NCBI RefSeq assembly: GCF_000019905.1
Contig: NC_010556.1
Location: forward strand, 894,001 to 958,000
DNA from: Exiguobacterium artemiae 255-15
GTDB lineage: Bacteria > Bacillota > Bacilli > Exiguobacteriales > Exiguobacteriaceae
DNA length: 64,000 nt
Direction of reading: 5' to 3'
The translations under genes and the position numbers were made by a program. Shown in pieces: positions 1 through 64,000 of the stretch. Each line of letters begins with the position of its first letter. Positions within the stretch are counted from its first letter, which is position 1. The notes under the pieces are model-generated. The model did not search any database. It saw only the letters and a program-made list of their open reading frames with translations, and was not told where the DNA came from.

Positions 1-540
1 TTACCGGCGGAGCTAGCAGAAGGGGAAGAAGTCTTTTTGGCGACGAAAAATGGAATCGTTGCGTATGCCGAAGTTTTGTTCAGTGAATACACAACACGAC
101 CGGCAGATCCTCATTGGTTAACAGAAGCGGATGAACAAGAACGCACGTATGCCTGCCTGGATTTAATCAGCGTGGATTTACGACATCCACTGTTAGGATC
201 GCCTTTAGCGGGATTACAGGTAAATCCCGGACAAACGGACCTTAAAGTCAGACAACGGTTGGTGGAAGCCTGGCAAGCCGGTCATTTTGAATCAGATGTG
301 ACAACGATTGATCAAGCAAAAAATCGCCGGATGGAACGTTTTCGCGAGCGAAATCATCTTGAGCCGCTAAAGGCGTGTTGTGAGATGTGTGGAAACACAC
401 AACGATCGATTCTCGAATGGCATGAGTATCACGGACACTTCAAGACACTTTGCCCGACGTGTCATCGGCTCGCGCATCAAGGAATTGAAAAAAGGGAAGA
501 CGTTGCCGCAACGTCAGATCATGCCTTACCTGAACAGTAA
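1..540 (+). CDS. HNH-type zinc-finger protein, C-terminal part (5' end outside window)
   Basis: The frame is open from base 1, so the true start lies upstream; the TTG at 37 is only an internal possibility. The visible C-terminus has a CxxC pair (CEMCG), then a WHEYHG stretch and CPTCHRLAH, which is the arrangement of an HNH nuclease fold with a structural zinc. The middle carries no other domain I recognise. The family includes restriction-like and housekeeping nucleases, so substrate and role cannot be assigned. The stop codon lies inside the hairpin that ends the transcript. The HNH-like character is fairly sure, the function unknown. Confidence 0.65.
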   Translation, partial: LPAELAEGEEVFLATKNGIVAYAEVLFSEYTTRPADPHWLTEADEQERTYACLDLISVDLRHPLLGSPLAGLQVNPGQTDLKVRQRLVEAWQAGHFESDVTTIDQAKNRRMERFRERNHLEPLKACCEMCGNTQRSILEWHEYHGHFKTLCPTCHRLAHQGIEKREDVAATSDHALPEQ

Positions 541-579
541 GTGCCTCAGTGGGTTTTCTTGAGGTGCTTACTGTTTTTT
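533..579 (+). terminator. Rho-independent terminator of the HNH gene
   Basis: Arms 533-548 and 560-575 pair over 16 bp with two G.U wobbles, followed by a T run. The 5' arm contains the stop codon of the preceding gene. Confidence 0.9.
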
Positions 580-596
580 AGAGAGCGTCTCCATGA

Positions 597-602
597 TATA
601 AT
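597..602 (+). promoter_or_regulatory. Probable -10 element of the feo promoter
   Basis: A perfect TATAAT lies just upstream of the Fur-type box. The -35 region 17 bp upstream is only a T run (574-579) shared with the preceding terminator, so the promoter looks weak in its -35 part. Confidence 0.5.
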
Positions 603-608
603 CAAGAC

Positions 609-623
609 TGATAATTATTATCA
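609..623 (+). promoter_or_regulatory. Fur box (perfect 7-1-7 inverted repeat)
   Basis: TGATAATTATTATCA is a perfect 7-1-7 dyad, identical in form to the B. subtilis Fur/PerR/Zur-class consensus and matching its Fur version. It sits 7 bp downstream of the -10 and 45 bp before feoA, where a repressor would block transcription. Fe(II)-Fur repression of the operon is inferred. Confidence 0.85.
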
Positions 624-624
624 G

Positions 625-654
625 TGAAAATGGAGTAACTGAAAATGGAGTAAC
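625..654 (+). repeat. 15-bp tandem duplication in the feo leader
   Basis: Two adjacent identical copies of TGAAAATGGAGTAAC (625-639 and 640-654) lie between the Fur box and the feoA ribosome-binding site. Each copy contains a GGAG core. It looks like a recent slippage duplication in the untranslated leader. Confidence 0.9.
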
Positions 655-667
655 TGGGGGAAAAGGC

Positions 668-904
668 ATGACTGATTTAGCAATGATTCCGATTGGTAAA
701 CCTGTAGTGATGACAGATTTAAATAAAATAGAAGACCGACTCCGGAGACGACTGCTTGCTCTCGGATTTTATGAAGGATGTCCCATCGTCGTCAGAAGAC
801 GAGCCAGCTTTCAGGGTCCTTTGACAATAGAACAACGGGACCATCACCAAATGATTGCGATTCGCAAAAGTGATGCGAAAAACATCGGGGTGTTCTTACC
901 ATGA
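668..904 (+). CDS. feoA: Ferrous iron transport protein A
   Basis: A 78-residue SH3-like FeoA protein, the usual size for the family. FeoA is a small cytoplasmic partner of the FeoB Fe(II) permease. The sequence has the typical opening with an LRRRLLALGFYEG region and a C-terminal MIAIRKSDAKNI segment. The ATG at 668 follows a G-rich Shine-Dalgarno (GGGGGAAAAGG). Its stop overlaps the feoB start (ATGA), so the two are translationally coupled. Control is by the Fur box upstream. Confidence 0.93.
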   Translation: MTDLAMIPIGKPVVMTDLNKIEDRLRRRLLALGFYEGCPIVVRRRASFQGPLTIEQRDHHQMIAIRKSDAKNIGVFLP

Positions 905-2883
905 CACAAAAAATCGCATTACTCGGAAATCCGAATACCGGTAAAACCTCCTTGTTTAACCGTTTGACCGGGTCATATGCCCATGTCGGAAACTGGTCCG
1001 GTGTGACGGTCGATAAAAAAGTCGGGAAATTACATGGAAACCGTGGACAATTGATTGATATGCCCGGTGTCTATGACTTAGATCCGTTATCTGCAGATGA
1101 AGCCGTCGTGGCACGTTTCTTGATGGAAGAGTCGTTTGACGGCATGATCAACATCATTGATGCGTCACAGTTGGAACGGAATTTGCAATTGACGGCTCAA
1201 CTTTTGGAAATTGGAAAGCCGATTCAAATCGGGCTGAATATGATGGATGTCGCCCGTACTCGCGGTACGACGATTGATGCTGAAGCACTAGCGAAGGAAC
1301 TCGGTGTCGATGTGTTTCCGATTGTCGCGCGGACGGGAGACGGCTGTGAAGTTTTGCTGTCATCGATTCCTGAAGCGGCAAAAAAATATACGCCGTTACG
1401 AATTGATTACGGACAGAAAACGGAACAGGCGATTACGGCGATCATCGAAATCGCCGATTTACAAGAACAGGAACGCTGGATGGCTGTTCAGTATTTAGCG
1501 GGAAATCGTGTCTTCGTAGAATATTTGGAGAAGAAATCCCCTCGAATCATCGAAGTGCGAAAAGAACTGGAACGTCAGCTTGGGCGATTCATCCATGCTC
1601 ATATTACAGAGTGTCGGCGAAACTGGGCCGTTGCGATTCGTGCCGGTTCGGTCGTCGAAGAGAAATCAGACCGTAAGACATGGACGGACCGGATTGACGC
1701 CGTCGTCACCCATCCGATTCTCGGATTGCCGATTTTCTTTGCTGTCCTATACGTGCTGTTTCATGTGACATTTAACTGGATGGGGGCCCCGCTCTCCGAT
1801 TTATTGGGAGCGTTTATCGAAGGACCGATTTCGACGGGAGTCGTCTTTGTTCTGACACAACTTGGTGCATCCGGATTCATTCAGGACTTGTTGATTGATG
1901 GTGTCATCGCAGGTGTCGGGGGTGTCCTGGTCTTCGTTCCGCAAATCTTTGTTCTGTTTTTCTTTATCTCGTTTTTGGAAGACTCGGGCTACATGGCGCG
2001 TGTCGCCATCGTCATGGACCGTTTCATGCAGATGGTCGGATTGAACGGGAAAAGTTTTATCCCGATGATCATTGGATTCGGGTGTAATGTTCCCGGTATC
2101 ATGGCAGCACGGTCTGTAGAAGAAGAACGTGAACGACTCGTGACGATATTCATTTCACCGTTCATGTCATGTTCGGCTCGTTTGCCGATTTATGCCGTGT
2201 TCGCCGGAAGTTTTTTTGCAAGTAATCAAGCGATGATTGTTTTGTCACTTTATATTCTGGGAATCGTTTTAGCCTTGCTTGCAGCAAAAGTATTTTCGAA
2301 GGTTCTGGCAGCTGAAGAAGCGACCAGCTTGTTTTTAGTGGAACAACCGCCGTACCGTGTGCCGCAAGGATTGACACTATGGCGCAGCACGTGGCAAAAA
2401 GGAAAAGGATTTGTCCGTAAAGCAGGAACATTCATTTTTGGAGGATCAGTCGTCATCTGGTTGCTCGCTTATACCGGTCCGGGTGGTTTTAACGTTAATA
2501 TGAATGACAGCTTTCTTGCGATGATCGGTGGTCTGATTGCTATGTTACTGATTCCGCTTGGATTCGGAACATGGCAGGCAGGAGCTGCTTTGATTACAGG
2601 GTTCCTGGCAAAAGAAGTAGTGGTTTCGACGATGGCGATTATTTATGCCGTCAACGAATCGGAACTCGGCCGGCAGTTGGCCGGTCAGTTCACACCGCTC
2701 AGTGCCTATAGTTTTATGGCATTCGTTTTGCTTTATGTACCGTGTCTTGCGACGGTAGCCGTCATCCGTCGGGAAGTCGGCAGCGCAAAATGGACGTGGA
2801 TTGCCAGTCTGTATGGCTTATTTGTTGCTTACAGTATTTCATTTTTGATTTATCAAACGGGGCACGCACTCGGGTTTTCATAA
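901..2883 (+). CDS. feoB: Ferrous iron transport protein B (GTPase-permease)
   Basis: A 660-residue FeoB that imports Fe(II) across the membrane. The N-terminal G domain shows G1 GNPNTGKTS (about residues 8-16), G3 DMPG (about 53) and an NxxD-type G4 (LNMMD). A helical linker follows, then from about residue 270 the polytopic core with Gate motifs (the ARVAIVMDRFM region and a conserved GCNVPG). The length is normal for firmicute FeoB. It overlaps feoA by 4 nt and is followed after 15 nt by the small Cys-rich partner, forming a three-gene operon under the Fur box. Confidence 0.96.
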   Translation: MTQKIALLGNPNTGKTSLFNRLTGSYAHVGNWSGVTVDKKVGKLHGNRGQLIDMPGVYDLDPLSADEAVVARFLMEESFDGMINIIDASQLERNLQLTAQLLEIGKPIQIGLNMMDVARTRGTTIDAEALAKELGVDVFPIVARTGDGCEVLLSSIPEAAKKYTPLRIDYGQKTEQAITAIIEIADLQEQERWMAVQYLAGNRVFVEYLEKKSPRIIEVRKELERQLGRFIHAHITECRRNWAVAIRAGSVVEEKSDRKTWTDRIDAVVTHPILGLPIFFAVLYVLFHVTFNWMGAPLSDLLGAFIEGPISTGVVFVLTQLGASGFIQDLLIDGVIAGVGGVLVFVPQIFVLFFFISFLEDSGYMARVAIVMDRFMQMVGLNGKSFIPMIIGFGCNVPGIMAARSVEEERERLVTIFISPFMSCSARLPIYAVFAGSFFASNQAMIVLSLYILGIVLALLAAKVFSKVLAAEEATSLFLVEQPPYRVPQGLTLWRSTWQKGKGFVRKAGTFIFGGSVVIWLLAYTGPGGFNVNMNDSFLAMIGGLIAMLLIPLGFGTWQAGAALITGFLAKEVVVSTMAIIYAVNESELGRQLAGQFTPLSAYSFMAFVLLYVPCLATVAVIRREVGSAKWTWIASLYGLFVAYSISFLIYQTGHALGFS

Positions 2884-2898
2884 AGGGAGGAAAGCAGG

Positions 2899-3081
2899 AT
2901 GCATGGAATTGATATTTTAATTGGTCTGCTTGTCTTTGGATATGCCGGTTTCTCATTAATCCGTTTCACGAAAAAAGCGAAAAAAGGCAAATGTGCGACG
3001 TGTGAAGTGGAACCGACGTGTCAAACCGCATGCGATGATGTCAATTGGGACAAAGTCATTGCCGAAGCATTAAAGAAATAA
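2899..3081 (+). CDS. FeoB-associated Cys-rich membrane protein
   Basis: A 60-residue protein with one N-terminal transmembrane helix (about residues 4-20), a Lys-rich stretch, then a Cys cluster CATCEVEPTCQTAC. This is the pattern of the small Cys-rich proteins found after feoB in Firmicutes, which stand where FeoC lies in enterobacteria; their precise role is unsettled. A strong AAGGGAGGAAAG ribosome-binding site precedes the ATG. Confidence 0.85.
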   Translation: MHGIDILIGLLVFGYAGFSLIRFTKKAKKGKCATCEVEPTCQTACDDVNWDKVIAEALKK

Positions 3082-3127
3082 AAAAAGCGTTTTTCTTCTC
3101 TTGCCGAGAAGGAAAACGCTCTTTTTA
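3081..3127. terminator. Bidirectional terminator between feo and xapX
   Basis: Arms 3086-3100 and 3106-3120 form a long stem flanked by A6 on the left and T5 on the right, so it can end the feo operon on the plus strand and the small minus-strand gene facing it. Confidence 0.85.
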
Positions 3128-3150
3128 TAGATATCAGATAAATCCATTCA

Positions 3151-3324
3151 TTAAAACGGCCAACGATCCGCAAGGAATAAAAATACCTTCATTCCGAGAA
3201 AGACACCAAAAATCCCGACGATCGCCGGAAAAACAGGTGGAGCGGGGATTGGTAATTTAAGAGCGGTAAAGACAACACCACAGATGATACCAGCTAGCAA
3301 TGATAATAAAATTTGTTGAAGCAT
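3151..3324 (-). CDS. XapX domain protein, two-helix membrane protein
   Basis: A 57-residue hydrophobic protein with two membrane helices separated by a PIPAPPVFPAIVG segment, the signature of the XapX family (named from a xanthosine-phosphorylase-linked ORF; function unknown). The start is placed at the ATG at 3324 because GAAAGGA lies 10 nt before it; an ATG seven codons upstream lacks a ribosome-binding site. It is convergent with feo and lies downstream of ppk on the same strand, probably as a separate unit. Confidence 0.8.
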   Translation of the reverse strand: MLQQILLSLLAGIICGVVFTALKLPIPAPPVFPAIVGIFGVFLGMKVFLFLADRWPF

Positions 3325-3399
3325 GAGGTCCAGTCCTTTCTTCATATGAAAAAACGCTTACAAGATTATTATATGAAGATGTCTGACGTTAAACAACGA

Positions 3400-5559
3400 T
3401 TATTTTTTACTAGTAGTCGGGTCAAAGGTGATCTTTTCTTCCGCACGTTCGACCGGTGTCCATTTTTGCTCAAGCGGATGTTCAAAGGACGGTTTTGCTT
3501 TTAGCTTCCCATTCGTATAAAGCTGAATGAGAATTTGTGATTCACATTCCTGTTTACCTTTTGTTACGTAATGATAGTTACCGGAGTCGTCTTGTTCCCG
3601 TGCTTTGACGTTGTCCGCCATCGTTAATGCCAAACAATCCTTGATATAGTTTTTCTGTTCTTCATCCGCGATTGGGAAAAGGATTTCAATCCGTTTCCGC
3701 ATATTGCGTGTCATCCAGTCGGCACTGGAACAATAAATCAAATCATCGCCGTTATGATGGAAGTAAAAGATACGGGAATGTTCCAAATAACGATCGACAA
3801 CGGACGTGACCCGGATATTTTCCGAGACGCCTTTGATTTGAGGACGAAGGCAGCAGACGCCACGTACAATCAATTCAATTCTGACCCCGGCCCGAGATGC
3901 TTGATACAGTTTCACGATAATGTCTTTTTCCGTCAAACTGTTCATTTTAGCAACGATTCGACCGTTACCGTGTTTTTTATGATATTTGATTTCTTCATCA
4001 ATCAAGGATAAAAATTTCTCGAGCATCGAGTTCGGTGACGTATGAAGGGCATTCCATTCAGGTTGCTCCCCATAACCGGATAACCAGTTAAAGAAATTTG
4101 TCGCATCTTCTGCAATTTGTTCCTTTGCCGTCAAAAGACCGATATCAGTGTACAGTTTAGCCGTAGAGTCATTGTAATTACCTGTTCCGAGATGGACGAA
4201 CCGCTGAATCCGGCCTTCCTGTAATCGGACGATTAATGTGATTTTGGAATGGGTCTTTAAATCGCTGTAACCGTAAATGACGTGAGCACCTGCTTTTTCC
4301 AACTGTTTCGCCCACTCGATATTTTTGGCTTCGTCAAACCGTGCTTTCAATTCGACGAGGACAGTGACCTGTTTCCCGTTTTCTGCAGCAGTCTTCAATG
4401 CTTTAATAATCGGAGAATCTCCTGATACGCGGTACAGCGTTTGTTTGATTGCCAAGACATTGGGATCATTGGCGGCTTGAACAATCAGGCGGACGATTGG
4501 ATCAAACGTATGGTAAGGGTGGTGCAACAAATAATCCTGTTGCAGAATTTGATCAAATAGTTTTTTGGACTTCTCCAGTGCCGGCGGTTCGACAGGCATG
4601 ATTGTCTGATAAATCAAATGGTCATACTCGACACCGATCTGGCTGTAAAAAGCGAAAGCGAATGTCAAATCGATCGGACCATCGACAGCATAGATGTCCC
4701 GGTCCTGTAGGTCGAGGACATCACGTAACATATTGAGCAAGTTCGTATTGATGGCATTCTTCTGGATCTCAAGCCGGATTCCGACTCCCCAGCGCCGTTT
4801 CTTCAATTCTTTTTCAATCAACTTCAATAAATCATGCGTTCCTTCTTCATGGAATGGTAAATCCGCGTTCCGTGTAATTCGAAACGGCATCGCAGACAGG
4901 ACGTGATATCCTTTGAACAAAGAATCGATAAAGGAAATGATGACATCTTCGAGTAAGATCACAGCGGTTGTTTCTTCATCATCGACGGGTAAATCGACGA
5001 AACGCGGGAGGACGGCCGGAACCTGAACAAGCGCCAGATTCCGTTTGGAACCGTCTTCCGCTTCGAGAGCCGTTGCGATATTCAATGATTTGGAAGACAG
5101 CATCGGGAATGGTCGATACGCATCGACGGCGACCGGCGTCAGAACCGGAAAAACCTGTTCTCTGAAAAAGGTTTTGACATATTCTGACTGCATTTCATTT
5201 AACTCGTCATGCTTCAGAAAAGAGATACCTTCGGCCTTTAATGCTTGAGTGACATCTTTAAAGGCTTCGTATTGTTGATCGACAAGCTCTTTTGTTTTCG
5301 TCGCGATGGCACGTAACTGTTGTTTCGGTGTCAGCTGTTGTTTATTTTCCGGTTTATTGAATCCTGCCAGTACCTCATCCTTTAATCCACCGACACGAAC
5401 CATATAAAATTCATCCAAATTGGAACTGAAGATACCTAAAAACTTAAATCGTTCCATCAAGGGATTTCGTGTATCGGTCACTTCGCCTAAGACACGTTCA
5501 TTAAATTGTAACCAGCTGATTTCCCGGTTGTTAAAAAACTCAGGGGAGTCTATCTTCAC
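3400..5559 (-). CDS. ppk: Polyphosphate kinase 1
   Basis: A 719-residue PPK1 that reversibly polymerises the ATP gamma-phosphate into polyphosphate. The four domains are all present: N domain beginning with FFNREISWLQFNERVL, head domain, and two phospholipase-D-like C domains. The two catalytic-type histidines are visible in KTHSK and LEHSR, and HLGTGNYN is intact. It starts with GTG overlapping the ppx stop (GTGA), behind an AAAGGAGG located inside ppx, so the pair is translationally coupled. The C-terminus has a somewhat longer charged tail. Confidence 0.96.
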   Translation of the reverse strand: MKIDSPEFFNNREISWLQFNERVLGEVTDTRNPLMERFKFLGIFSSNLDEFYMVRVGGLKDEVLAGFNKPENKQQLTPKQQLRAIATKTKELVDQQYEAFKDVTQALKAEGISFLKHDELNEMQSEYVKTFFREQVFPVLTPVAVDAYRPFPMLSSKSLNIATALEAEDGSKRNLALVQVPAVLPRFVDLPVDDEETTAVILLEDVIISFIDSLFKGYHVLSAMPFRITRNADLPFHEEGTHDLLKLIEKELKKRRWGVGIRLEIQKNAINTNLLNMLRDVLDLQDRDIYAVDGPIDLTFAFAFYSQIGVEYDHLIYQTIMPVEPPALEKSKKLFDQILQQDYLLHHPYHTFDPIVRLIVQAANDPNVLAIKQTLYRVSGDSPIIKALKTAAENGKQVTVLVELKARFDEAKNIEWAKQLEKAGAHVIYGYSDLKTHSKITLIVRLQEGRIQRFVHLGTGNYNDSTAKLYTDIGLLTAKEQIAEDATNFFNWLSGYGEQPEWNALHTSPNSMLEKFLSLIDEEIKYHKKHGNGRIVAKMNSLTEKDIIVKLYQASRAGVRIELIVRGVCCLRPQIKGVSENIRVTSVVDRYLEHSRIFYFHHNGDDLIYCSSADWMTRNMRKRIEILFPIADEEQKNYIKDCLALTMADNVKAREQDDSGNYHYVTKGKQECESQILIQLYTNGKLKAKPSFEHPLEQKWTPVERAEEKITFDPTTSKK

Positions 5560-7100
5560 GTAAGGCCGCCTCCTTTATTGTCAAACTGAATGGACCGATC
5601 AATGATACGCTCCAGATGTTTTTTTTGTTTTTCTGCTTTTTCGACTTCGAAACCATAATCATGATCACCGGTATCGAGAATGATCCGAAGATCTTTTTTG
5701 TCTTTTTCAAGTGCGATTTCAAGACTGTCGACGGCGCGGCGTTCTGTCACATCAAGTGCTTCTGTCAGTTTGAGAATTGATCCGAGTAAGTCAAACCGTT
5801 CGATTGATTTATCCGTAAACCAGTCCTTAAACGGTTTTAAGAGTTGCTGTATCCGTTTCGAAGAAGAATAGGAACTGACGAGTGCCAGAGCTAACCGGTC
5901 TTTATGCGTCATTCCTTTTAAATCGGTATTGGTCAAAAGGTAAAATGTTTGGTTGGAACGGGTATCCGGATTGATGTACTGTCCGCAGTAAAGTAAGCGG
6001 CTGGCGGAATCGAGTAATCGTAAGTCAGCCGCCCGGTTCGGAATGATATCGAGTGTGACCAGTTGCCGGTAAATTGATTTAGCGATCGTTCCGAGATAGT
6101 TCATCCGGTCACGGTTGACTTTGTAATCACTTTCCAGCTGGTACAGACTTTCTTCGCGTACATTCTCGATCCGCCGCTGTTCCTGTTCGTGTAAATCATA
6201 TTCGTAGACAAGGCCTTCCCGTAACCCGTAATTACTCATCACGAACTGTTCTGCCTCGATATGTAGTGCCAGTTCATGAATTGCGATTAATGCAGGTAAG
6301 AAGATGTCAACCCGGTCCTTAGATAATCCTTCGACTTTCATTAACTGTTTAGGGGCTTTGTCTTCGAGCTCATCAATCAATTTCCCCAACTCTTTCGATC
6401 GGACTTGGTATTGGTGGATACCATGCAGAGGATAGTCGAGTGTAGATTGATGAATGCGGACAAAGTTTCGAGCCGATCCGCCGACACCGATTAAAGGAAG
6501 TTTTTTGTTTTTCAACCATGGAATTTCATCGAATTGTTCCCGCAAGAATTTAATCAGCTTCTTTTGTTCACCAGATGTCATGGTCTCTCCGGAAAGGAAT
6601 TGCCGCGTCAGTGTGACCGCACCAAAAGGAAAACTGTGATAGGCAATCATTTCCCGGTTCTCAATTAACGTGACTTCCATGGAGCCGCCACCGATGTCGA
6701 CAGAATACCCGTCGGTTAGGAAAGTAGAGTTGATGATGGCGAAATAGCCGTAATAAGCTTCCTGCTCATCGGACAGCACCCGCATCGTAAAGGGCGTCTC
6801 CTGTTCGACAGCATGAACGATGTCCTGCCGGTTACTTGCATTCCGGATCGCGGCTGTCGCCACACAAATCGTTTCTTCGACATGATGCGTAATACCGATT
6901 TCGTGAAAACGCTGCAGTGTTTCACAGAGCAAGCGGATTCCGACAGAATCGAGAGCACCTTCCGCATCAATATGAGCGGAGAGTCGAGCGACGACCTTGA
7001 CGTTGATTTTTTCAATATATCGACCGGAATCGATTGGATGGAAAATGACATACCGGATCGAGTTGGAACCGATATCGATGACTGCTAACTCATTTTTCAA
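5556..7100 (-). CDS. ppx: Exopolyphosphatase, Ppx/GppA family
   Basis: A 514-residue protein of the Ppx/GppA ASKHA fold that removes terminal phosphates from polyphosphate, or hydrolyses pppGpp. The N-terminal phosphate-binding loop DIGSNSIR (about residues 9-16) and the second loop VDIGGGSMEV (about 138-147) are intact, and the C-terminal half resembles an HD-like domain. The start is a TTG preceded by AAAGGGGGCGG. It is the first gene of the ppx-ppk operon; pairing the synthase with the hydrolase points to polyphosphate turnover. Confidence 0.92.
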   Translation of the reverse strand: MKNELAVIDIGSNSIRYVIFHPIDSGRYIEKINVKVVARLSAHIDAEGALDSVGIRLLCETLQRFHEIGITHHVEETICVATAAIRNASNRQDIVHAVEQETPFTMRVLSDEQEAYYGYFAIINSTFLTDGYSVDIGGGSMEVTLIENREMIAYHSFPFGAVTLTRQFLSGETMTSGEQKKLIKFLREQFDEIPWLKNKKLPLIGVGGSARNFVRIHQSTLDYPLHGIHQYQVRSKELGKLIDELEDKAPKQLMKVEGLSKDRVDIFLPALIAIHELALHIEAEQFVMSNYGLREGLVYEYDLHEQEQRRIENVREESLYQLESDYKVNRDRMNYLGTIAKSIYRQLVTLDIIPNRAADLRLLDSASRLLYCGQYINPDTRSNQTFYLLTNTDLKGMTHKDRLALALVSSYSSSKRIQQLLKPFKDWFTDKSIERFDLLGSILKLTEALDVTERRAVDSLEIALEKDKKDLRIILDTGDHDYGFEVEKAEKQKKHLERIIDRSIQFDNKGGGLT

Positions 7101-7233
7101 AACAAAACCGCCCCCTTTGAGTACTCAATCCATCTTTTCCCGAATCGGGGATTCTGAAAACGACAGCTTGTATCCTTTTATTGTACCTTGTGCATCTCCG
7201 GAAAACCGTCTATTCACAAAAAAGTTACATAGG

Positions 7234-7263
7234 TTGCAACGCAGGGGGGGCTGGCGCTATAAT
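7234..7263 (+). promoter_or_regulatory. Sigma-A-type promoter of the zinc uptake operon
   Basis: TTGCAA (7234-7239), an 18-bp spacer containing a run of seven G, and a perfect TATAAT (7258-7263). The Zur-type box lies about 16 bp downstream of the -10. Confidence 0.6.
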
Positions 7264-7278
7264 AAGACAGTTGATAAG

Positions 7279-7293
7279 ACGTAATTATTCCGT
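7279..7293 (+). promoter_or_regulatory. Zur box upstream of the zinc transporter operon
   Basis: ACGTAATTATTCCGT is a 7-1-7 inverted repeat with one mismatched pair and matches the B. subtilis Zur core CGTAATNATTACG at all but one position. Symmetry extends outward to 7275-7297. It sits where the transcription start should be. The operon encodes its own Fur-family regulator, so autoregulation by Zn-Zur is the natural reading. Confidence 0.75.
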
Positions 7294-7323
7294 TTTAACA
7301 CGAGACGGAAGGAGAGAATAGAC

Positions 7324-8103
7324 ATGACCGAACCAATTACAGAACCAATTATTGAAATCAAACAACTGACATATGATTATCCGGACCGGCGCGTTTTAAA
7401 CGAAGTGACGTTTAATGTGCAACAAGGGCAATTCCTCGCCATCGTCGGTGAAAATGGCTCCGGGAAATCGACGTTGATCAAGTGTATGCTCGGCTTATTA
7501 AAACCGAAGGGAACGATCCGGTTGTTTGGGCAAGATCAAGCGGCCTTCAGTGACTGGTGGCGCATCAGTTATGTTTCACAAAAAGCGGCATCGTTTAATT
7601 CAGGGTTTCCGGTCACGGTCGCTGAAGTCGTCGAGATGGGGCTGTATGCGAAAAAAGGATTATTTCGGCGCGTGACAAAACAGGATCGCCAAAAAGTAAG
7701 GACGGCGCTTGAAACCGTCGGTATGTGGGATCGGCGTGATTCGAAAGTCGGTGACTTATCCGGCGGTCAGCAACAGCGGGTCTTTATCGCCCGTGCGCTC
7801 GTTAATGATCCAGATCTGATGATACTGGATGAACCGACGGTCGGAGTCGATCAGCGGTACGTCAAAGAGTTTTATGAAATCCTGGAAGAACTGCGGCGTG
7901 ATAACAAACGGACGTTTGTTCTTGTGACACATGATATCCACTTTGTCAGCAAGCTGGTGACGGATGTGATTCATCTCGTCGACGGACGGCTCGGTTGTAA
8001 TTGTGGTATTAAAGAATACTGGGAACTGGATGAACAGACGATTCGGTCCTTGTATCCGGTTCCGGGGCGTGTACTGATACACGAAGGGGAGGTCGTCCAG
8101 TGA
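7324..8103 (+). CDS. znuC: Zinc ABC transporter ATP-binding protein
   Basis: A 259-residue ABC ATPase with Walker A GENGSGKST (about residues 44-52), signature LSGGQQQR (about 147-154) and Walker B LMILDEP (about 165-171). It is of the metal-chelate class (ZnuC/AdcC/ZurA). The next gene is a Znu-type permease, overlapping by 4 nt, and the third gene is a Zur-like repressor, which argues for zinc rather than manganese. No solute-binding lipoprotein gene is in the operon. A GGAAGGAGAG ribosome-binding site precedes the ATG. Confidence 0.9.
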   Translation: MTEPITEPIIEIKQLTYDYPDRRVLNEVTFNVQQGQFLAIVGENGSGKSTLIKCMLGLLKPKGTIRLFGQDQAAFSDWWRISYVSQKAASFNSGFPVTVAEVVEMGLYAKKGLFRRVTKQDRQKVRTALETVGMWDRRDSKVGDLSGGQQQRVFIARALVNDPDLMILDEPTVGVDQRYVKEFYEILEELRRDNKRTFVLVTHDIHFVSKLVTDVIHLVDGRLGCNCGIKEYWELDEQTIRSLYPVPGRVLIHEGEVVQ

Positions 8104-8969
8104 TTGAAGCATTCATGACATTGAAGTTTCTGCAATATGCACTTGTCGCGGCTGTCCTGATCGGTTTTACGGCTCCGTTGATCGGTTCATTTGTCGTCGT
8201 CCGGCGGATGAGTTTAATTGCGGATGCGTTATCACACGTCACCCTGGCCGGAATTGCCCTCAGCCTGCTAATATCCGGGATGGTGGCGAGTCTTGCTGAT
8301 TTGAATCCGCTTTACCTCGGGATCGTGACATCGGTCATCGCGGCGTTGACGATTGATTGGCTTCGCGCGAAGTATAAACATTTTCAAGAGCTTGCCATTC
8401 CGATCATCATGGCGACGGGGATGGGACTCGGTGCGATTTTTATCAGCCTGGCAAACGGCTTTTCGATGGACCTTGTGTCCTTTTTATTCGGAACGGTCTC
8501 CGCTGTCACCTTGACGGATGTCTATACGATTTTGATTGTCACAGGTGTCGTCATTTTATTTGTAATTGCCTTTTATAAAGAGTTATTATTCTTATCATTT
8601 GACGAGGAACAGGCACGCGTTTCCGGAATTCGTCTTCGGTTGGTGCATATTCTGTTTATGATCGTTGTTGCTTTGGTAATTGCGATTAGTATGCGGGTCG
8701 TCGGGATTTTGCTGGTATCCAGTTTGATCACCTTACCGGTTGCGGCAGCACTTCGACTTGCCAAAAGTTTTAAAGCGACGATTTTTTATGCCATCGTGTT
8801 TGGAGAAGTGGCAACAGTTGCCGGCTTGATTCTGGCGTATCAATTTGATTTAGCGCCGGGCGGTATGATTGTCATGCTGGCGGTCGCAGAACTTATTCTC
8901 ATTATGGTGATTGAACGGTTTTGGATCGGAGGGAAATTGCATGAAAAAAAACATCGAACAAGCGCGTGA
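8100..8969 (+). CDS. znuB: Zinc ABC transporter permease
   Basis: A 289-residue ABC-3 family permease with about eight to nine membrane helices, opening with a GFTAPLIGSFVVVRRMSLI region typical of ZnuB/MntB proteins. It starts with GTG overlapping the ATPase stop. The C-terminal codons overlap the start of the Fur-family gene by 29 nt. Together with the ATPase it should move Zn(II) delivered by a binding protein encoded elsewhere. Confidence 0.9.
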   Translation: MIEAFMTLKFLQYALVAAVLIGFTAPLIGSFVVVRRMSLIADALSHVTLAGIALSLLISGMVASLADLNPLYLGIVTSVIAALTIDWLRAKYKHFQELAIPIIMATGMGLGAIFISLANGFSMDLVSFLFGTVSAVTLTDVYTILIVTGVVILFVIAFYKELLFLSFDEEQARVSGIRLRLVHILFMIVVALVIAISMRVVGILLVSSLITLPVAAALRLAKSFKATIFYAIVFGEVATVAGLILAYQFDLAPGGMIVMLAVAELILIMVIERFWIGGKLHEKKHRTSA

Positions 8970-9363
8970 ACGGATGAAGGCATCCGGTTTCAAAATGACG
9001 CCCAAACGTCTCGATTTATTGGCCTACCTGTTTGAAGCCAACCGTTATGTCAGTGCACGGGAAGTGGCGGAGGAGTTGCGTGTATCGCATCCTTCACTCA
9101 GCTACGATACGATTTACCGGAATTTAAATGATTTTGCGGCAATCGATATTTTGGAGACGACGGAACTCGACGGGGAAATGAAATTTCGAGCCGCCTGTCA
9201 GTCGGGTCATCATCACCATCACCTGATCTGCCGGACATGCGGCAAGACGGAGACACTAGATGTCTGTCCGATGGAATGGGTTTCGCCGATTAAGGACTCT
9301 GGTTTTGAGGTCGAGGATCATAAGTTTGAAATTTACGGACGCTGTGCCGCTTGTCAGAAATAA
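8941..9363 (+). CDS. zur: Fur-family zinc uptake regulator
   Basis: About 140 residues with an N-terminal winged helix (MTPKRLDLLAYL, then SYDTIYRNL as recognition region) and a C-terminal metal domain with a five-histidine stretch (about residues 86-90), CRTCGK and CAACQK. The two CxxC pairs form the structural zinc site. The start at 8941 is chosen because GGAGGGAAATTGC precedes it; an in-frame start at 8911 has none. Zur rather than Fur or PerR is inferred from the operon and the Zur box. Confidence 0.85.
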   Translation: MKKNIEQARERMKASGFKMTPKRLDLLAYLFEANRYVSAREVAEELRVSHPSLSYDTIYRNLNDFAAIDILETTELDGEMKFRAACQSGHHHHHLICRTCGKTETLDVCPMEWVSPIKDSGFEVEDHKFEIYGRCAACQK

Positions 9364-9408
9364 GCGGGATGCGTTTGAAGAGTGTAACGAAAGCGACAAC
9401 TGATAAAG

Positions 9409-9442
9409 GAGAGGGGCGGATCGCATCCGGCCCTCTCTTTTT
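9409..9442 (+). terminator. Terminator of the zinc operon
   Basis: GAGAGGG (9409-9415) pairs with CCCTCTC (9431-9437), with further GC pairing inside, followed by five T. Confidence 0.9.
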
Positions 9443-9514
9443 GCTGAAAATCTCTTGATTCGTCCCGGCTTGAAATGAAACAAAACGGGAATAGGACGAA
9501 CAGAGGTGATGAAA

Positions 9515-10954
9515 ATGATTTATGATGCACAAGAAGCTCGCCAAATTGATGAATGGGCAAAGACATCCGGTTTACCGCTGGAAGTATTAATGGAACGAGC
9601 GGGTAGTGAAATCGCAAAGCGAATCAAGAACAGGCATACGAGGGAAGAGCGGATTCTGGTGATGTGCGGGACAGGAAATAATGGGGGAGACGGTTACGTG
9701 ATTGGCCGTGAACTCGTCCGGGACGGGTACGACGTGACGATGCATGCGCCGTTCGGCGAGGTGAAAACCGCGACGGCTCATCTGCATCAGCACTATGCAG
9801 AAAACTTCGGACTCGCAACGGAGGCAGTCTGCGGACAATACGACGTAATCGTCGATGGTATCTTTGGAACCGGATTTGACGGATCCCGACTGACGAAATC
9901 GATCCATGATGTATTTGACTGGGTCCGTGAACAAAAACAACAAGGAGCAAAATTATACGCGATCGATATACCGAGCGGCATTCCGTCCGATCAAACGAAC
10001 GGGTTTTCCGGACAAGCGATCCGGGCTGATGTGACTTTTTCACTTCATGCCTTTAAGCGATCCGCCTTCTTGTTGAAGACGGCTCCGTTCTTTGGGAAGC
10101 TGGAGAAGATCGATTTGGGATTGCCGGCTTTTGGGGGATGGCAACTGATGTCCGAATCGATTGCGCCGTTATTGACCCGTGATCCGTACGGTCATAAAGG
10201 TACATACGGAACGGCACTGTTGATTGGCGGAAGCGAGACGATGCCCGGTTCGATTCAACTGGCTGCCCGCGCAGCATTACGATCTGGAGTCGGGAAATTA
10301 CAAGTTGCAACGGTTCCGACAGCACAAGTCGGACTCATCATGAACGCACCGGAAGCGATGGTTCTCAATCAGACAACGACAGCCATTCAAGAGATGCTCG
10401 ATCAGGTGAATGTCGCGGGAATCGGCCCCGGATTGACTTCAGATTCGATTTCCGATTGGATCGAGCTCTTATTTGCACAAGACATTCCGGTAGTTCTTGA
10501 TGCCGGGGCATTGATTCGCGACAGCTATCCGGAACGGAAGGCGGAGATTGTCGTCACGCCACATATCGGAGAATTTGCACGGATGACGAAACGGACTGTC
10601 CGGGAAATCCAGGATGACTTATTCGGACAGGCAAGCGAATATGCGGTCTTGCATCAAGTGATCGTCGTCTTGAAAGCCCATGTGATTCTCATTGCAACAC
10701 CAGAGGGCGGTGGTTACGTGATCAACGGAGCATCCAGCGGGTTGGCGAAAGGAGGCAGTGGCGATACGCTGTTTGGTATCCTCACAAGTCTGCTTGGTCA
10801 AAAAGAATACTTTAAACACATCCCGGTTGAACAGTTGATTGCACTTGGTGCATCCTGGTACGCCCAAGCATCCAAGCAGGTCGAACAACAGCTTCATCCA
10901 AGCAGTATCGTGGCGACAGATGTGATTGATCAACTTGGACGAGTAAAGAACTGA
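9515..10954 (+). CDS. nnrD: Bifunctional NAD(P)H-hydrate epimerase / ADP-dependent dehydratase
   Basis: About 479 residues with two fused metabolite-repair domains. The N-terminal YjeF_N epimerase shows GTGNNGGDGYVIGR (about residues 50-63), and the C-terminal ribokinase-like dehydratase shows the KGTYG region, GIGPGL and AKGGSGDTL near the end. It repairs hydrated NADH and NADPH. The ATG at 9515 is preferred over the GTG at 9506 and ATG at 9509 because GAGGTG lies 6 nt before it. It is a single-gene unit between two terminators. Confidence 0.92.
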   Translation: MIYDAQEARQIDEWAKTSGLPLEVLMERAGSEIAKRIKNRHTREERILVMCGTGNNGGDGYVIGRELVRDGYDVTMHAPFGEVKTATAHLHQHYAENFGLATEAVCGQYDVIVDGIFGTGFDGSRLTKSIHDVFDWVREQKQQGAKLYAIDIPSGIPSDQTNGFSGQAIRADVTFSLHAFKRSAFLLKTAPFFGKLEKIDLGLPAFGGWQLMSESIAPLLTRDPYGHKGTYGTALLIGGSETMPGSIQLAARAALRSGVGKLQVATVPTAQVGLIMNAPEAMVLNQTTTAIQEMLDQVNVAGIGPGLTSDSISDWIELLFAQDIPVVLDAGALIRDSYPERKAEIVVTPHIGEFARMTKRTVREIQDDLFGQASEYAVLHQVIVVLKAHVILIATPEGGGYVINGASSGLAKGGSGDTLFGILTSLLGQKEYFKHIPVEQLIALGASWYAQASKQVEQQLHPSSIVATDVIDQLGRVKN

Positions 10955-10956
10955 GC

Positions 10957-11000
10957 AAAGAGGTCTATTTCTTCAATTGTAAAGAAGTAGATCTCTTTTG
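10957..11000 (+). terminator. Terminator of the NAD(P)HX repair gene
   Basis: AAAGAGGTCTATTTCTT (10957-10973) pairs with 10981-10999 and ends in TTTTG. Confidence 0.8.
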
Positions 11001-11093
11001 TTAAAAGAATAATTGCTGGCAGAGGAAGAGCAGGAGTATGATGAAGTGATGCCGAATGGCTAAACAGTCTAATCTTAAGAAAGGAGGAGACAG

Positions 11094-12938
11094 ATGCCTG
11101 TTAAAACAGTAGATGAGATTGTCCGTAATCAACAGCGTTGGATCGGAAATTTTGCGTTGTTCTTAATGAGCGTCGGCGCCCTGATTTTTTTAGGGACGAC
11201 GGATCATACCATTCGAAATGCCTATTTAAATCAGTTGACGACTGTGGCTGTTTTGCTTTCTATTGGAATCATAACCTTTTTGATCAGCCGCAGTCGGTTG
11301 ACAGCTCATCATAAATCACACTTTCTGTCCGTCATGTTACTGAGTATTCCGTTCGCTTCAATCAGTATGTTACCTTATGCCTCAGTCACCGTCTGGGCCA
11401 GTTGTTTTTTATTTTTAATGATCGCCTTGATTGCCTATGACCGGATCATGATTTGGTATGCCATTGTCCTCATCGTCGCGACGAACGTATTCATCATGGT
11501 GCGCTCAGATACGATTCTTGTGGAGATTGATCCGACAGATCATTACGCGAGGCTCGGGATGATCGGGATTGCCATCTGTATCGCTTTGATCATCAATCAT
11601 CTGCATCTTCGTAATCTCAGTCGCCTGCAACAACTGGCAGATCAATTGCATGAGTCGGCCCGCCACGATTTACAGACGCAACTGCTTAATGTCCGCGGAC
11701 TGGAAGAACGATTTCTGCATGTGGATCAGAAGAATCTGTTACTGGTCGGTGTTCATCTGGAAAACTACCATGAACTCGCACGATATTTTGGAGAGGAAAT
11801 TCAGCAACAGGTCTTAATTGATTGTATCGAACGTCTGAAAACATTATTACCTCCTTATTTGACGATCGTGCGAGTTGAAGGCGGAACGCTGATGGTCGTC
11901 ATGGAGAAACCGCCCGGCGTATCGTGTGAGGAGGAAATGACACGTCTCAGTCAACGTATGTCTGCTCCGTACCAGGTCGAAAACCATCAAATTTATGTTA
12001 ATCTCTATATTGTCATCGATGACGGGGAAGTCGATCAACTCAGTATGACAAAACGGATTCACCAGATCACCTCTGCCTTTCCGGAAAGTATCCGGGATTC
12101 GGCAAAAGTGATGTGCCTGAATCAAGAATGGCGCAAAGAACAATCGCTTCGCGTTGAAGCCGCCAAAGCATTGTCGCGAGCGGATGTAAATCATGATTTT
12201 TACCTGGTCTACCAATTGCAGTATGATTCCAATCAGGACCGTTTCATTGGATTAGAGGCCTTGATGCGCTGGAATACGACCATTCCGGGAGCAGAACGTC
12301 CGACGGTTTTCATTCCAATCGCAGAAAAGAGTGACTTGATCATCCGGTTGGGCGAGTGGGTTTTCGAAGAAGGATGTAAAACAAGAAAACGGCTGATTGG
12401 TCTCGTTCCGGAAGAGTTTAGTCTGTCGGTCAACGTATCTCCGCGGCAATTGACGGATGAGTCGTTTATGCCGTTTATTGAGCGGATGCTGCTGAAATAC
12501 AGTTTGAAGCCGAAGCAGATTAAAATTGAAATTACTGAAAGCCAGTCTTTGGATTTTGAAAGCCAACCGATTCTCCGGGCATTACGCCGGATTAAGACAT
12601 TGAATTTCCCGGTCTCATTGGATGATTTCGGGACAGGACATGCTTCGTATCATGTTCTGGAACGGTTATTGCCGCTTCGTCAGCTTAAAGTACCAAAACA
12701 ATTCATTGAACAAGTCGAAGAGTCTGAAAAAAGACAGTCGATTTTAGAGTCGATTTTTCAGTTGAGTCAATCGATGCATGTGGAATGTATCGTCGAAGGG
12801 GTTGAGACGGGAGAAGAGGTACAAATTGCAAAAGACATCGGAATTCATTTATTCCAAGGTTATTTTTTTGCAAAACCGGTTCTTCTCGAAGAAATCATCT
12901 GTTTACTGGAAACTAAAAAAGCGGAAACGACAGAATAA
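11094..12938 (+). CDS. Membrane EAL-domain protein with degenerate GGDEF, probable c-di-GMP phosphodiesterase
   Basis: 614 residues. About six membrane helices fill residues 18-175, a degenerate GGDEF domain follows (EGGTL in place of the GGDEF loop), and then an EAL domain from about residue 345. EAL residues expected to bind metal and substrate are present: the EAL of LEALMRW, N in NVSPRQ, E in ITES, DD in DDFGTG, K in LKV, EGVET and QGY. The usual LKID motif reads LKVP, losing the Asp. Catalysis is therefore likely but unproven. AAGGAGGAGA precedes the ATG. Confidence 0.88.
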   Translation: MPVKTVDEIVRNQQRWIGNFALFLMSVGALIFLGTTDHTIRNAYLNQLTTVAVLLSIGIITFLISRSRLTAHHKSHFLSVMLLSIPFASISMLPYASVTVWASCFLFLMIALIAYDRIMIWYAIVLIVATNVFIMVRSDTILVEIDPTDHYARLGMIGIAICIALIINHLHLRNLSRLQQLADQLHESARHDLQTQLLNVRGLEERFLHVDQKNLLLVGVHLENYHELARYFGEEIQQQVLIDCIERLKTLLPPYLTIVRVEGGTLMVVMEKPPGVSCEEEMTRLSQRMSAPYQVENHQIYVNLYIVIDDGEVDQLSMTKRIHQITSAFPESIRDSAKVMCLNQEWRKEQSLRVEAAKALSRADVNHDFYLVYQLQYDSNQDRFIGLEALMRWNTTIPGAERPTVFIPIAEKSDLIIRLGEWVFEEGCKTRKRLIGLVPEEFSLSVNVSPRQLTDESFMPFIERMLLKYSLKPKQIKIEITESQSLDFESQPILRALRRIKTLNFPVSLDDFGTGHASYHVLERLLPLRQLKVPKQFIEQVEESEKRQSILESIFQLSQSMHVECIVEGVETGEEVQIAKDIGIHLFQGYFFAKPVLLEEIICLLETKKAETTE

Positions 12939-12956
12939 TGTCGTTTCCGCTTTTAT
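12917..12956. terminator. Bidirectional terminator between the EAL gene and the nucleotidase gene
   Basis: A perfect 16-bp stem, 12917-12932 with 12939-12954, bounded by A and T runs. The EAL stop codon lies in the loop region, and the minus-strand gene ends 5 nt beyond. Confidence 0.9.
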
Positions 12957-12960
12957 TGTT

Positions 12961-13530
12961 TCAGCGAATTGGGGCAAATTTATGAATTTGTTGAACGGCC
13001 TCATTCCAGGAAGAGACACGGACGATATTTTCAGGGACGGGACGACGATTATAAGGCGCATCAAACAAAATGACGGGAATCGATGTGTCTTCTGCAATTT
13101 GAATCGCATTTTCGAGACGATCCTCCATGAAGAGATCAAGTGACAAATCACGGACGACTTGGACTTTGTCGTGTGAGCCGGTCATGATCAGCGAATCGAG
13201 CGGTAACTCATGCTGTTTAATCCATTCTTCCGTTACGGGACGAACGATTTCTGACCGGGCCGTCACGTAATGGAGATCATATTGTTTTCTTAAATCCCAC
13301 AGGTGCTGTTTGACAAGTTCTTGCGGGATGGATTCACGGTAGATGCCGAGTTCATGACCCGATTTGACCATGAATTCCCAAAACTCGATTTGCTGCATAT
13401 CCGTATAGGTATGAAGTTCGTATTCAGAGGCCATCTCAAAATCAATCGATGTTCCGAGATATTTGTTCATATAGTTAAAGCACGAAGAAGGATGAGTGAT
13501 TGTTCCATCAATATCAATTCCGATTTTCAC
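12961..13530 (-). CDS. HAD-superfamily nucleotidase, YqfW-like
   Basis: 189 residues beginning with the HAD motif I DIDGTIT (about residues 5-11), DxDGT being the phosphate-transfer loop. Further motifs fit the 5'(3')-deoxyribonucleotidase subgroup (a TARSE segment in the middle, MEDRLENA near residue 135). It resembles B. subtilis YqfW, a putative nucleotidase. The substrate is unknown. It is a monocistronic minus-strand gene between the EAL gene and ispG. Confidence 0.78.
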   Translation of the reverse strand: MKIGIDIDGTITHPSSCFNYMNKYLGTSIDFEMASEYELHTYTDMQQIEFWEFMVKSGHELGIYRESIPQELVKQHLWDLRKQYDLHYVTARSEIVRPVTEEWIKQHELPLDSLIMTGSHDKVQVVRDLSLDLFMEDRLENAIQIAEDTSIPVILFDAPYNRRPVPENIVRVSSWNEAVQQIHKFAPIR

Positions 13531-13593
13531 TTACATCACCAACATTCTATAAATTTTCTGCCACTAGTATAACATAATCGAAATGCGGAGACG

Positions 13594-13627
13594 AAAAAAA
13601 GAGCCGCTCCGGGAAGAGGGCTCTTTT
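13594..13627 (-). terminator. Terminator of ispG
   Basis: On the minus strand AAAAGAGCC and GGCTCTTTT (plus 13619-13627 and 13597-13605) form the stem, followed by T7. Confidence 0.85.
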
Positions 13628-13630
13628 GAC

Positions 13631-14740
13631 TTAAGCTTGGCTTGCTTTTGCGGCTTCTTTTTCCGCTTCTTTTTCAAGAACGATCGCATCGATTTCTTTT
13701 TTCAATTCTTCGACCATCGTTGCTTCCGGAACTTTACGAATGATTTCCCCGTGACGGAATAACAATCCTTCGTTACGGGCACCGGCAATTCCGATATCGG
13801 CTTCACGGGCTTCCCCGGGACCGTTAACGGCACAACCGAGAACTGCAACTTTAATGTTAACTTGAATTTTATCGATATAATCTTCGATTTCTGCTGCAAT
13901 CGCCATTAAATCGATTTCAATCCGTCCGCATGTCGGGCACGAAATCAATGTTGCTGCGTTGGCAGCAAGACCAAATGATTTCAAGACTTCTTTTGCAACT
14001 TTGACTTCTTCGACCGGATCGGCAGAAAGAGAGACACGGACTGTATTCCCGATACCGCGTGATAGAATCGCTCCGAGACCGGCAGCTGATTTTAAAGAAC
14101 CTGTCCGTAAAGGACCAGATTCCGTGATTCCGACGTGCAACGGATAATCAAACGACTCGGAAGCGAGTTGATATGCTTCAAGCGCTAATTGAACGTCAGA
14201 TGCTTTCAAGGAAACGATGATATCGTGGAAATCGAGATCCTCAAGAATCTTAATGTGGTGCAAAGCACTTTCGACCATCCCACGAGCTGTCGGATAACCA
14301 TATTTCTCAAGAATGTGTTTTTCAAGTGAACCGGCGTTAACACCAATTCGAATTGGAATGTTTTTCGCCTTTGCTGCGGTAACGACCGCTTCGACTTTCT
14401 CGCGGCGTCCGATGTTACCCGGGTTGATTCGGATTTTATCAACACCCGCCTCAATTGCCATGAGCGCAAGTTTATAGTTGAAATGAATATCTACGACAAG
14501 CGGGATGTTGATCCGGCTCTTGATTTCTGCAAGTGCTAGCGCATCACGTTCTTCTGGACAAGCAACGCGGACGATTTGGCATCCTGCTTCTTCAAGGCGT
14601 AAAATTTCAGCGACAGTCGCTTCGACGTCGTGTGTTTTTGTTGTCGTCATACTTTGGATGATGACTTCATTATTTCCACCAATGACAAGGTCCCCAACAC
14701 GAACGGGACGAGTCTTAGAGCGATGGACCATTTTCGGCAT
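13631..14740 (-). CDS. ispG: 4-hydroxy-3-methylbut-2-enyl diphosphate synthase (flavodoxin)
   Basis: IspG/GcpE, the penultimate enzyme of the MEP isoprenoid pathway, a 4Fe-4S enzyme. It has the TIM-barrel half ([10 protein letters not shown] near the N-terminus) and the C-terminal cluster-binding cysteines (CPTCGR and CAVNGPGEA). The start is moved to 14740, giving 369 residues, because AAAGGAG lies 9 nt before that ATG; the ORF could extend 8 codons upstream without a ribosome-binding site. The C-terminus has a charged Glu/Lys/Ala tail. Dxs, an earlier step of the same pathway, is at 60.9 kb. Confidence 0.96.
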
Positions 14741-14932
14741 ATCGAAAATCTCCTTTTGTGGCATAACGCCAGATTGTTTGTGACTACTTGTACTATCATA
14801 TCGAACTATTCCCTAAAAATCGAGAAACAAGAACGAAAATTGAACATTTACAATTGTTTAACACGAATAGTGGAAAGTCAATCCGTCGCCGGATGGACGT
14901 TTTTTTCCTTCAACAGATTCATCCATCTAGTT

Positions 14933-15415
14933 TCAAGAAGACGGACGGGATGATTTTTTCTTTAGTCGGGCAAGCAGGAGCGGGGTTAACGAATAAATCA
15001 AGTGCCCGGCAATGATGAAGACAACTCCTAAAGTCGGATAGCCGAACTGATACAGAAAAACACCGATTGGAAAGGTCCAGATGTTTGCGGCGACCGTATA
15101 AGGAAATACTTGGCGAAACGCCCATGGTCTTGGCAAAATCCACTGAATGAACCAGCGATTCAGATAGGAAACGGATAACAGGTACAACAAAATCGCGATT
15201 GCGATAAAAATGAAGTGCAGGATAAACCAAATGATGAACGGAATCGACTGCTGGAGAAAGATGCTGTCAATGATTGTTGACCACAAGGAAATCCATGCTA
15301 ATCCACAAAAATAAAGGGAGACATCAGCGAGACGAGTCTTTAAAAAACCGCGATTTGGAACTAAGGTAGTTTGTAAGTAATTAAGTAGTTGACTTAAAAA
15401 ATGCAATTCAATCAC
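14933..15415 (-). CDS. Unknown integral membrane protein
   Basis: 160 residues with about four hydrophobic segments (roughly residues 30-48, 56-80, 105-125 and 127-147) and a basic C-terminal tail ending KKKSSRPSS. I do not recognise the family; the helix layout is loosely like Yip1 or DUF1189-type proteins but with no motif to confirm it. The likely start is GTG at 15415 with only a weak GAAAGA upstream. It is divergent from the Na/Pi transporter gene. Confidence 0.6.
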   Translation of the reverse strand: MIELHFLSQLLNYLQTTLVPNRGFLKTRLADVSLYFCGLAWISLWSTIIDSIFLQQSIPFIIWFILHFIFIAIAILLYLLSVSYLNRWFIQWILPRPWAFRQVFPYTVAANIWTFPIGVFLYQFGYPTLGVVFIIAGHLIYSLTPLLLARLKKKSSRPSS

Positions 15416-15449
15416 TCTTTCTTCTGTTTTATAACAACAAATAAATTAT

Positions 15450-15480
15450 TTATAAACCTTTTTTTTTTAAAGGGTTTATC
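15450..15480. repeat. Inverted repeat in the divergent region before nptA
   Basis: An ATAAACC arm and a GGGTTTAT arm surround an uninterrupted T run plus AAA. It lies between the divergent membrane-protein and transporter genes. It could be part of a leader hairpin or an operator; the T run inside the loop argues against a normal terminator. Confidence 0.35.
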
Positions 15481-15576
15481 TGTTTTGGTACAGATTAATA
15501 AAACCTTAACAATCGAATGTGTGAAAAACTATTTACAAGTTCATCAGACCTTTACATAATAGGGGAGGTTGAAACA

Positions 15577-15588
15577 ATGAATTCTTAA
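15577..15588 (+). other. Possible three-codon leader ORF (MNS) before the Na/Pi transporter
   Basis: GGGGAGG (15562-15568) is a strong Shine-Dalgarno 8 nt before ATG AAT TCT TAA. The next gene starts 40 nt later with its own GAGGAG. It may be an upstream regulatory mini-ORF or a chance product of a decayed start. Confidence 0.3.
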
Positions 15589-15628
15589 CAACAAATCAAT
15601 TCCACTTTTTATATGAGGAGATGACAAG

Positions 15629-17269
15629 ATGAACTATGATTTACAGGAAATGATTTTCACCTTTATCGGTGGACTCGGTATTTTCCTATTCGGTATTAAG
15701 TATATGGGAGATGGTCTTCAAAAAACAGCGGGAGACCGGTTACGGTACATTTTAGATAAATATACCTCCAACCCGTTTCTCGGGATTTTAGCGGGTATCG
15801 TCGTTACGGTCTTGATCCAGTCATCATCCGGAACAACTGTCATCGTCGTCGGTCTGGTCAGCGCCGGATTAATGAACTTGCGTCAAGCCATCGGTGTCGT
15901 CATGGGGGCGAACATCGGAACGACCATCACTGCCTTTATCATCGGCTTTAACGTGAAGGAAGCGGCACTTCCGGCGATTGCGCTCGGAGCGTTCTTGATT
16001 TTCTTCTTCAATAAAGAACGGATTCAATACATCGGTCAAATCTTCTTTGGTTTCGGGGCGCTCTTTTATGGATTGACGCTCATGGGAGACGGAATGGCAC
16101 CGCTTGAATCAAGCGAATGGTTTCGTGATTTGACGGTATCGATGTCGGATAGCCCTTTGCTCGGTGTTTTTGTCGGAACGGTCTTTACTATGTTGGTCCA
16201 ATCATCCTCTGCGACGATCGGGATATTACAAGAATTGTATGACGGCGGAATGATCGATATCAAAGCGGCATTGCCGGTCTTGTTCGGTGATAATATCGGG
16301 ACGACAATCACAGCAGTCCTTGCGGCACTCGGGGCTTCGATTGCGGCAAAACGGACAGCCGCCGCACACGTCATCTTTAACATCGTCGGGACAGTCATCT
16401 TCTTGCTGGCTTTACCGCTGTTCTCAAGTTTCATAACGTGGATCACAGGTGCACTTGATTTGGAACCGAAAATGCAGATTGCCTTTGCCCACGGAACGTT
16501 TAACGTCGTCAATACGCTGATTCAATGCTGGTTCATCGCGCAAATCGCATGGCTCGTCCAAAAAGTCGTCCCTGGAACGGATACGACCGTCGATTCAAAA
16601 CCGCGCCACCTCGATCAAAATATCCTGAACCAGTCGTCGTCACTTGCGTTAAGCCAGGCGAAACTGGAAGTGTTGCGGATGGGAGAATTCTCGAAAGACG
16701 CACTTGAAAAAGCACATCGTTATACGCAATCACACGATAAAAAGGATGTTTCGGATGCCGGTCAGATTGAGTATGCGATCAACCATCTGAATACGGAAGT
16801 GACAAGCTACCTTGTTAAAGTCGCCGCGCATGACTTGTCCGAGCGGGAATCGAATGATCATTCCCTGCTCATGCATGCCGTCAACGATTTTGAACGGATC
16901 GGGGATCATGTCGAAAACGTCATCGAGTTGGTCGATTTCCAGATCGTTAACCGGATTACGTTTACTGAAAAAGCGAAAAAAGAATTGGATGAAATGTACA
17001 TCCTGACGCAAAAAATCGTTGAGACCGCCATTAAAGCAGTCGAACTGGATGATGTTTCATTGGCACGCCGAGTGCTTGAACTGGAAGGGAAACTCGATTC
17101 ACTGGAACGTTCCTTCCGCAAGCATCATGTCTTACGGGTGAATGCAGGCGAATGTACAGGTCAAGCCGGTATGATTTTTGTTGACTTGCTGTCGAACCTG
17201 GAACGGATCGGGGATCATGCCGTTAACATTACGGATTTGGTGCTTGAACAACGTTCCGGAACGGCATGA
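15629..17269 (+). CDS. Na+/phosphate cotransporter with C-terminal PhoU-like domain
   Basis: 546 residues of the NptA/YjbB type. Two inverted membrane repeats each contain a QSSS motif (IQSSSGTTV about residue 67 and VQSSSATIG about 190), the signature of Na/Pi-II cotransporters. From about residue 335 a soluble helical domain resembles PhoU, with ERIGDH twice. It would transport phosphate with sodium, the PhoU-like half probably modulating it. GAGGAG precedes the ATG. Monocistronic, ending at a strong terminator. Confidence 0.92.
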   Translation: MNYDLQEMIFTFIGGLGIFLFGIKYMGDGLQKTAGDRLRYILDKYTSNPFLGILAGIVVTVLIQSSSGTTVIVVGLVSAGLMNLRQAIGVVMGANIGTTITAFIIGFNVKEAALPAIALGAFLIFFFNKERIQYIGQIFFGFGALFYGLTLMGDGMAPLESSEWFRDLTVSMSDSPLLGVFVGTVFTMLVQSSSATIGILQELYDGGMIDIKAALPVLFGDNIGTTITAVLAALGASIAAKRTAAAHVIFNIVGTVIFLLALPLFSSFITWITGALDLEPKMQIAFAHGTFNVVNTLIQCWFIAQIAWLVQKVVPGTDTTVDSKPRHLDQNILNQSSSLALSQAKLEVLRMGEFSKDALEKAHRYTQSHDKKDVSDAGQIEYAINHLNTEVTSYLVKVAAHDLSERESNDHSLLMHAVNDFERIGDHVENVIELVDFQIVNRITFTEKAKKELDEMYILTQKIVETAIKAVELDDVSLARRVLELEGKLDSLERSFRKHHVLRVNAGECTGQAGMIFVDLLSNLERIGDHAVNITDLVLEQRSGTA

Positions 17270-17285
17270 AAGAAAATATGAGAGA

Positions 17286-17323
17286 AGAGGAATTTCTGAA
17301 AAGAAATTCCTCTTTGTTTTTTT
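17286..17323 (+). terminator. Terminator of the Na/Pi cotransporter gene
   Basis: A perfect 12-bp stem, AGAGGAATTTCT with AGAAATTCCTCT, followed by TTTG and T7. Confidence 0.95.
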
Positions 17324-17334
17324 AAGATAATTTA

Positions 17335-17363
17335 TTGACATTTCAGATCGATTTTAGTAATCT
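17335..17363 (+). promoter_or_regulatory. tRNA operon promoter
   Basis: A perfect -35 TTGACA (17335-17340), a 17-bp spacer and TAATCT (17358-17363), 26 bp before the first tRNA. Confidence 0.65.
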
Positions 17364-17388
17364 AATATTAGTTGTTTTTAACCATCAT

Positions 17389-17462
17389 GGCGGTGTAGCT
17401 CAGCTGGCTAGAGCGTACGGTTCATACCCGTGAGGTCGTGGGTTCGACTCCCTCCGCCGCTA
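17389..17462 (+). tRNA. tRNA-Met (CAT), elongator type
   Basis: A 74-nt cloverleaf: acceptor GGCGGTG with CGCCGCT, anticodon loop TTCATAC, discriminator A, no encoded CCA. Its body closely matches the elongator tRNA-Met of B. subtilis as I recall it. The T stem GTGGG/CCCTC has one U.U mismatch. Confidence 0.93.
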
Positions 17463-17473
17463 CTATTACTTAA

Positions 17474-17547
17474 GGACCCTTAGCTCAGCTGGTTAGAGCT
17501 GACGGCTCATAACCGTCCGGTCGCAGGTTCGAGTCCTGCAGGGTCCA
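17474..17547 (+). tRNA. tRNA with CAT anticodon, probably tRNA-Ile2 (lysidine-modified)
   Basis: A 74-nt cloverleaf: acceptor GGACCCT/AGGGTCC, anticodon loop CTCATAA, T stem GCAGG/CCTGC, no encoded CCA. The GGACC acceptor and CTCATAA loop fit the minor isoleucine tRNA whose C34 is converted to lysidine by TilS, rather than a methionine tRNA. Identity is inferred from recalled similarity. Confidence 0.8.
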
Positions 17548-17551
17548 TTGT

Positions 17552-17591
17552 ATAAACGTACACTCTTTTTTTAGGGTGTGCGTTTATTTTT
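17552..17591 (+). terminator. Terminator of the two-tRNA operon
   Basis: ATAAACGTACAC (17552-17563) pairs with GTGTGCGTTTAT (17576-17587) with one mismatch, followed by T5. Confidence 0.85.
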
Positions 17592-17677
17592 GGTTGCTTG
17601 GGGAATATTAAAGATATTGTAATAATGTTAATACAATAATATTCATACTATGGCAATTTAAGGGAGAGCGAAGAGAG

Positions 17678-19138
17678 ATGGAACGTAACCATACGATGAT
17701 GCAGTTTTTTGAGTGGCATGTAGAGAATGATGGGAAGCATTGGCAACGCTTGAAAGAGAGAGCGCCGGAACTGCGTGCTGCAGGCATCACATCTGTTTGG
17801 ATTCCACCAGCGTCAAAGGGACAATCAGATGAAGATACAGGGTATGGCATTTACGATGTCTATGATTTAGGAGAGTTCGACCAAAAAGGAACAGTCCGCA
17901 CGAAGTACGGAACAAAAGACGAGTTGATCGAAGCCATTCAAGTCGCACATGAAAATGATATCGCCGTTTACGCCGATGTCGTCATGAACCATAAAGCGGC
18001 AGCCGATGAGCTCGAAACGATTAACGTCGTGGAAGTACATCCGGAAGACCGTTCGAAAGAAATTTCAGAAGAGTTTGAAATCGAGGCCTGGACGAAGTTT
18101 ACGTTCCCGGGACGAAACGGTAAATACTCGGATTTCATCTGGACACATGAATTCTTTAATGGAACAGATTTTGATGCACGGGAAGAAAAAACGGGTGTCT
18201 TTAAGATTTCCGGTAAAAATAAAGATTGGAACGATCAAGTCGACAACGAATTCGGGAACTATGACTATTTGATGTTCGCCAACATTGATTACAATCATCC
18301 GGAAGTGCGGGAAGAGATGATCAACTGGGGAAACTGGTTTAAAGAGACAATCAATTGCCAAGGTTTCCGATTGGACGCCATCAAACACATCAACTACGAA
18401 TTCGTCAACGAGTTCGCGAAGTCGATGATCGGAGACGATCCGGACGGTTTTTATATGGTCGGTGAGTTCTGGAAATCAGATTTAGATGATTGCCGTCAAT
18501 TTTTAGACAGTGTCGATTATACCATCGATTTATTTGATGTGCCGCTTCACTATAAATTCCATGAAGCGTCGCAACAAGGGCAGGATTTTGATTTGACGAC
18601 ATTGTTTGCGGATACACTCGTCGAATCCCACCCGACGAATGCCGTGACATTTGTTGATAATCATGATTCCCAACCGGGCGAATCGCTTGAGTCGTGGATT
18701 GACGATTGGTTCAAACAACATGCCTACGCCTCTGTTTTATTACGTAAAGACGGTTATCCGTGTGTCTTTTATGGAGACTACTACGGTGTCCAAGGACCGC
18801 ATCCGGTCGAAGGTAAAAAAGAGATGATCGATGCATTGCTGTATACACGTTACCATAAAGCATACGGAGAACAGGAAGATTATATGGATGATGCACATTG
18901 CGTCGGCTGGGTCCGTCGCGGTGTCGAAGAATTCCCGAACTCGGGATGTGCCGTCTTGCTCTCAAATGCGGATATGTGTGAAAAACGGATGTTCGTCGGC
19001 GAAACGCGTGCCGGAGAAGAGTGGTTCGATTATACAAATCACCAAGAAGAGCCTGTTGTGATCGATGAAGAAGGTTTCGGTGTCTTCCCGGTTCCAGGTG
19101 GCGGTGTCTCGGTATTCGCCCCGCGCGACGAACAGTAA
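17678..19138 (+). CDS. Cytoplasmic alpha-amylase, GH13
   Basis: 486 residues of the liquefying alpha-amylase type (GH13_5), with no signal peptide, so it acts on internal alpha-glucans or maltodextrins. The barrel begins MQFFEWHVENDGKHW. Catalytic residues are visible: nucleophile D233 in FRLDAIKHI, acid/base E263 in VGEFW, and D330 in FVDNHDS. DVVMNHK around residue 100 is region I. The ribosome-binding site is GGGAGAGCGAAGAGAG. It stands alone between the tRNAs and sodA; a GH57 glucan enzyme lies 8.5 kb downstream. Confidence 0.94.
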   Translation: MERNHTMMQFFEWHVENDGKHWQRLKERAPELRAAGITSVWIPPASKGQSDEDTGYGIYDVYDLGEFDQKGTVRTKYGTKDELIEAIQVAHENDIAVYADVVMNHKAAADELETINVVEVHPEDRSKEISEEFEIEAWTKFTFPGRNGKYSDFIWTHEFFNGTDFDAREEKTGVFKISGKNKDWNDQVDNEFGNYDYLMFANIDYNHPEVREEMINWGNWFKETINCQGFRLDAIKHINYEFVNEFAKSMIGDDPDGFYMVGEFWKSDLDDCRQFLDSVDYTIDLFDVPLHYKFHEASQQGQDFDLTTLFADTLVESHPTNAVTFVDNHDSQPGESLESWIDDWFKQHAYASVLLRKDGYPCVFYGDYYGVQGPHPVEGKKEMIDALLYTRYHKAYGEQEDYMDDAHCVGWVRRGVEEFPNSGCAVLLSNADMCEKRMFVGETRAGEEWFDYTNHQEEPVVIDEEGFGVFPVPGGGVSVFAPRDEQ

Positions 19139-19231
19139 TTTCTGAGGGTCATTGCTTGCGCCTGACCAACTATTTTTGCTAGTCTTAAAGAGTACTGAAA
19201 TTCCGAAAATAGGATAAAGGGGGACATGAAA

Positions 19232-19840
19232 ATGTCAAAATTTGAATTACCAGAACTCGGCTACGCTTATGATGCGCTAGAGCCACATATCGATGCTCGT
19301 ACGATGGAGATTCACCACTCTAAACACCACAATACGTATGTCACGAACGTGAATGCAGCACTTGAAGGGTCAGAGCACGAAGGGAAATCACTTGAAGAAT
19401 TACTTCAAAACCTTGATTCACTTCCTGCAAACATTCAAACAGCTGTCCGTAACAATGGTGGCGGTCACTGGAACCACTCGTTCTTCTGGAAACTCTTGAA
19501 AAAGAACGACGGAGCAGCTCCAACTGGAGAACTCGCTACAGCAATCGATGAAGCATTCGGTTCATTTGATGCATTTAAAGATGAGTTTACAAAAGCAGCA
19601 ACAACACGTTTCGGTTCTGGTTGGGCATGGCTCATCGTTGACGGCGGCAAATTAGCAGTCGTTTCAACACCAAACCAAGACACACCAGTCATGGAAGGGA
19701 AAACGCCGATTCTTGGACTTGATGTTTGGGAACATGCGTATTACCTCAACTATCAAAACCGTCGTCCGGATTACATCAACGCATTCTTTAATGTCGTTGA
19801 CTGGGATCACGTGGCAAAACTTTACGCTGACGCAAAATAA
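19232..19840 (+). CDS. sodA: Superoxide dismutase (Mn/Fe family)
   Basis: 202 residues from the ATG at 19232, chosen because AAAGGGGG lies 8 nt before it (the ATG at 19226 is only 2 nt from it). All four metal ligands are in place: the first His in IHHSKHH, the second in [11 protein letters not shown], and the [11 protein letters not shown] pair. The sequence is very close to B. subtilis SodA, which is Mn-dependent. Cytoplasmic, converting superoxide to peroxide and oxygen. It lies before pbpA and pst as in Bacillus, without yqgE between. Confidence 0.96.
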
Positions 19841-19851
19841 TCGTGAGATTA

Positions 19852-19888
19852 AACATCGGTTCCTGTTCTGGGAATCGATGTTTTTTTT
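19852..19888 (+). terminator. Terminator of sodA
   Basis: A 12-bp stem, AACATCG-TTCC with GGAA-CGATGTT and one wobble pair, then T8. Confidence 0.9.
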
Positions 19889-19978
19889 AATGCGGAAAAT
19901 GATGGGATAGGTTGTTATGGAAAGTTTCCTTCTATATAATGAAACAAGATGACTTTTTGAACGATAGGGGAGTACGCC

Positions 19979-22051
19979 ATGGCGAAACGAATCACGGTGA
20001 AGGGAAAACGGCGGAATCATCTGCCGCTTCGCCTTAACTTAATGTTTTTTGTAGTATTTTTATTGTTTGCGATTTTAATCTTTCGCTTAGGTGTCGTCCA
20101 GATTGTGAATGGTGAAAAGATTTCACGGGAAGTTCAAAAGACAGAAATGATTGCATCGAAATATGAAGTTCCCCGCGGAAAGATTTATGACCGGGACGGA
20201 AGGTTGTTGGTCGATACGATTTCGAAATATTCAATTGTCTACCGTCGTTCCCAAAATACGAAAGTCGACGAACGGATTGAAATCGCCTCTCGTCTTGCGG
20301 CGATTATCAATCTTCCGAAAGACGATTGGAAAGTAACGGAACGCGACATGAAAGATTACTGGGTAGCCGTTAACGGTGAAGAATCAGATCGACGCTATAA
20401 GCAGGCGGTAGAAAAACGTTATCCAGATGCGGAAAAGCAGAACAAGCTGTCGATTTCGGAACAGGATCAAATCCGTCTCGATACGATTACGAAAAAAGAT
20501 ATCGACTTTGATGATAAGACGATGGAAATCATCGCTATCAAACACAACATGGAAGTCGGTTATGCGCTTGACCCGCAGCTCGTTAAATTAGGAGCGAGCG
20601 CCAAGGAAATGGCGATTATCGATGAGAACCTTGAAGATTTAAAGGGTGTATCGGTAGAGCCGTTTTATGAACGTTCTTATCCGTATGAAGGAACGCTGCG
20701 GAACATCTTCGGGAAGTACTCAAAAATTCCCGCTGAACAGCAGGCGGAGTTTAAAGCAAAAGGATACAGTTTAAATGACCGGGTCGGAACGTCATTCCTT
20801 GAACAGCAGTATGAAGACCTGCTCCGCGGGAAACCGGCATACGATGTCTATGAAACGTTTAACGGTGAACCGGTCGGTGAGCCGAACCGGGAAGAAGGCG
20901 AGTCCGGAAAAGACCTCGTCTTAACGGTTGATGCAGAATACAACAAACAAGTTGATCAAATCCTGCAGCAGGCGATCAAGATGGGCCGCGGCATGGGAAG
21001 CGGTTATCTGAAAGAAGGATATGCCGTTGTCATGAATCCGAAAACCGGTGAGATTTTGGCCATGTCCGGTCAAAAGCTCGATACGGCAACCAATAAATTC
21101 AGTGATGTTGCGATCAATAACGTGTTGACTTCCCTGCAAATCGGTTCGACGATTAAAGGGGCAACGGTCGCGATGGGACTTGAAGAAGGCGTTATCCGTC
21201 AAAACGAAGTCATCAATGATGCACCGATCACGATTGGTGGTACGAAAAAAGGATCGTATGTGAATATGGGACCGATTACGGACTTAACGGCACTAGAGCG
21301 TTCGTCAAACGTCTACATGTTTAACATTGCGATGCGGATGGCAAAATATCCGAGTAACGGTGTCGCCGGTGCAAGCGTCGATGCGGCGGCAGCGATCATG
21401 CAGAATTATTACAGTCAGTTTGGTCTCGGTGTGACGACAGGCATCGATTTGCCATACGAAGCCAAAGGGGTACAAGGGACGCCGGACCGTGTCACACTCT
21501 TGATGGACCGAGTGATTGGTCAGTATGATGCTTTTACACCGCTTCAAGTGGCGCAGTATGTTTCGACACTCGCAAACGGCGGATACCGGGTGCAACCGCA
21601 CTTCTTAAAAGAAGTCTTGGCTTCGAACTCGATTGAAGACGAAACGAAAAAAGTCGATTACAGCTTTAAAACGAACTATTTAAACCGGATTGAAGTCAGT
21701 CAAGCGAACATTGATCATGTCCGCGAAGGATTCCACCGCGTTGTCAAAGGGGAACGCGGGACAGCCAAAATCATCGCCCAAACCGGCATTGATGCGGCAG
21801 CGAAAACGGGAACGGCTCAGGTCAGTGTATACGGCGAAGACGGCATTGCGCTTCGGGACGGCAGCGGACAACCGGTTCGTTCATTAAACTCGAACTTGGT
21901 CGGCTGGGCACCGTACGACAATCCGGAGATGGCATGGGCCGTGTTCCTTCCATATATGGAGCAGGAAACCGTCAACTCGAAAATTGGTCATGATTTAGTG
22001 AAAGCGTACTTTAATGTGAAAGACGTTCCATGGCAGACTAAGCCAAATTAA
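19979..22051 (+). CDS. pbpA: Class B penicillin-binding protein (PBP2-type transpeptidase)
   Basis: 690 residues. One N-terminal signal-anchor helix (about residues 19-40) is followed by the dimerisation domain (SKYEVPRGKIYDRDGRLL) and a transpeptidase domain. Active-site motifs are complete: STIK (SxxK), SSN and KTGTAQ. It cross-links peptidoglycan, and its place between sodA and pst matches B. subtilis pbpA (PBP2A, rod elongation). The ATG follows a GGGGAG ribosome-binding site and is the second residue pair of a CCATGG. Confidence 0.92.
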   Translation: MAKRITVKGKRRNHLPLRLNLMFFVVFLLFAILIFRLGVVQIVNGEKISREVQKTEMIASKYEVPRGKIYDRDGRLLVDTISKYSIVYRRSQNTKVDERIEIASRLAAIINLPKDDWKVTERDMKDYWVAVNGEESDRRYKQAVEKRYPDAEKQNKLSISEQDQIRLDTITKKDIDFDDKTMEIIAIKHNMEVGYALDPQLVKLGASAKEMAIIDENLEDLKGVSVEPFYERSYPYEGTLRNIFGKYSKIPAEQQAEFKAKGYSLNDRVGTSFLEQQYEDLLRGKPAYDVYETFNGEPVGEPNREEGESGKDLVLTVDAEYNKQVDQILQQAIKMGRGMGSGYLKEGYAVVMNPKTGEILAMSGQKLDTATNKFSDVAINNVLTSLQIGSTIKGATVAMGLEEGVIRQNEVINDAPITIGGTKKGSYVNMGPITDLTALERSSNVYMFNIAMRMAKYPSNGVAGASVDAAAAIMQNYYSQFGLGVTTGIDLPYEAKGVQGTPDRVTLLMDRVIGQYDAFTPLQVAQYVSTLANGGYRVQPHFLKEVLASNSIEDETKKVDYSFKTNYLNRIEVSQANIDHVREGFHRVVKGERGTAKIIAQTGIDAAAKTGTAQVSVYGEDGIALRDGSGQPVRSLNSNLVGWAPYDNPEMAWAVFLPYMEQETVNSKIGHDLVKAYFNVKDVPWQTKPN

Positions 22052-22057
22052 CTAGTG

Positions 22058-22092
22058 AAGCGAAGGTGAGGAAACTCATCTTCGCTTTTTTT
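22058..22092 (+). terminator. Terminator of the PBP gene
   Basis: AAGCGAAGGTGAG (22058-22070) pairs with CTCATCTTCGCTT (22075-22087) with one wobble pair, followed by a T run. Confidence 0.92.
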
Positions 22093-22151
22093 TGTATGGA
22101 TTGACCTGTTTTTCTAATGGAGTTGAGTTTGTAAACGCGGAAATACACGAC

Positions 22152-22208
22152 TTTACAATTCTTTTACGTTGGATTCATTTTGGTTTAATAGTTCATCGGT
22201 AGTATAAG
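22152..22208 (+). promoter_or_regulatory. PhoP box and promoter of the pst operon
   Basis: Four TT(T/C/A)A-type hexamers stand at exact 11-bp intervals: TTTACA 22152, TTTACG 22163, TTCATT 22174, TTAATA 22185. This is the B. subtilis PhoP-box architecture (TTAACA-like repeats with 5-bp gaps). A -10-like TATAAG follows at 22203, placing the array at about -63 to -25, as at PhoP-activated promoters lacking a good -35. Induction by phosphate starvation is inferred. Confidence 0.75.
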
Positions 22209-22276
22209 TCTTGTAAGGAAAACGGATATAAAGTCGTAGCGTGACCAGCGACATACTTCGAGGAGGAAAATTAATC

Positions 22277-23221
22277 ATGTCTTGGATGAAAAAAACAGCA
22301 CTTATCACAACGGTAGCTTCAATCGCAGTAGTCGGTGCGGCATGCGGTAATGACAAAGGCGGCTCTTCAAGTTCTTCAGATCTTTCAGGAAAGATCGCTA
22401 TTGATGGATCTTCAACAGTCTTCCCAATCATGGAAGCTGTTGGTGAAGAATATTCGATCGAACAACCAGACGTTGATGTCACGGTCGGAGTATCCGGTAC
22501 TGGCGGCGGATTCAAACGTTTTGTCGTTGGTGAAACAGACCTTTCAAACGCCTCGCGTGAAATTAAAGAAGAAGAAGCAGCAGAAGCTGAAAAAAATAGC
22601 ATTGAATACACAAAATTAGCTCTTGCTTACGACGGATTAACAGTCGCAATCAGTAAAGAGAACACATGGGTCAAAGAAATGACACTCGACCAGTTAGAGA
22701 AAATCTGGTTGGATCCGAATGTGAAGACATGGAAAGATGTCGATTCTTCTTATCCAGCAGAACCAATCAAATTCTTCAGCCCGGGTAAAGATTCCGGAAC
22801 ATTTGATTTCTTCTCAGAAAAAGTTCTTGAGAAAAAAGATATGCGTAAAGATGTTCAGCTTTCAGAAGATGACAACGTCCTTGTCAAAGGAGTCGAAGGA
22901 ACAAAAGGTGCGATTGGTTACTTCGGATACGCTTATTACGCGGAAAACAAAGATAAGTTAAAAGAAGTACCGCTTTCGGCTGAAGGAAAAAACGCAGTCG
23001 ATCCAACACCGGAAACGATCCAAGATCTTTCTTACCCGCTGTCACGTGAAATTTATACGTACGTCAACAACAAGTCGTTGAAAGACAAAAAACAAGTCGC
23101 GGACTTCGTTAAATTCACAAATGAAAATGCTGGAGACTTATCAGAAGAAGTCGGTTATATCAAAATGCCGCAAGATCGTTACGATGAAAACACAAAAGCC
23201 ATCGAAGATGCAATGAAATAA
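22277..23221 (+). CDS. pstS: Phosphate-binding lipoprotein
   Basis: 314 residues from ATG 22277, which follows AGGAGGAAAA; the in-frame ATG at 22241 lacks a ribosome-binding site. A signal peptide ends in VVGAAC, a lipobox-like site giving an N-terminal lipid-modified Cys, then a Ser-rich linker. The phosphate-binding fold shows IDGSSTVFP and SGTGGGFKRF. It captures phosphate outside the membrane for PstCA. First gene of pstSCAB-phoU under the PhoP box. Confidence 0.95.
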   Translation: MSWMKKTALITTVASIAVVGAACGNDKGGSSSSSDLSGKIAIDGSSTVFPIMEAVGEEYSIEQPDVDVTVGVSGTGGGFKRFVVGETDLSNASREIKEEEAAEAEKNSIEYTKLALAYDGLTVAISKENTWVKEMTLDQLEKIWLDPNVKTWKDVDSSYPAEPIKFFSPGKDSGTFDFFSEKVLEKKDMRKDVQLSEDDNVLVKGVEGTKGAIGYFGYAYYAENKDKLKEVPLSAEGKNAVDPTPETIQDLSYPLSREIYTYVNNKSLKDKKQVADFVKFTNENAGDLSEEVGYIKMPQDRYDENTKAIEDAMK

Positions 23222-23239
23222 CCATCATTACACGAGGAC

Positions 23240-23275
23240 GGCCCGAAAAAAGGGGAATCTCCCTTTTTTGGGGCC
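23240..23275 (+). terminator. Intra-operon hairpin between pstS and pstC
   Basis: GGCCC-AAAAAAGGG pairs with CCCTTTTTT-GGGCC in a long stem with a short loop but without a good downstream U run. It probably works as an attenuator or mRNA stabiliser that leaves pstS in excess over the permease genes. Confidence 0.7.
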
Positions 23276-23316
23276 ACGTTCTTATGTAGGTATGATGAAG
23301 TAGGGAGCGAAGAAGG

Positions 23317-24258
23317 GTGAATCCATCATCAAACAAATCGGTTCGCGAGCTGATCCAAAAGAACCGACAACAAAAATTTAGTATGAAAAACATCATGGAA
23401 CGTATTATGCCGATCGTATTGTTTCTCTGTGCGTTCGTATCCGTCGTTACGACCATCGGCATCATTCTCACGTTAGTTATTGAAACAGAACACTTCTTTG
23501 AAGTTGTTTCGTTTAAAGAATTCTTCGGCAGCACAAGCTGGTACCCGCTGAACTCTCAACCGGAGTACGGAATTTGGCCGCTTGTCGTCGGAACACTTGA
23601 AATTACCGTGATTGCGATGCTAGTTGCCGTGCCGATCGGACTCACTTCTGCGATTTATTTGAGTGAGTATGCATCAGAACGCGCCCGTCGTGTTCTTAAA
23701 CCGATTCTTGAAGTCTTAGCAGGCGTTCCGACAATCGTTTTCGGATTCTTCGCCTTGACGTTTGTCACACCGTTACTCGTAAAACTTATTCCGGGTCTTG
23801 CGATTTATAACGCATTAAGTCCGGGAATCGTTGTCGGAATCATGATCATCCCGATGATTGCGTCGATTTCAGAGGATGCAATGAGTTCTGTTCCGAAAAA
23901 AATTCGTGACGGTGCGCTTGCACTCGGTTCCACACGTCTCGAAGTTGCTTTAAAAGTCGTAGTTCCGGCAGCACTTTCCGGAATCATTGCCTCAATCGTT
24001 CTCGGTATGTCCCGTGCAATCGGTGAAACGATGATCGTGACGATTGCAGGTGGATCAAACCCAACGGCTGCAGTAAATCCGTTAGAGCCGGTACAGACGA
24101 TGACGGCTTATATCGTTCAAGTTGCACTCGGTGACGCCGGTTATGGCACGATTGAATATTACAGTATCTACGCTGTCGGTACGTTGTTGTTCGTCTTTAC
24201 TCTATTGATGAACTTACTCGCGAACTGGATCACGCGTCGTTTCAGAGAGGAGTACTAA
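23317..24258 (+). CDS. pstC: Phosphate ABC transporter permease PstC
   Basis: 313 residues with six membrane helices and the permease-ATPase contact region ([22 protein letters not shown], about residues 188-209, EAA-loop type). The GTG start has a GAAGGG just before it, and an ATG 22 codons later is a fallback. With PstA it forms the channel. It ends 1 nt before the pstA start codon. Confidence 0.93.
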
Positions 24259-24259
24259 G

Positions 24260-25168
24260 ATGGCCTTACCAGAAAAACAACCTGTACAGAAAAAGTTTAT
24301 TGATCCTGCTGCTGTGAAAAAATCAATCAGCCAGCGTCTTGTCGTAAACAATGTCACGAAAGTCGTATTCTTAATTGGACTGTTATTCGGTTTAGTCGTA
24401 CTTGGTATTCTGCTCTTTGGTGTCATTCGTGACGGAGCGGCCTGGTTATCACTCGACTTCCTACAAAATGCACCATCCCGCCGGCCGGATCGTGCCGGAA
24501 TCTATCCTGCGCTGATGGGATCGATTTTCCTAATGCTCCTGATCATTCCGATGATTTTCATCTTGGGTGTCGGAGCAGCGATTTATTTGGAAGAATATGC
24601 GAAAAAAGGCCGCATGACATCGTTCATCGAAGTCAATATCTCAAACTTGGCGGGTGTTCCGTCGATTGTTTTCGGATTACTCGGCTTAACCTTTTTTGTC
24701 CGGAACATGGGCTTCGGCTCGACGTTGATCGCCGGAGCATTAACGCTTGCGCTGATGAGCTTGCCGGTCGTCATCGTTTCATCGCAAGAAGCAATTCGTG
24801 CGGTGCCGCAAGCGATGCGTCATGCGTCACTCGCCCTCGGAGCCTCGAAATGGCAAACGACGTTTAAAGTCGTTTTACCGGCGTCGCTTCCGGGCGTCAT
24901 CACGGGAATCATCCTTGCCGTCTCGCGTGCCATCGGAGAAACGGCACCACTCATCATGGTCGGAGCTGCCATCTTCATCGCCCGTGCACCGGAAGGGATT
25001 TTCTCAGAGTTTACAGCGTTACCGATTCAAATCTACAACTGGACAAGCCGTCCGCAAGCTGACTTCCAAGGTCTGGCTGCTGCCGGAATCATCATCCTGA
25101 TGGTCATCCTCTTGACGATGAATTCACTGGCGATTTGGATCCGCAACCGTTTTTCAAAACGATACTAA
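24260..25168 (+). CDS. pstA: Phosphate ABC transporter permease PstA
   Basis: 302 residues with six membrane helices and an EAA-loop-like segment ([20 protein letters not shown]). The GAGAGGAG ribosome-binding site is inside the end of pstC, so translation is probably coupled. Partner of PstC in the phosphate channel. Confidence 0.94.
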
Positions 25169-25217
25169 TCACACCTATATAACGAATTACGTTCTGAATC
25201 ATGAAGGAGGAACACAG

Positions 25218-26045
25218 ATGATGGATACGAAGCTGACGACAAAACCAGCCAAAGAAGGGGCAAAAACAATGAATCAACCAGTAGCTGCGCGACAAAGTGT
25301 ATACCGTGTCAATGATTTGAACCTATGGTACGGTGATGATCATGCTTTGAAAGATGTTAATCTGGACATTAAACAAAATGAAGTGACGGCCATCATCGGA
25401 CCGTCAGGATGCGGGAAATCGACGTTCATCAAAACGTTGAACCGAATGGTCGAACTCGTTCCGATCGTACGGACGAACGGTGTCATCGAATACCACGGCC
25501 GTAATATCTTTGATAAGGATTACGAAGTCGAAGAATTGCGGACATCGGTCGGAATGGTCTTCCAGCAACCAAACCCGTTCCCAAAATCGATTTATGACAA
25601 CATCGCATACGGACCGCGTGTCCACGGTGTCAAAAATAAAAAAATCCTGGATGAGATTGTTGAACGCAGTTTACGCGGGGCAGCGATTTGGGATGAGGTC
25701 AAAGACCGCTTGAACGAAAACGCCTATGGACTGTCAGGCGGACAACAACAACGTCTCTGTATCGCCCGTTGCCTGGCAATCGAACCCGATGTCATCTTGA
25801 TGGATGAGCCGACATCTGCACTTGATCCGATCTCAACGTTGAAAGTCGAAGAATTGGTACAGGAATTGAAAAAAGATTATTCGATCATCATTGTGACGCA
25901 TAACATGCAACAAGCAGCACGTGTCTCGGATAAAACAGCATTCTTCTTGAACGGTGAAGTCGTTGAATTTGACCAAACGGATCGTATTTTCTCAAATCCG
26001 AGTGACAAACGGACGGAAGACTATATTTCAGGACGATTCGGATAA
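25218..26045 (+). CDS. pstB: Phosphate ABC transporter ATPase PstB
   Basis: 275 residues with Walker [10 protein letters not shown] (about residues 61-69), signature LSGGQQQR (about 171-178) and Walker B VILMDEP (about 190-196). An N-terminal extension of about 20 residues precedes the core. AAGGAGG precedes the ATG. Only one pstB is present, unlike the pstBA-pstBB pair of B. subtilis. Confidence 0.96.
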
Positions 26046-26062
26046 CAAGGAGGAACTTTTCA

Positions 26063-26725
26063 ATGGCAGCGAACCGGACGATTTTTGGAGAAAACCTGGC
26101 AGTACTTGATCAAAAAGTATTTTTATTGGCCCGAAAGACAATGCAACAGATCGCAACGACGGCAGAAGCCCTCGAAAAATATGATCGTGAGATTGCGCTT
26201 AAAGTCATCGAAAATGATAATGAACTCGATGCACTCGAACTGGAGATCAACGATGATGCAATTTTACTGATTGCGAAACAACAGCCGGTCGCCACCGATT
26301 TACGACGGTTGGTCACAGCAATGAAAATCGCGAGCGACTTGGAGCGGATCGCGGATTACGCGGGTAACATTTCTAAAGCCGTCTTGCGTGTCGAGACGTT
26401 CCCTTACGTCATTGACATCTCGTTATTAAAAGAAGCGTTTGAAACGTTACTCGACATGACGGAAACCGCGATTGTCGCCTACCGTGACGGTGACATCGAA
26501 AAAGCAAAAGCCCTGTCCGATCTCGATAACATCATTGATGACACGACGTACAAAGCATTGCGGCAATATATGCGGCATATGTCCCTGCAACCGGTTGTCG
26601 TTGATGAAATCATGCAATTTACGAATATTTGCCGGTACATCGAACGGATGGGTGACCATTTAACGAACGTCGGCGAGCATTTGATTTACATGGCAAAAGG
26701 AAAGCACTATGATTTAAATAGCTAA
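26063..26725 (+). CDS. phoU: Phosphate signalling regulator PhoU
   Basis: 220 residues, an all-helical protein of two three-helix repeats, each with a metal-binding E/D-rich motif (SDLERIADYAGN about residues 92-103 and CRYIERMGDHLTN about 193-205). PhoU restrains Pst and the PhoR kinase when phosphate is plentiful. The gene follows pstB by 17 nt with its own AAGGAGG. B. subtilis itself lacks a phoU at this place, so the arrangement is more like other Firmicutes. Confidence 0.93.
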   Translation: MAANRTIFGENLAVLDQKVFLLARKTMQQIATTAEALEKYDREIALKVIENDNELDALELEINDDAILLIAKQQPVATDLRRLVTAMKIASDLERIADYAGNISKAVLRVETFPYVIDISLLKEAFETLLDMTETAIVAYRDGDIEKAKALSDLDNIIDDTTYKALRQYMRHMSLQPVVVDEIMQFTNICRYIERMGDHLTNVGEHLIYMAKGKHYDLNS

Positions 26726-26765
26726 GTACAGTAGGCTGGAGGGAAATCCTCGGCCTACTTTTTTT
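26725..26765 (+). terminator. Terminator of the pst-phoU operon
   Basis: GTAGGC (26731-26736) with GCCTAC (26753-26758) and inner GAGG/CCTC pairing, followed by T7. Confidence 0.9.
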
Positions 26766-26832
26766 GTAAAGGATTTTGAAACAAGTTTGTAGAATAAGAA
26801 AGAAGTGAATAAAGAGAAAGAGGTGATAGGTA

Positions 26833-27570
26833 ATGCTTGAAAAAATCATAAAATTAAAAGAACAAGGACTAACAATCAAACAAATTGCGGAAAAGATCGA
26901 ATCGACAGAAGGTAAGGTCAAATATGCCTGGAGTAAATACCGGAAGTCATTAACGGAAAATAAAGCAGTTTCAACAGAGTCGAGTCCGGTCGCTAAACCT
27001 AAAAAGAAGAAGGCAGGCGTAACCGTGAGTGCTCCGAAACAAAATGAAATCGTACCTGCATTAACAGCTGTCCCTTCATTAGAGCGGGATGCGTTTGGAA
27101 TGGCGACTCATTATGAAGATGACATCATCCATGCAATCGTCCAATCTCCGACAGCGGTCTATGTCTACTGGGAATTGTCTGAATTGTCCCGAAAGATGCT
27201 TGAGACACATTACCATGCATCATTCGACTCGTTCCGGAAAGAAATGCGCATCATTGATGTGACGTTGCGGGATTATGAAAAAGGTGAAGTCAACCGTTCT
27301 TATCAATTTGAACTGCCGGAAATGACGAATACATGGTTTGTCCGTCCGTTGATGCCAAATACTACATACATCATCGAATGGGGCATTCAAACAATCGACG
27401 GTGATTTTCTTCCTGTTCTCCGGTCAAAACCGGTCGAGACACCACGTGACGAGCCTGTCGTAGACGGACGTTTTTCAGAAGTCGTCGCGCGCTGGCAGTA
27501 TGGAGAAGTCGAGCAGCCGGAATGGGTGGAAGTATTACGTCCATACTCCTATTTTGATCGGATTCGCTGA
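26833..27570 (+). CDS. DUF4912 domain protein
   Basis: 245 residues. The first 35 residues (MLEKIIKLKEQGLTIKQIA) look like a helix-turn-helix, then a Lys-rich linker, and from about residue 85 a DUF4912 domain with the telltale PTAVYVYWELSE and TWFVRPLMPNTTY segments. The molecular role is unknown; the family often sits next to GH57 glucan enzymes, and does so here with a 39-nt gap. The N-terminal HTH-like part suggests nucleic-acid contact, but that is inference. Confidence 0.8.
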   Translation: MLEKIIKLKEQGLTIKQIAEKIESTEGKVKYAWSKYRKSLTENKAVSTESSPVAKPKKKKAGVTVSAPKQNEIVPALTAVPSLERDAFGMATHYEDDIIHAIVQSPTAVYVYWELSELSRKMLETHYHASFDSFRKEMRIIDVTLRDYEKGEVNRSYQFELPEMTNTWFVRPLMPNTTYIIEWGIQTIDGDFLPVLRSKPVETPRDEPVVDGRFSEVVARWQYGEVEQPEWVEVLRPYSYFDRIR

Positions 27571-27609
27571 AGAAAATAGATAGACAGCAGAAGGAGAGGA
27601 AGAACAGAC

Positions 27610-29793
27610 ATGCGCAAAGGTTATTTTTCACTTGTTTTACATGCCCATTTACCATACATCCGACATCAGGAAGCCCATCGTCTAGAAGAGAGATGGATGT
27701 ACGAAGCCATTTCAGAAACATATATTCCATTACTATGGGAAATTGACCGCTTGGAGCGTCCGCTTGGCTGGACGATCAGTATCTCTCCACCAGTTATCGA
27801 GATGTTGGCAGACTCGCTCATTCAAGATCGTTATGTGGAGCATCTGGACGATACGTTACGATTGATTGAACAGGAGTTACAACGCGAGTTGGTGAACGAG
27901 GAACGTGATGCCTTACTCTTTTACAAAGAACGCTATCATGATTTAAAAGTGACGTTCGAGCACTGGGGGCGTAACTTAAACCATGCTTTCCGCCATTACA
28001 AGAAACAAGGTTATCTCGAATTGATGACTTGTACCGCGACACACGGATTCAGTCCGCACATGCTGTCGGAACAAGCGGCACGTTCTGAAATTCAGACAGG
28101 GTTAAACTGTTTTGAACGCCATTACGGTTATCGTCCGACCGGTCTATGGATGCCGGAATGTGCATATACGCCGGGTCTTGATAAAATCATGTACGAAGAA
28201 GGTATCCGTTACACGTTCGTTGACGAACATTCGATCCTGAATGCCGATCCTACGCCGAAACACGGTATCGGAGCACCGGTTTATTCGCCGCATGGTGTCG
28301 CTTTATTCCCGCGTGATCAAATCATCTCGGGCCGGATCTGGAGTTCAGTCATCGGTTATCCGGGACACCCGGATTACCGTGAGTTTTATCGTGATCTCGC
28401 CTATGACCGGGAATGGGATCAAATTGCTGAATTCATGCATCCGGAAGGACTCCGTTACGACACGGGCTTAAAACTTCACCGGGTAACGGGCGAGTCGGAC
28501 CAAAAAGAATATTATGTCCGTGATTGGGCCTGGAAACGGACGGATGTCCATGCGAACGATTTTGCGGAAGCACTTGCGAACCATTTAGATGAGCAGAGCG
28601 GACAAGATTTCCCGCCGTTCCTCGTCACGGCACCATTCGATGCCGAGTTATTCGGACATTGGTGGTTCGAGGGGCCGGACTTCCTCGGAAAAACGATGGA
28701 ACGATTCGAAGACTACGGCATCGAGTCGATTTCTCCGGCGATGTTCTTAGAACGTCACTTCCAGGATATTGAAACGGTTCACATTGCCATGGGAACATGG
28801 GGACGTAAAGGTTATGCCGACGTCTGGATCAATGAGCGGAATGATTGGATGATCCGTCACCTGCATCAACTTGAAAAACGGTTGGCAGGTGTCGTTGCCC
28901 GTAATCGTCATCAAGATGAGCTGACGGTGAAAGCCAAACGCCAATTGATTCGGGAGTATCTGCTTGCCGTTTCGAGTGACTGGCCGTTTATTCTTGACGG
29001 ACAGACGACAGCACAGTATGCAGCGAACCGCTTCCGTGAACACATCAAACGTTTTGAAGAGACGGAACGCCGCCTTGATGCACAAGAGCTGACACTGGAT
29101 TGGTTGGAAGAACGGTATGCAGAATACCCGTTCCTCGCCGATACAGACATTGAACCGGATGTCTTCTTGACGCCGCACGATTACTACGTGGCGGTTCAAC
29201 GGGAAGCATCATGGAACAGTGAGGCCGTTTTACTTGTGACCACTCAATATGATGATCCGAATCGTCCGGTTGCAGAATACGCAAAACGATTAGCTGCATC
29301 CGGTGAAAATGTGTACGTCATCACATCAGGCGCGACGGGCTATCGACATGAGGATGGTATCCATGTCTATTCTGTCGAAGTTAATGGTCTACCGCTTGTT
29401 CAGACGTATAATCAATTGGCCGGCTTAAATTTGGCAGTCTTGCGTCAAGCGCAGGCGTTGAATAAAATCGTCGAGTTCCGTCTTGTCCATAACTTTAATA
29501 TGGAGACGGCTTCAGCAGCCCAATCGTTTGCGGAAATGAACGGATTGCCACTTGTAAGCAACGTGTATGACTTGGAAAGCGAACGTTCTCCGTCAGGAAC
29601 AGGCGGACTGGTCGTAGCAATCAAACGACTGGAAGGCGAAGCATTACGTCATTCGGACGTCATTTATCTCGAACGAGAAGAAGCGAGAAACGGGATCGAA
29701 CAGGATTATCATGTCGCAAAAGAACTGCGTACATTCCAGGTGGACCTTGAAAATCCATACCAGCATATAATGAATCCAAAAAAGAACGGATGA
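27610..29793 (+). CDS. GH57 1,4-alpha-glucan branching-type enzyme with C-terminal GT4-like half domain
   Basis: 727 residues. Residues 1-525 are a GH57 plus DUF1957 enzyme: HAHLPYIRH at the start, nucleophile E183 in GLWMPECAY, acid/base D344 in APFDAELFGHWW. Family members branch alpha-1,4-glucans. Residues about 538-715 resemble the N-terminal Rossmann half of a GT4 glycosyltransferase (AVLLVTTQYD opening, KRLAASGENVYVIT, EDGIHVYSV, a VHNF motif), but the nucleotide-sugar-binding half is missing. GGAGAGGAAG precedes the ATG. No clear terminator follows. Confidence 0.88.
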   Translation: MRKGYFSLVLHAHLPYIRHQEAHRLEERWMYEAISETYIPLLWEIDRLERPLGWTISISPPVIEMLADSLIQDRYVEHLDDTLRLIEQELQRELVNEERDALLFYKERYHDLKVTFEHWGRNLNHAFRHYKKQGYLELMTCTATHGFSPHMLSEQAARSEIQTGLNCFERHYGYRPTGLWMPECAYTPGLDKIMYEEGIRYTFVDEHSILNADPTPKHGIGAPVYSPHGVALFPRDQIISGRIWSSVIGYPGHPDYREFYRDLAYDREWDQIAEFMHPEGLRYDTGLKLHRVTGESDQKEYYVRDWAWKRTDVHANDFAEALANHLDEQSGQDFPPFLVTAPFDAELFGHWWFEGPDFLGKTMERFEDYGIESISPAMFLERHFQDIETVHIAMGTWGRKGYADVWINERNDWMIRHLHQLEKRLAGVVARNRHQDELTVKAKRQLIREYLLAVSSDWPFILDGQTTAQYAANRFREHIKRFEETERRLDAQELTLDWLEERYAEYPFLADTDIEPDVFLTPHDYYVAVQREASWNSEAVLLVTTQYDDPNRPVAEYAKRLAASGENVYVITSGATGYRHEDGIHVYSVEVNGLPLVQTYNQLAGLNLAVLRQAQALNKIVEFRLVHNFNMETASAAQSFAEMNGLPLVSNVYDLESERSPSGTGGLVVAIKRLEGEALRHSDVIYLEREEARNGIEQDYHVAKELRTFQVDLENPYQHIMNPKKNG

Positions 29794-29797
29794 ACAG

Positions 29798-29826
29798 TTG
29801 CAATTCACTTCCTTTCTTGGTACGAT
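29798..29826 (+). promoter_or_regulatory. Promoter of rpmG
   Basis: TTGCAA (29798-29803), 17-bp spacer, TACGAT (29821-29826), about 72 bp before the L33 start. Confidence 0.65.
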
Positions 29827-29897
29827 ACTTGAGTATGCTTAACCTTATGTAAAGCAAAAATACTTGATACATCGAGAGCTAGATAGGAGGGAATCCC

Positions 29898-30047
29898 ATG
29901 CGCGTTAAAATTACTTTGGCTTGCACTGAAACTGGTGACCGTACTTATATCACTAAGAAGAACAAGCGTAACAACCCAGAGCGTCTTGAGTTGAAGAAAT
30001 ACAACCCACGTCTCCGTAAGCACACACTTCACCGTGAAGTAAAATAA
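29898..30047 (+). CDS. rpmG: 50S ribosomal protein L33, zinc-independent form
   Basis: A 49-residue protein beginning [19 protein letters not shown] and ending HTLHREVK, behind TAGGAGGGAATCCC. The two CxxC zinc pairs of the C+ form are gone: the first reads CTETG and the second lies in a Cys-free [10 protein letters not shown]. It is therefore the C- paralogue that works without zinc. No Zur box is visible in its promoter. Its position before yqgN matches B. subtilis rpmGB. Confidence 0.95.
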
Positions 30048-30056
30048 TTGAGATGG

Positions 30057-30086
30057 AAGCCGTCACCTTGTGTGATGGCTTTTTTG
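30057..30086 (+). terminator. Terminator of rpmG
   Basis: AGCCGTCAC with GTGATGGCT (one G.U), 5-nt loop, then T6. Confidence 0.88.
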
Positions 30087-30108
30087 TTGAATAAGGGGGA
30101 TTGGCAGA

Positions 30109-30657
30109 ATGGAAAAGCAGGAAATCCGGCGATGGATCACCGATCAGTTAAACCGGTTGGAAAACCGGGAACAAAAGCAACAGCAGATTTATGATCAGTT
30201 ATTTGAATTACCGGAGTGGAAAAATGCTCAATCGATTGCTGTCACACTGTCGTTTCGTAATGAATGTGCGACGGATCCGATTATTTTAAAAGCCTGGCAA
30301 CTCGGAAAACAGGTAGTCATTCCGAAAGTCATACAACAGGAAATGAAATTTTTTGAATACGTACCGAACAGTCCGTTAATTGAAACGAAGATGGGTATTC
30401 GTGAACCGGATGACCAGGCGAACGAGCAATCTTTGCGTTCAGTCGATCTTTGTCTTGTTCCTGGACGGGCTTTCACACGTGCAGGATACCGCATCGGATG
30501 GGGCGGCGGTTTTTATGACCGGGCATTAACTGACTACCCGGGGCATACGGTAGCGGTTACGTTTGACTGTCAGCTCGTTTCTGATTTTGAGGTGGAACCG
30601 TTTGATCAACCGGTCCAAAAAATCGTAACCGAGTCTAAGGTCATCGTATGTCGGTAA
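30109..30657 (+). CDS. 5-formyltetrahydrofolate cyclo-ligase
   Basis: 182 residues of the YqgN/MTHFS family, which converts 5-formyl-THF to methenyl-THF using ATP. The substrate and nucleotide loop near the C-terminus, RIGWGGGFYDRAL (about residues 127-139), is intact, and the N-terminal helix has the basic residues of the family. GGGGGATT precedes the ATG. It overlaps the next gene by 10 nt. FolD at 57.5 kb works on the product. Confidence 0.92.
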   Translation: MEKQEIRRWITDQLNRLENREQKQQQIYDQLFELPEWKNAQSIAVTLSFRNECATDPIILKAWQLGKQVVIPKVIQQEMKFFEYVPNSPLIETKMGIREPDDQANEQSLRSVDLCLVPGRAFTRAGYRIGWGGGFYDRALTDYPGHTVAVTFDCQLVSDFEVEPFDQPVQKIVTESKVIVCR

Positions 30658-31427
30658 TATACGGTGTCGTATTTTGTTTGCTGCTCGGATATATCGGTTA
30701 CCGGTTTCGTCTATTGACCGTCAGCGGCAGTCTCTTTACGGTGGTCGTCGGTTCGCTTGTCCTTGCTGGTTTCGGATACCCCGGACTTGTCATGTTAATG
30801 CTCTTTTTTGGCAGTTCCAGTTTGTTATCGAAACTCGGGAAACGAAGAAAACAATCAGTGGATCAAATTGTCGAAAAAGATGGACCGCGTGACGGCTGGC
30901 AGGTTCTTGCAAATGGAGGCATCGCAGCATTAGCTTCCATAGGATTCAGTTGGACAGAACACACGTCGTTTCTCGTCTTATTTTTGGTTGTCCTTGCAGC
31001 ATCCAATGCGGACACATGGGCTTCTGAAATCGGTCCGTTATCAAAAAAAGATCCTTTCCTGTTTACGGGACGGCGTGTACCGGCCGGGACGAGCGGTGCC
31101 GTTTCGTTTCTTGGGACATCGGCAACGATCGTCGGCGCCCTATTTATTGCGACAGCGGGAGACCTGTTGTTTGATTTACCAACGGGGACGTGGCTATTGA
31201 TCGCAGCAGGCGGCATCATAGGTAGTCTGCTTGATACCGTATTCGGGGGGACGGTCCAGCGGAAATTCCGGTGTGTCGTCTGTTCGAAAGAAACGGAGAA
31301 ACGCCGGCACCACAACCAACCGACCCTTTATTTAAAAGGGTGGAAATGGCTCGGGAATGACGCCGTCAACTTTTTATCGAGTACGTTAGCCGGAATGATT
31401 GGTTTTATAGGGCATCGAATGTGGTAA
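30648..31427 (+). CDS. DUF92 family membrane protein
   Basis: 259 residues with about six membrane helices. It has the family features SNADTWASEIG (about residues 119-129) and a GTSGAVSFLG segment, as in the TMEM19/DUF92 proteins, some of which are linked to polyprenol or phytol phosphate metabolism. Biochemical function here is unknown. It overlaps the yqgN end by 10 nt and replaces the yqgO-gluP genes found at this place in B. subtilis. Confidence 0.82.
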   Translation: MSVIYGVVFCLLLGYIGYRFRLLTVSGSLFTVVVGSLVLAGFGYPGLVMLMLFFGSSSLLSKLGKRRKQSVDQIVEKDGPRDGWQVLANGGIAALASIGFSWTEHTSFLVLFLVVLAASNADTWASEIGPLSKKDPFLFTGRRVPAGTSGAVSFLGTSATIVGALFIATAGDLLFDLPTGTWLLIAAGGIIGSLLDTVFGGTVQRKFRCVVCSKETEKRRHHNQPTLYLKGWKWLGNDAVNFLSSTLAGMIGFIGHRMW

Positions 31428-31517
31428 GTTGAAATGGAAGATGTCATTTTTCCTTATGTTAGGATATTATTGACACAATTTAGACAAGATGTGAACGATT
31501 TCATTAATTCCTAAACT

Positions 31518-31558
31518 TTGTGAAAGATGTTACAATCTAATTGTGAGGTAGTTAACAA
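31518..31558 (+). promoter_or_regulatory. Two Rex-like operator sites at the ldh promoter
   Basis: Two 18-bp sites of the form TTGTGA-N6 to 7-(T)AACAA or TTACAA lie at 31518-31535 and 31541-31558, 23 bp apart. The first overlaps a -10-like TACAAT (31531-31536). The redox repressor Rex binds TTGTGAA...TTCACAA sites and controls ldh in many Firmicutes; here the right half-sites are degenerate, so this is a candidate only. Confidence 0.45.
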
Positions 31559-31595
31559 ACTTTTAAATTACCTATCAGAAAGGTGGATATAAAGG

Positions 31596-32549
31596 ATGGA
31601 ATTACATGCGAAAGTGACACGTGTAGCGTTAATTGGGGCGGGGGCTGTCGGTTCAAGCTTTGCTTATCAGATGTCAACGGCAGGATTGTGTGAAGAATTG
31701 GTTATCATCGACGTAAATAAAGCCAAAGCGGAAGGCGAAGCGATGGATTTAAATCACGGAACACCATTCAGCTCTTCTCCGATGCGGATCTGGGCAGGGG
31801 ATTATTCAGACTGCAAAGAAGCGGAAGTGATCGTCATCACAGCAGGCGCGCCACAAAAACCGGGTGAAACCCGACTCGATCTTGTTGCTAAAAATGCGTT
31901 AATCATGAAAGAAATGGTGCGTCAAATCATGGAGTCCGGTTTTGATGGCATCATCGTTGTTGCCTCTAATCCGGTTGACATCATGTCCCACTTAGCTTGG
32001 AAATATTCCGGTCTTCCGAAATCCCGTGTCTTTGGCTCAGGAACGGTTCTGGATACGGCACGTTTACGCCAAATGCTCGGTGAATACTTCCACATCGATT
32101 CCCGTAATGCCCATGCGTATATTCTCGGTGAGCACGGGGACACCGAATTTGCAGCCTGGAGCAACTCCCGGATCTATGGTAAAACGATTGATGAATTGTT
32201 AGCGGAAGATGACCGATACTCGCAAGCGGATCTTGATCAGATTTATATCAATGTCCGCGATGCAGCCTATCATATCATCGAACGAAAAGGTGCGACGTAT
32301 TATGCAATCGGACTTGGACTCGTTCGAATCGTCCGGGCGATTCTTGGAAATGAGAACTGTCTTTTGACGGTCGGTGCGCACGTCGACGGTCAGTATGGAA
32401 TTTCCGGGATTCATATCGGCGTCCCGGCAATCATCAACCGGCAAGGGGTCCGGGAAATCATTGAAGTTTCTTTAACGGAAGAAGAATTGAAAAAATTCCA
32501 TCACTCAGCAGAAGTGTTACGGCAAACGATGGAACCTGTCCTTCGCTGA
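31596..32549 (+). CDS. ldh: L-lactate dehydrogenase
   Basis: 317 residues, cytoplasmic, reducing pyruvate to lactate with NADH. It shows the Rossmann loop [13 protein letters not shown] (about residues 14-26), DLNHG, the NPVD motif and the active-site His in GEHGDTEF (about 180-187). The substrate-type residues agree with LDH rather than malate dehydrogenase. GAAAGGTGG precedes the ATG. It is monocistronic and lies inside an otherwise Bacillus-like yqg gene block. Confidence 0.95.
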
Positions 32550-32595
32550 GTGGAAGGCAAATGCTCCATCCGTTGCTTTCGATCTGCCTGAAATG

Positions 32596-32641
32596 AAAAG
32601 ATCAGTCCATTTTAGCCATACAAAAAGGACTGATCTTTTTG
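32596..32641 (+). terminator. Terminator of ldh
   Basis: A perfect 13-bp stem, AAAAGATCAGTCC with GGACTGATCTTTT, T5; the loop also holds CCATAC which can pair with GTATGG beyond. Confidence 0.92.
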
Positions 32642-32742
32642 TATGGAAGAATCTCGATTAAACTAGGTTTTATTTTACTAGAAAAAGGTTATGTAAAGGA
32701 TAGAAGAGTTTTTGATGGCATCGCATTCAATAGTAAAAACGC

Positions 32743-33153
32743 TTGAACTATCTCCATCTACGCTATGCTAAGAGGTGAAGGATTCCTGAGTTATCCAACC
32801 TATTGGTCGGAAATTTATCAGGCTAACCCCGTCGTCCCGACGGTTGGATCTTAATCTTGCCAGTTTCTTTTGTGCGGACGCCTACTCTGCTTGGTTTTCG
32901 CTACTTCAGTCATCCGCAAGGTGAACGTTGAAGATTTTACGTGACAGACGAACTTCCTGTCACAACCTTATACCTTCAGTTTTTAAAGAACACGACATAT
33001 TATTTATTCCTGGTTTTAAGTGTTTTCAAACCGAGAACGTGTCGGGCAATTGACGTGTCGTAAGACACGCCTTGCCCGAAGGCGATTCATCTCCCACCTA
33101 CGCTGGGCTTCGCCTGAGACAATTAGAGGTGAGAGTATTCTCGACTAATTCTG
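32743..33153 (-). mobile_element. ORF-less structured element with IS200/IS605-like ends; candidate TnpB-type guide RNA relic or MITE
   Basis: This is the only gene-free stretch over 300 bp. It contains many helices (plus coordinates): 32785-89/32818-22, 32793-800/32842-49, 32829-34/32838-43, 32874-78/32913-17, 32941-47/32957-63, 33042-49/33072-79 enclosing 33054-59/33064-69, and 33091-99/33127-35. The first two cross, a possible pseudoknot. Read on the minus strand, the element ends GGAATC, hairpin, AGTTCAA at 32743, which resembles IS605 right ends and TnpB omega-RNA 3' ends. A similar hairpin stands at the other end. No TnpA, TnpB or IscB sequence is visible. Element boundaries and strand are inferred. 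Confidence 0.45.
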
Positions 33154-33174
33154 ATAAAGGGGAGAAAGACAGTC

Positions 33175-33684
33175 ATGTATACATTTCGGAAGTTAACGAA
33201 AGAAGATGCAGAACAGTATTGGAGTCTTCGACTGGAAGGATTAAAAAATCATCCAGATGCGTTTGGTCATTCGTTTGATGATGAACAACAAACACCGATT
33301 CAGGATGTTCAAGAAGGACTGGAAGGCGGTCCGGATTCTGATGAAATATGGCTCGGAATATTTGACGGTGAAAAATTATTCGGGTTCGGACAGGTCAAAT
33401 CGTTCGAATTATCACGGGAGTCGCATAAAGCGATGATTTCCGGCGTATATGTTTCACCGGATTATCGTGGCGGAACGGGTCGTGCTTTGATGGAAGCTTT
33501 GATTGAAGAAGCAAAACAACTTCCTGATGTCGAACAAGTCATTTTGGCGGTACTTTCCGGTAACGAGGCAGCGCAAAGTCTGTATGAATCACTTGGATTC
33601 GAAGTATACGCGGAAGATCCGGATTCCGTTAAATTGGAAGATGGGACGTACCGGGATGATATTTGGATGAAGAAATACGTCTGA
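33175..33684 (+). CDS. GNAT family N-acetyltransferase
   Basis: 169 residues with the GNAT acetyl-CoA motif A (GVYVSPDYRGGTGRAL, about residues 92-107) and motif B (NEAAQSLYESLGF, about 125-137). The N-terminal YTFRKLTKEDA is typical of the superfamily. The substrate cannot be told from the sequence. AAAGGGGAG precedes the ATG. The gene starts 21 nt after the structured element ends, so its transcription may depend on sequence within the element. Confidence 0.88.
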   Translation: MYTFRKLTKEDAEQYWSLRLEGLKNHPDAFGHSFDDEQQTPIQDVQEGLEGGPDSDEIWLGIFDGEKLFGFGQVKSFELSRESHKAMISGVYVSPDYRGGTGRALMEALIEEAKQLPDVEQVILAVLSGNEAAQSLYESLGFEVYAEDPDSVKLEDGTYRDDIWMKKYV

Positions 33685-33720
33685 TGGAAAGACGGATTGT
33701 CGTCTATGCGTAGACGTATG

Positions 33721-33763
33721 AAAAGTCGTAGAGTCAATTTACATTGACTCTACGACTTTTTTT
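33721..33763 (+). terminator. Terminator of the GNAT gene
   Basis: A perfect 16-bp stem, 33721-33736 with 33745-33760, followed by T7. Confidence 0.95.
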
Positions 33764-33862
33764 ATTGACAGGGCAGACGGCTGAAGCGGTGAATCAGTAT
33801 CCGCCTGTTCCATCTTTTGGTATCATAGAGAGGGAAAAAACATTTGAAAAGGAGTGGAACAG

Positions 33863-34900
33863 ATGCAGGCAGTTGTTCAGACGATTCGTGACTTAGTGGA
33901 GATTCCTAGTCCGACCGGATTCACCGCTCACGCACTTACATATGTAGAAAACCGGTTCAAAGAAGAAGGTATTTCATATAAAAAATTAGAAAAAGGGGCA
34001 TTGCTTGCGATGTTGCCGGGCGAGTCGGCGCGAATCCGGCTGTTAACGGCGCATGTCGATACGCTAGGAGCAATGGTAAAAGAAATCTTACCGACCGGGC
34101 GCCTCAGTCTTTCGCAGCTCGGCGGCTATGCCTGGACAGCAATTGAGGGGGAAAACTGTTTAGTTCACAAGATGGACGGACAGACGGTTTCCGGAACGAT
34201 CGTGTTCCATCATTCAAGCGTCCACACGTCACGTGTGACAAATACGGAAGAGCGGAGCGCGACGAATATCGAGGTCCGTCTTGACATCCGTTCGACGACG
34301 GCAGAAGAAACGCGGGTTTCCGGAATTGAAGTAGGGGATATCGTGACGTTCGATCCGCGATTCGTCCATACGGAGACAGGATTCGTCAAATCACGTCATC
34401 TTGATGACAAAGCGTCCGTCGCTTTATTACTGGAGCTCGTCAAAAAATGGAAAACCCTGACGCTGCCACATCCTGTCCATATTCTGATTTCGAACTATGA
34501 AGAAGTTGGATTTGGAGGTAATGCCGGTTTTTCTGAAGATGTCGCCGAATATATCGCAGTCGATATGGGAGCACTCGGAGAAGGACAACATTCGGATGAG
34601 TACACGGTTTCGATTTGTGCAAAAGATGGTTCAGGTCCGTACGATCTTGCCTTACGTCACCAGTTCACACGTTTAGCGCAACAGCATTCGATTCCGTACA
34701 AAGTGGATATCTATCCGTATTACAGCTCGGATGCTTCAGCAGCGGTTCATGCCGGACATGATGTCCGACACGGTTTACTCGGTCCTGGAATTGAATCGAG
34801 TCATTCTTATGAGCGGACACATGAAACGTCACTTCAAGCGACCTACGATTTACTGGACGCATTTGTAAAGGAGCCGATGAACGATGAAAACACTTTATGA
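33863..34900 (+). CDS. M42 family metallo-aminopeptidase
   Basis: 345 residues from ATG 33863, with AAAAGGAG 8 nt upstream; a GTG three codons earlier overlaps that site. The di-metal ligands of the M42 family are visible: H and D in TAHVDTLG, D in HLDDKASV, E pair in NYEEVGFGG, D in AVDMGA, and H in SSHSYERTH. These are cytoplasmic tetrahedral aminopeptidases or related deblocking peptidases; some were once called endoglucanases. It overlaps the next small gene by 17 nt. Confidence 0.9.
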   Translation: MQAVVQTIRDLVEIPSPTGFTAHALTYVENRFKEEGISYKKLEKGALLAMLPGESARIRLLTAHVDTLGAMVKEILPTGRLSLSQLGGYAWTAIEGENCLVHKMDGQTVSGTIVFHHSSVHTSRVTNTEERSATNIEVRLDIRSTTAEETRVSGIEVGDIVTFDPRFVHTETGFVKSRHLDDKASVALLLELVKKWKTLTLPHPVHILISNYEEVGFGGNAGFSEDVAEYIAVDMGALGEGQHSDEYTVSICAKDGSGPYDLALRHQFTRLAQQHSIPYKVDIYPYYSSDASAAVHAGHDVRHGLLGPGIESSHSYERTHETSLQATYDLLDAFVKEPMNDENTL

Positions 34901-35081
34901 CGTCCAGCAATTGCTCAAATCATACGGGACAATCGTTTATCTCGGTGACCGGGAATCGGACATTGCGATGATGATGCTGGAACTCGATGAGCTGGAGCAG
35001 GCGGGTGTACTGGAGAAAAAACAATATGATTCTGCAAAAGTGATTTTGGCATACGAGTTGCAACAATCGAGAAAATCATGA
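34884..35081 (+). CDS. YqgQ-like DUF910 protein
   Basis: 65 residues, matching B. subtilis YqgQ: VQQLLKSYGTIVYLGDRESDIAMM followed by ELDELEQAGVLEKKQ, helical throughout. YqgQ folds as a small three-helix bundle of unknown role, possibly nucleic-acid binding. It sits immediately before glcK as in Bacillus, starting within the last codons of the M42 gene with AAAGGAG ahead of the ATG. Confidence 0.88.
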   Translation: MKTLYDVQQLLKSYGTIVYLGDRESDIAMMMLELDELEQAGVLEKKQYDSAKVILAYELQQSRKS

Positions 35082-35087
35082 AAATAT

Positions 35088-35126
35088 TGTGCAACCCTTT
35101 GCACAGGTGAATGAATCAGCTAAAAT
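35088..35126 (+). promoter_or_regulatory. Dyad operator overlapping a glcK promoter
   Basis: TGTGCAA (35088-35094) and TTGCACA (35099-35105) form a perfect 7-bp dyad with a 4-bp gap. It covers the -35 TTTGCA (35098-35103), which stands 17 bp before TAAAAT (35121-35126). Placement over the -35 suggests a repressor; the regulator is unknown. Confidence 0.5.
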
Positions 35127-35164
35127 AAAAGGGAAGAATCTTTTATCATAAGGGAGTTATGACG

Positions 35165-36115
35165 ATGAAGTGGTTACTGGGTGTAGATATCGGCGGAACG
35201 ACGGTCAAGATGGCGATTTTAGACTTACAAGGAATTATCGTGGAAAAATGGGAAATCGAAACGGTTATCTTAAATGATGGGGAACAAATTCCGGGAGACA
35301 TCGCCCATTCTTTCTTTGAAAAATGCCAGCAAAGCAATAAACGCGTTGAAGATTTTGTTGGAGCCGGAATCGGGGCACCGGGATTCATCGACTTTAACAC
35401 GGGTGTCGTCGAAAAAGCGGTCAATATCGGTTGGAACAATTTCGAACTCGTCGGAGAATTCGAGCGTTTAACCGGATTACCGGCAGTGATCGAGAATGAC
35501 GCGAACGCAGCAGCAATCGGTGAGATGTGGAAAGGGGCCGGAAGCGGAGCGACAGAACTGCTTGCCGTTACACTCGGAACCGGGGTCGGAGGCGGATTGA
35601 TCACAAACGGTCAAATCGTTCACGGTACAGTCGGTATGGCCGGTGAAATCGGTCATATCACAATGTTGCCGGAAGGTGGTGTCATGTGTGGTTGCGGTCG
35701 TAAAGGGTGTTTGGAAACGATTGCTTCCGCAACAGGTGTCGCCCGGCTTGGTCTTGAAAAACGAAAAGGACAGGTCACTTCTTTGAACGACATCAAAGCG
35801 GTTACGGCAAAAGATGTGTTTGAAGCGTATTCGCAAGGGGATACGGTAGCGAACGAGGTCGTGGAAGAAGTAACGTTCCACCTTGGACTCGCCATTTCGA
35901 ATTTAGCCAACAGCTTTAATCCTGAAATCATCGTCATTGGCGGCGGCGTTTCAAAAGCAGGCGAGGCGCTGATGGCTCCATTACAAGAGACATTTAAGCG
36001 ATTTGCTTTGCCGCGGGTCTTCGGATCAACGACCTTCAAAATCGCTGAACTGGGTAATGACGCAGGTGTCATCGGCTGTGCTTGGTTGGCGAAACAAATG
36101 TTTCTGAAAAAATAA
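35165..36115 (+). CDS. glcK: Glucokinase, ROK family
   Basis: 316 residues from ATG 35165, 8 nt after AAGGGAG (the ATG at 35159 is too close). It has the ATP-binding DIGGTTVK near the N-terminus, catalytic ENDANAAA (about residues 101-108), GTGVGGGLI, and the zinc-binding CGCGRKGCLE of the ROK family (about 175-184). It phosphorylates glucose in the cytoplasm. Gene order yqgQ-glcK is as in B. subtilis. Confidence 0.95.
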   Translation: MKWLLGVDIGGTTVKMAILDLQGIIVEKWEIETVILNDGEQIPGDIAHSFFEKCQQSNKRVEDFVGAGIGAPGFIDFNTGVVEKAVNIGWNNFELVGEFERLTGLPAVIENDANAAAIGEMWKGAGSGATELLAVTLGTGVGGGLITNGQIVHGTVGMAGEIGHITMLPEGGVMCGCGRKGCLETIASATGVARLGLEKRKGQVTSLNDIKAVTAKDVFEAYSQGDTVANEVVEEVTFHLGLAISNLANSFNPEIIVIGGGVSKAGEALMAPLQETFKRFALPRVFGSTTFKIAELGNDAGVIGCAWLAKQMFLKK

Positions 36116-36129
36116 TAAGTAAATGTTTT

Positions 36130-36164
36130 AAAAAAAAGATTCGATATTTTGAATCTTTTTTTTA
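36130..36164 (+). terminator. Terminator of glcK
   Basis: AAAAAAAGATTC pairs with GAATCTTTTTTT around an 8-nt loop. Between here and 36337 I see only AT-rich leader sequence for the next gene. Confidence 0.88.
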
Positions 36165-36337
36165 TTTACAAACGTAATAAAAGTATGTGAATGTAAAGTA
36201 TCGACCGGATTCCGGTTGCATTTTTGTAAAAGTAAGCGTAAAATTTTCACGTGATACGGGTATAAATAGATTAAGACATGTAAGACGTGTAAAAGTTCAA
36301 TCAAAAAGGACACACGTATATTAGGAGGCAGGTTTTT

Positions 36338-38263
36338 ATGCAGCAAGACTCAAGCATCTGGTCGCGTATGCGGCTAAAGCTGGGTCAAGGTGTACGCAGT
36401 ACGTATAAGGAGCACAAGCTCTTTTGGATTGCGACACTTCTGATTTGGTTAAAAACATATTTGGCGTATACGCTCTTTTTTAATGTGCCGGTCACCAATT
36501 CGGCCCAGGCATTCATCTTACTGATCAATCCAATCAGTTCGGCACTGTTTATGTTTGGATTCAGTTTCTTCTTCCGCGGAAACGTTCAAAAATGGTTCAT
36601 CTACGGAACTCTTGTCGTTGCGACACTTGTTCTGTATGCGGATATCATTTTCTTCCGTTTCTTCAATGACTATTTGACATTACCGGTTCTGTTCCAGACA
36701 TCGAACGCAGAGACAGTATCCGCTTCACTAACTTCATTATTGTCATGGGCAGATTTGCTGATTGTCGGTGACTTGTTGATTCTTCCATTCTTCCTTCGAA
36801 AAATGGATATGTCGAAAAATATTGCATCACGCGGACGTGCGATTCTCGCTTTCGTCGCAGCAACAGCCGTTTTCCTTGGGAACCTGGCACTTGCTGAAAC
36901 AGAACGGCCGGAACTATTGACACGTGCGTTTGACCGCGAGCTTCTCGTTAAAAATATCGGGACGTTTAACTTCCATATGTACGATGCGTTGATCCAGTCA
37001 AAAACGTCAGCACAAAAAGCAATGGCGGACAGCTCGGAGCTCTCTGAAGTGCAAGGGTTTGTAGATTCTAAGTACGCTGAACCGAACCCGGCGATGTTTG
37101 GGAAGTATAAAGGGAAAAACGTCATCGTGATTTCATTTGAGTCAGCTCAATCGTTTGCTGTCGGCTTAAAAGCACCGAATGGGCAGGAAGTCACACCTAA
37201 CCTTAATAAACTGATCAAAGACTCGCACTATTGGGATAATTTCTATCACAATACTGGACAAGGAAAAACATCGGACGCCGAGTTTATCTTGGAAAACTCG
37301 ATTTATCCACTCGGTCGTGGATCCGCATTCTTTACAAATGGAGAAAATGAATTCCGCGCCACACCTGAGATGTTAAAAGAAGACGGTTATTATTCAGCTG
37401 TTTTCCATGCAAACAACAAGTCATTCTGGAACCGTGATATTGTTTACAACAGTTTCGGAGTGGACCGTTTCTTCTCGGAAACAGATTACGATTTAGGTAA
37501 TCCGGAAGATTTAACAGAGTGGGGCTTACTGGACGATAAGTTCTTTGAGCAATCGTTACCGATGCTGAAAGATCTTCCGCGCCCGTTCTACTCGAAGTTC
37601 ATCACGTTGACGAACCATTATCCGTTTGAAATGCCCAAACCGGAAGATGAACTCGTACCGCCGCTTGAAACGAGTTCGACGACATTAAATCATTATGTTC
37701 AAGCACTCGCTTATCAAGACATGGCGCTCGGTAAGTTCATCGAAGGATTAAAGAAAGACGGCACTTGGGATGATACGATTTTCATGGTATACGGTGATCA
37801 TTACGGAATCTCGACGAATCACAATGCTGCGATGGCGGAATTGTTGAAAAAAGACGAGTTAACACCGTATGATGTTGCTCAATTACAACGTGTACCGTTC
37901 TTGATCCACTTACCTGGACAAGACAAAGGTGTCAAACACGATGAGGTCGCAAGTCAAATTGATATCAAGCCGACGTTGTTAAATCTGCTCGGTTACGATT
38001 TCAAAGATGAAGTATTGTTCGGAACGGATCTGTTCTCGAAAGAACATAAAGATTATGCGTTGTTCCGGGACGGTTCTGTCGTAACGGATAAGACAGTCTA
38101 CACGCAAGAGACATGTTATGACCGTAAGACCGGTGAAGAAGTCACAGACGAGAAAGACGGCGCTATCTGTAAAGAGTCCGTCAAACAGTCTGAGAAAGAA
38201 CTCGGTTTATCGGATAAAGTCATCTATGGTGATCTGTTACGTTTCCTTCAAACTTCTAAATAA
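36338..38263 (+). CDS. Lipoteichoic acid synthase family protein
   Basis: 641 residues of the LtaS/YqgS group. Five membrane helices in the first 195 residues precede an extracellular sulfatase-fold domain. The catalytic Thr lies in NTGQGKTSDAEF (about residues 302-313); Mn ligands are E in ISFESAQSF and the D/H of YGDHYGIS. It polymerises glycerol phosphate from phosphatidylglycerol. In B. subtilis four paralogues exist, and position after glcK matches yqgS. TAGGAGG precedes the ATG. Confidence 0.92.
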   Translation: MQQDSSIWSRMRLKLGQGVRSTYKEHKLFWIATLLIWLKTYLAYTLFFNVPVTNSAQAFILLINPISSALFMFGFSFFFRGNVQKWFIYGTLVVATLVLYADIIFFRFFNDYLTLPVLFQTSNAETVSASLTSLLSWADLLIVGDLLILPFFLRKMDMSKNIASRGRAILAFVAATAVFLGNLALAETERPELLTRAFDRELLVKNIGTFNFHMYDALIQSKTSAQKAMADSSELSEVQGFVDSKYAEPNPAMFGKYKGKNVIVISFESAQSFAVGLKAPNGQEVTPNLNKLIKDSHYWDNFYHNTGQGKTSDAEFILENSIYPLGRGSAFFTNGENEFRATPEMLKEDGYYSAVFHANNKSFWNRDIVYNSFGVDRFFSETDYDLGNPEDLTEWGLLDDKFFEQSLPMLKDLPRPFYSKFITLTNHYPFEMPKPEDELVPPLETSSTTLNHYVQALAYQDMALGKFIEGLKKDGTWDDTIFMVYGDHYGISTNHNAAMAELLKKDELTPYDVAQLQRVPFLIHLPGQDKGVKHDEVASQIDIKPTLLNLLGYDFKDEVLFGTDLFSKEHKDYALFRDGSVVTDKTVYTQETCYDRKTGEEVTDEKDGAICKESVKQSEKELGLSDKVIYGDLLRFLQTSK

Positions 38264-38266
38264 TTT

Positions 38267-38307
38267 AAAAGACGGGGACGATGTGTAATCGTTCCCGTCT
38301 TTTTTTT
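38267..38307 (+). terminator. Terminator of the LTA synthase gene
   Basis: AAAAGACGGGGACGAT pairs with ATCGTTCCCGTCTTTT (one wobble), T8. Confidence 0.95.
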
Positions 38308-38336
38308 GAGGTATTACTTCCACACTGTCAGGCTAC

Positions 38337-38377
38337 AAAAAAGGTCAGCACTCCGATTTGGAATGCTGACCTTTTTT
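38337..38377. terminator. Bidirectional terminator facing the DUF2759 gene
   Basis: A 14-bp perfect stem AAAAAAGGTCAGCA / TGCTGACCTTTTTT; serves the minus-strand gene ending at 38391 and backs up the plus-strand terminator. Confidence 0.9.
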
Positions 38378-38390
38378 GTGTAAACCATGA

Positions 38391-38570
38391 TTATGACGGA
38401 ATTCCGCCGAAAATCAATGTCGCAATACCAAACCAACCGAATAAGATAACAGTCAGTCCAGCAAATACGAGTGGAAACATTTGACGTTTCTTAAGTGAAC
38501 GCAAGACGGCCCACACGCCGACGAGTGCAACGATAAAGAAAAGCCAACCGATTGGTTGATCCAAATGCAT
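38391..38570 (-). CDS. DUF2759 small membrane protein (YqgW-like)
   Basis: 59 residues from the ATG at 38570, which follows AAGGGGGAATACGTC; an upstream ATG at 38594 lies before this site. It has two membrane helices (about residues 7-23 and 33-53) separated by LKKRQM. It matches the DUF2759 family, YqgW in B. subtilis, of unknown role, at the same place between the LTA synthase gene and yqgX. Confidence 0.8.
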   Translation of the reverse strand: MHLDQPIGWLFFIVALVGVWAVLRSLKKRQMFPLVFAGLTVILFGWFGIATLIFGGIPS

Positions 38571-38735
38571 GACGTATTCCCCCTTAAAAATCACGTTATG
38601 AAGTTCACGAAGATTTCACTTAAATCTCACTTTTTAGTTTAGCCGACTGAGCGAATAAAGTCGAGAGGGGGGACGACGAACTTTCGACAATTTCGTGTAT
38701 AGTAGAGAAGAATATCAACAAAGGAGTTTGATGAG

Positions 38736-39353
38736 ATGGAAATCGTAAGTATTACTTCAGGTATGGCTTCGGAAAACGGCTATCTTCTTTTTAAAGAAGG
38801 AAAATGTTTAGTGATTGATCCGGGAACGGAAGATATGCGTTTTTTTGATGAAATTGAAAAACGCGATGCTAAGGTCGAAGCCATTCTTTTAACACATGCC
38901 CACTTCGATCATATTGGCGGTGTCGATATGTTGCGGCGTTTTACGTCGGCTCCGGCATACATTCATCCAAATGAAACGAAATGGTTGTCGAATCCGAATC
39001 TGAATGGATCGATTAAGTTCAACATGCCGCCATTAAAGGTGAAGCCGGCAGAACAATTGTTGGTAAGCGGTTCTTTGGAAATTGGTCCGTTTCAGTTTCA
39101 TGTTTTGGAAACACCGGGACACTCACCGGGCAGTGTGACGTTTTATTTTAAAAAAGAGCAGGTTGCATTTGCAGGGGATCTGATTTTTAAACGAAGTGTC
39201 GGTCGAACGGACCTGGAAGGCGGCGATCAAGACGTACTGATGCGGTCCATCGATCGTGTCATTGCAGAAATACCGCACGATACAACATTTTATCCGGGAC
39301 ATGGACCGGAAACGACGTTACGTCAGGAAATCAAGCACAATCCTTTTTTCTGA
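38736..39353 (+). CDS. MBL-fold metallo-hydrolase, glyoxalase II-like (YqgX)
   Basis: 205 residues with the metallo-beta-lactamase signature THAHFDHIGG (about residues 51-60), a second His at ETPGHSPGS (about 130), Asp in AGDLIF, and a final His in YPGHGPET. It is similar to B. subtilis YqgX; family members hydrolyse thioesters, and some act in the bacillithiol-dependent glyoxalase pathway. The physiological substrate is not certain. AAAGGAGTTTG precedes the ATG. Confidence 0.88.
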   Translation: MEIVSITSGMASENGYLLFKEGKCLVIDPGTEDMRFFDEIEKRDAKVEAILLTHAHFDHIGGVDMLRRFTSAPAYIHPNETKWLSNPNLNGSIKFNMPPLKVKPAEQLLVSGSLEIGPFQFHVLETPGHSPGSVTFYFKKEQVAFAGDLIFKRSVGRTDLEGGDQDVLMRSIDRVIAEIPHDTTFYPGHGPETTLRQEIKHNPFF

Positions 39354-39360
39354 AGAAATG

Positions 39361-39399
39361 AAAAAATCCCTCGTCTTCATTCGAAGGCGAGGGATTTTT
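39361..39399. terminator. Bidirectional terminator between yqgX and the DUF2626 gene
   Basis: AAAAATCCCTCGTCTTC pairs with GAAGGCGAGGGATTTTT (one wobble). Confidence 0.93.
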
Positions 39400-39401
39400 G
39401 T

Positions 39402-39665
39402 TCACATTTGGAAGTTGGACCAATACGTGAAGACGATAAAGAATACTGTTAAGTACGCTGCAAAAATGTAGACATACGTTTTTTCAGTTAGGCGAAGATA
39501 GCCTAATGCTGCAAAAAATACTGTTTGTGCCAAGAAGACGAAGCCCATAACTAAAAATGAATCCGTATGTTCACTTGAGCTGGCATCTCCACCTAGAGCG
39601 CCGATAAATGCCATGACTGCAATGATGCCAGTCCAAAATCCGAGTACGCGGTACATTCTCCCCAT
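39402..39665 (-). CDS. DUF2626 small membrane protein (YqgY-like)
   Basis: 87 residues with three membrane helices (roughly residues 8-24, 36-56 and 64-82). It begins MGRMYRVLGFWTGI, as in the DUF2626 family that includes B. subtilis YqgY. A shorter start at the second Met is possible. AGGGGGTTAT precedes the first ATG. Function unknown; location next to yqgX and yqgZ is conserved. Confidence 0.82.
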   Translation of the reverse strand: MGRMYRVLGFWTGIIAVMAFIGALGGDASSSEHTDSFLVMGFVFLAQTVFFAALGYLRLTEKTYVYIFAAYLTVFFIVFTYWSNFQM

Positions 39666-39798
39666 TCATATAACCCCCTAAATCCGACAGATAGTCAATA
39701 TACGTACTTATTTTACCAAGCAAACAATCATCCGTCCATCATGTTCTAGTGTTTGTTAAGGAATAACTGTGAACAAAAGATGAAGTTTGAAAAAAACT

Positions 39799-39827
39799 TG
39801 TACAATAGTTGTACAAAAGGTGTACAA
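39799..39827 (+). repeat. Three TGTACAA repeats at 11-bp spacing before the Spx-family gene
   Basis: TGTACAA occurs at 39799, 39810 and 39821, exactly one helical turn apart. Each contains the palindrome TGTACA. The third overlaps the -35 position of a TATAGT (39844-39849) 17 bp away. This is an operator-like array for an unknown regulator. Confidence 0.6.
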
Positions 39828-39843
39828 AAGGAAGAATGCGTGG

Positions 39844-39849
39844 TATAGT
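39844..39849 (+). promoter_or_regulatory. -10 element of the Spx-family gene
   Basis: TATAGT with TGTACA (39821-39826) 17 bp upstream as a weak -35, and GAGAGGAGGAG further down before the start codon at 39891. Confidence 0.5.
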
Positions 39850-39890
39850 TTCTGTAATGAAAAGCGTAGATTTTGAGAGGAGGAGCAATA

Positions 39891-40277
39891 ATGGCGAATG
39901 AGTTGATATTTTTCACGTATCCAAGCTGTACATCTTGTCGTAAAACGAAATCATGGTTAAAAGAGGAACATGTTGATGTAGAGGAACGTCATCTGTTCAG
40001 AAATGCTCCAACAGTAGATGAGTTGATGGAATTGCTTAAACTTTCAACAGATGGAATCGAAAGTTTACTGGCGACACGCAGCCAAGCATTTAAAGATTTG
40101 GGAATTGATGTCGATGACATGAAATTAAGCGAACTACTTCGTTTGATGAGTGACAATCCAAAATTGTTACGCCGTCCAATCATTACTGACGGTAAACAAC
40201 TTGTAATCGGATACGATAAACCAGGACTCGAGACACTTGCGAAACGTAAAAACCGAATTATTGCCCAAGTATCTTAA
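39891..40277 (+). CDS. mgsR: Spx/MgsR family redox regulator
   Basis: 128 residues from ATG 39891 after GAGGAGGAGC. It is an ArsC-like thioredoxin-fold protein with the redox CxxC (CTSCRKTKSW, about residues 12-21), and the PIITDGKQLVIGY segment that follows RRP. Spx-type proteins bind the RNA polymerase alpha subunit. Its position matches B. subtilis yqgZ (mgsR), which modulates part of the general stress response. Whether it is sigma-B dependent here cannot be seen. Confidence 0.85.
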   Translation: MANELIFFTYPSCTSCRKTKSWLKEEHVDVEERHLFRNAPTVDELMELLKLSTDGIESLLATRSQAFKDLGIDVDDMKLSELLRLMSDNPKLLRRPIITDGKQLVIGYDKPGLETLAKRKNRIIAQVS

Positions 40278-40309
40278 AGAAGCCGATTTGTTTCGGCTTC
40301 TTTTTTTTT
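40276..40309 (+). terminator. Terminator between mgsR and comGA
   Basis: AAAGAAGCCGA with TTCGGCTTCTTT, then T8. Only 28 nt separate it from the comGA start. Confidence 0.92.
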
Positions 40310-40336
40310 GTATTTTTTGATTAAGGAGGTGTTGGG

Positions 40337-41179
40337 TTGAGAGAACAGATCAGTCAATTGATTCACCAATTTGAAACGGTTGGAGCGACCGATGTGCATT
40401 TTATTCCAGGTGACCAAACGGCACAAGTCATCTGTCGGGCGAATGGCGGGTTAAACGAACAATCCTCGATACCGATTGACCAGTACCGGTCGATCGTCAG
40501 TCACGTTCGCTATGAAGCCAACCTAAAGGAACAGAATGAACGAATTCCTCAAAGCGGTCTTTATCCTCTGGAAGAGAACGGGATGCGTGTTTCCATCTTA
40601 CCGAGCCGATATGGTGATGCCATGTCCTGGCGATTTTACCGGGCGGTCGTGTCTGACAAAGTTGCGGCCGGTTTGCTTGATCCTGAAGACGATTTAATCT
40701 GGATGAAACAACAAACACATGGATGCATTATCATTTCGGGCACGACAGGAGCGGGGAAAACGACGATGCTTTACTCGTTGATGGCCTCGATGGAAGGGAA
40801 ACGGATTATTTCGGTCGAAGATCCGATCGAATGCAGCGTACCGGGAATTTTACAGCTGGAGTTAAATGCGAAGGCTGGTTTTGATGCGACCCGGTGCTTT
40901 GAAGAAATTCTCCGGGCTGATCCGGACTGGATTGCTTTTGGTGAGGTGAGAACGGCGGAAGCGGCACGATTGACCATCAATGCGGCACTGAGCGGTCATG
41001 TCGTGTTGTTTACGCTACATGCAGGATCGATTGCTGAGGCGATGCTGCGATTAAGGACATTAGGTATAACGAAAGAAGAATTATCAGTATGCAAAAAAAT
41101 CATTCATCTATATCGGGAGGAGGGGAACGTGCGCTGTACCGTCGAAAACTTACAAGCGCTAGCAAAGGTCGGTTCTTAA
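40337..41179 (+). CDS. comGA: Competence pseudopilus assembly ATPase ComGA
   Basis: 280 residues, a type II/IV secretion ATPase with Walker A GTTGAGKTT (about residues 135-143), an Asp box and a His box region (FGEVRTAEAARLT). It starts with TTG, 6 nt after a perfect AAGGAGGT; no ATG fits. It is shorter than B. subtilis ComGA (about 356 residues), mostly at the N-terminal and C-terminal ends. It powers assembly of the DNA-uptake pseudopilus at the membrane. First gene of comGA-GG. Confidence 0.92.
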   Translation: MREQISQLIHQFETVGATDVHFIPGDQTAQVICRANGGLNEQSSIPIDQYRSIVSHVRYEANLKEQNERIPQSGLYPLEENGMRVSILPSRYGDAMSWRFYRAVVSDKVAAGLLDPEDDLIWMKQQTHGCIIISGTTGAGKTTMLYSLMASMEGKRIISVEDPIECSVPGILQLELNAKAGFDATRCFEEILRADPDWIAFGEVRTAEAARLTINAALSGHVVLFTLHAGSIAEAMLRLRTLGITKEELSVCKKIIHLYREEGNVRCTVENLQALAKVGS

Positions 41180-42135
41180 ATCGATTCCATCGCCTCTTGT
41201 CAAAAGGAATCTCAACAAAAGAGGCACTCGATATACTGATTCGTTTTGAAGACCCTTTGCTTATTCCGGTCATTCGTGAGATTCAAGAACGATTACAACA
41301 GGGCAACCGGCTTTCGTTTGCCCTCGAACCGTTAAACCTGCCGACCGCGTTACAACAATTACTTAGAGTAGGAGATCAAACGGAACGTCCGCTGATGATT
41401 TTACGACAAGTCATCCGATTACTTGAGCTTGAAAGTCAGATGAAAAAGAAGTTTTGGAAGATGGCCCGTTATCCAATTGTCTTGGCTGTCAGTCTGCTGT
41501 TGCTATTCATGTTTTATGCCCTCTACGTATTTCCTTCCCTGCTCGAGATGTCGAATCCGGCTACCTTACCTCCGTTCGTCCGTCCCCTCATTCATCCTTC
41601 CGCCAAATACGTCATGGCATTTGCTCCGCTGACAACGATGGTCGGACTGATTCTTCTGATCCGCCGTATACCGATAAAACGACTGTTGCGGATGAAGATG
41701 ATTCAAAAAATGCTTCGTTTGTATTACAGCTATCTGTTTACAATCGAGGTCGGCTCCTTCATCGATGCCGGATTTTCATTGGAAGAAGCTTTTCATGCCT
41801 TGGAACAAGGGCAAACCGGTAAAAAGAAACAGATGTACCAGATGTTGCATCACCGTCAAAAAAGCGGTCAACCATTATCGGAAGCGATGCAGGATGAAAA
41901 CATCATTGATGTTGAAACTGTCGGATTGGTTCATATTGCACGGGAAAGTGGTGATTTAGGCCCTTTATTACTGGAACAGGCAGCATTGTTACATGAATCG
42001 ATTGAGGAAGAAGTCGAAAAGAAACTGTTGCTGATTGAACCGGCATTGTACGGAGGATTAACCGTGATGACAGGCACACTATTCTTGATTCTGTATTATC
42101 CGATCCAACTCGCGATTCAGCAACTTCCATTTTAA
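41089..42135 (+). CDS. comGB: Competence pilus inner-membrane protein ComGB
   Basis: A GspF/PilC-type polytopic protein of up to 348 residues, with three membrane helices (about residues 130-150, 175-193 and 325-345) and two cytoplasmic helical repeats (FLNRFHRLLSKGIS early, then YSYLFTIEVGSFIDAGF). The start is uncertain: ATG 41089 overlaps comGA by 91 nt and has a poor ribosome-binding site, while GGAGGAGGGG (41116-41125) would suit the CTG at 41134. It anchors pseudopilus assembly with ComGA. Confidence 0.9.
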   Translation: MQKNHSSISGGGERALYRRKLTSASKGRFLNRFHRLLSKGISTKEALDILIRFEDPLLIPVIREIQERLQQGNRLSFALEPLNLPTALQQLLRVGDQTERPLMILRQVIRLLELESQMKKKFWKMARYPIVLAVSLLLLFMFYALYVFPSLLEMSNPATLPPFVRPLIHPSAKYVMAFAPLTTMVGLILLIRRIPIKRLLRMKMIQKMLRLYYSYLFTIEVGSFIDAGFSLEEAFHALEQGQTGKKKQMYQMLHHRQKSGQPLSEAMQDENIIDVETVGLVHIARESGDLGPLLLEQAALLHESIEEEVEKKLLLIEPALYGGLTVMTGTLFLILYYPIQLAIQQLPF

Positions 42136-42155
42136 AGAGACGAGGAGTCGATTAA

Positions 42156-42473
42156 ATGAAACGGTTTATTCAAAATCAACGAGGGTTTACATTGCTCGAA
42201 ATGGCAGCTGTCCTGCTGATCATTTCTTTGCTTTTACTCGTATTGATTCCGACGATGACGAGCGGGAAAGATCAGGCGAAAGGAGTCAGTTGCGAAGCAA
42301 ACATCCGTGTCATCCGTTCCGAAGTAAATCTTTACTATGCCAAGGAGAAAAAATATCCAGAATCACTGCAAACCATCAATCGAGGAACGGCGGAAAAACC
42401 GAACGAGCTTGCTTGCGATCAGGAGACCTATACGTATGATGCGAAGACTGGGGAACTTACGAAAGTCAAATGA
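42156..42473 (+). CDS. comGC: Major competence pseudopilin ComGC
   Basis: 105 residues. A short basic leader ends at RG, followed by FTLLEMAAVLLIISLLLLV, the type IV prepilin cleavage site and hydrophobic helix; E5 of the mature form is present. A C-terminal pair of Cys (CEAN and LACDQ) could form a disulphide. It is the main subunit of the transformation pseudopilus, processed by ComC. GACGAGGAG precedes the ATG. Confidence 0.94.
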   Translation: MKRFIQNQRGFTLLEMAAVLLIISLLLLVLIPTMTSGKDQAKGVSCEANIRVIRSEVNLYYAKEKKYPESLQTINRGTAEKPNELACDQETYTYDAKTGELTKVK

Positions 42474-42903
42474 CGGATTTACATTAATTGAGATGACGGT
42501 TGTCCTCGTAATGATCGGATGCCTGTTAGTGTTACTGTTGCCGACCGTCATTGAGCGGCGGCCGGCCTTGTATACGTTGGAACAGGACATTGGAATACTC
42601 GAGCAGGATATCCAAACACTTCGACTGATTCAGTATTCTAAAACGAGTGACCAGAATCAGATGCAGCTTCGTTGGAAAAATGACGGGAAAGGTTATTTGG
42701 TCATGGCGAATGACCGGCTGTTATGGCAACGGACGTTTCAACCGGGGCATTCCTGTGTCGTACCTTCAAACGGACGGATCATTTATTTTAAAAGTTATCA
42801 TTCGACGTATGCCTCGACCTGGGTCTGTCAATCGACGACACAAGCATTTGAAATCAAATTTTTACTCGGCAACTATCAGATGCTGATTCAAAAATTGAGG
42901 TGA
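42436..42903 (+). CDS. comGD: Competence pseudopilin ComGD
   Basis: 155 residues from ATG 42436, 10 nt after AGGAGA inside comGC; the open frame extends further upstream but that part is not prepilin-like. The prepilin motif NDGFTLIEMTVVLVMIGCLLV is at about residues 13-33. A minor pseudopilin; start overlaps comGC by 38 nt. Confidence 0.85.
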   Translation: MMRRLGNLRKSNDGFTLIEMTVVLVMIGCLLVLLLPTVIERRPALYTLEQDIGILEQDIQTLRLIQYSKTSDQNQMQLRWKNDGKGYLVMANDRLLWQRTFQPGHSCVVPSNGRIIYFKSYHSTYASTWVCQSTTQAFEIKFLLGNYQMLIQKLR

Positions 42904-42908
42904 AAACC

Positions 42909-43220
42909 GTGAAAAATATAAGTGTTCAGCAACAGGGATTCACACTCCTTGAAGTCGTCTTGTCAATGGTTGCCATCGCGTTTTTCCTGATACTCGCAAT
43001 CGATCCTGTGTTGTCTGTTCAAAAGCAGAAAAATCAATTGCTGGTCGAAACGCGGCGGCTCGATCAAATGGCATCCGATCAAATTGCAGAAAAAAGAACG
43101 GGATACGATATCCGGGAAGGGATGTGGTGTAGTGAGGGGCTCTGTTTGGCGAGCTCAATCCGGAACGACACTCCTCGAAATTTCGTTGGTCCTTTGGCTG
43201 AGCCCGCTCTTATTGATTAG
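42909..43220 (+). CDS. comGE: Competence pseudopilin-like ComGE
   Basis: About 103 residues from GTG 42909, after GAGGTGA that overlaps the comGD stop. It carries the prepilin helix QQGFTLLEVVLSMVAIAFF at about residues 8-26. The C-terminal third overlaps the start of comGF in another frame. Identity rests on the order of the comG operon; ComGE proteins are poorly conserved. Confidence 0.75.
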   Translation: MKNISVQQQGFTLLEVVLSMVAIAFFLILAIDPVLSVQKQKNQLLVETRRLDQMASDQIAEKRTGYDIREGMWCSEGLCLASSIRNDTPRNFVGPLAEPALID

Positions 43221-43563
43221 TCTGATTGCTATGACACAAATCGTCAGTACCGCACATCAGGAACAACGGATGGATGAAGAGTTATTTTTTCATACGATTG
43301 AACGGCTGATGTGGCGAAGTACTTCTTGTGAGAAGCAGGGGGATGAGGTTCACGGCGTGGACGTCGATCCGGAAGAGGAGCCGATCAAGTGGCGGCTCGT
43401 CCGTGTCCAAAATCAAATCCGATTAAAAAAAGAATTTGGAGGCGAACTGACTTATGCCCACGATGTAACGCATTATCAGGTCCGGCAGGAAGGACGGACG
43501 CTGATTTTCGAGCTCAATCAGCGTCAACGAACCGTTCAGTGCAAGAACACGGGTTCATCCTGA
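43132..43563 (+). CDS. comGF: Competence pseudopilin-like ComGF
   Basis: 143 residues from GTG 43132, after GGGAAGGGA; the open frame upstream lacks a good start. It has the prepilin-type SGTTLLEISLVLWLSPLLL at about residues 10-28, with Glu5 kept, then two Cys (TSCEKQG and VQCKN) that suit a ComGF-type disulphide. It overlaps comGE by 89 nt and comGG by 25 nt. Confidence 0.78.
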   Translation: MRGSVWRAQSGTTLLEISLVLWLSPLLLISLIAMTQIVSTAHQEQRMDEELFFHTIERLMWRSTSCEKQGDEVHGVDVDPEEEPIKWRLVRVQNQIRLKKEFGGELTYAHDVTHYQVRQEGRTLIFELNQRQRTVQCKNTGSS

Positions 43564-43832
43564 TTCAAACCTTGTTACTCCTGCTCGGGATAGGTGTGGC
43601 CATCTTGTTAGGCTGTCATCAGATGGATGAAGCGGTCAAGCAGATTCAACTGGAGAAAGAGGCGTTACAACTCGAGTCGCTGGTACGAGCCGCGACGGAC
43701 GACTGCCGTCAAGATGAAACCGTTCGGTATCCGATTGGCCGGGTTATCTGTACACGGACAGATAAAGGCTTTAAAATGGAAGCGATACTAGATAACGGAC
43801 AGAGAATCGAGGCGGTCGTTTCGAATGGATAA
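43539..43832 (+). CDS. comGG: Competence protein ComGG-like
   Basis: 97 residues from a GTG at 43539, chosen because it begins just before EHGFILIQTLLLLLGIG, a membrane helix of prepilin type lacking the normal Glu5 (Ile-Gln in its place). There is no clear ribosome-binding site, so translation is probably coupled to comGF. The long upstream open frame is a shadow. Assignment relies on position as seventh comG gene. Confidence 0.68.
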   Translation: MQEHGFILIQTLLLLLGIGVAILLGCHQMDEAVKQIQLEKEALQLESLVRAATDDCRQDETVRYPIGRVICTRTDKGFKMEAILDNGQRIEAVVSNG

Positions 43833-44307
43833 GGTTTATTTGATTGGTTTTATGGGAACTGGTAAAACAGCGATTGGACGTCACCTTCAGACACGTTACG
43901 ATGTCGAGGAACTGGATGAACGCTTCGTCCAGGAATACGGTTCGATTACGGATTTCTTCGCAAAATACGGCGAAACAGGATTTCGGGATCGGGAAGTCGA
44001 ATTGTTACGGAACAGCGAAGCAGAGATTGTCATCACGGGAGGCGGAATTATCGAGCGTTTGGAAAATCGGACGCTCATGCAAGAATCGGGACTCATCATC
44101 TGGATTGATACGCCGTTCCATCTGGTCTGGAATCGGATCAGGACAGATCCATCCCGTCCACTTGTCAAATCACGGATGACAGTCGAAAAGTTATTTCGGA
44201 GACGGCGTCCCGTTTACGCACGGTTGGCCAATATCCGCTTGGACGGAACAAAAACCGTCCGCGAACTGGCAAAAGAAATTGAATCGATACTGGAGGAGAA
44301 TGTATGA
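43825..44307 (+). CDS. aroK: Shikimate kinase
   Basis: 160 residues with the P-loop GFMGTGKTAIGR (about residues 7-18), the shikimate-binding DERF, RDRE and GGGI segments, and a lid Arg. It phosphorylates shikimate in aromatic amino-acid synthesis. It overlaps comGG by 8 nt and the next gene by 4 nt, so it is co-transcribed with comG. AroQ at 52.8 kb works two steps earlier. Confidence 0.92.
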   Translation: MDKVYLIGFMGTGKTAIGRHLQTRYDVEELDERFVQEYGSITDFFAKYGETGFRDREVELLRNSEAEIVITGGGIIERLENRTLMQESGLIIWIDTPFHLVWNRIRTDPSRPLVKSRMTVEKLFRRRRPVYARLANIRLDGTKTVRELAKEIESILEENV

Positions 44308-44618
44308 TTTGGATCAATCTTGGAATTATCGTCTTAGCCATCATCGGTCTGGTGATTTTCGGGTTAAGCTTATACAAGAAGAAAATTTCAAAAGATGTGG
44401 CAGTGCTCAAACAACTGCTGGAACGTTTTTCAATTCGTCAACAAACGTTGCAGACGGGCATTGATCATACGACAAGCCGGATCGATCAAATTAAAGGAAA
44501 CATTGATCATTTGGTCGCGGAAGGGAAGCGTGTCGAGCAAGGAGGACGTCAACTCATTGCTGAAGGGCAACGTCTTAAAACAGAAGTTGAACATACTGCC
44601 GGACTCAAACCATTTTGA
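44304..44618 (+). CDS. Small membrane-anchored coiled-coil protein
   Basis: 104 residues. One N-terminal membrane helix (about residues 3-21) is followed by a charged helical region with heptad-like spacing (QTLQTGIDHTTSRIDQIKGNID). It is loosely like DUF948-type proteins, but I cannot name the family. Its ATG overlaps the aroK stop (ATGA) behind GGAGGAG, and a terminator follows at once, so it is the last gene of the comG-aroK transcript. Confidence 0.65.
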   Translation: MIWINLGIIVLAIIGLVIFGLSLYKKKISKDVAVLKQLLERFSIRQQTLQTGIDHTTSRIDQIKGNIDHLVAEGKRVEQGGRQLIAEGQRLKTEVEHTAGLKPF

Positions 44619-44651
44619 AATGGCTTTCATCGGCTGAATATGAAACAATAG

Positions 44652-44684
44652 GAGAGAAGGGACTTTGTCCTTTCTCTCTTTCCT
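44652..44684 (+). terminator. Terminator of the comG-aroK operon
   Basis: GAGAGAAGGGAC pairs with GTCCTTTCTCTC (one wobble), loop TTT, followed by a T-rich run. Confidence 0.88.
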
Positions 44685-44800
44685 TTTGTTCAATTTCCGA
44701 ATAAACCTAGAATAAAAGATTCGAAATTGGTAGAATGTAATTGAAAGTTGAACAATAAAGAGAAAAGGAATTGAAAATGTTCGTAATTAGGGGGAAAAGT

Positions 44801-45883
44801 ATGAGTCAGACGACATTGAAGAGAACGCCATTGTTCGACATCATTGCACCAACGGGGAAAATGGTCGATTTTGCAGGGTTTGAAATGCCAGTTCTGTTTT
44901 CATCCATCAAGGAAGAGCATACAGCGGTGCGGGAACGTGTCGGGATGTTTGATGTATCCCATATGGGCGAGTTATTTGTTTCCGGATCAGATGCGTTAGC
45001 GTTTTTGCAACAGACGCTGTCGAATGATATCTCGAAGATTGCGATCGGACAGGCTCAATACAACGTCTTATGTCAAGAAGACGGCGGGACAGTAGACGAT
45101 TTGTTGGTATATCGTTTGGACGAACAGGATTACCTGCTCGTCGTCAATGCATCCAACATCGAGAAAGATGAAGCACACTTACGTCAGTATCTGACGGGGG
45201 ACGTGTTGCTTGAAAATCAATCGGATGCCTACGGTCAAATTGCCGTTCAAGGTCCAAAAGCTGTTGAAGTGTTGCAGGAACTGACGGCACTCAAGCTGGA
45301 AGACATCAAATTTTTCCGCTTTGCGCAAGGAGAATTGGCTGGAGTCGAGATGCTTGTATCACGCAGCGGTTATACAGGGGAAGACGGCTTCGAATTGTAT
45401 ATGCCGTCAGCAGACGCATCAGCGGTCTGGAATGCGTTATTGGAAGCGGATGTCGTACCGTGTGGGCTGGGTGCCCGGGATACGTTACGATTTGAAGCCT
45501 GCCTGCCGTTATACGGACACGAGTTATCAGCGACGATTTCACCGATTGAAGCAGGGATGGGATTTGCCGTTAAACCGCAAGTGAAGTCGTTTGTCGGATC
45601 GGAAGTCTTGGTGAAACAGAAAGAAGACGGACCGCGTCGTCAATTGATTGGTCTTGAACTGACGGATAAAGGGATCGCTCGTCAAGATGCTCCTGTTTTG
45701 GTAAATGGGGAAACTATCGGATTCGTTACGACGGGTACATTACCACCGACAATTGGTAAAGCCATTGCGTTAGCACTTGTGCCGACGGAATATGCGACCG
45801 AGGAAACATTTGAAATCGAAGTACGCGGAAAAAAACTGGCAGCAAAACGAATTGATACGCCATTCTATCGCCGGAGCAAATAA
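44801..45883 (+). CDS. gcvT: Glycine cleavage system T protein (aminomethyltransferase)
   Basis: 360 residues from ATG 44801, after AGGGGGAAAA. It starts LFDIIAPTGKMVDFAGFEMPV, with VSHMGE and the folate-binding YTGEDGFELY region intact. It transfers the aminomethyl group from H-protein to THF. First gene of gcvT-gcvPA-gcvPB. No glycine riboswitch is recognisable in the 180 nt before it. Confidence 0.95.
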   Translation: MSQTTLKRTPLFDIIAPTGKMVDFAGFEMPVLFSSIKEEHTAVRERVGMFDVSHMGELFVSGSDALAFLQQTLSNDISKIAIGQAQYNVLCQEDGGTVDDLLVYRLDEQDYLLVVNASNIEKDEAHLRQYLTGDVLLENQSDAYGQIAVQGPKAVEVLQELTALKLEDIKFFRFAQGELAGVEMLVSRSGYTGEDGFELYMPSADASAVWNALLEADVVPCGLGARDTLRFEACLPLYGHELSATISPIEAGMGFAVKPQVKSFVGSEVLVKQKEDGPRRQLIGLELTDKGIARQDAPVLVNGETIGFVTTGTLPPTIGKAIALALVPTEYATEETFEIEVRGKKLAAKRIDTPFYRRSK

Positions 45884-45897
45884 GGGGGACATAAAAG

Positions 45898-47244
45898 ATG
45901 GATTTTCGTTATTTACCGATGACGCAAGAAGATGAAAAAGAAATGTTACAGACGATTGGTGCAGACTCGATAGAAGACCTGCTTGCCGATATTCCGGCAA
46001 GTGTACGCGACCAAGGGACGTTGGAAGAAGTGGGCATTCCGTTACCGGAAACTGACTTGATTCGAACGCTCTCGAAACTTGCCGATCAAAACATGAATAC
46101 GAAACAGTACCCGTCGTTCCTCGGTGCCGGCATTTATGACCACTATGCACCGGCTGTCGTCAACCATATGTTACTCCGGTCTGAGTTCTACACGGCGTAC
46201 ACGCCGTATCAGCCTGAAATTTCGCAAGGGGAGCTGCAGGCAATCTTCGAGTACCAAACGATGATCTGTGAACTGACAGGAATGGATGTCGCGAACTCTT
46301 CCATGTATGACGGGATCACCGCACTGGCTGAAGCGGCGATGCTTGCCTGTGCCCACAAGAAGAAAAAAACAATCGTTCTCTCGGATGGTGTCCATCCGGA
46401 AGCACACGATGTCGTACGGACATATGCAAACGGTCCCGGGCTTGAAGTGGAGACGCTGCCGCTCGTGAATGGGGAAACGGCGATTGCGAACCTGGATGCA
46501 CTGGAGGATGTCGCCTGCGTCATCGTACAGTATCCGAACTTCTATGGACGTGTCGAAGACTTACAGGCACTGGCGGACGCGACACATGCGAAAGGCGGTC
46601 TATTCATTGTCTCGGCCAATCCGCTTGCGCTCGGTTTGTTAGAGGCGCCTGGTAAGCTCGGCGCCGACATTACGATCGGGGACTGCCAACCATTCGGTAT
46701 TCCGCAGAGCTTCGGTGGACCGACATGTGGATACTTCACGACGACAAAAGCCTTGATGCGAAAAATTCCGGGACGTCTTGTCGGTCAGACAGTCGATGAG
46801 GACGGAAAACGCGGGTTCGTCCTGACGTTACAAGCACGTGAGCAACACATACGTCGTGATAAAGCGACTTCGAATATCTGTTCGAACCAGGCCTTAAACG
46901 CTTTGGCTGCATCAATTGCAATGAGTGCACTGGGAAAACGCGGAATCCGTGAACTGGCAACCCGCAACCTCCAGACGGCCTACGCCTTGAAAAAATCATT
47001 GATTCAAGCAGGCTTCCACATCGTGGACGACGGTCCGAGCTTCAATGAATTTGTGGTGGAATTGCCAATTGATGCGACAGAAGCCGGCAAACAGTTGTTG
47101 CAAGCCGGGATCATCGGTGGACTGCCGCTTGGTACGTTCGACGAAAGCCGGAGCAACCAAATGCTCGTTTGTGCGACTGAACTACGGACAAAAGAAGAAT
47201 TGGATCAATTCGTGACTGCGTTAGGAGGACTGACTCATGCATAA
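45898..47244 (+). CDS. gcvPA: Glycine dehydrogenase (decarboxylating) subunit 1
   Basis: 448 residues, the N-terminal half of the split P-protein: [17 protein letters not shown] at the start, [17 protein letters not shown], and the GGPTCGYF segment near residue 280. With GcvPB it decarboxylates glycine. TAAGGGGGACA precedes the ATG. The end overlaps gcvPB by 8 nt. Confidence 0.95.
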
Positions 47245-48715
47245 AACTAGTGAACAGACATTGATTTTTGAAATCTCAAAAGCCGGTCGTGTCGCCTACA
47301 GTTTACCGCTTCCGACGGTTGATGAAGTAGCGGCGGAAGAATTACTGCCTGCCCATTTGCTGCGCCAGGAAGACGTCGAGTTGCCGGAAGTGTCCGAACT
47401 CGATCTTGTCCGTCACTATACAGCGCTTTCGAACCGAAATCACGGGGTCGATTCCGGTTTCTATCCGCTTGGTTCATGTACGATGAAATACAATCCGAAA
47501 ATCAATGAAGATATGGCACGTCTCCCTGGATTCGCCCATATCCACCCGTTGCAACCGGTTGAGAGCGTTCAAGGGGCTCTCGGACTGATGTACGATTTAC
47601 AAGAAAAACTTGCGGTCATTACCGGTATGGACGAAGTGACGTTGCAACCGGCAGCGGGAGCGCATGGTGAGTGGACGGGATTAATGTTGATCAAAGCTTA
47701 TCACCATGCCCGGGGTGATTTTAAACGGACGAAAGTTCTCGTCCCGGACTCCGCCCACGGAACAAATCCGGCATCGGCTTCTGTCGCTGGTTTTGATACG
47801 GTGACCGTCTTATCTGACGAGCGCGGATTAGTTGACCTAGCTGACCTAAAGAGTAAAGTCGGGGAAGATACGGCCGCATTGATGCTGACGAACCCGAATA
47901 CGCTCGGTCTGTTTGAGTCGGATATCGTTGAGATTGCGAAAGCGGTCCATGAAGCCGGAGGAAAACTGTACTATGACGGCGCGAATTCAAATGCAATCAT
48001 GGGAATTGCACGTCCGGGAGACATGGGCTTTGATGTCGTCCACTTGAATCTCCATAAGACGTTTACGGGCCCTCACGGCGGCGGCGGTCCGGGTTCAGGT
48101 CCGGTCGGTGTCAAAAAAGATTTGATTCCGTATCTGCCAAAACCGATTGTTGCCAAGACAGCAGAAGGTTTTGTACTCGATTACGACCGTCCGGAATCAA
48201 TCGGACGTGTCAAACCGTTCTACGGAAACTTCGGTATCAACGTTCGGGCCTACAGTTATATCCGGACAATGGGAGGCGCAGGACTTGCCCGCGTTTCAAA
48301 AGAAGCCGTCTTGAATGCCAATTATATGTTGGCACGTCTGAAAGGCGCATATGATGCCCCTTATGACGTCTATTGCAAACACGAATTTGTCCTGTCGGGC
48401 CGTCGTCAAAAAGCACTTGGGGTACGGACACTCGATATCGCAAAACGTCTGCTTGACTTCGGATATCATCCACCGACGATTTACTTCCCGTTGAATGTCG
48501 AAGAGTGTATCATGATCGAACCGACGGAAACCGAATCGAAAGAGACGCTTGATGACTTCTGTGATGCGATGCTCCAGATCGCAAAAGAAGTGGAAGAAAC
48601 ACCGGACGTCGTCTTGAACGCACCGCATACGACGGTCGTTAAACGAATGGATGAGACATTAGCGGCCCGCAAGCCGATTTTACGTTATCAGCCGAAACAA
48701 GAAGTACACGTTTAA
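47237..48715 (+). CDS. gcvPB: Glycine dehydrogenase (decarboxylating) subunit 2
   Basis: 492 residues, the C-terminal PLP-binding half of the P-protein. The PLP lysine lies in [14 protein letters not shown] (about residues 272-285), and [18 protein letters not shown] is the conserved N-terminal region. The start is ATG 47237 with TAGGAGG in gcvPA. GcvH is not in the window. Confidence 0.96.
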
Positions 48716-48716
48716 A

Positions 48717-48760
48717 CCAAAAAACCATCCCGCGTCTCAGTTGACGGGGATGGTTTTTGT
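48717..48760. terminator. Bidirectional terminator between gcvPB and yqhL
   Basis: AAAACCATCCCGCGTC pairs with GACGGGGATGGTTTT with one bulge, flanked by A and T runs. Confidence 0.9.
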
Positions 48761-48776
48761 TATGAAATAAGAGGAA

Positions 48777-49157
48777 TCAGCTGCGTTTAACTTTTCCAGT
48801 CCACTGCTTGAAGCCGCCTTTAAGTTGATACAGATTTGTATAACCTGCTTTTTTCAGGACTTTGGCCGCTTGCGACGAACGCATGTTGCCTTGGCAGTAC
48901 AAATAGATCGGCATGTCCTTGCGTAATTCTTTAGCACGCATTTTCATCTGACTGACCGGTATGTTACGGGCTCCGATGATATGTCCGCCTTTGAATTCCT
49001 GTGTCTCGCGGACATCCACGATTTGTGCTTTCCGGTAATTTGCCCGGAATTCTTCTTGTGAAAGTTTTGTAATTCCTTTGACCGGCATGAAGCGCCATAT
49101 GATATAAGCGATCAAAGCCACCCATAATACGATCGTGATGATTGTACTGATTTCCAT
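48777..49157 (-). CDS. Membrane-anchored rhodanese-like protein (YqhL)
   Basis: 126 residues from ATG 49157, the length of B. subtilis YqhL. One N-terminal membrane helix (about residues 5-22) is followed by a rhodanese domain with the active-site loop YCQGNMRS, so the catalytic Cys is present. It may transfer sulphur or reduce persulphides. Upstream in-frame codons to 49226 are unlikely to be used. Divergent from lipM, same arrangement as in Bacillus. Confidence 0.85.
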   Translation of the reverse strand: MEISTIITIVLWVALIAYIIWRFMPVKGITKLSQEEFRANYRKAQIVDVRETQEFKGGHIIGARNIPVSQMKMRAKELRKDMPIYLYCQGNMRSSQAAKVLKKAGYTNLYQLKGGFKQWTGKVKRS

Positions 49158-49296
49158 ATCTAAGTTCCAACCCCTTCGTTCATATAACATCTTTACCATT
49201 ATAGTAAACGAAATCGATTTCGGCAATCGACTCGTCGTTGCGCAGGATAGAAAGGGTCTGATACACTAATACGGAAACGTTTCTGGGGGTGTTCAC

Positions 49297-50127
49297 TTGA
49301 TCAGAGAGTGGCAAGTATTGACGACTGAAAGAATGGAACCGGCATTAAACATGGCAATTGATGAAGCTTTAATCGGTTTTGTCGGTCGCGGCGAAGTGGC
49401 ACCGACACTTCGTTTTTATTCATGGGAACCAAGAGGGTTAAGTGTCGGTCATTTTCAACGGGCGACCAAAGATATTGACCGAAACCGGATCGAGGCGCTG
49501 GGGATTCCGATCGTTCGCCGGATGACCGGCGGCCGGGCCGTCCTGCATGCGGATGAATTGACGTACAGTGTGATTCTTCCCGAACAGATGGAAGGGGTCC
49601 CGAAAACCGTCATTGAAAGTTACCGGATGCTGACAGAAGGAATCCGTAAAGGGTACCATCATTTAGGCATTCCCGTTGAATTTTCGGTTCCGATGACAGA
49701 AGAAGAAAAAGAAGAATTACGAAAACCGAAGTCTGCCGTCTGTTTTGATGCGGCATCGTATTACGAACTTGCGGTCGGGAAACGAAAAGTGGCCGGAAGT
49801 GCACAAGTCCGGCATCAAGGAGTCGTGTTGCAACATGGTTCCGTTCCGCTGTCAGTGGATGAAGGGGAATTGTTTGATTGCTTTCTTTACGAAGATGAGA
49901 CGATGCGTGAACGAATGAAAGCGCGATTTGCCGGAAAAGCGGTTGCCTTAAATGAGTTGGCGGGACGCTCCGTTTCATTCGAAGAAGTCCGCCTTGCCTT
50001 TGTAAAAGGATTTGAAGACGCACTTCAACTGACCTTCAGACCGCTGGAGTTCAACAGCACCCAATGGCAGGAAATTGAACGGTTAGCAGAGAAGTATCGT
50101 AGTGAAGAATGGAACTGGAAGCGCTAA
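49297..50127 (+). CDS. lipM: Octanoyl-[GcvH]:protein N-octanoyltransferase, LipM-like
   Basis: 276 residues of the BPL/LplA fold, with RRMTGGRAVLH (about residues 71-81), GKRKVAGSAQ and a Cys in KSAVCFDAAS (about 149), the position of the LipM catalytic Cys. It moves octanoate from ACP to the GcvH lipoyl domain. Starts with TTG, 6 nt after GGGGGTG. Closeness to gcvTP fits because GcvH is its acceptor. Confidence 0.88.
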   Translation: MIREWQVLTTERMEPALNMAIDEALIGFVGRGEVAPTLRFYSWEPRGLSVGHFQRATKDIDRNRIEALGIPIVRRMTGGRAVLHADELTYSVILPEQMEGVPKTVIESYRMLTEGIRKGYHHLGIPVEFSVPMTEEEKEELRKPKSAVCFDAASYYELAVGKRKVAGSAQVRHQGVVLQHGSVPLSVDEGELFDCFLYEDETMRERMKARFAGKAVALNELAGRSVSFEEVRLAFVKGFEDALQLTFRPLEFNSTQWQEIERLAEKYRSEEWNWKR

Positions 50128-50151
50128 AGAGATGGATTGGAAGGTGATGTC

Positions 50152-50574
50152 GTGCCGACTCCGAGTATGGAAGATTATTTAGAACAGATTTATATGTTGA
50201 TTGAAGAAAAAGGATATGCCCGTGTGTCCGATATTGCAGAGCTGTTAGGCGTTCATCCGTCGTCTGTCACGAAGATGGTCCAGAAGTTAGACCGGGAAGA
50301 GTATCTGGTCTACGAAAAGTACCGCGGATTGATGCTGACGGCAAAAGGACGGAAAATCGGAAAACGTCTTGTCGAACGGCATGCGTTGTTGGAAGATTTT
50401 CTGCGCCTGGTCGGAGTAGATGAATCATTGATCTACAAAGACGTGGAAGGGATCGAACATCACATCAGTATTGAAGCGCTCGATAAGATCAACGGGATGA
50501 TTCAATTTTTTGCCGAACGTCCTGAATTACAAGAAGAATTTCAAAAACACCAGCAAGTACACCCGGAAGAATAA
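50152..50574 (+). CDS. mntR: Manganese transport regulator MntR
   Basis: 140 residues from GTG 50152 (after GGAAGGTGATGTC), beginning [14 protein letters not shown] like B. subtilis MntR. N-terminal winged helix ([18 protein letters not shown]) and C-terminal dimer domain with metal ligands (D near residue 8, E in VERHALLE, H in GIEHHIS). A DtxR-family Mn(II) sensor that represses Mn importers. Upstream TTG at 50137 is unlikely. Confidence 0.94.
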
Positions 50575-50590
50575 GTGTACTTGTTTTTTT
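50554..50590 (+). terminator. Terminator overlapping the end of mntR
   Basis: CAAGTACAC (50554-50562) pairs with GTGTACTTG (50575-50583), then T7. The 5' arm is within the last codons of mntR. Confidence 0.9.
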
Positions 50591-50700
50591 GTATGGAAAT
50601 TCTTAAAAGACGAACGATATATAATAAAAAATCGTTATAGTACGGTTAATCGGCATCGAATATGCTATACTGACCGTGAAATCATCGAAGGGGGTGACGG

Positions 50701-51246
50701 ATGGGGATCCATCCGGTTATGGAAATCGTGATTAAGGAAAAGTTGGTATCAGAGTCAGAACTTGCCGCCAAAGTAAAAGAACTTGCCGTTGCAATTGAAC
50801 GTGATGCGGCAGGACGGCAAATTGTTTTAGTCGTCGTGTTAAAAGGATCGATGGTATTTGCTGCTGATTTAATGCGTGAAATCAAAGGTAGTGTCCAAAT
50901 CGATACGGTTGCCTGTTCATCGTACGGGGCCAAAACCGTCTCGTCAGGACGCGTCCAGTTGAAAAAGGACTTGGATCTTGATGTCGAAGGGAAATACGTC
51001 GTCGTCATCGAGGATATCATCGATACCGGGCATACCTTAAGTTTCTTGTGTGAACACATGAAGCTGCATAAACCAGGTGTCTTGAAAATTTGTACGTTAC
51101 TCGACAAGCCGGCACGACGAGAAGTACCGCTCGATGCCGATTATGTCGGATTTGAGATTCCCGATTATTTTGTGGTTGGTTATGGTATTGATTGTGCCGA
51201 GGAGTATCGGAATCTGCCATATGTGGGTTGGGTTGAAACGGATTAA
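50701..51246 (+). CDS. Hypoxanthine phosphoribosyltransferase-type enzyme
   Basis: 181 residues with the PRPP motif VVVIEDIIDTGHTL (about residues 100-113), the LKGSMVFAADL loop and VGYGIDCAEEYRNLPYVG near the end, typical of bacterial Hpt. It would salvage hypoxanthine and guanine using PRPP. Bacillales normally carry hpt next to tilS-ftsH, so this may be a second copy or a moved one. ATG 50701 follows AAGGGGG. Confidence 0.88.
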   Translation: MGIHPVMEIVIKEKLVSESELAAKVKELAVAIERDAAGRQIVLVVVLKGSMVFAADLMREIKGSVQIDTVACSSYGAKTVSSGRVQLKKDLDLDVEGKYVVVIEDIIDTGHTLSFLCEHMKLHKPGVLKICTLLDKPARREVPLDADYVGFEIPDYFVVGYGIDCAEEYRNLPYVGWVETD

Positions 51247-51296
51247 AAAAACAGTAGCTATGTGCCTCGAAGGCGCACAGCTACTGTTGATTTGTT
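51247..51296. terminator. Hairpin between hpt and yqhP
   Basis: AACAGTAGCTATGTGC pairs with GCGCACAGCTACTGTT. The A run on the left makes it a better terminator for the minus-strand gene. Confidence 0.75.
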
Positions 51297-51697
51297 TAAA
51301 AAGCACGTTTTTTCTTTTTGCCTTTTTTTCCTTCGATGACAGTCAAATGTGGTGCTTTTGATCGGTCGCGAAGGGGGCGGACTTTACTAGAAGCAGCCGT
51401 TTTCGTTGTTTTAACCGGCTTCTTCTTAAAATCGGTCCGGCGGGGTGAAGGATTGTTTTTAGCGTACATTTTTTTAGACTGCGCAACAGATTTTCGATAT
51501 TGAGAATTTGTGCTGCTGTTGACGCTGTTGCGTGTTAAAAATTTAAACAGCAGGAAGATGATTCCAGCTGTAATCGCAAAAAACAGTAATTGTGAAAACA
51601 GACTACCGGGATCATTGGCGAGCTTATATCCAAAGCCGACGAACGCAAACAGTAACACGACAAGTGCGAATGTAGAACCAATCCGTTGTCTAATCAT
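51296..51697 (-). CDS. YqhP / SA1362-like membrane protein
   Basis: 133 residues with two N-terminal membrane helices (about residues 9-27 and 33-53) and a very basic C-terminal half rich in Lys and Ser/Thr ending KGKKKKRAF. This matches the SA1362/YqhP family of unknown function at the same gene position as in B. subtilis. AGGGGTGATAAT precedes the ATG. Confidence 0.75.
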   Translation of the reverse strand: MIRQRIGSTFALVVLLFAFVGFGYKLANDPGSLFSQLLFFAITAGIIFLLFKFLTRNSVNSSTNSQYRKSVAQSKKMYAKNNPSPRRTDFKKKPVKTTKTAASSKVRPLRDRSKAPHLTVIEGKKGKKKKRAF

Positions 51698-51717
51698 ATT
51701 ATCACCCCTGTTATCAA

Positions 51718-52695
51718 TTAACCAAGTGCATTCTCATGTAGGTTATGTTCCTGTTTTTCGAGTGCTTCAAACGCGTAAATCGCAACCTCGATCTGAGAAT
51801 CATCCGGTTCTTTTGTCGTCAAGTACTGTAACCACAGGCCGGGCAAGGCGATGACGCGTAAACCTTTAATATTTTGGGCTTTATTTGTTAATTGTAAAAC
51901 CTCGAAAGATAAACCGATGACGACAGGAAGTAACGCAATCCGGCAAACGAGACGTAACCATAACGGGTCGGTCGGGACGATTAAATAAACGAAAAAGCCG
52001 ACGATGACGGTGAAAATCAAGAAACTTGAACCGCAACGGTAATGCAGGCGACTGCTGGTCCGGACGTTTTCGACCGTCAATGGCCTTCCGCTTTCGACAC
52101 AGTTGATGACTTTATGTTCGGCACCGTGATATTGAAACAGCCGTTTGACGAGCGGAGTCAAGGAAATCAGATAAAGATAACTGAAAAGTAACGTCAACTT
52201 GATTACAGCTTCCAGTACATTTTGAATCACATGACCGGACAGCGCCGGGAAGTAACTGAACAGAGAAGCTAAAAAAGCCGGAAGTAGTGTAAACATCAGC
52301 TTTCCGAAAAAGAACGACAGTACACCGAGGACAGCGACACCAAGCCATTTCGTCAGTTGACCTTGGGAAGCCTCTTCCGGCTCTTCTTCCCCCGGATTGA
52401 CCCCGTACCGGTCACTGGCAAAGTTCATATGACTTGCCCCGTTCGCGGACGATTCGACTAAGGCAAACAATCCGCGGATCAACGGGATTTTTTTACCGAC
52501 GGCGATTCGTGGCCGGATCGGTTTTTTTTGTTCGAACGTTTCAATCGTATCGTCATTTCGACGAATGGCTGAGACGGCATGTGTGGCATTTTGGAACATG
52601 ACCCCTTCGACGATGGCTTGTCCACCGACGGGCGCTTGAGCAGTTTTCATAGAGCAACGCATCCCATCTTCAAATAAAATATCGTGTACCGTCAT
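51718..52695 (-). CDS. YqhQ, DUF1385 membrane protein
   Basis: 325 residues. The conserved GGQAIVEGVMF lies at about residues 24-34, HAVSAIRR follows, and four to five membrane helices occupy residues 115-280; FQYHGAEHKVINCVESG is the family hallmark. Function unknown. The start is uncertain: ATG 52695 has no clear ribosome-binding site, and the Met at 52650 would give a 310-residue protein closer to YqhQ. It lies 20 nt downstream of yqhP's reading direction end and is probably co-transcribed as yqhQ-yqhP. Confidence 0.85.
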   Translation of the reverse strand: MTVHDILFEDGMRCSMKTAQAPVGGQAIVEGVMFQNATHAVSAIRRNDDTIETFEQKKPIRPRIAVGKKIPLIRGLFALVESSANGASHMNFASDRYGVNPGEEEPEEASQGQLTKWLGVAVLGVLSFFFGKLMFTLLPAFLASLFSYFPALSGHVIQNVLEAVIKLTLLFSYLYLISLTPLVKRLFQYHGAEHKVINCVESGRPLTVENVRTSSRLHYRCGSSFLIFTVIVGFFVYLIVPTDPLWLRLVCRIALLPVVIGLSFEVLQLTNKAQNIKGLRVIALPGLWLQYLTTKEPDDSQIEVAIYAFEALEKQEHNLHENALG

Positions 52696-52807
52696 TTTAC
52701 TCGATTTAGGAGAAAAACACTATGCTCAGCTGTTAATAGCAGTCGAAAATTTAGGAGGCGGAAAACGACTTATGATACAATAATAGAGACAATCTGGAGG
52801 TGATGAA

Positions 52808-53230
52808 ATGCAGATTTTAGTCTTGAATGGACCGAACTTGAATTTGCTCGGGACACGGGAACCGGATACATATGGGACGCAAACATTATCGGATTTGGAA
52901 AGTCTGGTCAGGACTCGTTTTAAAGATGTTGATTTTCAGTTCGCCCAGTCAAATCATGAAGGCGAACTGATCGACTATTTACACGGAGCGCGCGGATATG
53001 ACGGAATCGTCTTCAATGCGGCGGCTTACACGCATACGAGTGTTGCGTTGCGTGATGCGATCGCGGCAATCGATGTACCGACGATTGAAGTTCATTTATC
53101 AAACGTTCATGCACGCGAAGCATTTCGGCATCATTCGATGCTTGCACCGGTTTGCCGAGGAGTCATCAGCGGATTAGGGATGACAGGTTACTTGCTCGCA
53201 ATCGAAGCATTGATTCAACCGTCTACATAA
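52808..53230 (+). CDS. aroQ: 3-dehydroquinate dehydratase, type II
   Basis: 140 residues with GPNLNLLGTREPDTYG at the N-terminus, catalytic Tyr in that loop, NAAAYTHTSVALRDA and EVHLSNVHAREAFRHHS. It is the dodecameric class II enzyme of the shikimate pathway. TGGAGGTGATGAA precedes the ATG. First gene of the aroQ-yqhT-efp cluster. Confidence 0.95.
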   Translation: MQILVLNGPNLNLLGTREPDTYGTQTLSDLESLVRTRFKDVDFQFAQSNHEGELIDYLHGARGYDGIVFNAAAYTHTSVALRDAIAAIDVPTIEVHLSNVHAREAFRHHSMLAPVCRGVISGLGMTGYLLAIEALIQPST

Positions 53231-53248
53231 TCAAAGGGGGAAACAGAC

Positions 53249-54313
53249 ATGAAACATCGTATTGAAGCACTTCAAACAGCTCTTAAAGAACGTGATTTAC
53301 CAGGTCTTCTTGTGACGAAGGCAGAAAATATCCGATATATTTCTGGATTCACCGGTTCGAGCGGTGCATGTCTCGTGACGGCTGAACAAGCTTATTTCGT
53401 GACGGATTTCCGTTACACGGAACAAGCGGCGGATCAAGTGAAGGGAATGGAAATCGTCCAAATTGAACGGTCGATCCCTGAAACGATGGGCGAATTGATG
53501 GCTGGAGCCCGTGTGCGTGCAGTTGGCGTTGAAAAAGATGCAATGACACTCGGCGCATTCGAAGCGTTCGATCAAGCATCTTCCGTGGAATTGGTTCCGA
53601 CGACTGGAATCGTTGAAAACCTACGCTTGATTAAGGATTCGTCAGAGATTAAGATGATTAAGGAAGCGGTGGATTTAGCAGATGCGACGTTCCACCACAT
53701 CTTGACGTATATTCAAGCTGGCCGTACAGAGCTTGAAGTCTCGAACGAACTCGAGTTCTTCATGCGTAAACACGGTGCGACGTCGTCGTCATTCGATACG
53801 ATTGTTGCGTCTGGATATCGTTCAGCGTTGCCACACGGTGTCGCCAGTTCGAAAGTAATCCAGTCAGGTGAACTTGTGACGCTTGATTTCGGTGCATTGT
53901 TGAACGGATATGTTTCGGATATCACGCGTACTGTGGCCGTCGGACCGATCAGTCCGGAGTTACAAACGATTTACGATACAGTTCTCAAAGCGCAGCTCGC
54001 AGGCGTTGACGGGTTACGTCCGGGAATCACTGGAATTGAAGCAGACGCTTTGACGCGTGACATCATCAAGGATGCAGGATATGGGGAATATTTCGGTCAT
54101 TCGACGGGGCATGGAATCGGGTTGGAAGTACATGAAGGACCAGGATTGTCATTCCGTTCTGAAACGAAACTGCAACCTGGGATGATCGTGACGGTTGAAC
54201 CGGGCATTTACGTACCGCAAGTCGGAGGATGTCGGATTGAAGATGACGTCTTGATCACCGAGTCAGGGCGTGAAATTCTTTCGTCTTCACCAAAAGAACT
54301 CATCACACTGTAA
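53249..54313 (+). CDS. Xaa-Pro peptidase, M24 family (YqhT)
   Basis: 354 residues with a creatinase-like N domain and an M24 'pita-bread' domain from about residue 130. Metal ligands are visible: D in TLDFGAL and SDITRTV, H in HSTGHGIGLEVHEGP, E in TVEPGIYV and CRIEDDV. It removes N-terminal residues before proline in the cytoplasm. AAAGGGGGAAAC precedes the ATG. Placed between aroQ and efp as in Bacillus; EF-P itself handles Pro-rich translation. Confidence 0.92.
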   Translation: MKHRIEALQTALKERDLPGLLVTKAENIRYISGFTGSSGACLVTAEQAYFVTDFRYTEQAADQVKGMEIVQIERSIPETMGELMAGARVRAVGVEKDAMTLGAFEAFDQASSVELVPTTGIVENLRLIKDSSEIKMIKEAVDLADATFHHILTYIQAGRTELEVSNELEFFMRKHGATSSSFDTIVASGYRSALPHGVASSKVIQSGELVTLDFGALLNGYVSDITRTVAVGPISPELQTIYDTVLKAQLAGVDGLRPGITGIEADALTRDIIKDAGYGEYFGHSTGHGIGLEVHEGPGLSFRSETKLQPGMIVTVEPGIYVPQVGGCRIEDDVLITESGREILSSSPKELITL

Positions 54314-54346
54314 AACGGCAAGATCAACATTTAGGAGGAACTTTTC

Positions 54347-54913
54347 ATGGTATCAGTAAACGATTTAAAAACAGGACTTACAATTAAAACATCAGACGGA
54401 ATGATTTGGCAGGTTCTTGAATTCCAACACGTTAAACCGGGTAAAGGGGCAGCATTCGTCCGGACGAAAATGCGTAACATCCGTAACGGAAACATTCAAG
54501 AGATGACATTCCGTGGTGGTGAACGTGTCGAGCGTGCCCACATCGAACGCAACAAAATGCAATATCTCTATCCGATGGGGGAAACATATGTCTTCATGGA
54601 TACAGAATCATACGAACAACTTGAATTGACAACGGCTCAAGTTGAAGCGGCACTCCCGTTCCTTCTAGAAAACATGGAAGTTCAAATCGCGATCTACAAC
54701 GGTGAAGTTCTCGGAATCGAATTGCCGAACACGATCGTTATGACGATTGTTGAAGCAGAGCCGGGCGTCAAAGGCGATACAGCTTCAAACGTTAAGAAAA
54801 ATGCAACGGTTGAAACGGGACATATTATCCATGTACCACTCTTCATCGAAGCAGGAGAAAAAGTAACAGTTGATACACGTACTGGTGATTTCACAGGGCG
54901 TTACAACGGATAA
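54347..54913 (+). CDS. efp: Elongation factor P
   Basis: 188 residues, three beta-barrel domains. The tip loop [14 protein letters not shown] carries Lys32, the residue modified in Bacillus EF-P, rather than the Arg of the EarP type. It eases peptide-bond formation at polyproline. TTAGGAGG precedes the ATG. Confidence 0.96.
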
Positions 54914-54924
54914 TCAAGTTTTCG

Positions 54925-54966
54925 AAACGCCTATTCCTCCTCGACTTGGACGGATGGGCGTTTTTT
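54925..54966 (+). terminator. Terminator of the aroQ-efp operon
   Basis: AACGCC (54926-54931) pairs with GGCGTT with an inner CC/GG pair, followed by T6. Confidence 0.8.
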
Positions 54967-55014
54967 CCTTTTGTCTTAACTTGCGTCCTTTGGTATGACC
55001 AGTTAATATTAGTA

Positions 55015-55043
55015 TTTGAGTAGGCATTAGCACCTGGTATAAT
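55015..55043 (+). promoter_or_regulatory. accBC promoter, with a FapR-like half palindrome
   Basis: TTTGAG (55015-55020), 17 bp, TATAAT (55038-55043). Overlapping the -10, TTAGCACCTGGTATAA (55027-55042) resembles the left part of a FapR operator (TTAGTACCT...), but the right half is poor. Confidence 0.45.
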
Positions 55044-55092
55044 ATTAAAGTATAATAATAAAGGTGAATGTTGAGATAGGGGATGAAGAAAA

Positions 55093-55548
55093 ATGAAAAT
55101 CGATCAGTTGAAGCAAGTACTCGAAATGTTGGACCAATCGAGTGTCAATGAACTTTCTCTTGAAACCGATACGTATAAGTTAAAATTAAAAAAACAAAAT
55201 GATAATATCGTGGTCTCACACGAAGCACCGGCCCGCGTGGCAACGCCGGCGCCGCAAGCTGCGACAGTCACAGCAGAACCAGCTCCGGAAGAACAGAGCG
55301 TTGAAGCCGACACGGTAACGATCAATGCATTGATGGTCGGGACGTTTTATTCGCGTCCGAATCCGGACAAACCTTCGTTCGTCAAAGTCGGCGACAAGAT
55401 CGAAGTCGGTCAAGTCGTCTGTGTCTTAGAAGCAATGAAACTATTTAATAATCTGAACTCGGAAGTAGCCGGAACAGTCGTCGAGATTCTCGTCGCAGAT
55501 GGAGACCTTGTTGAATTCGGACAACCTCTCTTCCGGATTCGTCCTTGA
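55093..55548 (+). CDS. accB: Acetyl-CoA carboxylase biotin carboxyl carrier protein
   Basis: 151 residues. An N-terminal segment is followed by an Ala/Pro/Glu-rich linker (about residues 45-75) and a biotinyl domain with the biotin attachment lysine in EAMKLFNN (about residue 117). Carries CO2 from AccC to the carboxyltransferase. First gene of accB-accC. Confidence 0.96.
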
Positions 55549-55562
55549 GCGGGGTGATGGCA

Positions 55563-56915
55563 ATGGAAAAACTTTTAATCGCGAACCGGGGCGAGATTGC
55601 AGTCCGGATCATTCGAGCTGCAAAAGAACTTGGCATTCAGACGGTCGCCGTTTATTCGACAGCGGACCGGGATGCCTTGCACGTCCGTTTAGCAGATGAA
55701 GCATATTGTATCGGAGATGTCAGTTCGACTGCTTCTTACTTGAATGTCACGAATATCCTGGCGGTCGCGACTAATCGGAACGTCACGATGATTCACCCGG
55801 GATACGGTTTCCTGGCTGAGAATGTTGATTTTGCCGAGATGTGTGAAGCATGTGGCATCAAATTCGTCGGACCGACATCGGCTGCTATCCGTCAGATGGG
55901 AATCAAGGATGTCGCAAAACAAACGATGATTGCCTGCGGCGTACCTGTCGTACCCGGTTCTGCCGGTACGGTCACGGACGAGGAAGCCTTACAATTGGGG
56001 GATGAGATCGGCTATCCGGTCATCATCAAAGCGACTGCCGGTGGAGGCGGACGAGGCATCCGTGTCGCCCGTTCACAAGAAGAACTTGTAACCGGCCTGG
56101 ATGAAACACGCCGTGAGGCAAAGCAGGCGTTTGGAAACAGTGAAGTGTATCTCGAGCGTTTCATCGAAGAATTTCGTCATGTCGAAGTTCAAGTACTCGC
56201 CGATCGTCACGGAAACGTGATCCATCTCGGGGAGCGGGATTGTACCGTCCAACGCCGGATGCAAAAGCTGATTGAGGAAGCACCATCACCTGCTGTCAGC
56301 CCTGCAACCCGTCTGAAGATGGGCGAAGCGGCAGTCAAAGCGGCGAAGGCGATTGACTACACCGGTGCCGGGACGATCGAATTCATCTTTGTGGAAGAAA
56401 CGGAAGAATTTTTCTTCATGGAAATGAATACGCGAATCCAGGTTGAACATCCGGTGACGGAAATGATTACAGGATTTGATCTTGTTCAGGCACAGCTCCA
56501 GGTGGCACTCGATCACCCGTTAGCTGTTCAACAGCAGGATATTGAATTCCGTGGTCATTCGATTGAATGCCGGATCAATGCCGAAGATCCTGATCATGAC
56601 TTCCGTCCGCATGCCGGACGCGTCACACAATATGTCGCACCGGGTGGAATGGGCGTCCGGATTGATAGTGCCGTATATCCGGGGTATATGATTCCTCCGT
56701 ACTATGACTCGATGGTCGCTAAGCTGATCGTTCATGCCGAAACGCGTGAAGAAGCCTGTGCGAAGATGGAACGGGCATTGTCCGAGTTTTGGATTGAAGG
56801 TGTCAAAACAACGATACCTTTCCATCAACAAGTGTTGGCACATCCCGTATTCCGTCGTGGAACGTTTACGACGAAATTTACAGAACGTGAACTAAAAGCA
56901 GAAATCGTGAAGTAA
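55563..56915 (+). CDS. accC: Acetyl-CoA carboxylase biotin carboxylase subunit
   Basis: 450 residues from ATG 55563 after GGGGTGATGGCA. It is an ATP-grasp enzyme: [14 protein letters not shown] at the start, glycine loop [13 protein letters not shown] (about residues 159-171), and [14 protein letters not shown]. Carboxylates biotin on AccB. 14 nt separate it from accB. Confidence 0.97.
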
Positions 56916-57034
56916 TCGTGGACGGGAGTCGATTGTATTTAACTCCCGTCTTTTTGCCGTTCTCTATGTTTTTTGAAAAAAGAATGTGCTAAACTAATTG
57001 ATTGAGAACGATAAAAAAAGGAGCACGTAAAATC

Positions 57035-57460
57035 ATGATGAAAAGACATATGGCACGCGAACTGGCAGTACAGTCTTTGTTCCAAATGGAACTCTCGGAT
57101 CTGTCTGCACAAGAAGCCATTGAATTCGCAGTAGAAGGTAAAGAATATGATACGTTTGTGACACGATTGGTTGAAGGAGTCGAAGCAAACAAACCGGAAA
57201 TTGATCAAAAGCTGCGTGCTGCGCTCGTGAACTGGTCATTTGAGCGTATCGGAAACATCGAACGGACGATTCTTCGTCTTGCGGTGTATGAACTGTTGTT
57301 TGAAGCGAAGATTCCAGTCCGGGTAACCATCAATGAAGCAATCGAATTAACGAAAGCTTTTGCCGATGAAGAAGCAACAAAAATCGTCAACGGTGTGCTC
57401 GGAAAAGTAGCGCAAGAAGTGGAACAAAACGGTTTGAAAGAAAACCCGCAAAGCAACTAA
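57035..57460 (+). CDS. nusB: Transcription antitermination factor NusB
   Basis: 141 residues from ATG 57035, after AAAGGAGCAC; further upstream codons to 57002 are unlikely. Helical NusB fold with ARELAVQSLFQME at the N-terminus and VTINEAIELTKAF and NGVLGKV near the end. It binds boxA RNA with S10 during rRNA transcription. The yqhY gene found before nusB in B. subtilis is absent. Confidence 0.94.
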   Translation: MMKRHMARELAVQSLFQMELSDLSAQEAIEFAVEGKEYDTFVTRLVEGVEANKPEIDQKLRAALVNWSFERIGNIERTILRLAVYELLFEAKIPVRVTINEAIELTKAFADEEATKIVNGVLGKVAQEVEQNGLKENPQSN

Positions 57461-57527
57461 CTTAAAAACAGAGAAGTTTGATCAGGCAAAGAGTGAAGCG
57501 AATATTTTTGGGGGAGTGGACAAAATC

Positions 57528-58361
57528 ATGGCAGTCGTAATCGATGGGAAACAAGTCGCACAATCGTATCGTTTGAAACTGAAAGAAGAAGTCGCACGTC
57601 TGAAAGAAGAACGTATTCAACCGAAACTGACCGTCATCTTAATCGGAGAAGATCCAGCCAGTCAATCGTATGTCCGTGGTAAAGAAAAAGCGGCGCAGGA
57701 GATTGGGATGGATTCCGATTTGATCCGATTACCGGAAGAGACAAAAGAATCGGAATTGCTTCACTTGATTGAACGGCTGAATGCCGATGCCAGCGTACAC
57801 GGTATTCTCGTTCAATTACCTTTGCCAAAACATATTGATGAGAGTAAGGTCATCTTCGCCATCGCTCCAGAAAAAGATGTCGATGGTTTCCATCCGGTCT
57901 CGGTCGGGAAAATGATGATCGGTGAACCTACTTTCTTGCCATGTACACCAAATGGTATTTTGCATCTCGTCAAGGAAATGAATGTTCCGATTGCCGGTCG
58001 TCATGTCGTTGTCGTCGGTCGAAGCCAAATCGTCGGTAAGCCGGTCGGAATGCTGTTTTTAAATGAATCAGCGACCGTGACGTATTGTCACTCGAAGACG
58101 GCAGATCTCGGTGCGATGACCCGTCAGGCGGACATTCTGATTGTCGCTGTCGGTGTGCCGAAATTGATTACTGCCGATATGGTCAAGCCGGAAGCCGTCG
58201 TCATCGACGTCGGTGTCAACCGGGTCGACGGAAAATTAGTCGGAGATGTCGAATTTGAAGCAGTGAAAGAAGTCGCCTCGATGATTACACCAGTTCCTGG
58301 TGGGGTCGGGCCGATGACGATCACGATGTTGCTTCACAATACGATCGAGGCAGCGAAATGA
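57528..58361 (+). CDS. folD: Methylene-THF dehydrogenase / methenyl-THF cyclohydrolase
   Basis: 277 residues from ATG 57528, 13 nt after GGGGGAG (a GTG at 57516 is too near). It shows the YVRGKEKA catalytic segment with Tyr and Lys, GILVQLPLPKHI, and the NADP loop VVVGRSQIVGKP. It interconverts one-carbon THF species. The end overlaps xseA by 4 nt. Confidence 0.96.
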   Translation: MAVVIDGKQVAQSYRLKLKEEVARLKEERIQPKLTVILIGEDPASQSYVRGKEKAAQEIGMDSDLIRLPEETKESELLHLIERLNADASVHGILVQLPLPKHIDESKVIFAIAPEKDVDGFHPVSVGKMMIGEPTFLPCTPNGILHLVKEMNVPIAGRHVVVVGRSQIVGKPVGMLFLNESATVTYCHSKTADLGAMTRQADILIVAVGVPKLITADMVKPEAVVIDVGVNRVDGKLVGDVEFEAVKEVASMITPVPGGVGPMTITMLLHNTIEAAK

Positions 58362-59701
58362 CGAATCCTCTCCAGGTTTCCGAACTCGTCCAATATGTGA
58401 AACGGGAACTCGAGAACGACTCGTTGCTCCAACAAGTCCAGGTGGTGGGAGAAGTGTCGAACTTTAAACGACACTCTTCCGGTCACCTTTATTTTACGTT
58501 GAAAGATGAACAGTCGCGGATGAAAGCGGTCATGTTCGCCCGGGATGCCAGTCGTGTCAAGACGGACATCCGGGACGGAGCCCGTGTCATCATTACGGCT
58601 CGGATTTCGGTTTATGTCGCATCGGGTGAGATGCAGCTTTACGTCGAACGGATGATGGAAGACGGTGTAGGAGCCCTTTACGAAGCCTATGTCCAGCTAA
58701 AAGAGGATGTCGAGGCCCGCGGATGGTTTGAAGCGGAACAGAAACTGCCGTTACCGGCTTTCCCGCAAAAAATCGGCATCGTAACCTCGCCGAAGGGAGC
58801 CGCCCTTCATGATATCGCGACGACGTTACGTCGCCGTTATCCGCAAGCCGCTATTGTTTTTGCGCCGGTTCTCGTTCAAGGGAAAGAGGCTGCACCCCAA
58901 ATCGTCCGTGCCATTGAATGGATGAACGAACATCAGGCATGTGACGTGATGATCATCGGTCGCGGTGGCGGATCGATTGAGGAATTGTGGGCGTTTAACG
59001 AAATGCCGGTCGTAACAGCCATTCATCAGTCGCGGATTCCGATCGTGTCAGCAGTCGGTCACGAAACAGACTTTACGATTGCGGATTTTGTTGCAGATGT
59101 CCGGGCGGCGACGCCGACTGCCGCAGCAGAACTCGTGACGCCGGAAGCAGCGGAACTTGCGAAGCGTCTCAATGAACTGAATCGGAGATTGACGCGCCAT
59201 TACGCCCAGTACATCACCGAACGTAAGGATCAAGTCCAGCGGCTGGCAACGAGTTACGGCTTGAAGTCTCCTCGTGTCTTGTTAGGTTTGAAACAGGAAC
59301 GGTTGGACCGGGCAGAGATGGGACTGAACCGGATTGGAAAACAGGTGTTGCAGTCGAAGCAACAAGCCTTGACGGATCAGGTGAACCGGTTTGCCCGAAT
59401 CGCGATGCAGGAACGTTTGGCGGAACAAGGACGCCAGTTGGTCCGGACACGGAAACAGCTGGAACGGATCCATACCGTCCTCCGCACGAAGCAGGACCGG
59501 TTGCATCAAATGATTGCCCGCCTTGACTCGGTCAGCCCGACGCAAGTCATGTTGCGTGGGTATACTTACGTCGAGCAGGACGGCCGACTCGTCCGTTCCG
59601 TAACAGAATTGTCAGATCAGACCTTCCGGGTTCAGTTTCATGACGGGAGTATCCTAGCGAAACGAGAGGATGAAGAAGATGGAAACAGAACAATCCTTTG
59701 A
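58358..59701 (+). CDS. xseA: Exodeoxyribonuclease VII large subunit
   Basis: 447 residues with an OB-fold N domain (VVGEVSNFKRHSSGHLYFTLKD), a catalytic domain (GIVTSPKGAALHDI and GRGGGSIEELWAFNE) and a long C-terminal coiled coil rich in Arg and Gln. With XseB it degrades single-stranded DNA. It overlaps both neighbours. Confidence 0.95.
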   Translation: MTNPLQVSELVQYVKRELENDSLLQQVQVVGEVSNFKRHSSGHLYFTLKDEQSRMKAVMFARDASRVKTDIRDGARVIITARISVYVASGEMQLYVERMMEDGVGALYEAYVQLKEDVEARGWFEAEQKLPLPAFPQKIGIVTSPKGAALHDIATTLRRRYPQAAIVFAPVLVQGKEAAPQIVRAIEWMNEHQACDVMIIGRGGGSIEELWAFNEMPVVTAIHQSRIPIVSAVGHETDFTIADFVADVRAATPTAAAELVTPEAAELAKRLNELNRRLTRHYAQYITERKDQVQRLATSYGLKSPRVLLGLKQERLDRAEMGLNRIGKQVLQSKQQALTDQVNRFARIAMQERLAEQGRQLVRTRKQLERIHTVLRTKQDRLHQMIARLDSVSPTQVMLRGYTYVEQDGRLVRSVTELSDQTFRVQFHDGSILAKREDEEDGNRTIL

Positions 59702-59900
59702 AGCCGCTTTAGAGCGGTTGGAAGAAATCGTCGAACTACTGGAGGCAGGTGAAGCACCGCTTGAGCAAGCGATGAATTTGTACGAGGAAGGCGTGAAATT
59801 GACGGCACTCTGTCAAGGAAAGCTGTCGACGGCAGAAAAACGGCTCGATCAAATCTTGGAACAAGATGGCACGTTACGTGAAAAAGGAGGATCACAATGA
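59679..59900 (+). CDS. xseB: Exodeoxyribonuclease VII small subunit
   Basis: 73 residues from ATG 59679, 9 nt after GAGAGG; the ATG at 59670 overlaps that site. Two-helix protein with SFEAALERLEEIVELLEAGE and SLEQAM-like repeats, typical XseB. It overlaps xseA by 23 nt and ispA by 4 nt. Confidence 0.93.
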   Translation: METEQSFEAALERLEEIVELLEAGEAPLEQAMNLYEEGVKLTALCQGKLSTAEKRLDQILEQDGTLREKGGSQ

Positions 59901-60766
59901 TTGTCTTAACAGAGTGGAAAACGCAGGTGGAGCAAGCACTGGAAACTTTCATGAACCGTCTCGAAGCACCGGATCGTCTGCGGGAAGCGATGCTGTATTC
60001 CCTTGATGCAGGGGGGAAACGTGTCCGGCCGGCATTGATTTATGCTGTCCTCGATGCTTACGGCGTCGATCGTAAGACGGGTGACGCAACAGCGGCGGCG
60101 CTTGAGATGATTCATACATATTCCTTGATTCATGATGATCTACCGGCGATGGACGATGATGATATGCGACGCGGACGTCCGACCAATCATATTGAATTCG
60201 ATGAGGCGACCGCCATTCTCGCAGGGGATGCGTTACTGACGAATGCCTTTACGTGTCTACTCGAAACGATGGCCGCAGCGGAAGTTAAAGTGAAATTACT
60301 CGAGCGACTCGCAGCAGCAGCGGGTGCAGCCGGGATGGTCGGCGGTCAACTGGATGACATGCTTGGAGAGCGCGGAGGAATCAGTGATGCGGAAGAACTG
60401 GAATCGATTCACCGCCGGAAAACAGGAGCCTTGTTGATTTTTGCAGTCGAAGCAGGCGGCATTTTAGCCGGAGTCGCAGATGAGGATCTCGAACAGTTGA
60501 AACGGTACGGCCGTCATCTCGGAATTGCTTTCCAAATTCAAGACGACATCCTGGATGTGACCGGAGATGCTGACAAAATCGGGAAACCGGTTGGCAGTGA
60601 TGAAGGAAATGACAAAGCAACTTATCCGAAACTGTTGGGTCTTGACGGGGCGAAAAGGGCACTTGCAGCCCAAGTGACGGCAGCGAATGAAGCAATCGAG
60701 GCTCTTTCCGTCGAAGCGACACCGCTTAAGGATTTGCTCGACTTCGTCGTCAAGCGTGACCATTAA
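59897..60766 (+). CDS. ispA: Farnesyl diphosphate synthase (short-chain polyprenyl synthase)
   Basis: 289 residues with both Asp-rich motifs: DDLPAMDDDDMRRG (about residues 81-94) and QDDILD (about 220), and GGKRVRP before the first. It condenses IPP with DMAPP and GPP. AAAGGAGGATCACA precedes the ATG in xseB. It stands before dxs as in Bacillus. Confidence 0.95.
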   Translation: MIVLTEWKTQVEQALETFMNRLEAPDRLREAMLYSLDAGGKRVRPALIYAVLDAYGVDRKTGDATAAALEMIHTYSLIHDDLPAMDDDDMRRGRPTNHIEFDEATAILAGDALLTNAFTCLLETMAAAEVKVKLLERLAAAAGAAGMVGGQLDDMLGERGGISDAEELESIHRRKTGALLIFAVEAGGILAGVADEDLEQLKRYGRHLGIAFQIQDDILDVTGDADKIGKPVGSDEGNDKATYPKLLGLDGAKRALAAQVTAANEAIEALSVEATPLKDLLDFVVKRDH

Positions 60767-60767
60767 G

Positions 60768-60797
60768 AGAGGCGGCGTAGTAAGCCGTCTTTTTTTT
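60768..60797 (+). terminator. Weak terminator after ispA
   Basis: GGCGGC pairs with GCCGTC (one wobble), followed by T8. It may only partly separate ispA from dxs. Confidence 0.55.
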
Positions 60798-60887
60798 ATG
60801 CGCCGGGAATGTGGCGTTCGCAAGATTGTTCTAGTACAATGTAGGGTACAAACCATATAAGAATGCAAGGGAAAGAGGCGGTAAGGT

Positions 60888-62774
60888 ATGAAGTTGACAG
60901 AGATACAGGATCCGTCATTTTTAAAGCGTATGTCAGTCTCGGAATTAGAACTGTTCGCAGGTGACATCCGACGCTTTTTGATTGAAGAATTAGCAACGAC
61001 AGGTGGACATTTAGCACCGAATCTAGGTGTCGTCGAACTGACATTGGCGCTTCACCGCGAATTTGACAGTCCGAACGATAAATTCGTCTGGGATGTCGGA
61101 CACCAAGCATACGTGCATAAAATTTTGACAGGACGGGCAGGTCAGTTTGATACGCTGCGTCAACACAAAGGGTTATGCGGATTCCCGAAACGTAACGAGA
61201 GCGTTCATGACGTCTGGGAAACAGGCCACAGTTCGACCTCACTTTCGGCAGCGATGGGGATTGCTGTGTCGAATGAACTAAAAGGTAATGATGACCGGGC
61301 GATCGCCATTATCGGGGACGGTGCGTTGACAGGCGGAATGGCACTCGAAGCATTGAACCATATCGGAGCGGAACAACAAAACGTCATCGTCATCTTAAAC
61401 GACAACGAGATGTCGATCGCACCGAATGTCGGGGCGATGCATCAGATGTTAGGAAGAATCCGTTCTTCGCGCAAAGTCCGTTACGCGCAAGATGAGCTCG
61501 AAACATTGATTAAAAAAATCCCGTTAATCGGCGGAAAGCTTGAAAAAGGCGGCGAGAAGCTGAAAGAAGCGGTCAAAGGAGCACTCGTTCCCGGTATGTT
61601 CTTTGAAGAACTCGGTTTTAATTATTACGGACCGGTCGATGGTCATGATTTAACGGACTTAATCGAACAGCTGAACTATGTGAAGAAAGAAGAAGGGCCT
61701 GTCCTGCTTCATGTCATCACGAAAAAAGGAAAAGGCTACCGTCCGGCTGAATACGACGGCATCGGCACATGGCACGGTCTAGGACCGTACAAGATCGAGT
61801 CAGGCGAAGTCATCAAAGGGAAATCAAAAGCACCAAGTTATTCGTTCACAGTGGCAGACACGTTGACGAAGATGGCCCGTGAGGATGATAAGTTAACTCT
61901 GATTACACCGGCGATGAGTGTCGGATCGAAACTCGACTGCTTTGAAAAAGAATTCCCGGAACGGATGTTTGATGTCGGGATTGCGGAGCAACATGCCGTA
62001 ACATTTGCTGCCGGTCAGGCAACACAAGGCATGAAGCCGGTCGTCTCGATTTATTCGACCTTCTTCCAGCGTGCATACGACCAACTCGTTCATGACGTCG
62101 CACGCCAGAACCTCGATGTGACGTTCACAATCGACCGTTCGGGTCTCGTCGGTGCGGACGGCGAAACACACCAAGGTGTCTTTGATATCGCCTTCATGCG
62201 TCACGTACCGAATATCCGGATTGTCATGGCGAAAGATGAGAATGAACTGCAACACCTTCTCTATTCGGCTGTTAAATACGAAGGACCGATTGCCGTCCGT
62301 TTCCCACGCGGAGAAGGCATCGGTGTTCCGATGGATGAGACACTCCATGAAATTTCGCTTGATACATGGGACGTCGAACGCGAAGGAACGGATGTCGCCA
62401 TCATGGCATTCGGTCCACAAGTACAGGACGCCTTGAAAATTGCGGAACTTCTAGAAGGGGATGTATCGGTACGGGTCATCAATGCCCGGACGATCAAACC
62501 ACTGGATGAAAAAATGTTGAATGCATTATACGCGGAAGGTATTCCACTCGTAACGCTTGAAGAAGCGGTGCTCAAGGGCGGATTCGGTTCAGCTGTTCTC
62601 GAACATGCCAATGAACAGGAAGCTTTCCCGCGCGTCAAACGATTTGGTATCCCGGATTGGTATATCGAGCATGGCGGTGTCAACGAATTGTTAGAAGAAA
62701 TCGGATTATTACCTGGACAAATTGCGGAAGAAGTCCGCTCATTTGTCAATCAAGGAAAGAAACAGAGTGTGTAA
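60888..62774 (+). CDS. dxs: 1-deoxy-D-xylulose-5-phosphate synthase
   Basis: 628 residues, a transketolase-like TPP enzyme that starts the MEP pathway. Visible are [13 protein letters not shown], the TPP/Mg motif [15 protein letters not shown] with [10 protein letters not shown] (about residues 145-185), and the pyrimidine-binding [24 protein letters not shown] precedes the ATG. OLE RNA, found before dxs in some extremophilic firmicutes, is not present: only 121 nt lie upstream. Confidence 0.96.
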
Positions 62775-62780
62775 CGATTA

Positions 62781-63587
62781 ATGGAAACTGTAAAAAAAAT
62801 CCGCCTCGACGTTCTGCTCGTCGAGCGCGGTTTATGTGAAACACGTGAAAAAGCAAAACGGACCATTATGGCAGGTCTTGTATTCAGTGGCACGGAACGG
62901 CTGGAGAAAGCCGGTGAAAAAGTAAAATCAGACATCGATTTGACGGTCAAAGGTCAAGTCATGCCATACGTTGGTCGCGGTGGATACAAGATGGAAAAAG
63001 CATTAGCGGTATTCGATATCGATGTATCCGGACGGACTGGTCTTGATATCGGTTCTTCGACAGGCGGGTTTACGGATTGTGCCTTACAAAACGGGGCTGC
63101 CCATATGTATGCGCTGGATGTCGGCTCCAATCAACTGGACTGGAAATTACGGTCGGACGATCGTGTGACGGCAATGGAAAAAACCAACTTCCGTCATGCG
63201 ACGCCAGATATGTTTCCTGTTCAGCCGAGCTTTGCGACCATCGATGTCTCGTTCATCTCACTGAGATTGATTTTGCCGCCATTAAAGGCGATTTTAGCTG
63301 AGGGCGGGGATGTCATTGCGCTTGTCAAACCACAGTTTGAAGCAGGGCGTGATGATGTCGGTAAAAAGGGAATCGTTCGAGATGAGCGGATTCACGATCG
63401 GGTACTCAAAGAGATGGTAGATTTCTTTGTCCGGGAAGGATTTTACGTTCAACAATTGGATTTTTCACCGATTACCGGCGGTGAGGGAAATATCGAGTTT
63501 CTCCTGCACGCCAAGCTTGAGACACCGGGGATGGAAGAATCGGTTGATCCGCTTGAAACCGTTCGTCTGGCCCATGCCGCGTTGTAA
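62781..63587 (+). CDS. TlyA-family rRNA 2'-O-methyltransferase or haemolysin-like protein (YqxC)
   Basis: 268 residues with an N-terminal S4 RNA-binding domain (RLDVLLVERGLCETREKA) and a FtsJ-like SAM domain with GLDIGSSTGGFTDC (about residues 82-95). In mycobacteria TlyA methylates rRNA; in Bacillus YqxC has no settled function. It starts 6 nt after dxs, so is co-transcribed. Confidence 0.92.
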   Translation: METVKKIRLDVLLVERGLCETREKAKRTIMAGLVFSGTERLEKAGEKVKSDIDLTVKGQVMPYVGRGGYKMEKALAVFDIDVSGRTGLDIGSSTGGFTDCALQNGAAHMYALDVGSNQLDWKLRSDDRVTAMEKTNFRHATPDMFPVQPSFATIDVSFISLRLILPPLKAILAEGGDVIALVKPQFEAGRDDVGKKGIVRDERIHDRVLKEMVDFFVREGFYVQQLDFSPITGGEGNIEFLLHAKLETPGMEESVDPLETVRLAHAAL

Positions 63588-63602
63588 GTCTAATCGATTT
63601 CC

Positions 63603-63639
63603 AAACAGGCTCCGTCAAAGATGATGGAGTCTGTTTTTG
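63603..63639 (+). terminator. Terminator of the dxs-yqxC unit
   Basis: AACAGGCTCC pairs with GGAGTCTGTT (one wobble), followed by T5. Confidence 0.88.
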
Positions 63640-63729
63640 ATTTGTCAGGAATGAATAGGGCAAGCATGGACTTTTATCGAATTATTGGATTACAATAGTA
63701 TCAGTGAAGAAAAACTGTGAGGTGCAAGG

Positions 63730-64000
63730 ATGACAAAGGGGCAACGGTTAATCAAGATTCGGGAAATCATTACGCAGTCAGAAATCGAAACACAAGATGA
63801 GTTAGTCGAGGAACTTCGAAATGCAGGCTATAAAGTAACCCAGGCGACCGTCTCTCGAGATATTAAAGAACTTCATCTCGTGAAGGTGCCGCTCAATGAT
63901 GGCCGATACAAATACAGCTTGCCTGCCGATCAGCGGTTCAATCCACTCGGAAAGTTACGCCGATTGCTCGGAGATAGCTTCATCTCGATTGATTCCGCAC
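63730..64000 (+). CDS. argR: Arginine repressor ArgR/AhrC (3' end outside window)
   Basis: The first 90 codons of a protein of about 150 residues, beginning [16 protein letters not shown], with [15 protein letters not shown] and [13 protein letters not shown] forming the winged helix. ArgR hexamers bind ARG boxes with arginine to control synthesis and catabolism. GTGCAAGG precedes the ATG. Position after yqxC matches Bacillus ahrC; recN would be expected next. Confidence 0.95.

Follow-up and report, generated by a model that had tools for sequence, protein, structure and literature searches.

A non-autonomous IS200/IS605-type insertion in Exiguobacterium artemiae joins a TnpB omega-RNA scaffold to a conserved RNA domain that opens with a boxA-like sequence

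Within the window (the whole 64,000-nucleotide stretch of the Exiguobacterium artemiae 255-15 genome that was analysed), a lactate/malate dehydrogenase gene (ldh, 31596-32549) and a GNAT acetyltransferase gene (33175-33684) neighbour a 411-bp element that occupies positions 32743-33153 and is oriented along the minus strand. A long hairpin just 3' of the dehydrogenase gene (32592-32643), likely a terminator, is ordinary and lies outside the element. The parts of the element and its immediate surroundings are the following.

32743-33153, minus strand: whole element, 411 bp, with its 5' or left end (LE) at 33153 and its 3' or right end (RE) at 32743; defined by empty sites and 22 copies
33154-33158, minus strand: TTTAT target motif and presumed TAM, present once in empty and filled sites alike
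33071-33153, minus strand: left end, delimited by comparison with the left ends of resident elements
32853-32993, minus strand: conserved 5' RNA domain (covariance model R1), based on covariation and model matches
32977-32991, minus strand: boxA-like sequence GTTCTTTAAAAACTG, from sequence comparison with rRNA leaders
32929-32978, minus strand: helix A (32978-32972 with 32935-32929), enclosing helix B; covariation
32941-32963, minus strand: helix B (32963-32957 with 32947-32941), followed by a conserved CGTAAAA; covariation
32874-32917, minus strand: helix C (32917-32909 with 32882-32874), with the cap GCGAAAACCAAGC at 32901-32889; covariation
32743-32846, minus strand: omega-RNA scaffold and right end, common to resident tnpB elements at 85-90% identity; covariation
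32843-32829, minus strand: hairpin P1, corresponding to the last tnpB codons
32785-32822, minus strand: helices P2 (32822-32818 with 32789-32785) and P3 (32811-32805 with 32800-32794); covariation
32743-32786, minus strand: end made of GGAATC, a terminal hairpin and AGTTCAA, seen in the sequence, in the copies and in tnpB elements
32723-32742, minus strand: flank placed by the empty-site alignment, putative guide

A preliminary description of this DNA, made from its letters alone, had pointed to the orthologous ldh-GNAT interval as the place where an empty site might be found, and four relatives (G017, G004, G013 and G011) have one. Their uninterrupted site, which reads ...AAAACGC-ATAAA-GGGGAG..., fixes the boundaries exactly, the inserted DNA being precisely 32743-33153; on the GNAT side, 141-142 bases of flank match the window at 97.9-99.3% identity. 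On the minus strand of the empty site TTTAT is directly followed by GCGTTTTTACTATT, with one difference in G013, and the first 14 nt of the 32723-32742 flank stand after TTTAT in three of the four relatives (13 of the 14 in the fourth). Because TTTAT is single in both empty and filled sites it is not a duplication; against all four empty sites, the element lies 3' of TTTAT and target duplication is absent. IS200/IS605 transposition likewise inserts DNA 3' of a fixed motif and duplicates nothing.

Three full-length copies are found by BLAST in this genome and, among the loci collected by then, a search of this genome and its relatives yielded 22 full-length copies at 22 different sites. All but one of the 22 end in TTCAA, each then continuing into different DNA. 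TTTAT stands before 18 of them, and before the remaining four the motif differs by a single letter (TTCAT, CTTAT and, in two cases, TTTAC). Seven copies in a genome of another genus (G335) diverge from each other immediately after TTCAA, and three copies in G328 immediately after TTCAC. Copy number ranges from 0 to 9 across 38 genomes of the family, which, together with the covariation described below, differs from what the preliminary description had named as opposing cases, a syntenic region of constant copy number or a lack of covariance.

No protein gene is present in the element, a non-autonomous insertion of the IS200/IS605 type. When ORFs of at least 30 aa with an ATG, GTG or TTG start were listed, none longer than 42 aa lay wholly within 32743-33153, and neither that listing nor TnpB queries over element loci revealed a transposase or tnpB gene in the element. 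Its minus strand folds at -132.3 kcal/mol (z -4.48), a value that none of 100 shuffles equals, and the plus-strand fold is weaker (-114.9, z -2.09, with 2 of 100 shuffles as good). The dense structure and the lack of a convincing ORF that had first drawn attention to this interval are thus both borne out.

The right end has the sequence and structure of a TnpB omega-RNA scaffold. Its last ~104 nt match eight further sites in the same genome at 85-90% identity, seven of which adjoin a tnpB frame that ends there; next to the eighth, at C1:1412835, is a fragment resembling tnpB (48% over 92 aa). The encoded C-terminus is ..TVGTTGLA at six of these sites and ..TVRTTGLA at one, and the P1 RNA, CCGTCGGGACGACGG, equals the DNA of the last tnpB codons, so that the right end retains the end of the tnpB coding sequence as an RNA structure. 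GGAATC, a hairpin and AGTTCAA do stand at 32786-32743 on the minus strand, as originally reported, and their proposed likeness to the end of a TnpB omega-RNA or IS605 right end agrees with the seven own-genome tnpB elements whose frame was read: all seven share an end of this type, one of them with GAATCT for GAATCC. Across 17 elements (alignment A4), 97.6% of the cells in P1, P2 and P3 are paired and double compensatory changes are seen at 14 of 17 pairs, values that 0 of 500 shuffles reach; when the pairings are slid, only 35-44% of cells remain paired. A4 holds 17 of 28 anchored elements, those left out (L041, L092, L097, L105-L108, L110, L111, L114 and L117) having a scaffold that is absent, cut, of another type or not anchorable.

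The tnpB genes of this genome (L004-L008, L170 and L172) offer a view of the same hairpin from the protein side. Their last codons, for ..VGTTGLA or ..VRTTGLA and the stop, double as P1, and the C-terminus of TnpB is therefore probably shaped by RNA structure.

The middle of the element is a separate conserved RNA domain, absent from the preliminary description. Its order is boxA, helix A enclosing GGGGTTG (AAGGTTG in the window), helix B, CGTAAAA, and helix C with its cap. Over 15 sequences (alignment A3), 93.3% of cells in the three helices are paired, as against 32-44% in slid versions, and double compensatory changes affect 16 of 22 pairs (0 of 500 shuffles). A3 comprises sequences found by then and omits L019 and further near-identical Exiguobacterium copies, together with L066 (no boxA), L071 (helix B partly missing), and L070 and L072 (broken). 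A further 46 matches (44 distinct), for the most part not those of A3, give 96.0% paired cells and double changes in 13 of 22 pairs (0 of 500 shuffles); their alignment was fitted to the model and its members were chosen by the exact helix A motif, so that helix A is invariant in it. This alignment also seems to overlap A3 by at least one locus, from Anoxybacillus tepidamans (L322).

The cap GCGAAAACCAAGC is identical in all 15 A3 rows save for one base in one row. Two loci, L175 of G328 and L109, carry it in the terminal loop of helix B instead of helix C (as GCGATAACCAAGC in L109), and this ability to change its host helix suggests that the cap is a docking motif rather than a spacer. Long-range pairings of the type GGUU/AACC or GUUG/CAAC, considered by eye, fail in several sequences. 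Descent of the middle from a decayed tnpB was rejected, since comparison with the tnpB elements of this genome at E 1e-2 gives no match to the domain. Also dropped was the idea that AAGATATAG, which to us resembles a group I core segment, is one, since this stretch covaries with ATCTT as helix A.

At gathering thresholds no Rfam family lies over the element, either in the window, where two tRNAs are found elsewhere, or in 20 related loci. Relaxing the limit to E values of up to 10 gives 11 sub-threshold hits, ten of them at 32550-32661 on the ldh side. The only one that overlaps the element, Ref70, has an E value of 0.28 and scores 21.7 bits where the cut-off is 115. The HEARO model, to which the preliminary description had looked and which we take to be among the Rfam families, accordingly finds no counterpart here. 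The same searches bear on an IStron-like reading, according to which the 5' domain would be a ribozyme that splices the element from host transcripts. The architecture of an RNA module combined with IS ends is the same, and Firmicutes examples described in the accessible passages of PMC4227781 include copies without an ORF; however, a group I intron is as absent from the Rfam results as any other family, and at the 22 rejoined sites the longest sense stop-to-stop frame across the junction measures 121 aa, three longer junction frames (147, 238 and 447 aa) being antisense. With no long sense frame across the rejoined junctions splicing would repair nothing, which makes this reading highly improbable.

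Judged by sequence identity, the 5' domain opens with an rRNA-type boxA antitermination sequence. Two sister copies have GTTCTTTGAAAACTG at the boxA position, and at eight sites of this genome that resemble rRNA leaders the sequence is GAACTTTGAAAACTG (seven sites) or GGACTTTGAAAACTG (one site), with CTTTGAAAACTGAA common to the two copies and the eight sites and one change from it in the window copy. The domain of the sister copy at C1:243099-243239 opens with GTTCTTTGAAAACTGAAGAT, from which the window copy differs at 2 of 20 bases, one of them in boxA. Searching this genome for GTTCTTTGAAAACTG with at most 2 mismatches returned 23 matches, versus 12 for the backward control; the 23 consist of three elements, eight sites that have CTTTGAAAACTG and share a leader sequence, and 12 further matches. 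At each of three leader sites scanned with Rfam, out of the eight, a 16S rRNA gene begins 113 bases after the start of the match; both the position and the sequence are those of boxA. The window copy contains exactly the string GTTCTTTAAAA, the form in which the boxA preceding a CRISPR array of Legionella is written in the available text of PMC7862264.

In 13 of 28 elements the 45 bases 5' of the domain contain an extended -10 that agrees with TGnTATAAT at 7 or more of 8 positions; among 851 control windows taken from these loci the proportion is 1.5%. The window copy, matching at 5 of 8 positions, is not among the 13; a promoter scan of the window element gave a single hit, inside the domain, and none at the right place, and promoter-like hits over the region number 1, versus 1.2 in shuffles.

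The domain is widespread. At class level R1 finds a match in 52 of 398 genomes, representing 33 of 145 genera, and in a set of 398 genomes drawn from the phylum it does so in 13, both counts including this genome; G014, G155, G232, G295, G328, G335, G374 and G563 have at least seven or eight matches each. The weakest matches (30-40 bits) were inspected as single sequences only, and some matches, including some of the weakest, have no recognisable scaffold downstream. One weak match (L112:1501-1660, 37 bits) precedes a hairpin resembling a terminator, with no omega-RNA recognisable behind it, and is possibly a leader domain alone, or a relic. The exact motif together with R1 places the domain in Peribacillus, Priestia, Lederbergia, Paenibacillus, Domibacillus, Sporosarcina, Heyndrickxia, Gracilibacillus, Geobacillus, Anoxybacillus, Lysinibacillus, Metabacillus, Oceanobacillus, Neobacillus, Evansella and one Bacillus subtilis strain. 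A 19-base pattern found 67 matching stretches in genome contigs and 3 exact matches in viral contigs; R1 confirmed 42 of the 52 tested (49 not titled Exiguobacterium and the 3 viral ones) and none of the 3 viral matches, while the seven genome stretches that it rejected came from metagenome bins named outside Bacillota (six) or from an 'uncultured bacterium' (one), a useful negative control. Plasmids of Peribacillus asahii, Bacillus arachidis and Brevibacillus halotolerans also carry the middle domain (~66-82% identity), each time followed by a scaffold-like stretch and with no gene listed under the match in a gene table that is incomplete.

Three overlapping options had been put forward for the element. 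A stand-alone omega RNA and a PATE/MITE mobilised in trans both fit, whereas a relic that lost tnpB is not our main reading, given the strong compensatory change and the multicopy families of the element RNA in several genera. A stricter version of the second option would treat the element as an ordinary PATE or MITE in which only the DNA ends matter, as substrates of TnpA, the RNA-like interior being functionless cargo. Both the ends and the mode of insertion agree with this, and the genome contains a short relative near C1:1644570-1644750 that has LE and RE without the middle. It is nevertheless the interior that is better preserved in the Peribacillus plasmid, where the leader is 82% identical and the ends 66-73%, and the double compensatory changes in leader (16 of 22 pairs) and scaffold (14 of 17 pairs), unmatched in 500 shuffles, also speak against cargo; we thus consider this version unlikely.

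Shorter or divergent members of the family deserve mention in their own right. At G000:C1:1644571-1644746 (L366:172-347), a stretch of ~175 bp has an LE match (74%) directly next to an RE match (77%), lacks the middle domain and is a possible plain MITE of the same family. Three large Herelleviridae phages, phiNIT1 (L043) and KKP_4049 (L045) of Bacillus and iF6 (L044) of Enterococcus, carry LE (80.6%) or RE (70-73%) of the element family. The RE match of iF6 overlaps the 3' end of an annotated transposase gene whose product is 66% identical to a TnpB of the family; in phiNIT1 and KKP_4049 a 374-aa hypothetical protein is encoded between the ends, next to pghP in phiNIT1.

The two ends of the window element have different affinities within the genome. 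LE shares 84% identity with the left ends of two elements that have a Y1 tnpA gene (L168 and L169). A second group, whose members have tnpB only, is at least about as close: identity is 83-88% in four of them (L360-L363) and, over 40 nt, 98% in a fifth (L364). Compared with the tnpB elements that share its RE, LE is 69-75% identical in three and 86% identical over only 28 nt in one, with no match at E 1e-2 in four further ones; conversely, RE matches none of the second tnpB group of this genome. As LE is close to the tnpA elements and the second tnpB group, and RE to the first group, the element, on these identities, combines a left end from one resident group with a scaffold that belongs to a different one.

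TnpB is present in all 18 element-bearing genomes tested and Y1 TnpA in 15 of them, this genome included; Y1 TnpA was not detected in G004, G188 and G232. In the family, TnpB accompanies the element in 11 of 11 genomes, and the element is found in 0 of 4 genomes that lack TnpB, counts that by themselves are too few for significance; the median tnpB count is 8 with the element versus 2 without (Mann-Whitney p 1e-4, uncorrected for relatedness). No tnpB lies in cis with the element scaffold: 20 TnpB queries gave no tnpB-like match at E 1e-8 in 107 element loci (73 of at least 3 kb, 12 of 1.5-3 kb and 22 shorter, some fetched twice), with a positive control of 4 out of 4.

TldR is a TnpB-derived regulator with a guide RNA that has been recruited by the host, and a stand-alone guide-RNA-like unit with no nuclease in cis could be a regulatory guide RNA of this TnpB-derived kind. 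Such a role fits poorly with many copies in differing flanks, with empty orthologous sites, with the lack of a fixed guide at one locus among the 22 copies and with the 107 loci devoid of a tnpB-like match; the chance that it applies here seems to us very small.

The relationship of the scaffold to resident tnpB genes was assessed by comparing the 3' domains of 13 elements (one per genome, this one included) with 74 tnpB 3' regions, a partial sample of tnpB. Six elements match a sampled tnpB 3' end at 85% identity or more over 72-170 nt, those of G000, G400, G188, G374 and G232 in their own genomes and that of G155 in another genome. Identity reaches 94% over 170 nt between the G400 element and its own tnpB, the G232 3' domain has a slightly better match in G374, and the G231 element is 77% identical to its own tnpB 3' end over 104 nt; matches are weak for G310, G335 and G295, and no useful one was found for G563, G617 and G328 among the partly sampled tnpB 3' ends. 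The elements of G400, G604 and G583 have a scaffold different from the Bacilli ones, with 43%, 37% and 48% identity to the window as against 72%, 57% and 60%, respectively, in the leader. The correlation between leader and scaffold distances is weak in a set of 20 elements (Mantel rho 0.31, p 0.006). We read these comparisons as pointing to partial co-inheritance with scaffold exchange, the leaders of G604 and G583 being themselves weakly alike.

Taken together, the element is probably a non-autonomous IS200/IS605-type unit that makes its own TnpB guide RNA, relies on TnpA and TnpB in trans and carries an antiterminating leader; its transcription, the use of both proteins in trans, guiding in trans and antitermination are what we infer. 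Its movement, as single-stranded DNA, and its insertion 3' of TTTAT would both depend on TnpA encoded by other elements of the cell. An RNA would be read on the minus strand from inside LE toward RE, beginning with the boxA-bearing structured leader, passing through the omega-RNA scaffold and exiting into the flank, whose first ~14-20 nt would serve as the guide. Because the guide is outside the element, the polymerase must leave the element, and boxA and the helices of the leader would let it cross the structured untranslated RNA and do so. The 5' domain would thereby occupy the place of the tnpB frame and contribute processive antitermination of a nut-like kind, as well as 5' protection; antitermination is, from its sequence, the most likely role. 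Resident TnpB would process the RNA, cut the TTTAT-flanked empty site (TTTAT followed by GCGTTTTTACTATTG) and help to keep the element; processing by TnpB is shown for tnpB mRNA in the available part of PMC10278001. On a broader scale, and with somewhat less than even confidence, such elements may be phylum-wide guide-RNA satellites in which one leader, a nut-like module for antitermination and expression, has been repeatedly joined to different TnpB ends and scaffolds and carries the guide RNA into any flank where it lands, living off the TnpA and TnpB of others.

TnpB guide RNAs are usually described as products of tnpB mRNA, and here the guide RNA seems to be an element in its own right, with a leader kept across many Bacillota genera. 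This raises the questions of whether TnpB acts in trans for satellites, how a guide is transcribed from outside the element and whether boxA serves mobile guide RNAs as it does CRISPR. Natural scaffolds free of the tnpB coding constraint may also aid guide RNA design. The literature search found no description of the leader, its boxA, its spread or its pairing with different scaffolds, a novelty that is provisional as key studies on TnpB-PATEs, OMEGA systems, IStrons and CRISPR boxA were outside its coverage; the accessible portions of PMC11870625 and PMC12558985 hold no passage relevant to the element.

Non-autonomous IS200/IS605 elements and stand-alone omega-RNA loci are known kinds that the element fits or resembles. 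TnpB-associated PATEs have reportedly been described from Geobacillus. The PATEs of Haloquadratum are non-autonomous IS200/IS605 elements, according to the available text of PMC3119063. Like PATEs, the element has IS200/IS605-type ends, no ORF and a clean insertion, and is presumably mobilised in trans; unlike them, it has a covarying 5' RNA domain with boxA, found in 33 of 145 genera of the class, and an extended -10 in 13 of 28 cases. Stand-alone omega-RNAs of IscB, said to have been reported by Altae-Tran in 2021, are likewise guide RNA loci with no nuclease in cis, but the scaffold here is of the TnpB type and has no HEARO match in Rfam. As in the TnpB omega-RNA presented in the accessible part of PMC10278001, the scaffold ends at RE, the guide would lie outside the element and the sequence is that of resident tnpB 3' ends. 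The scaffold of the element differs in standing outside a tnpB mRNA, with a non-coding leader rather than tnpB coding sequence on its 5' side. IStrons, as portrayed in the available passages of PMC4227781, similarly combine an RNA module with IS ends of several types. By contrast, no group I intron is found in the element and long sense-strand frames are not interrupted by it. boxA in the leaders of CRISPR arrays was reportedly described by Stringer in 2020. In those leaders, as far as the accessible text of PMC12691694 and PMC7862264 extends, boxA precedes a long untranslated guide-RNA transcript, as it would here; the present boxA differs in belonging to what is probably a mobile TnpB-type guide RNA of Bacillota, where it is joined to a specific structured domain.
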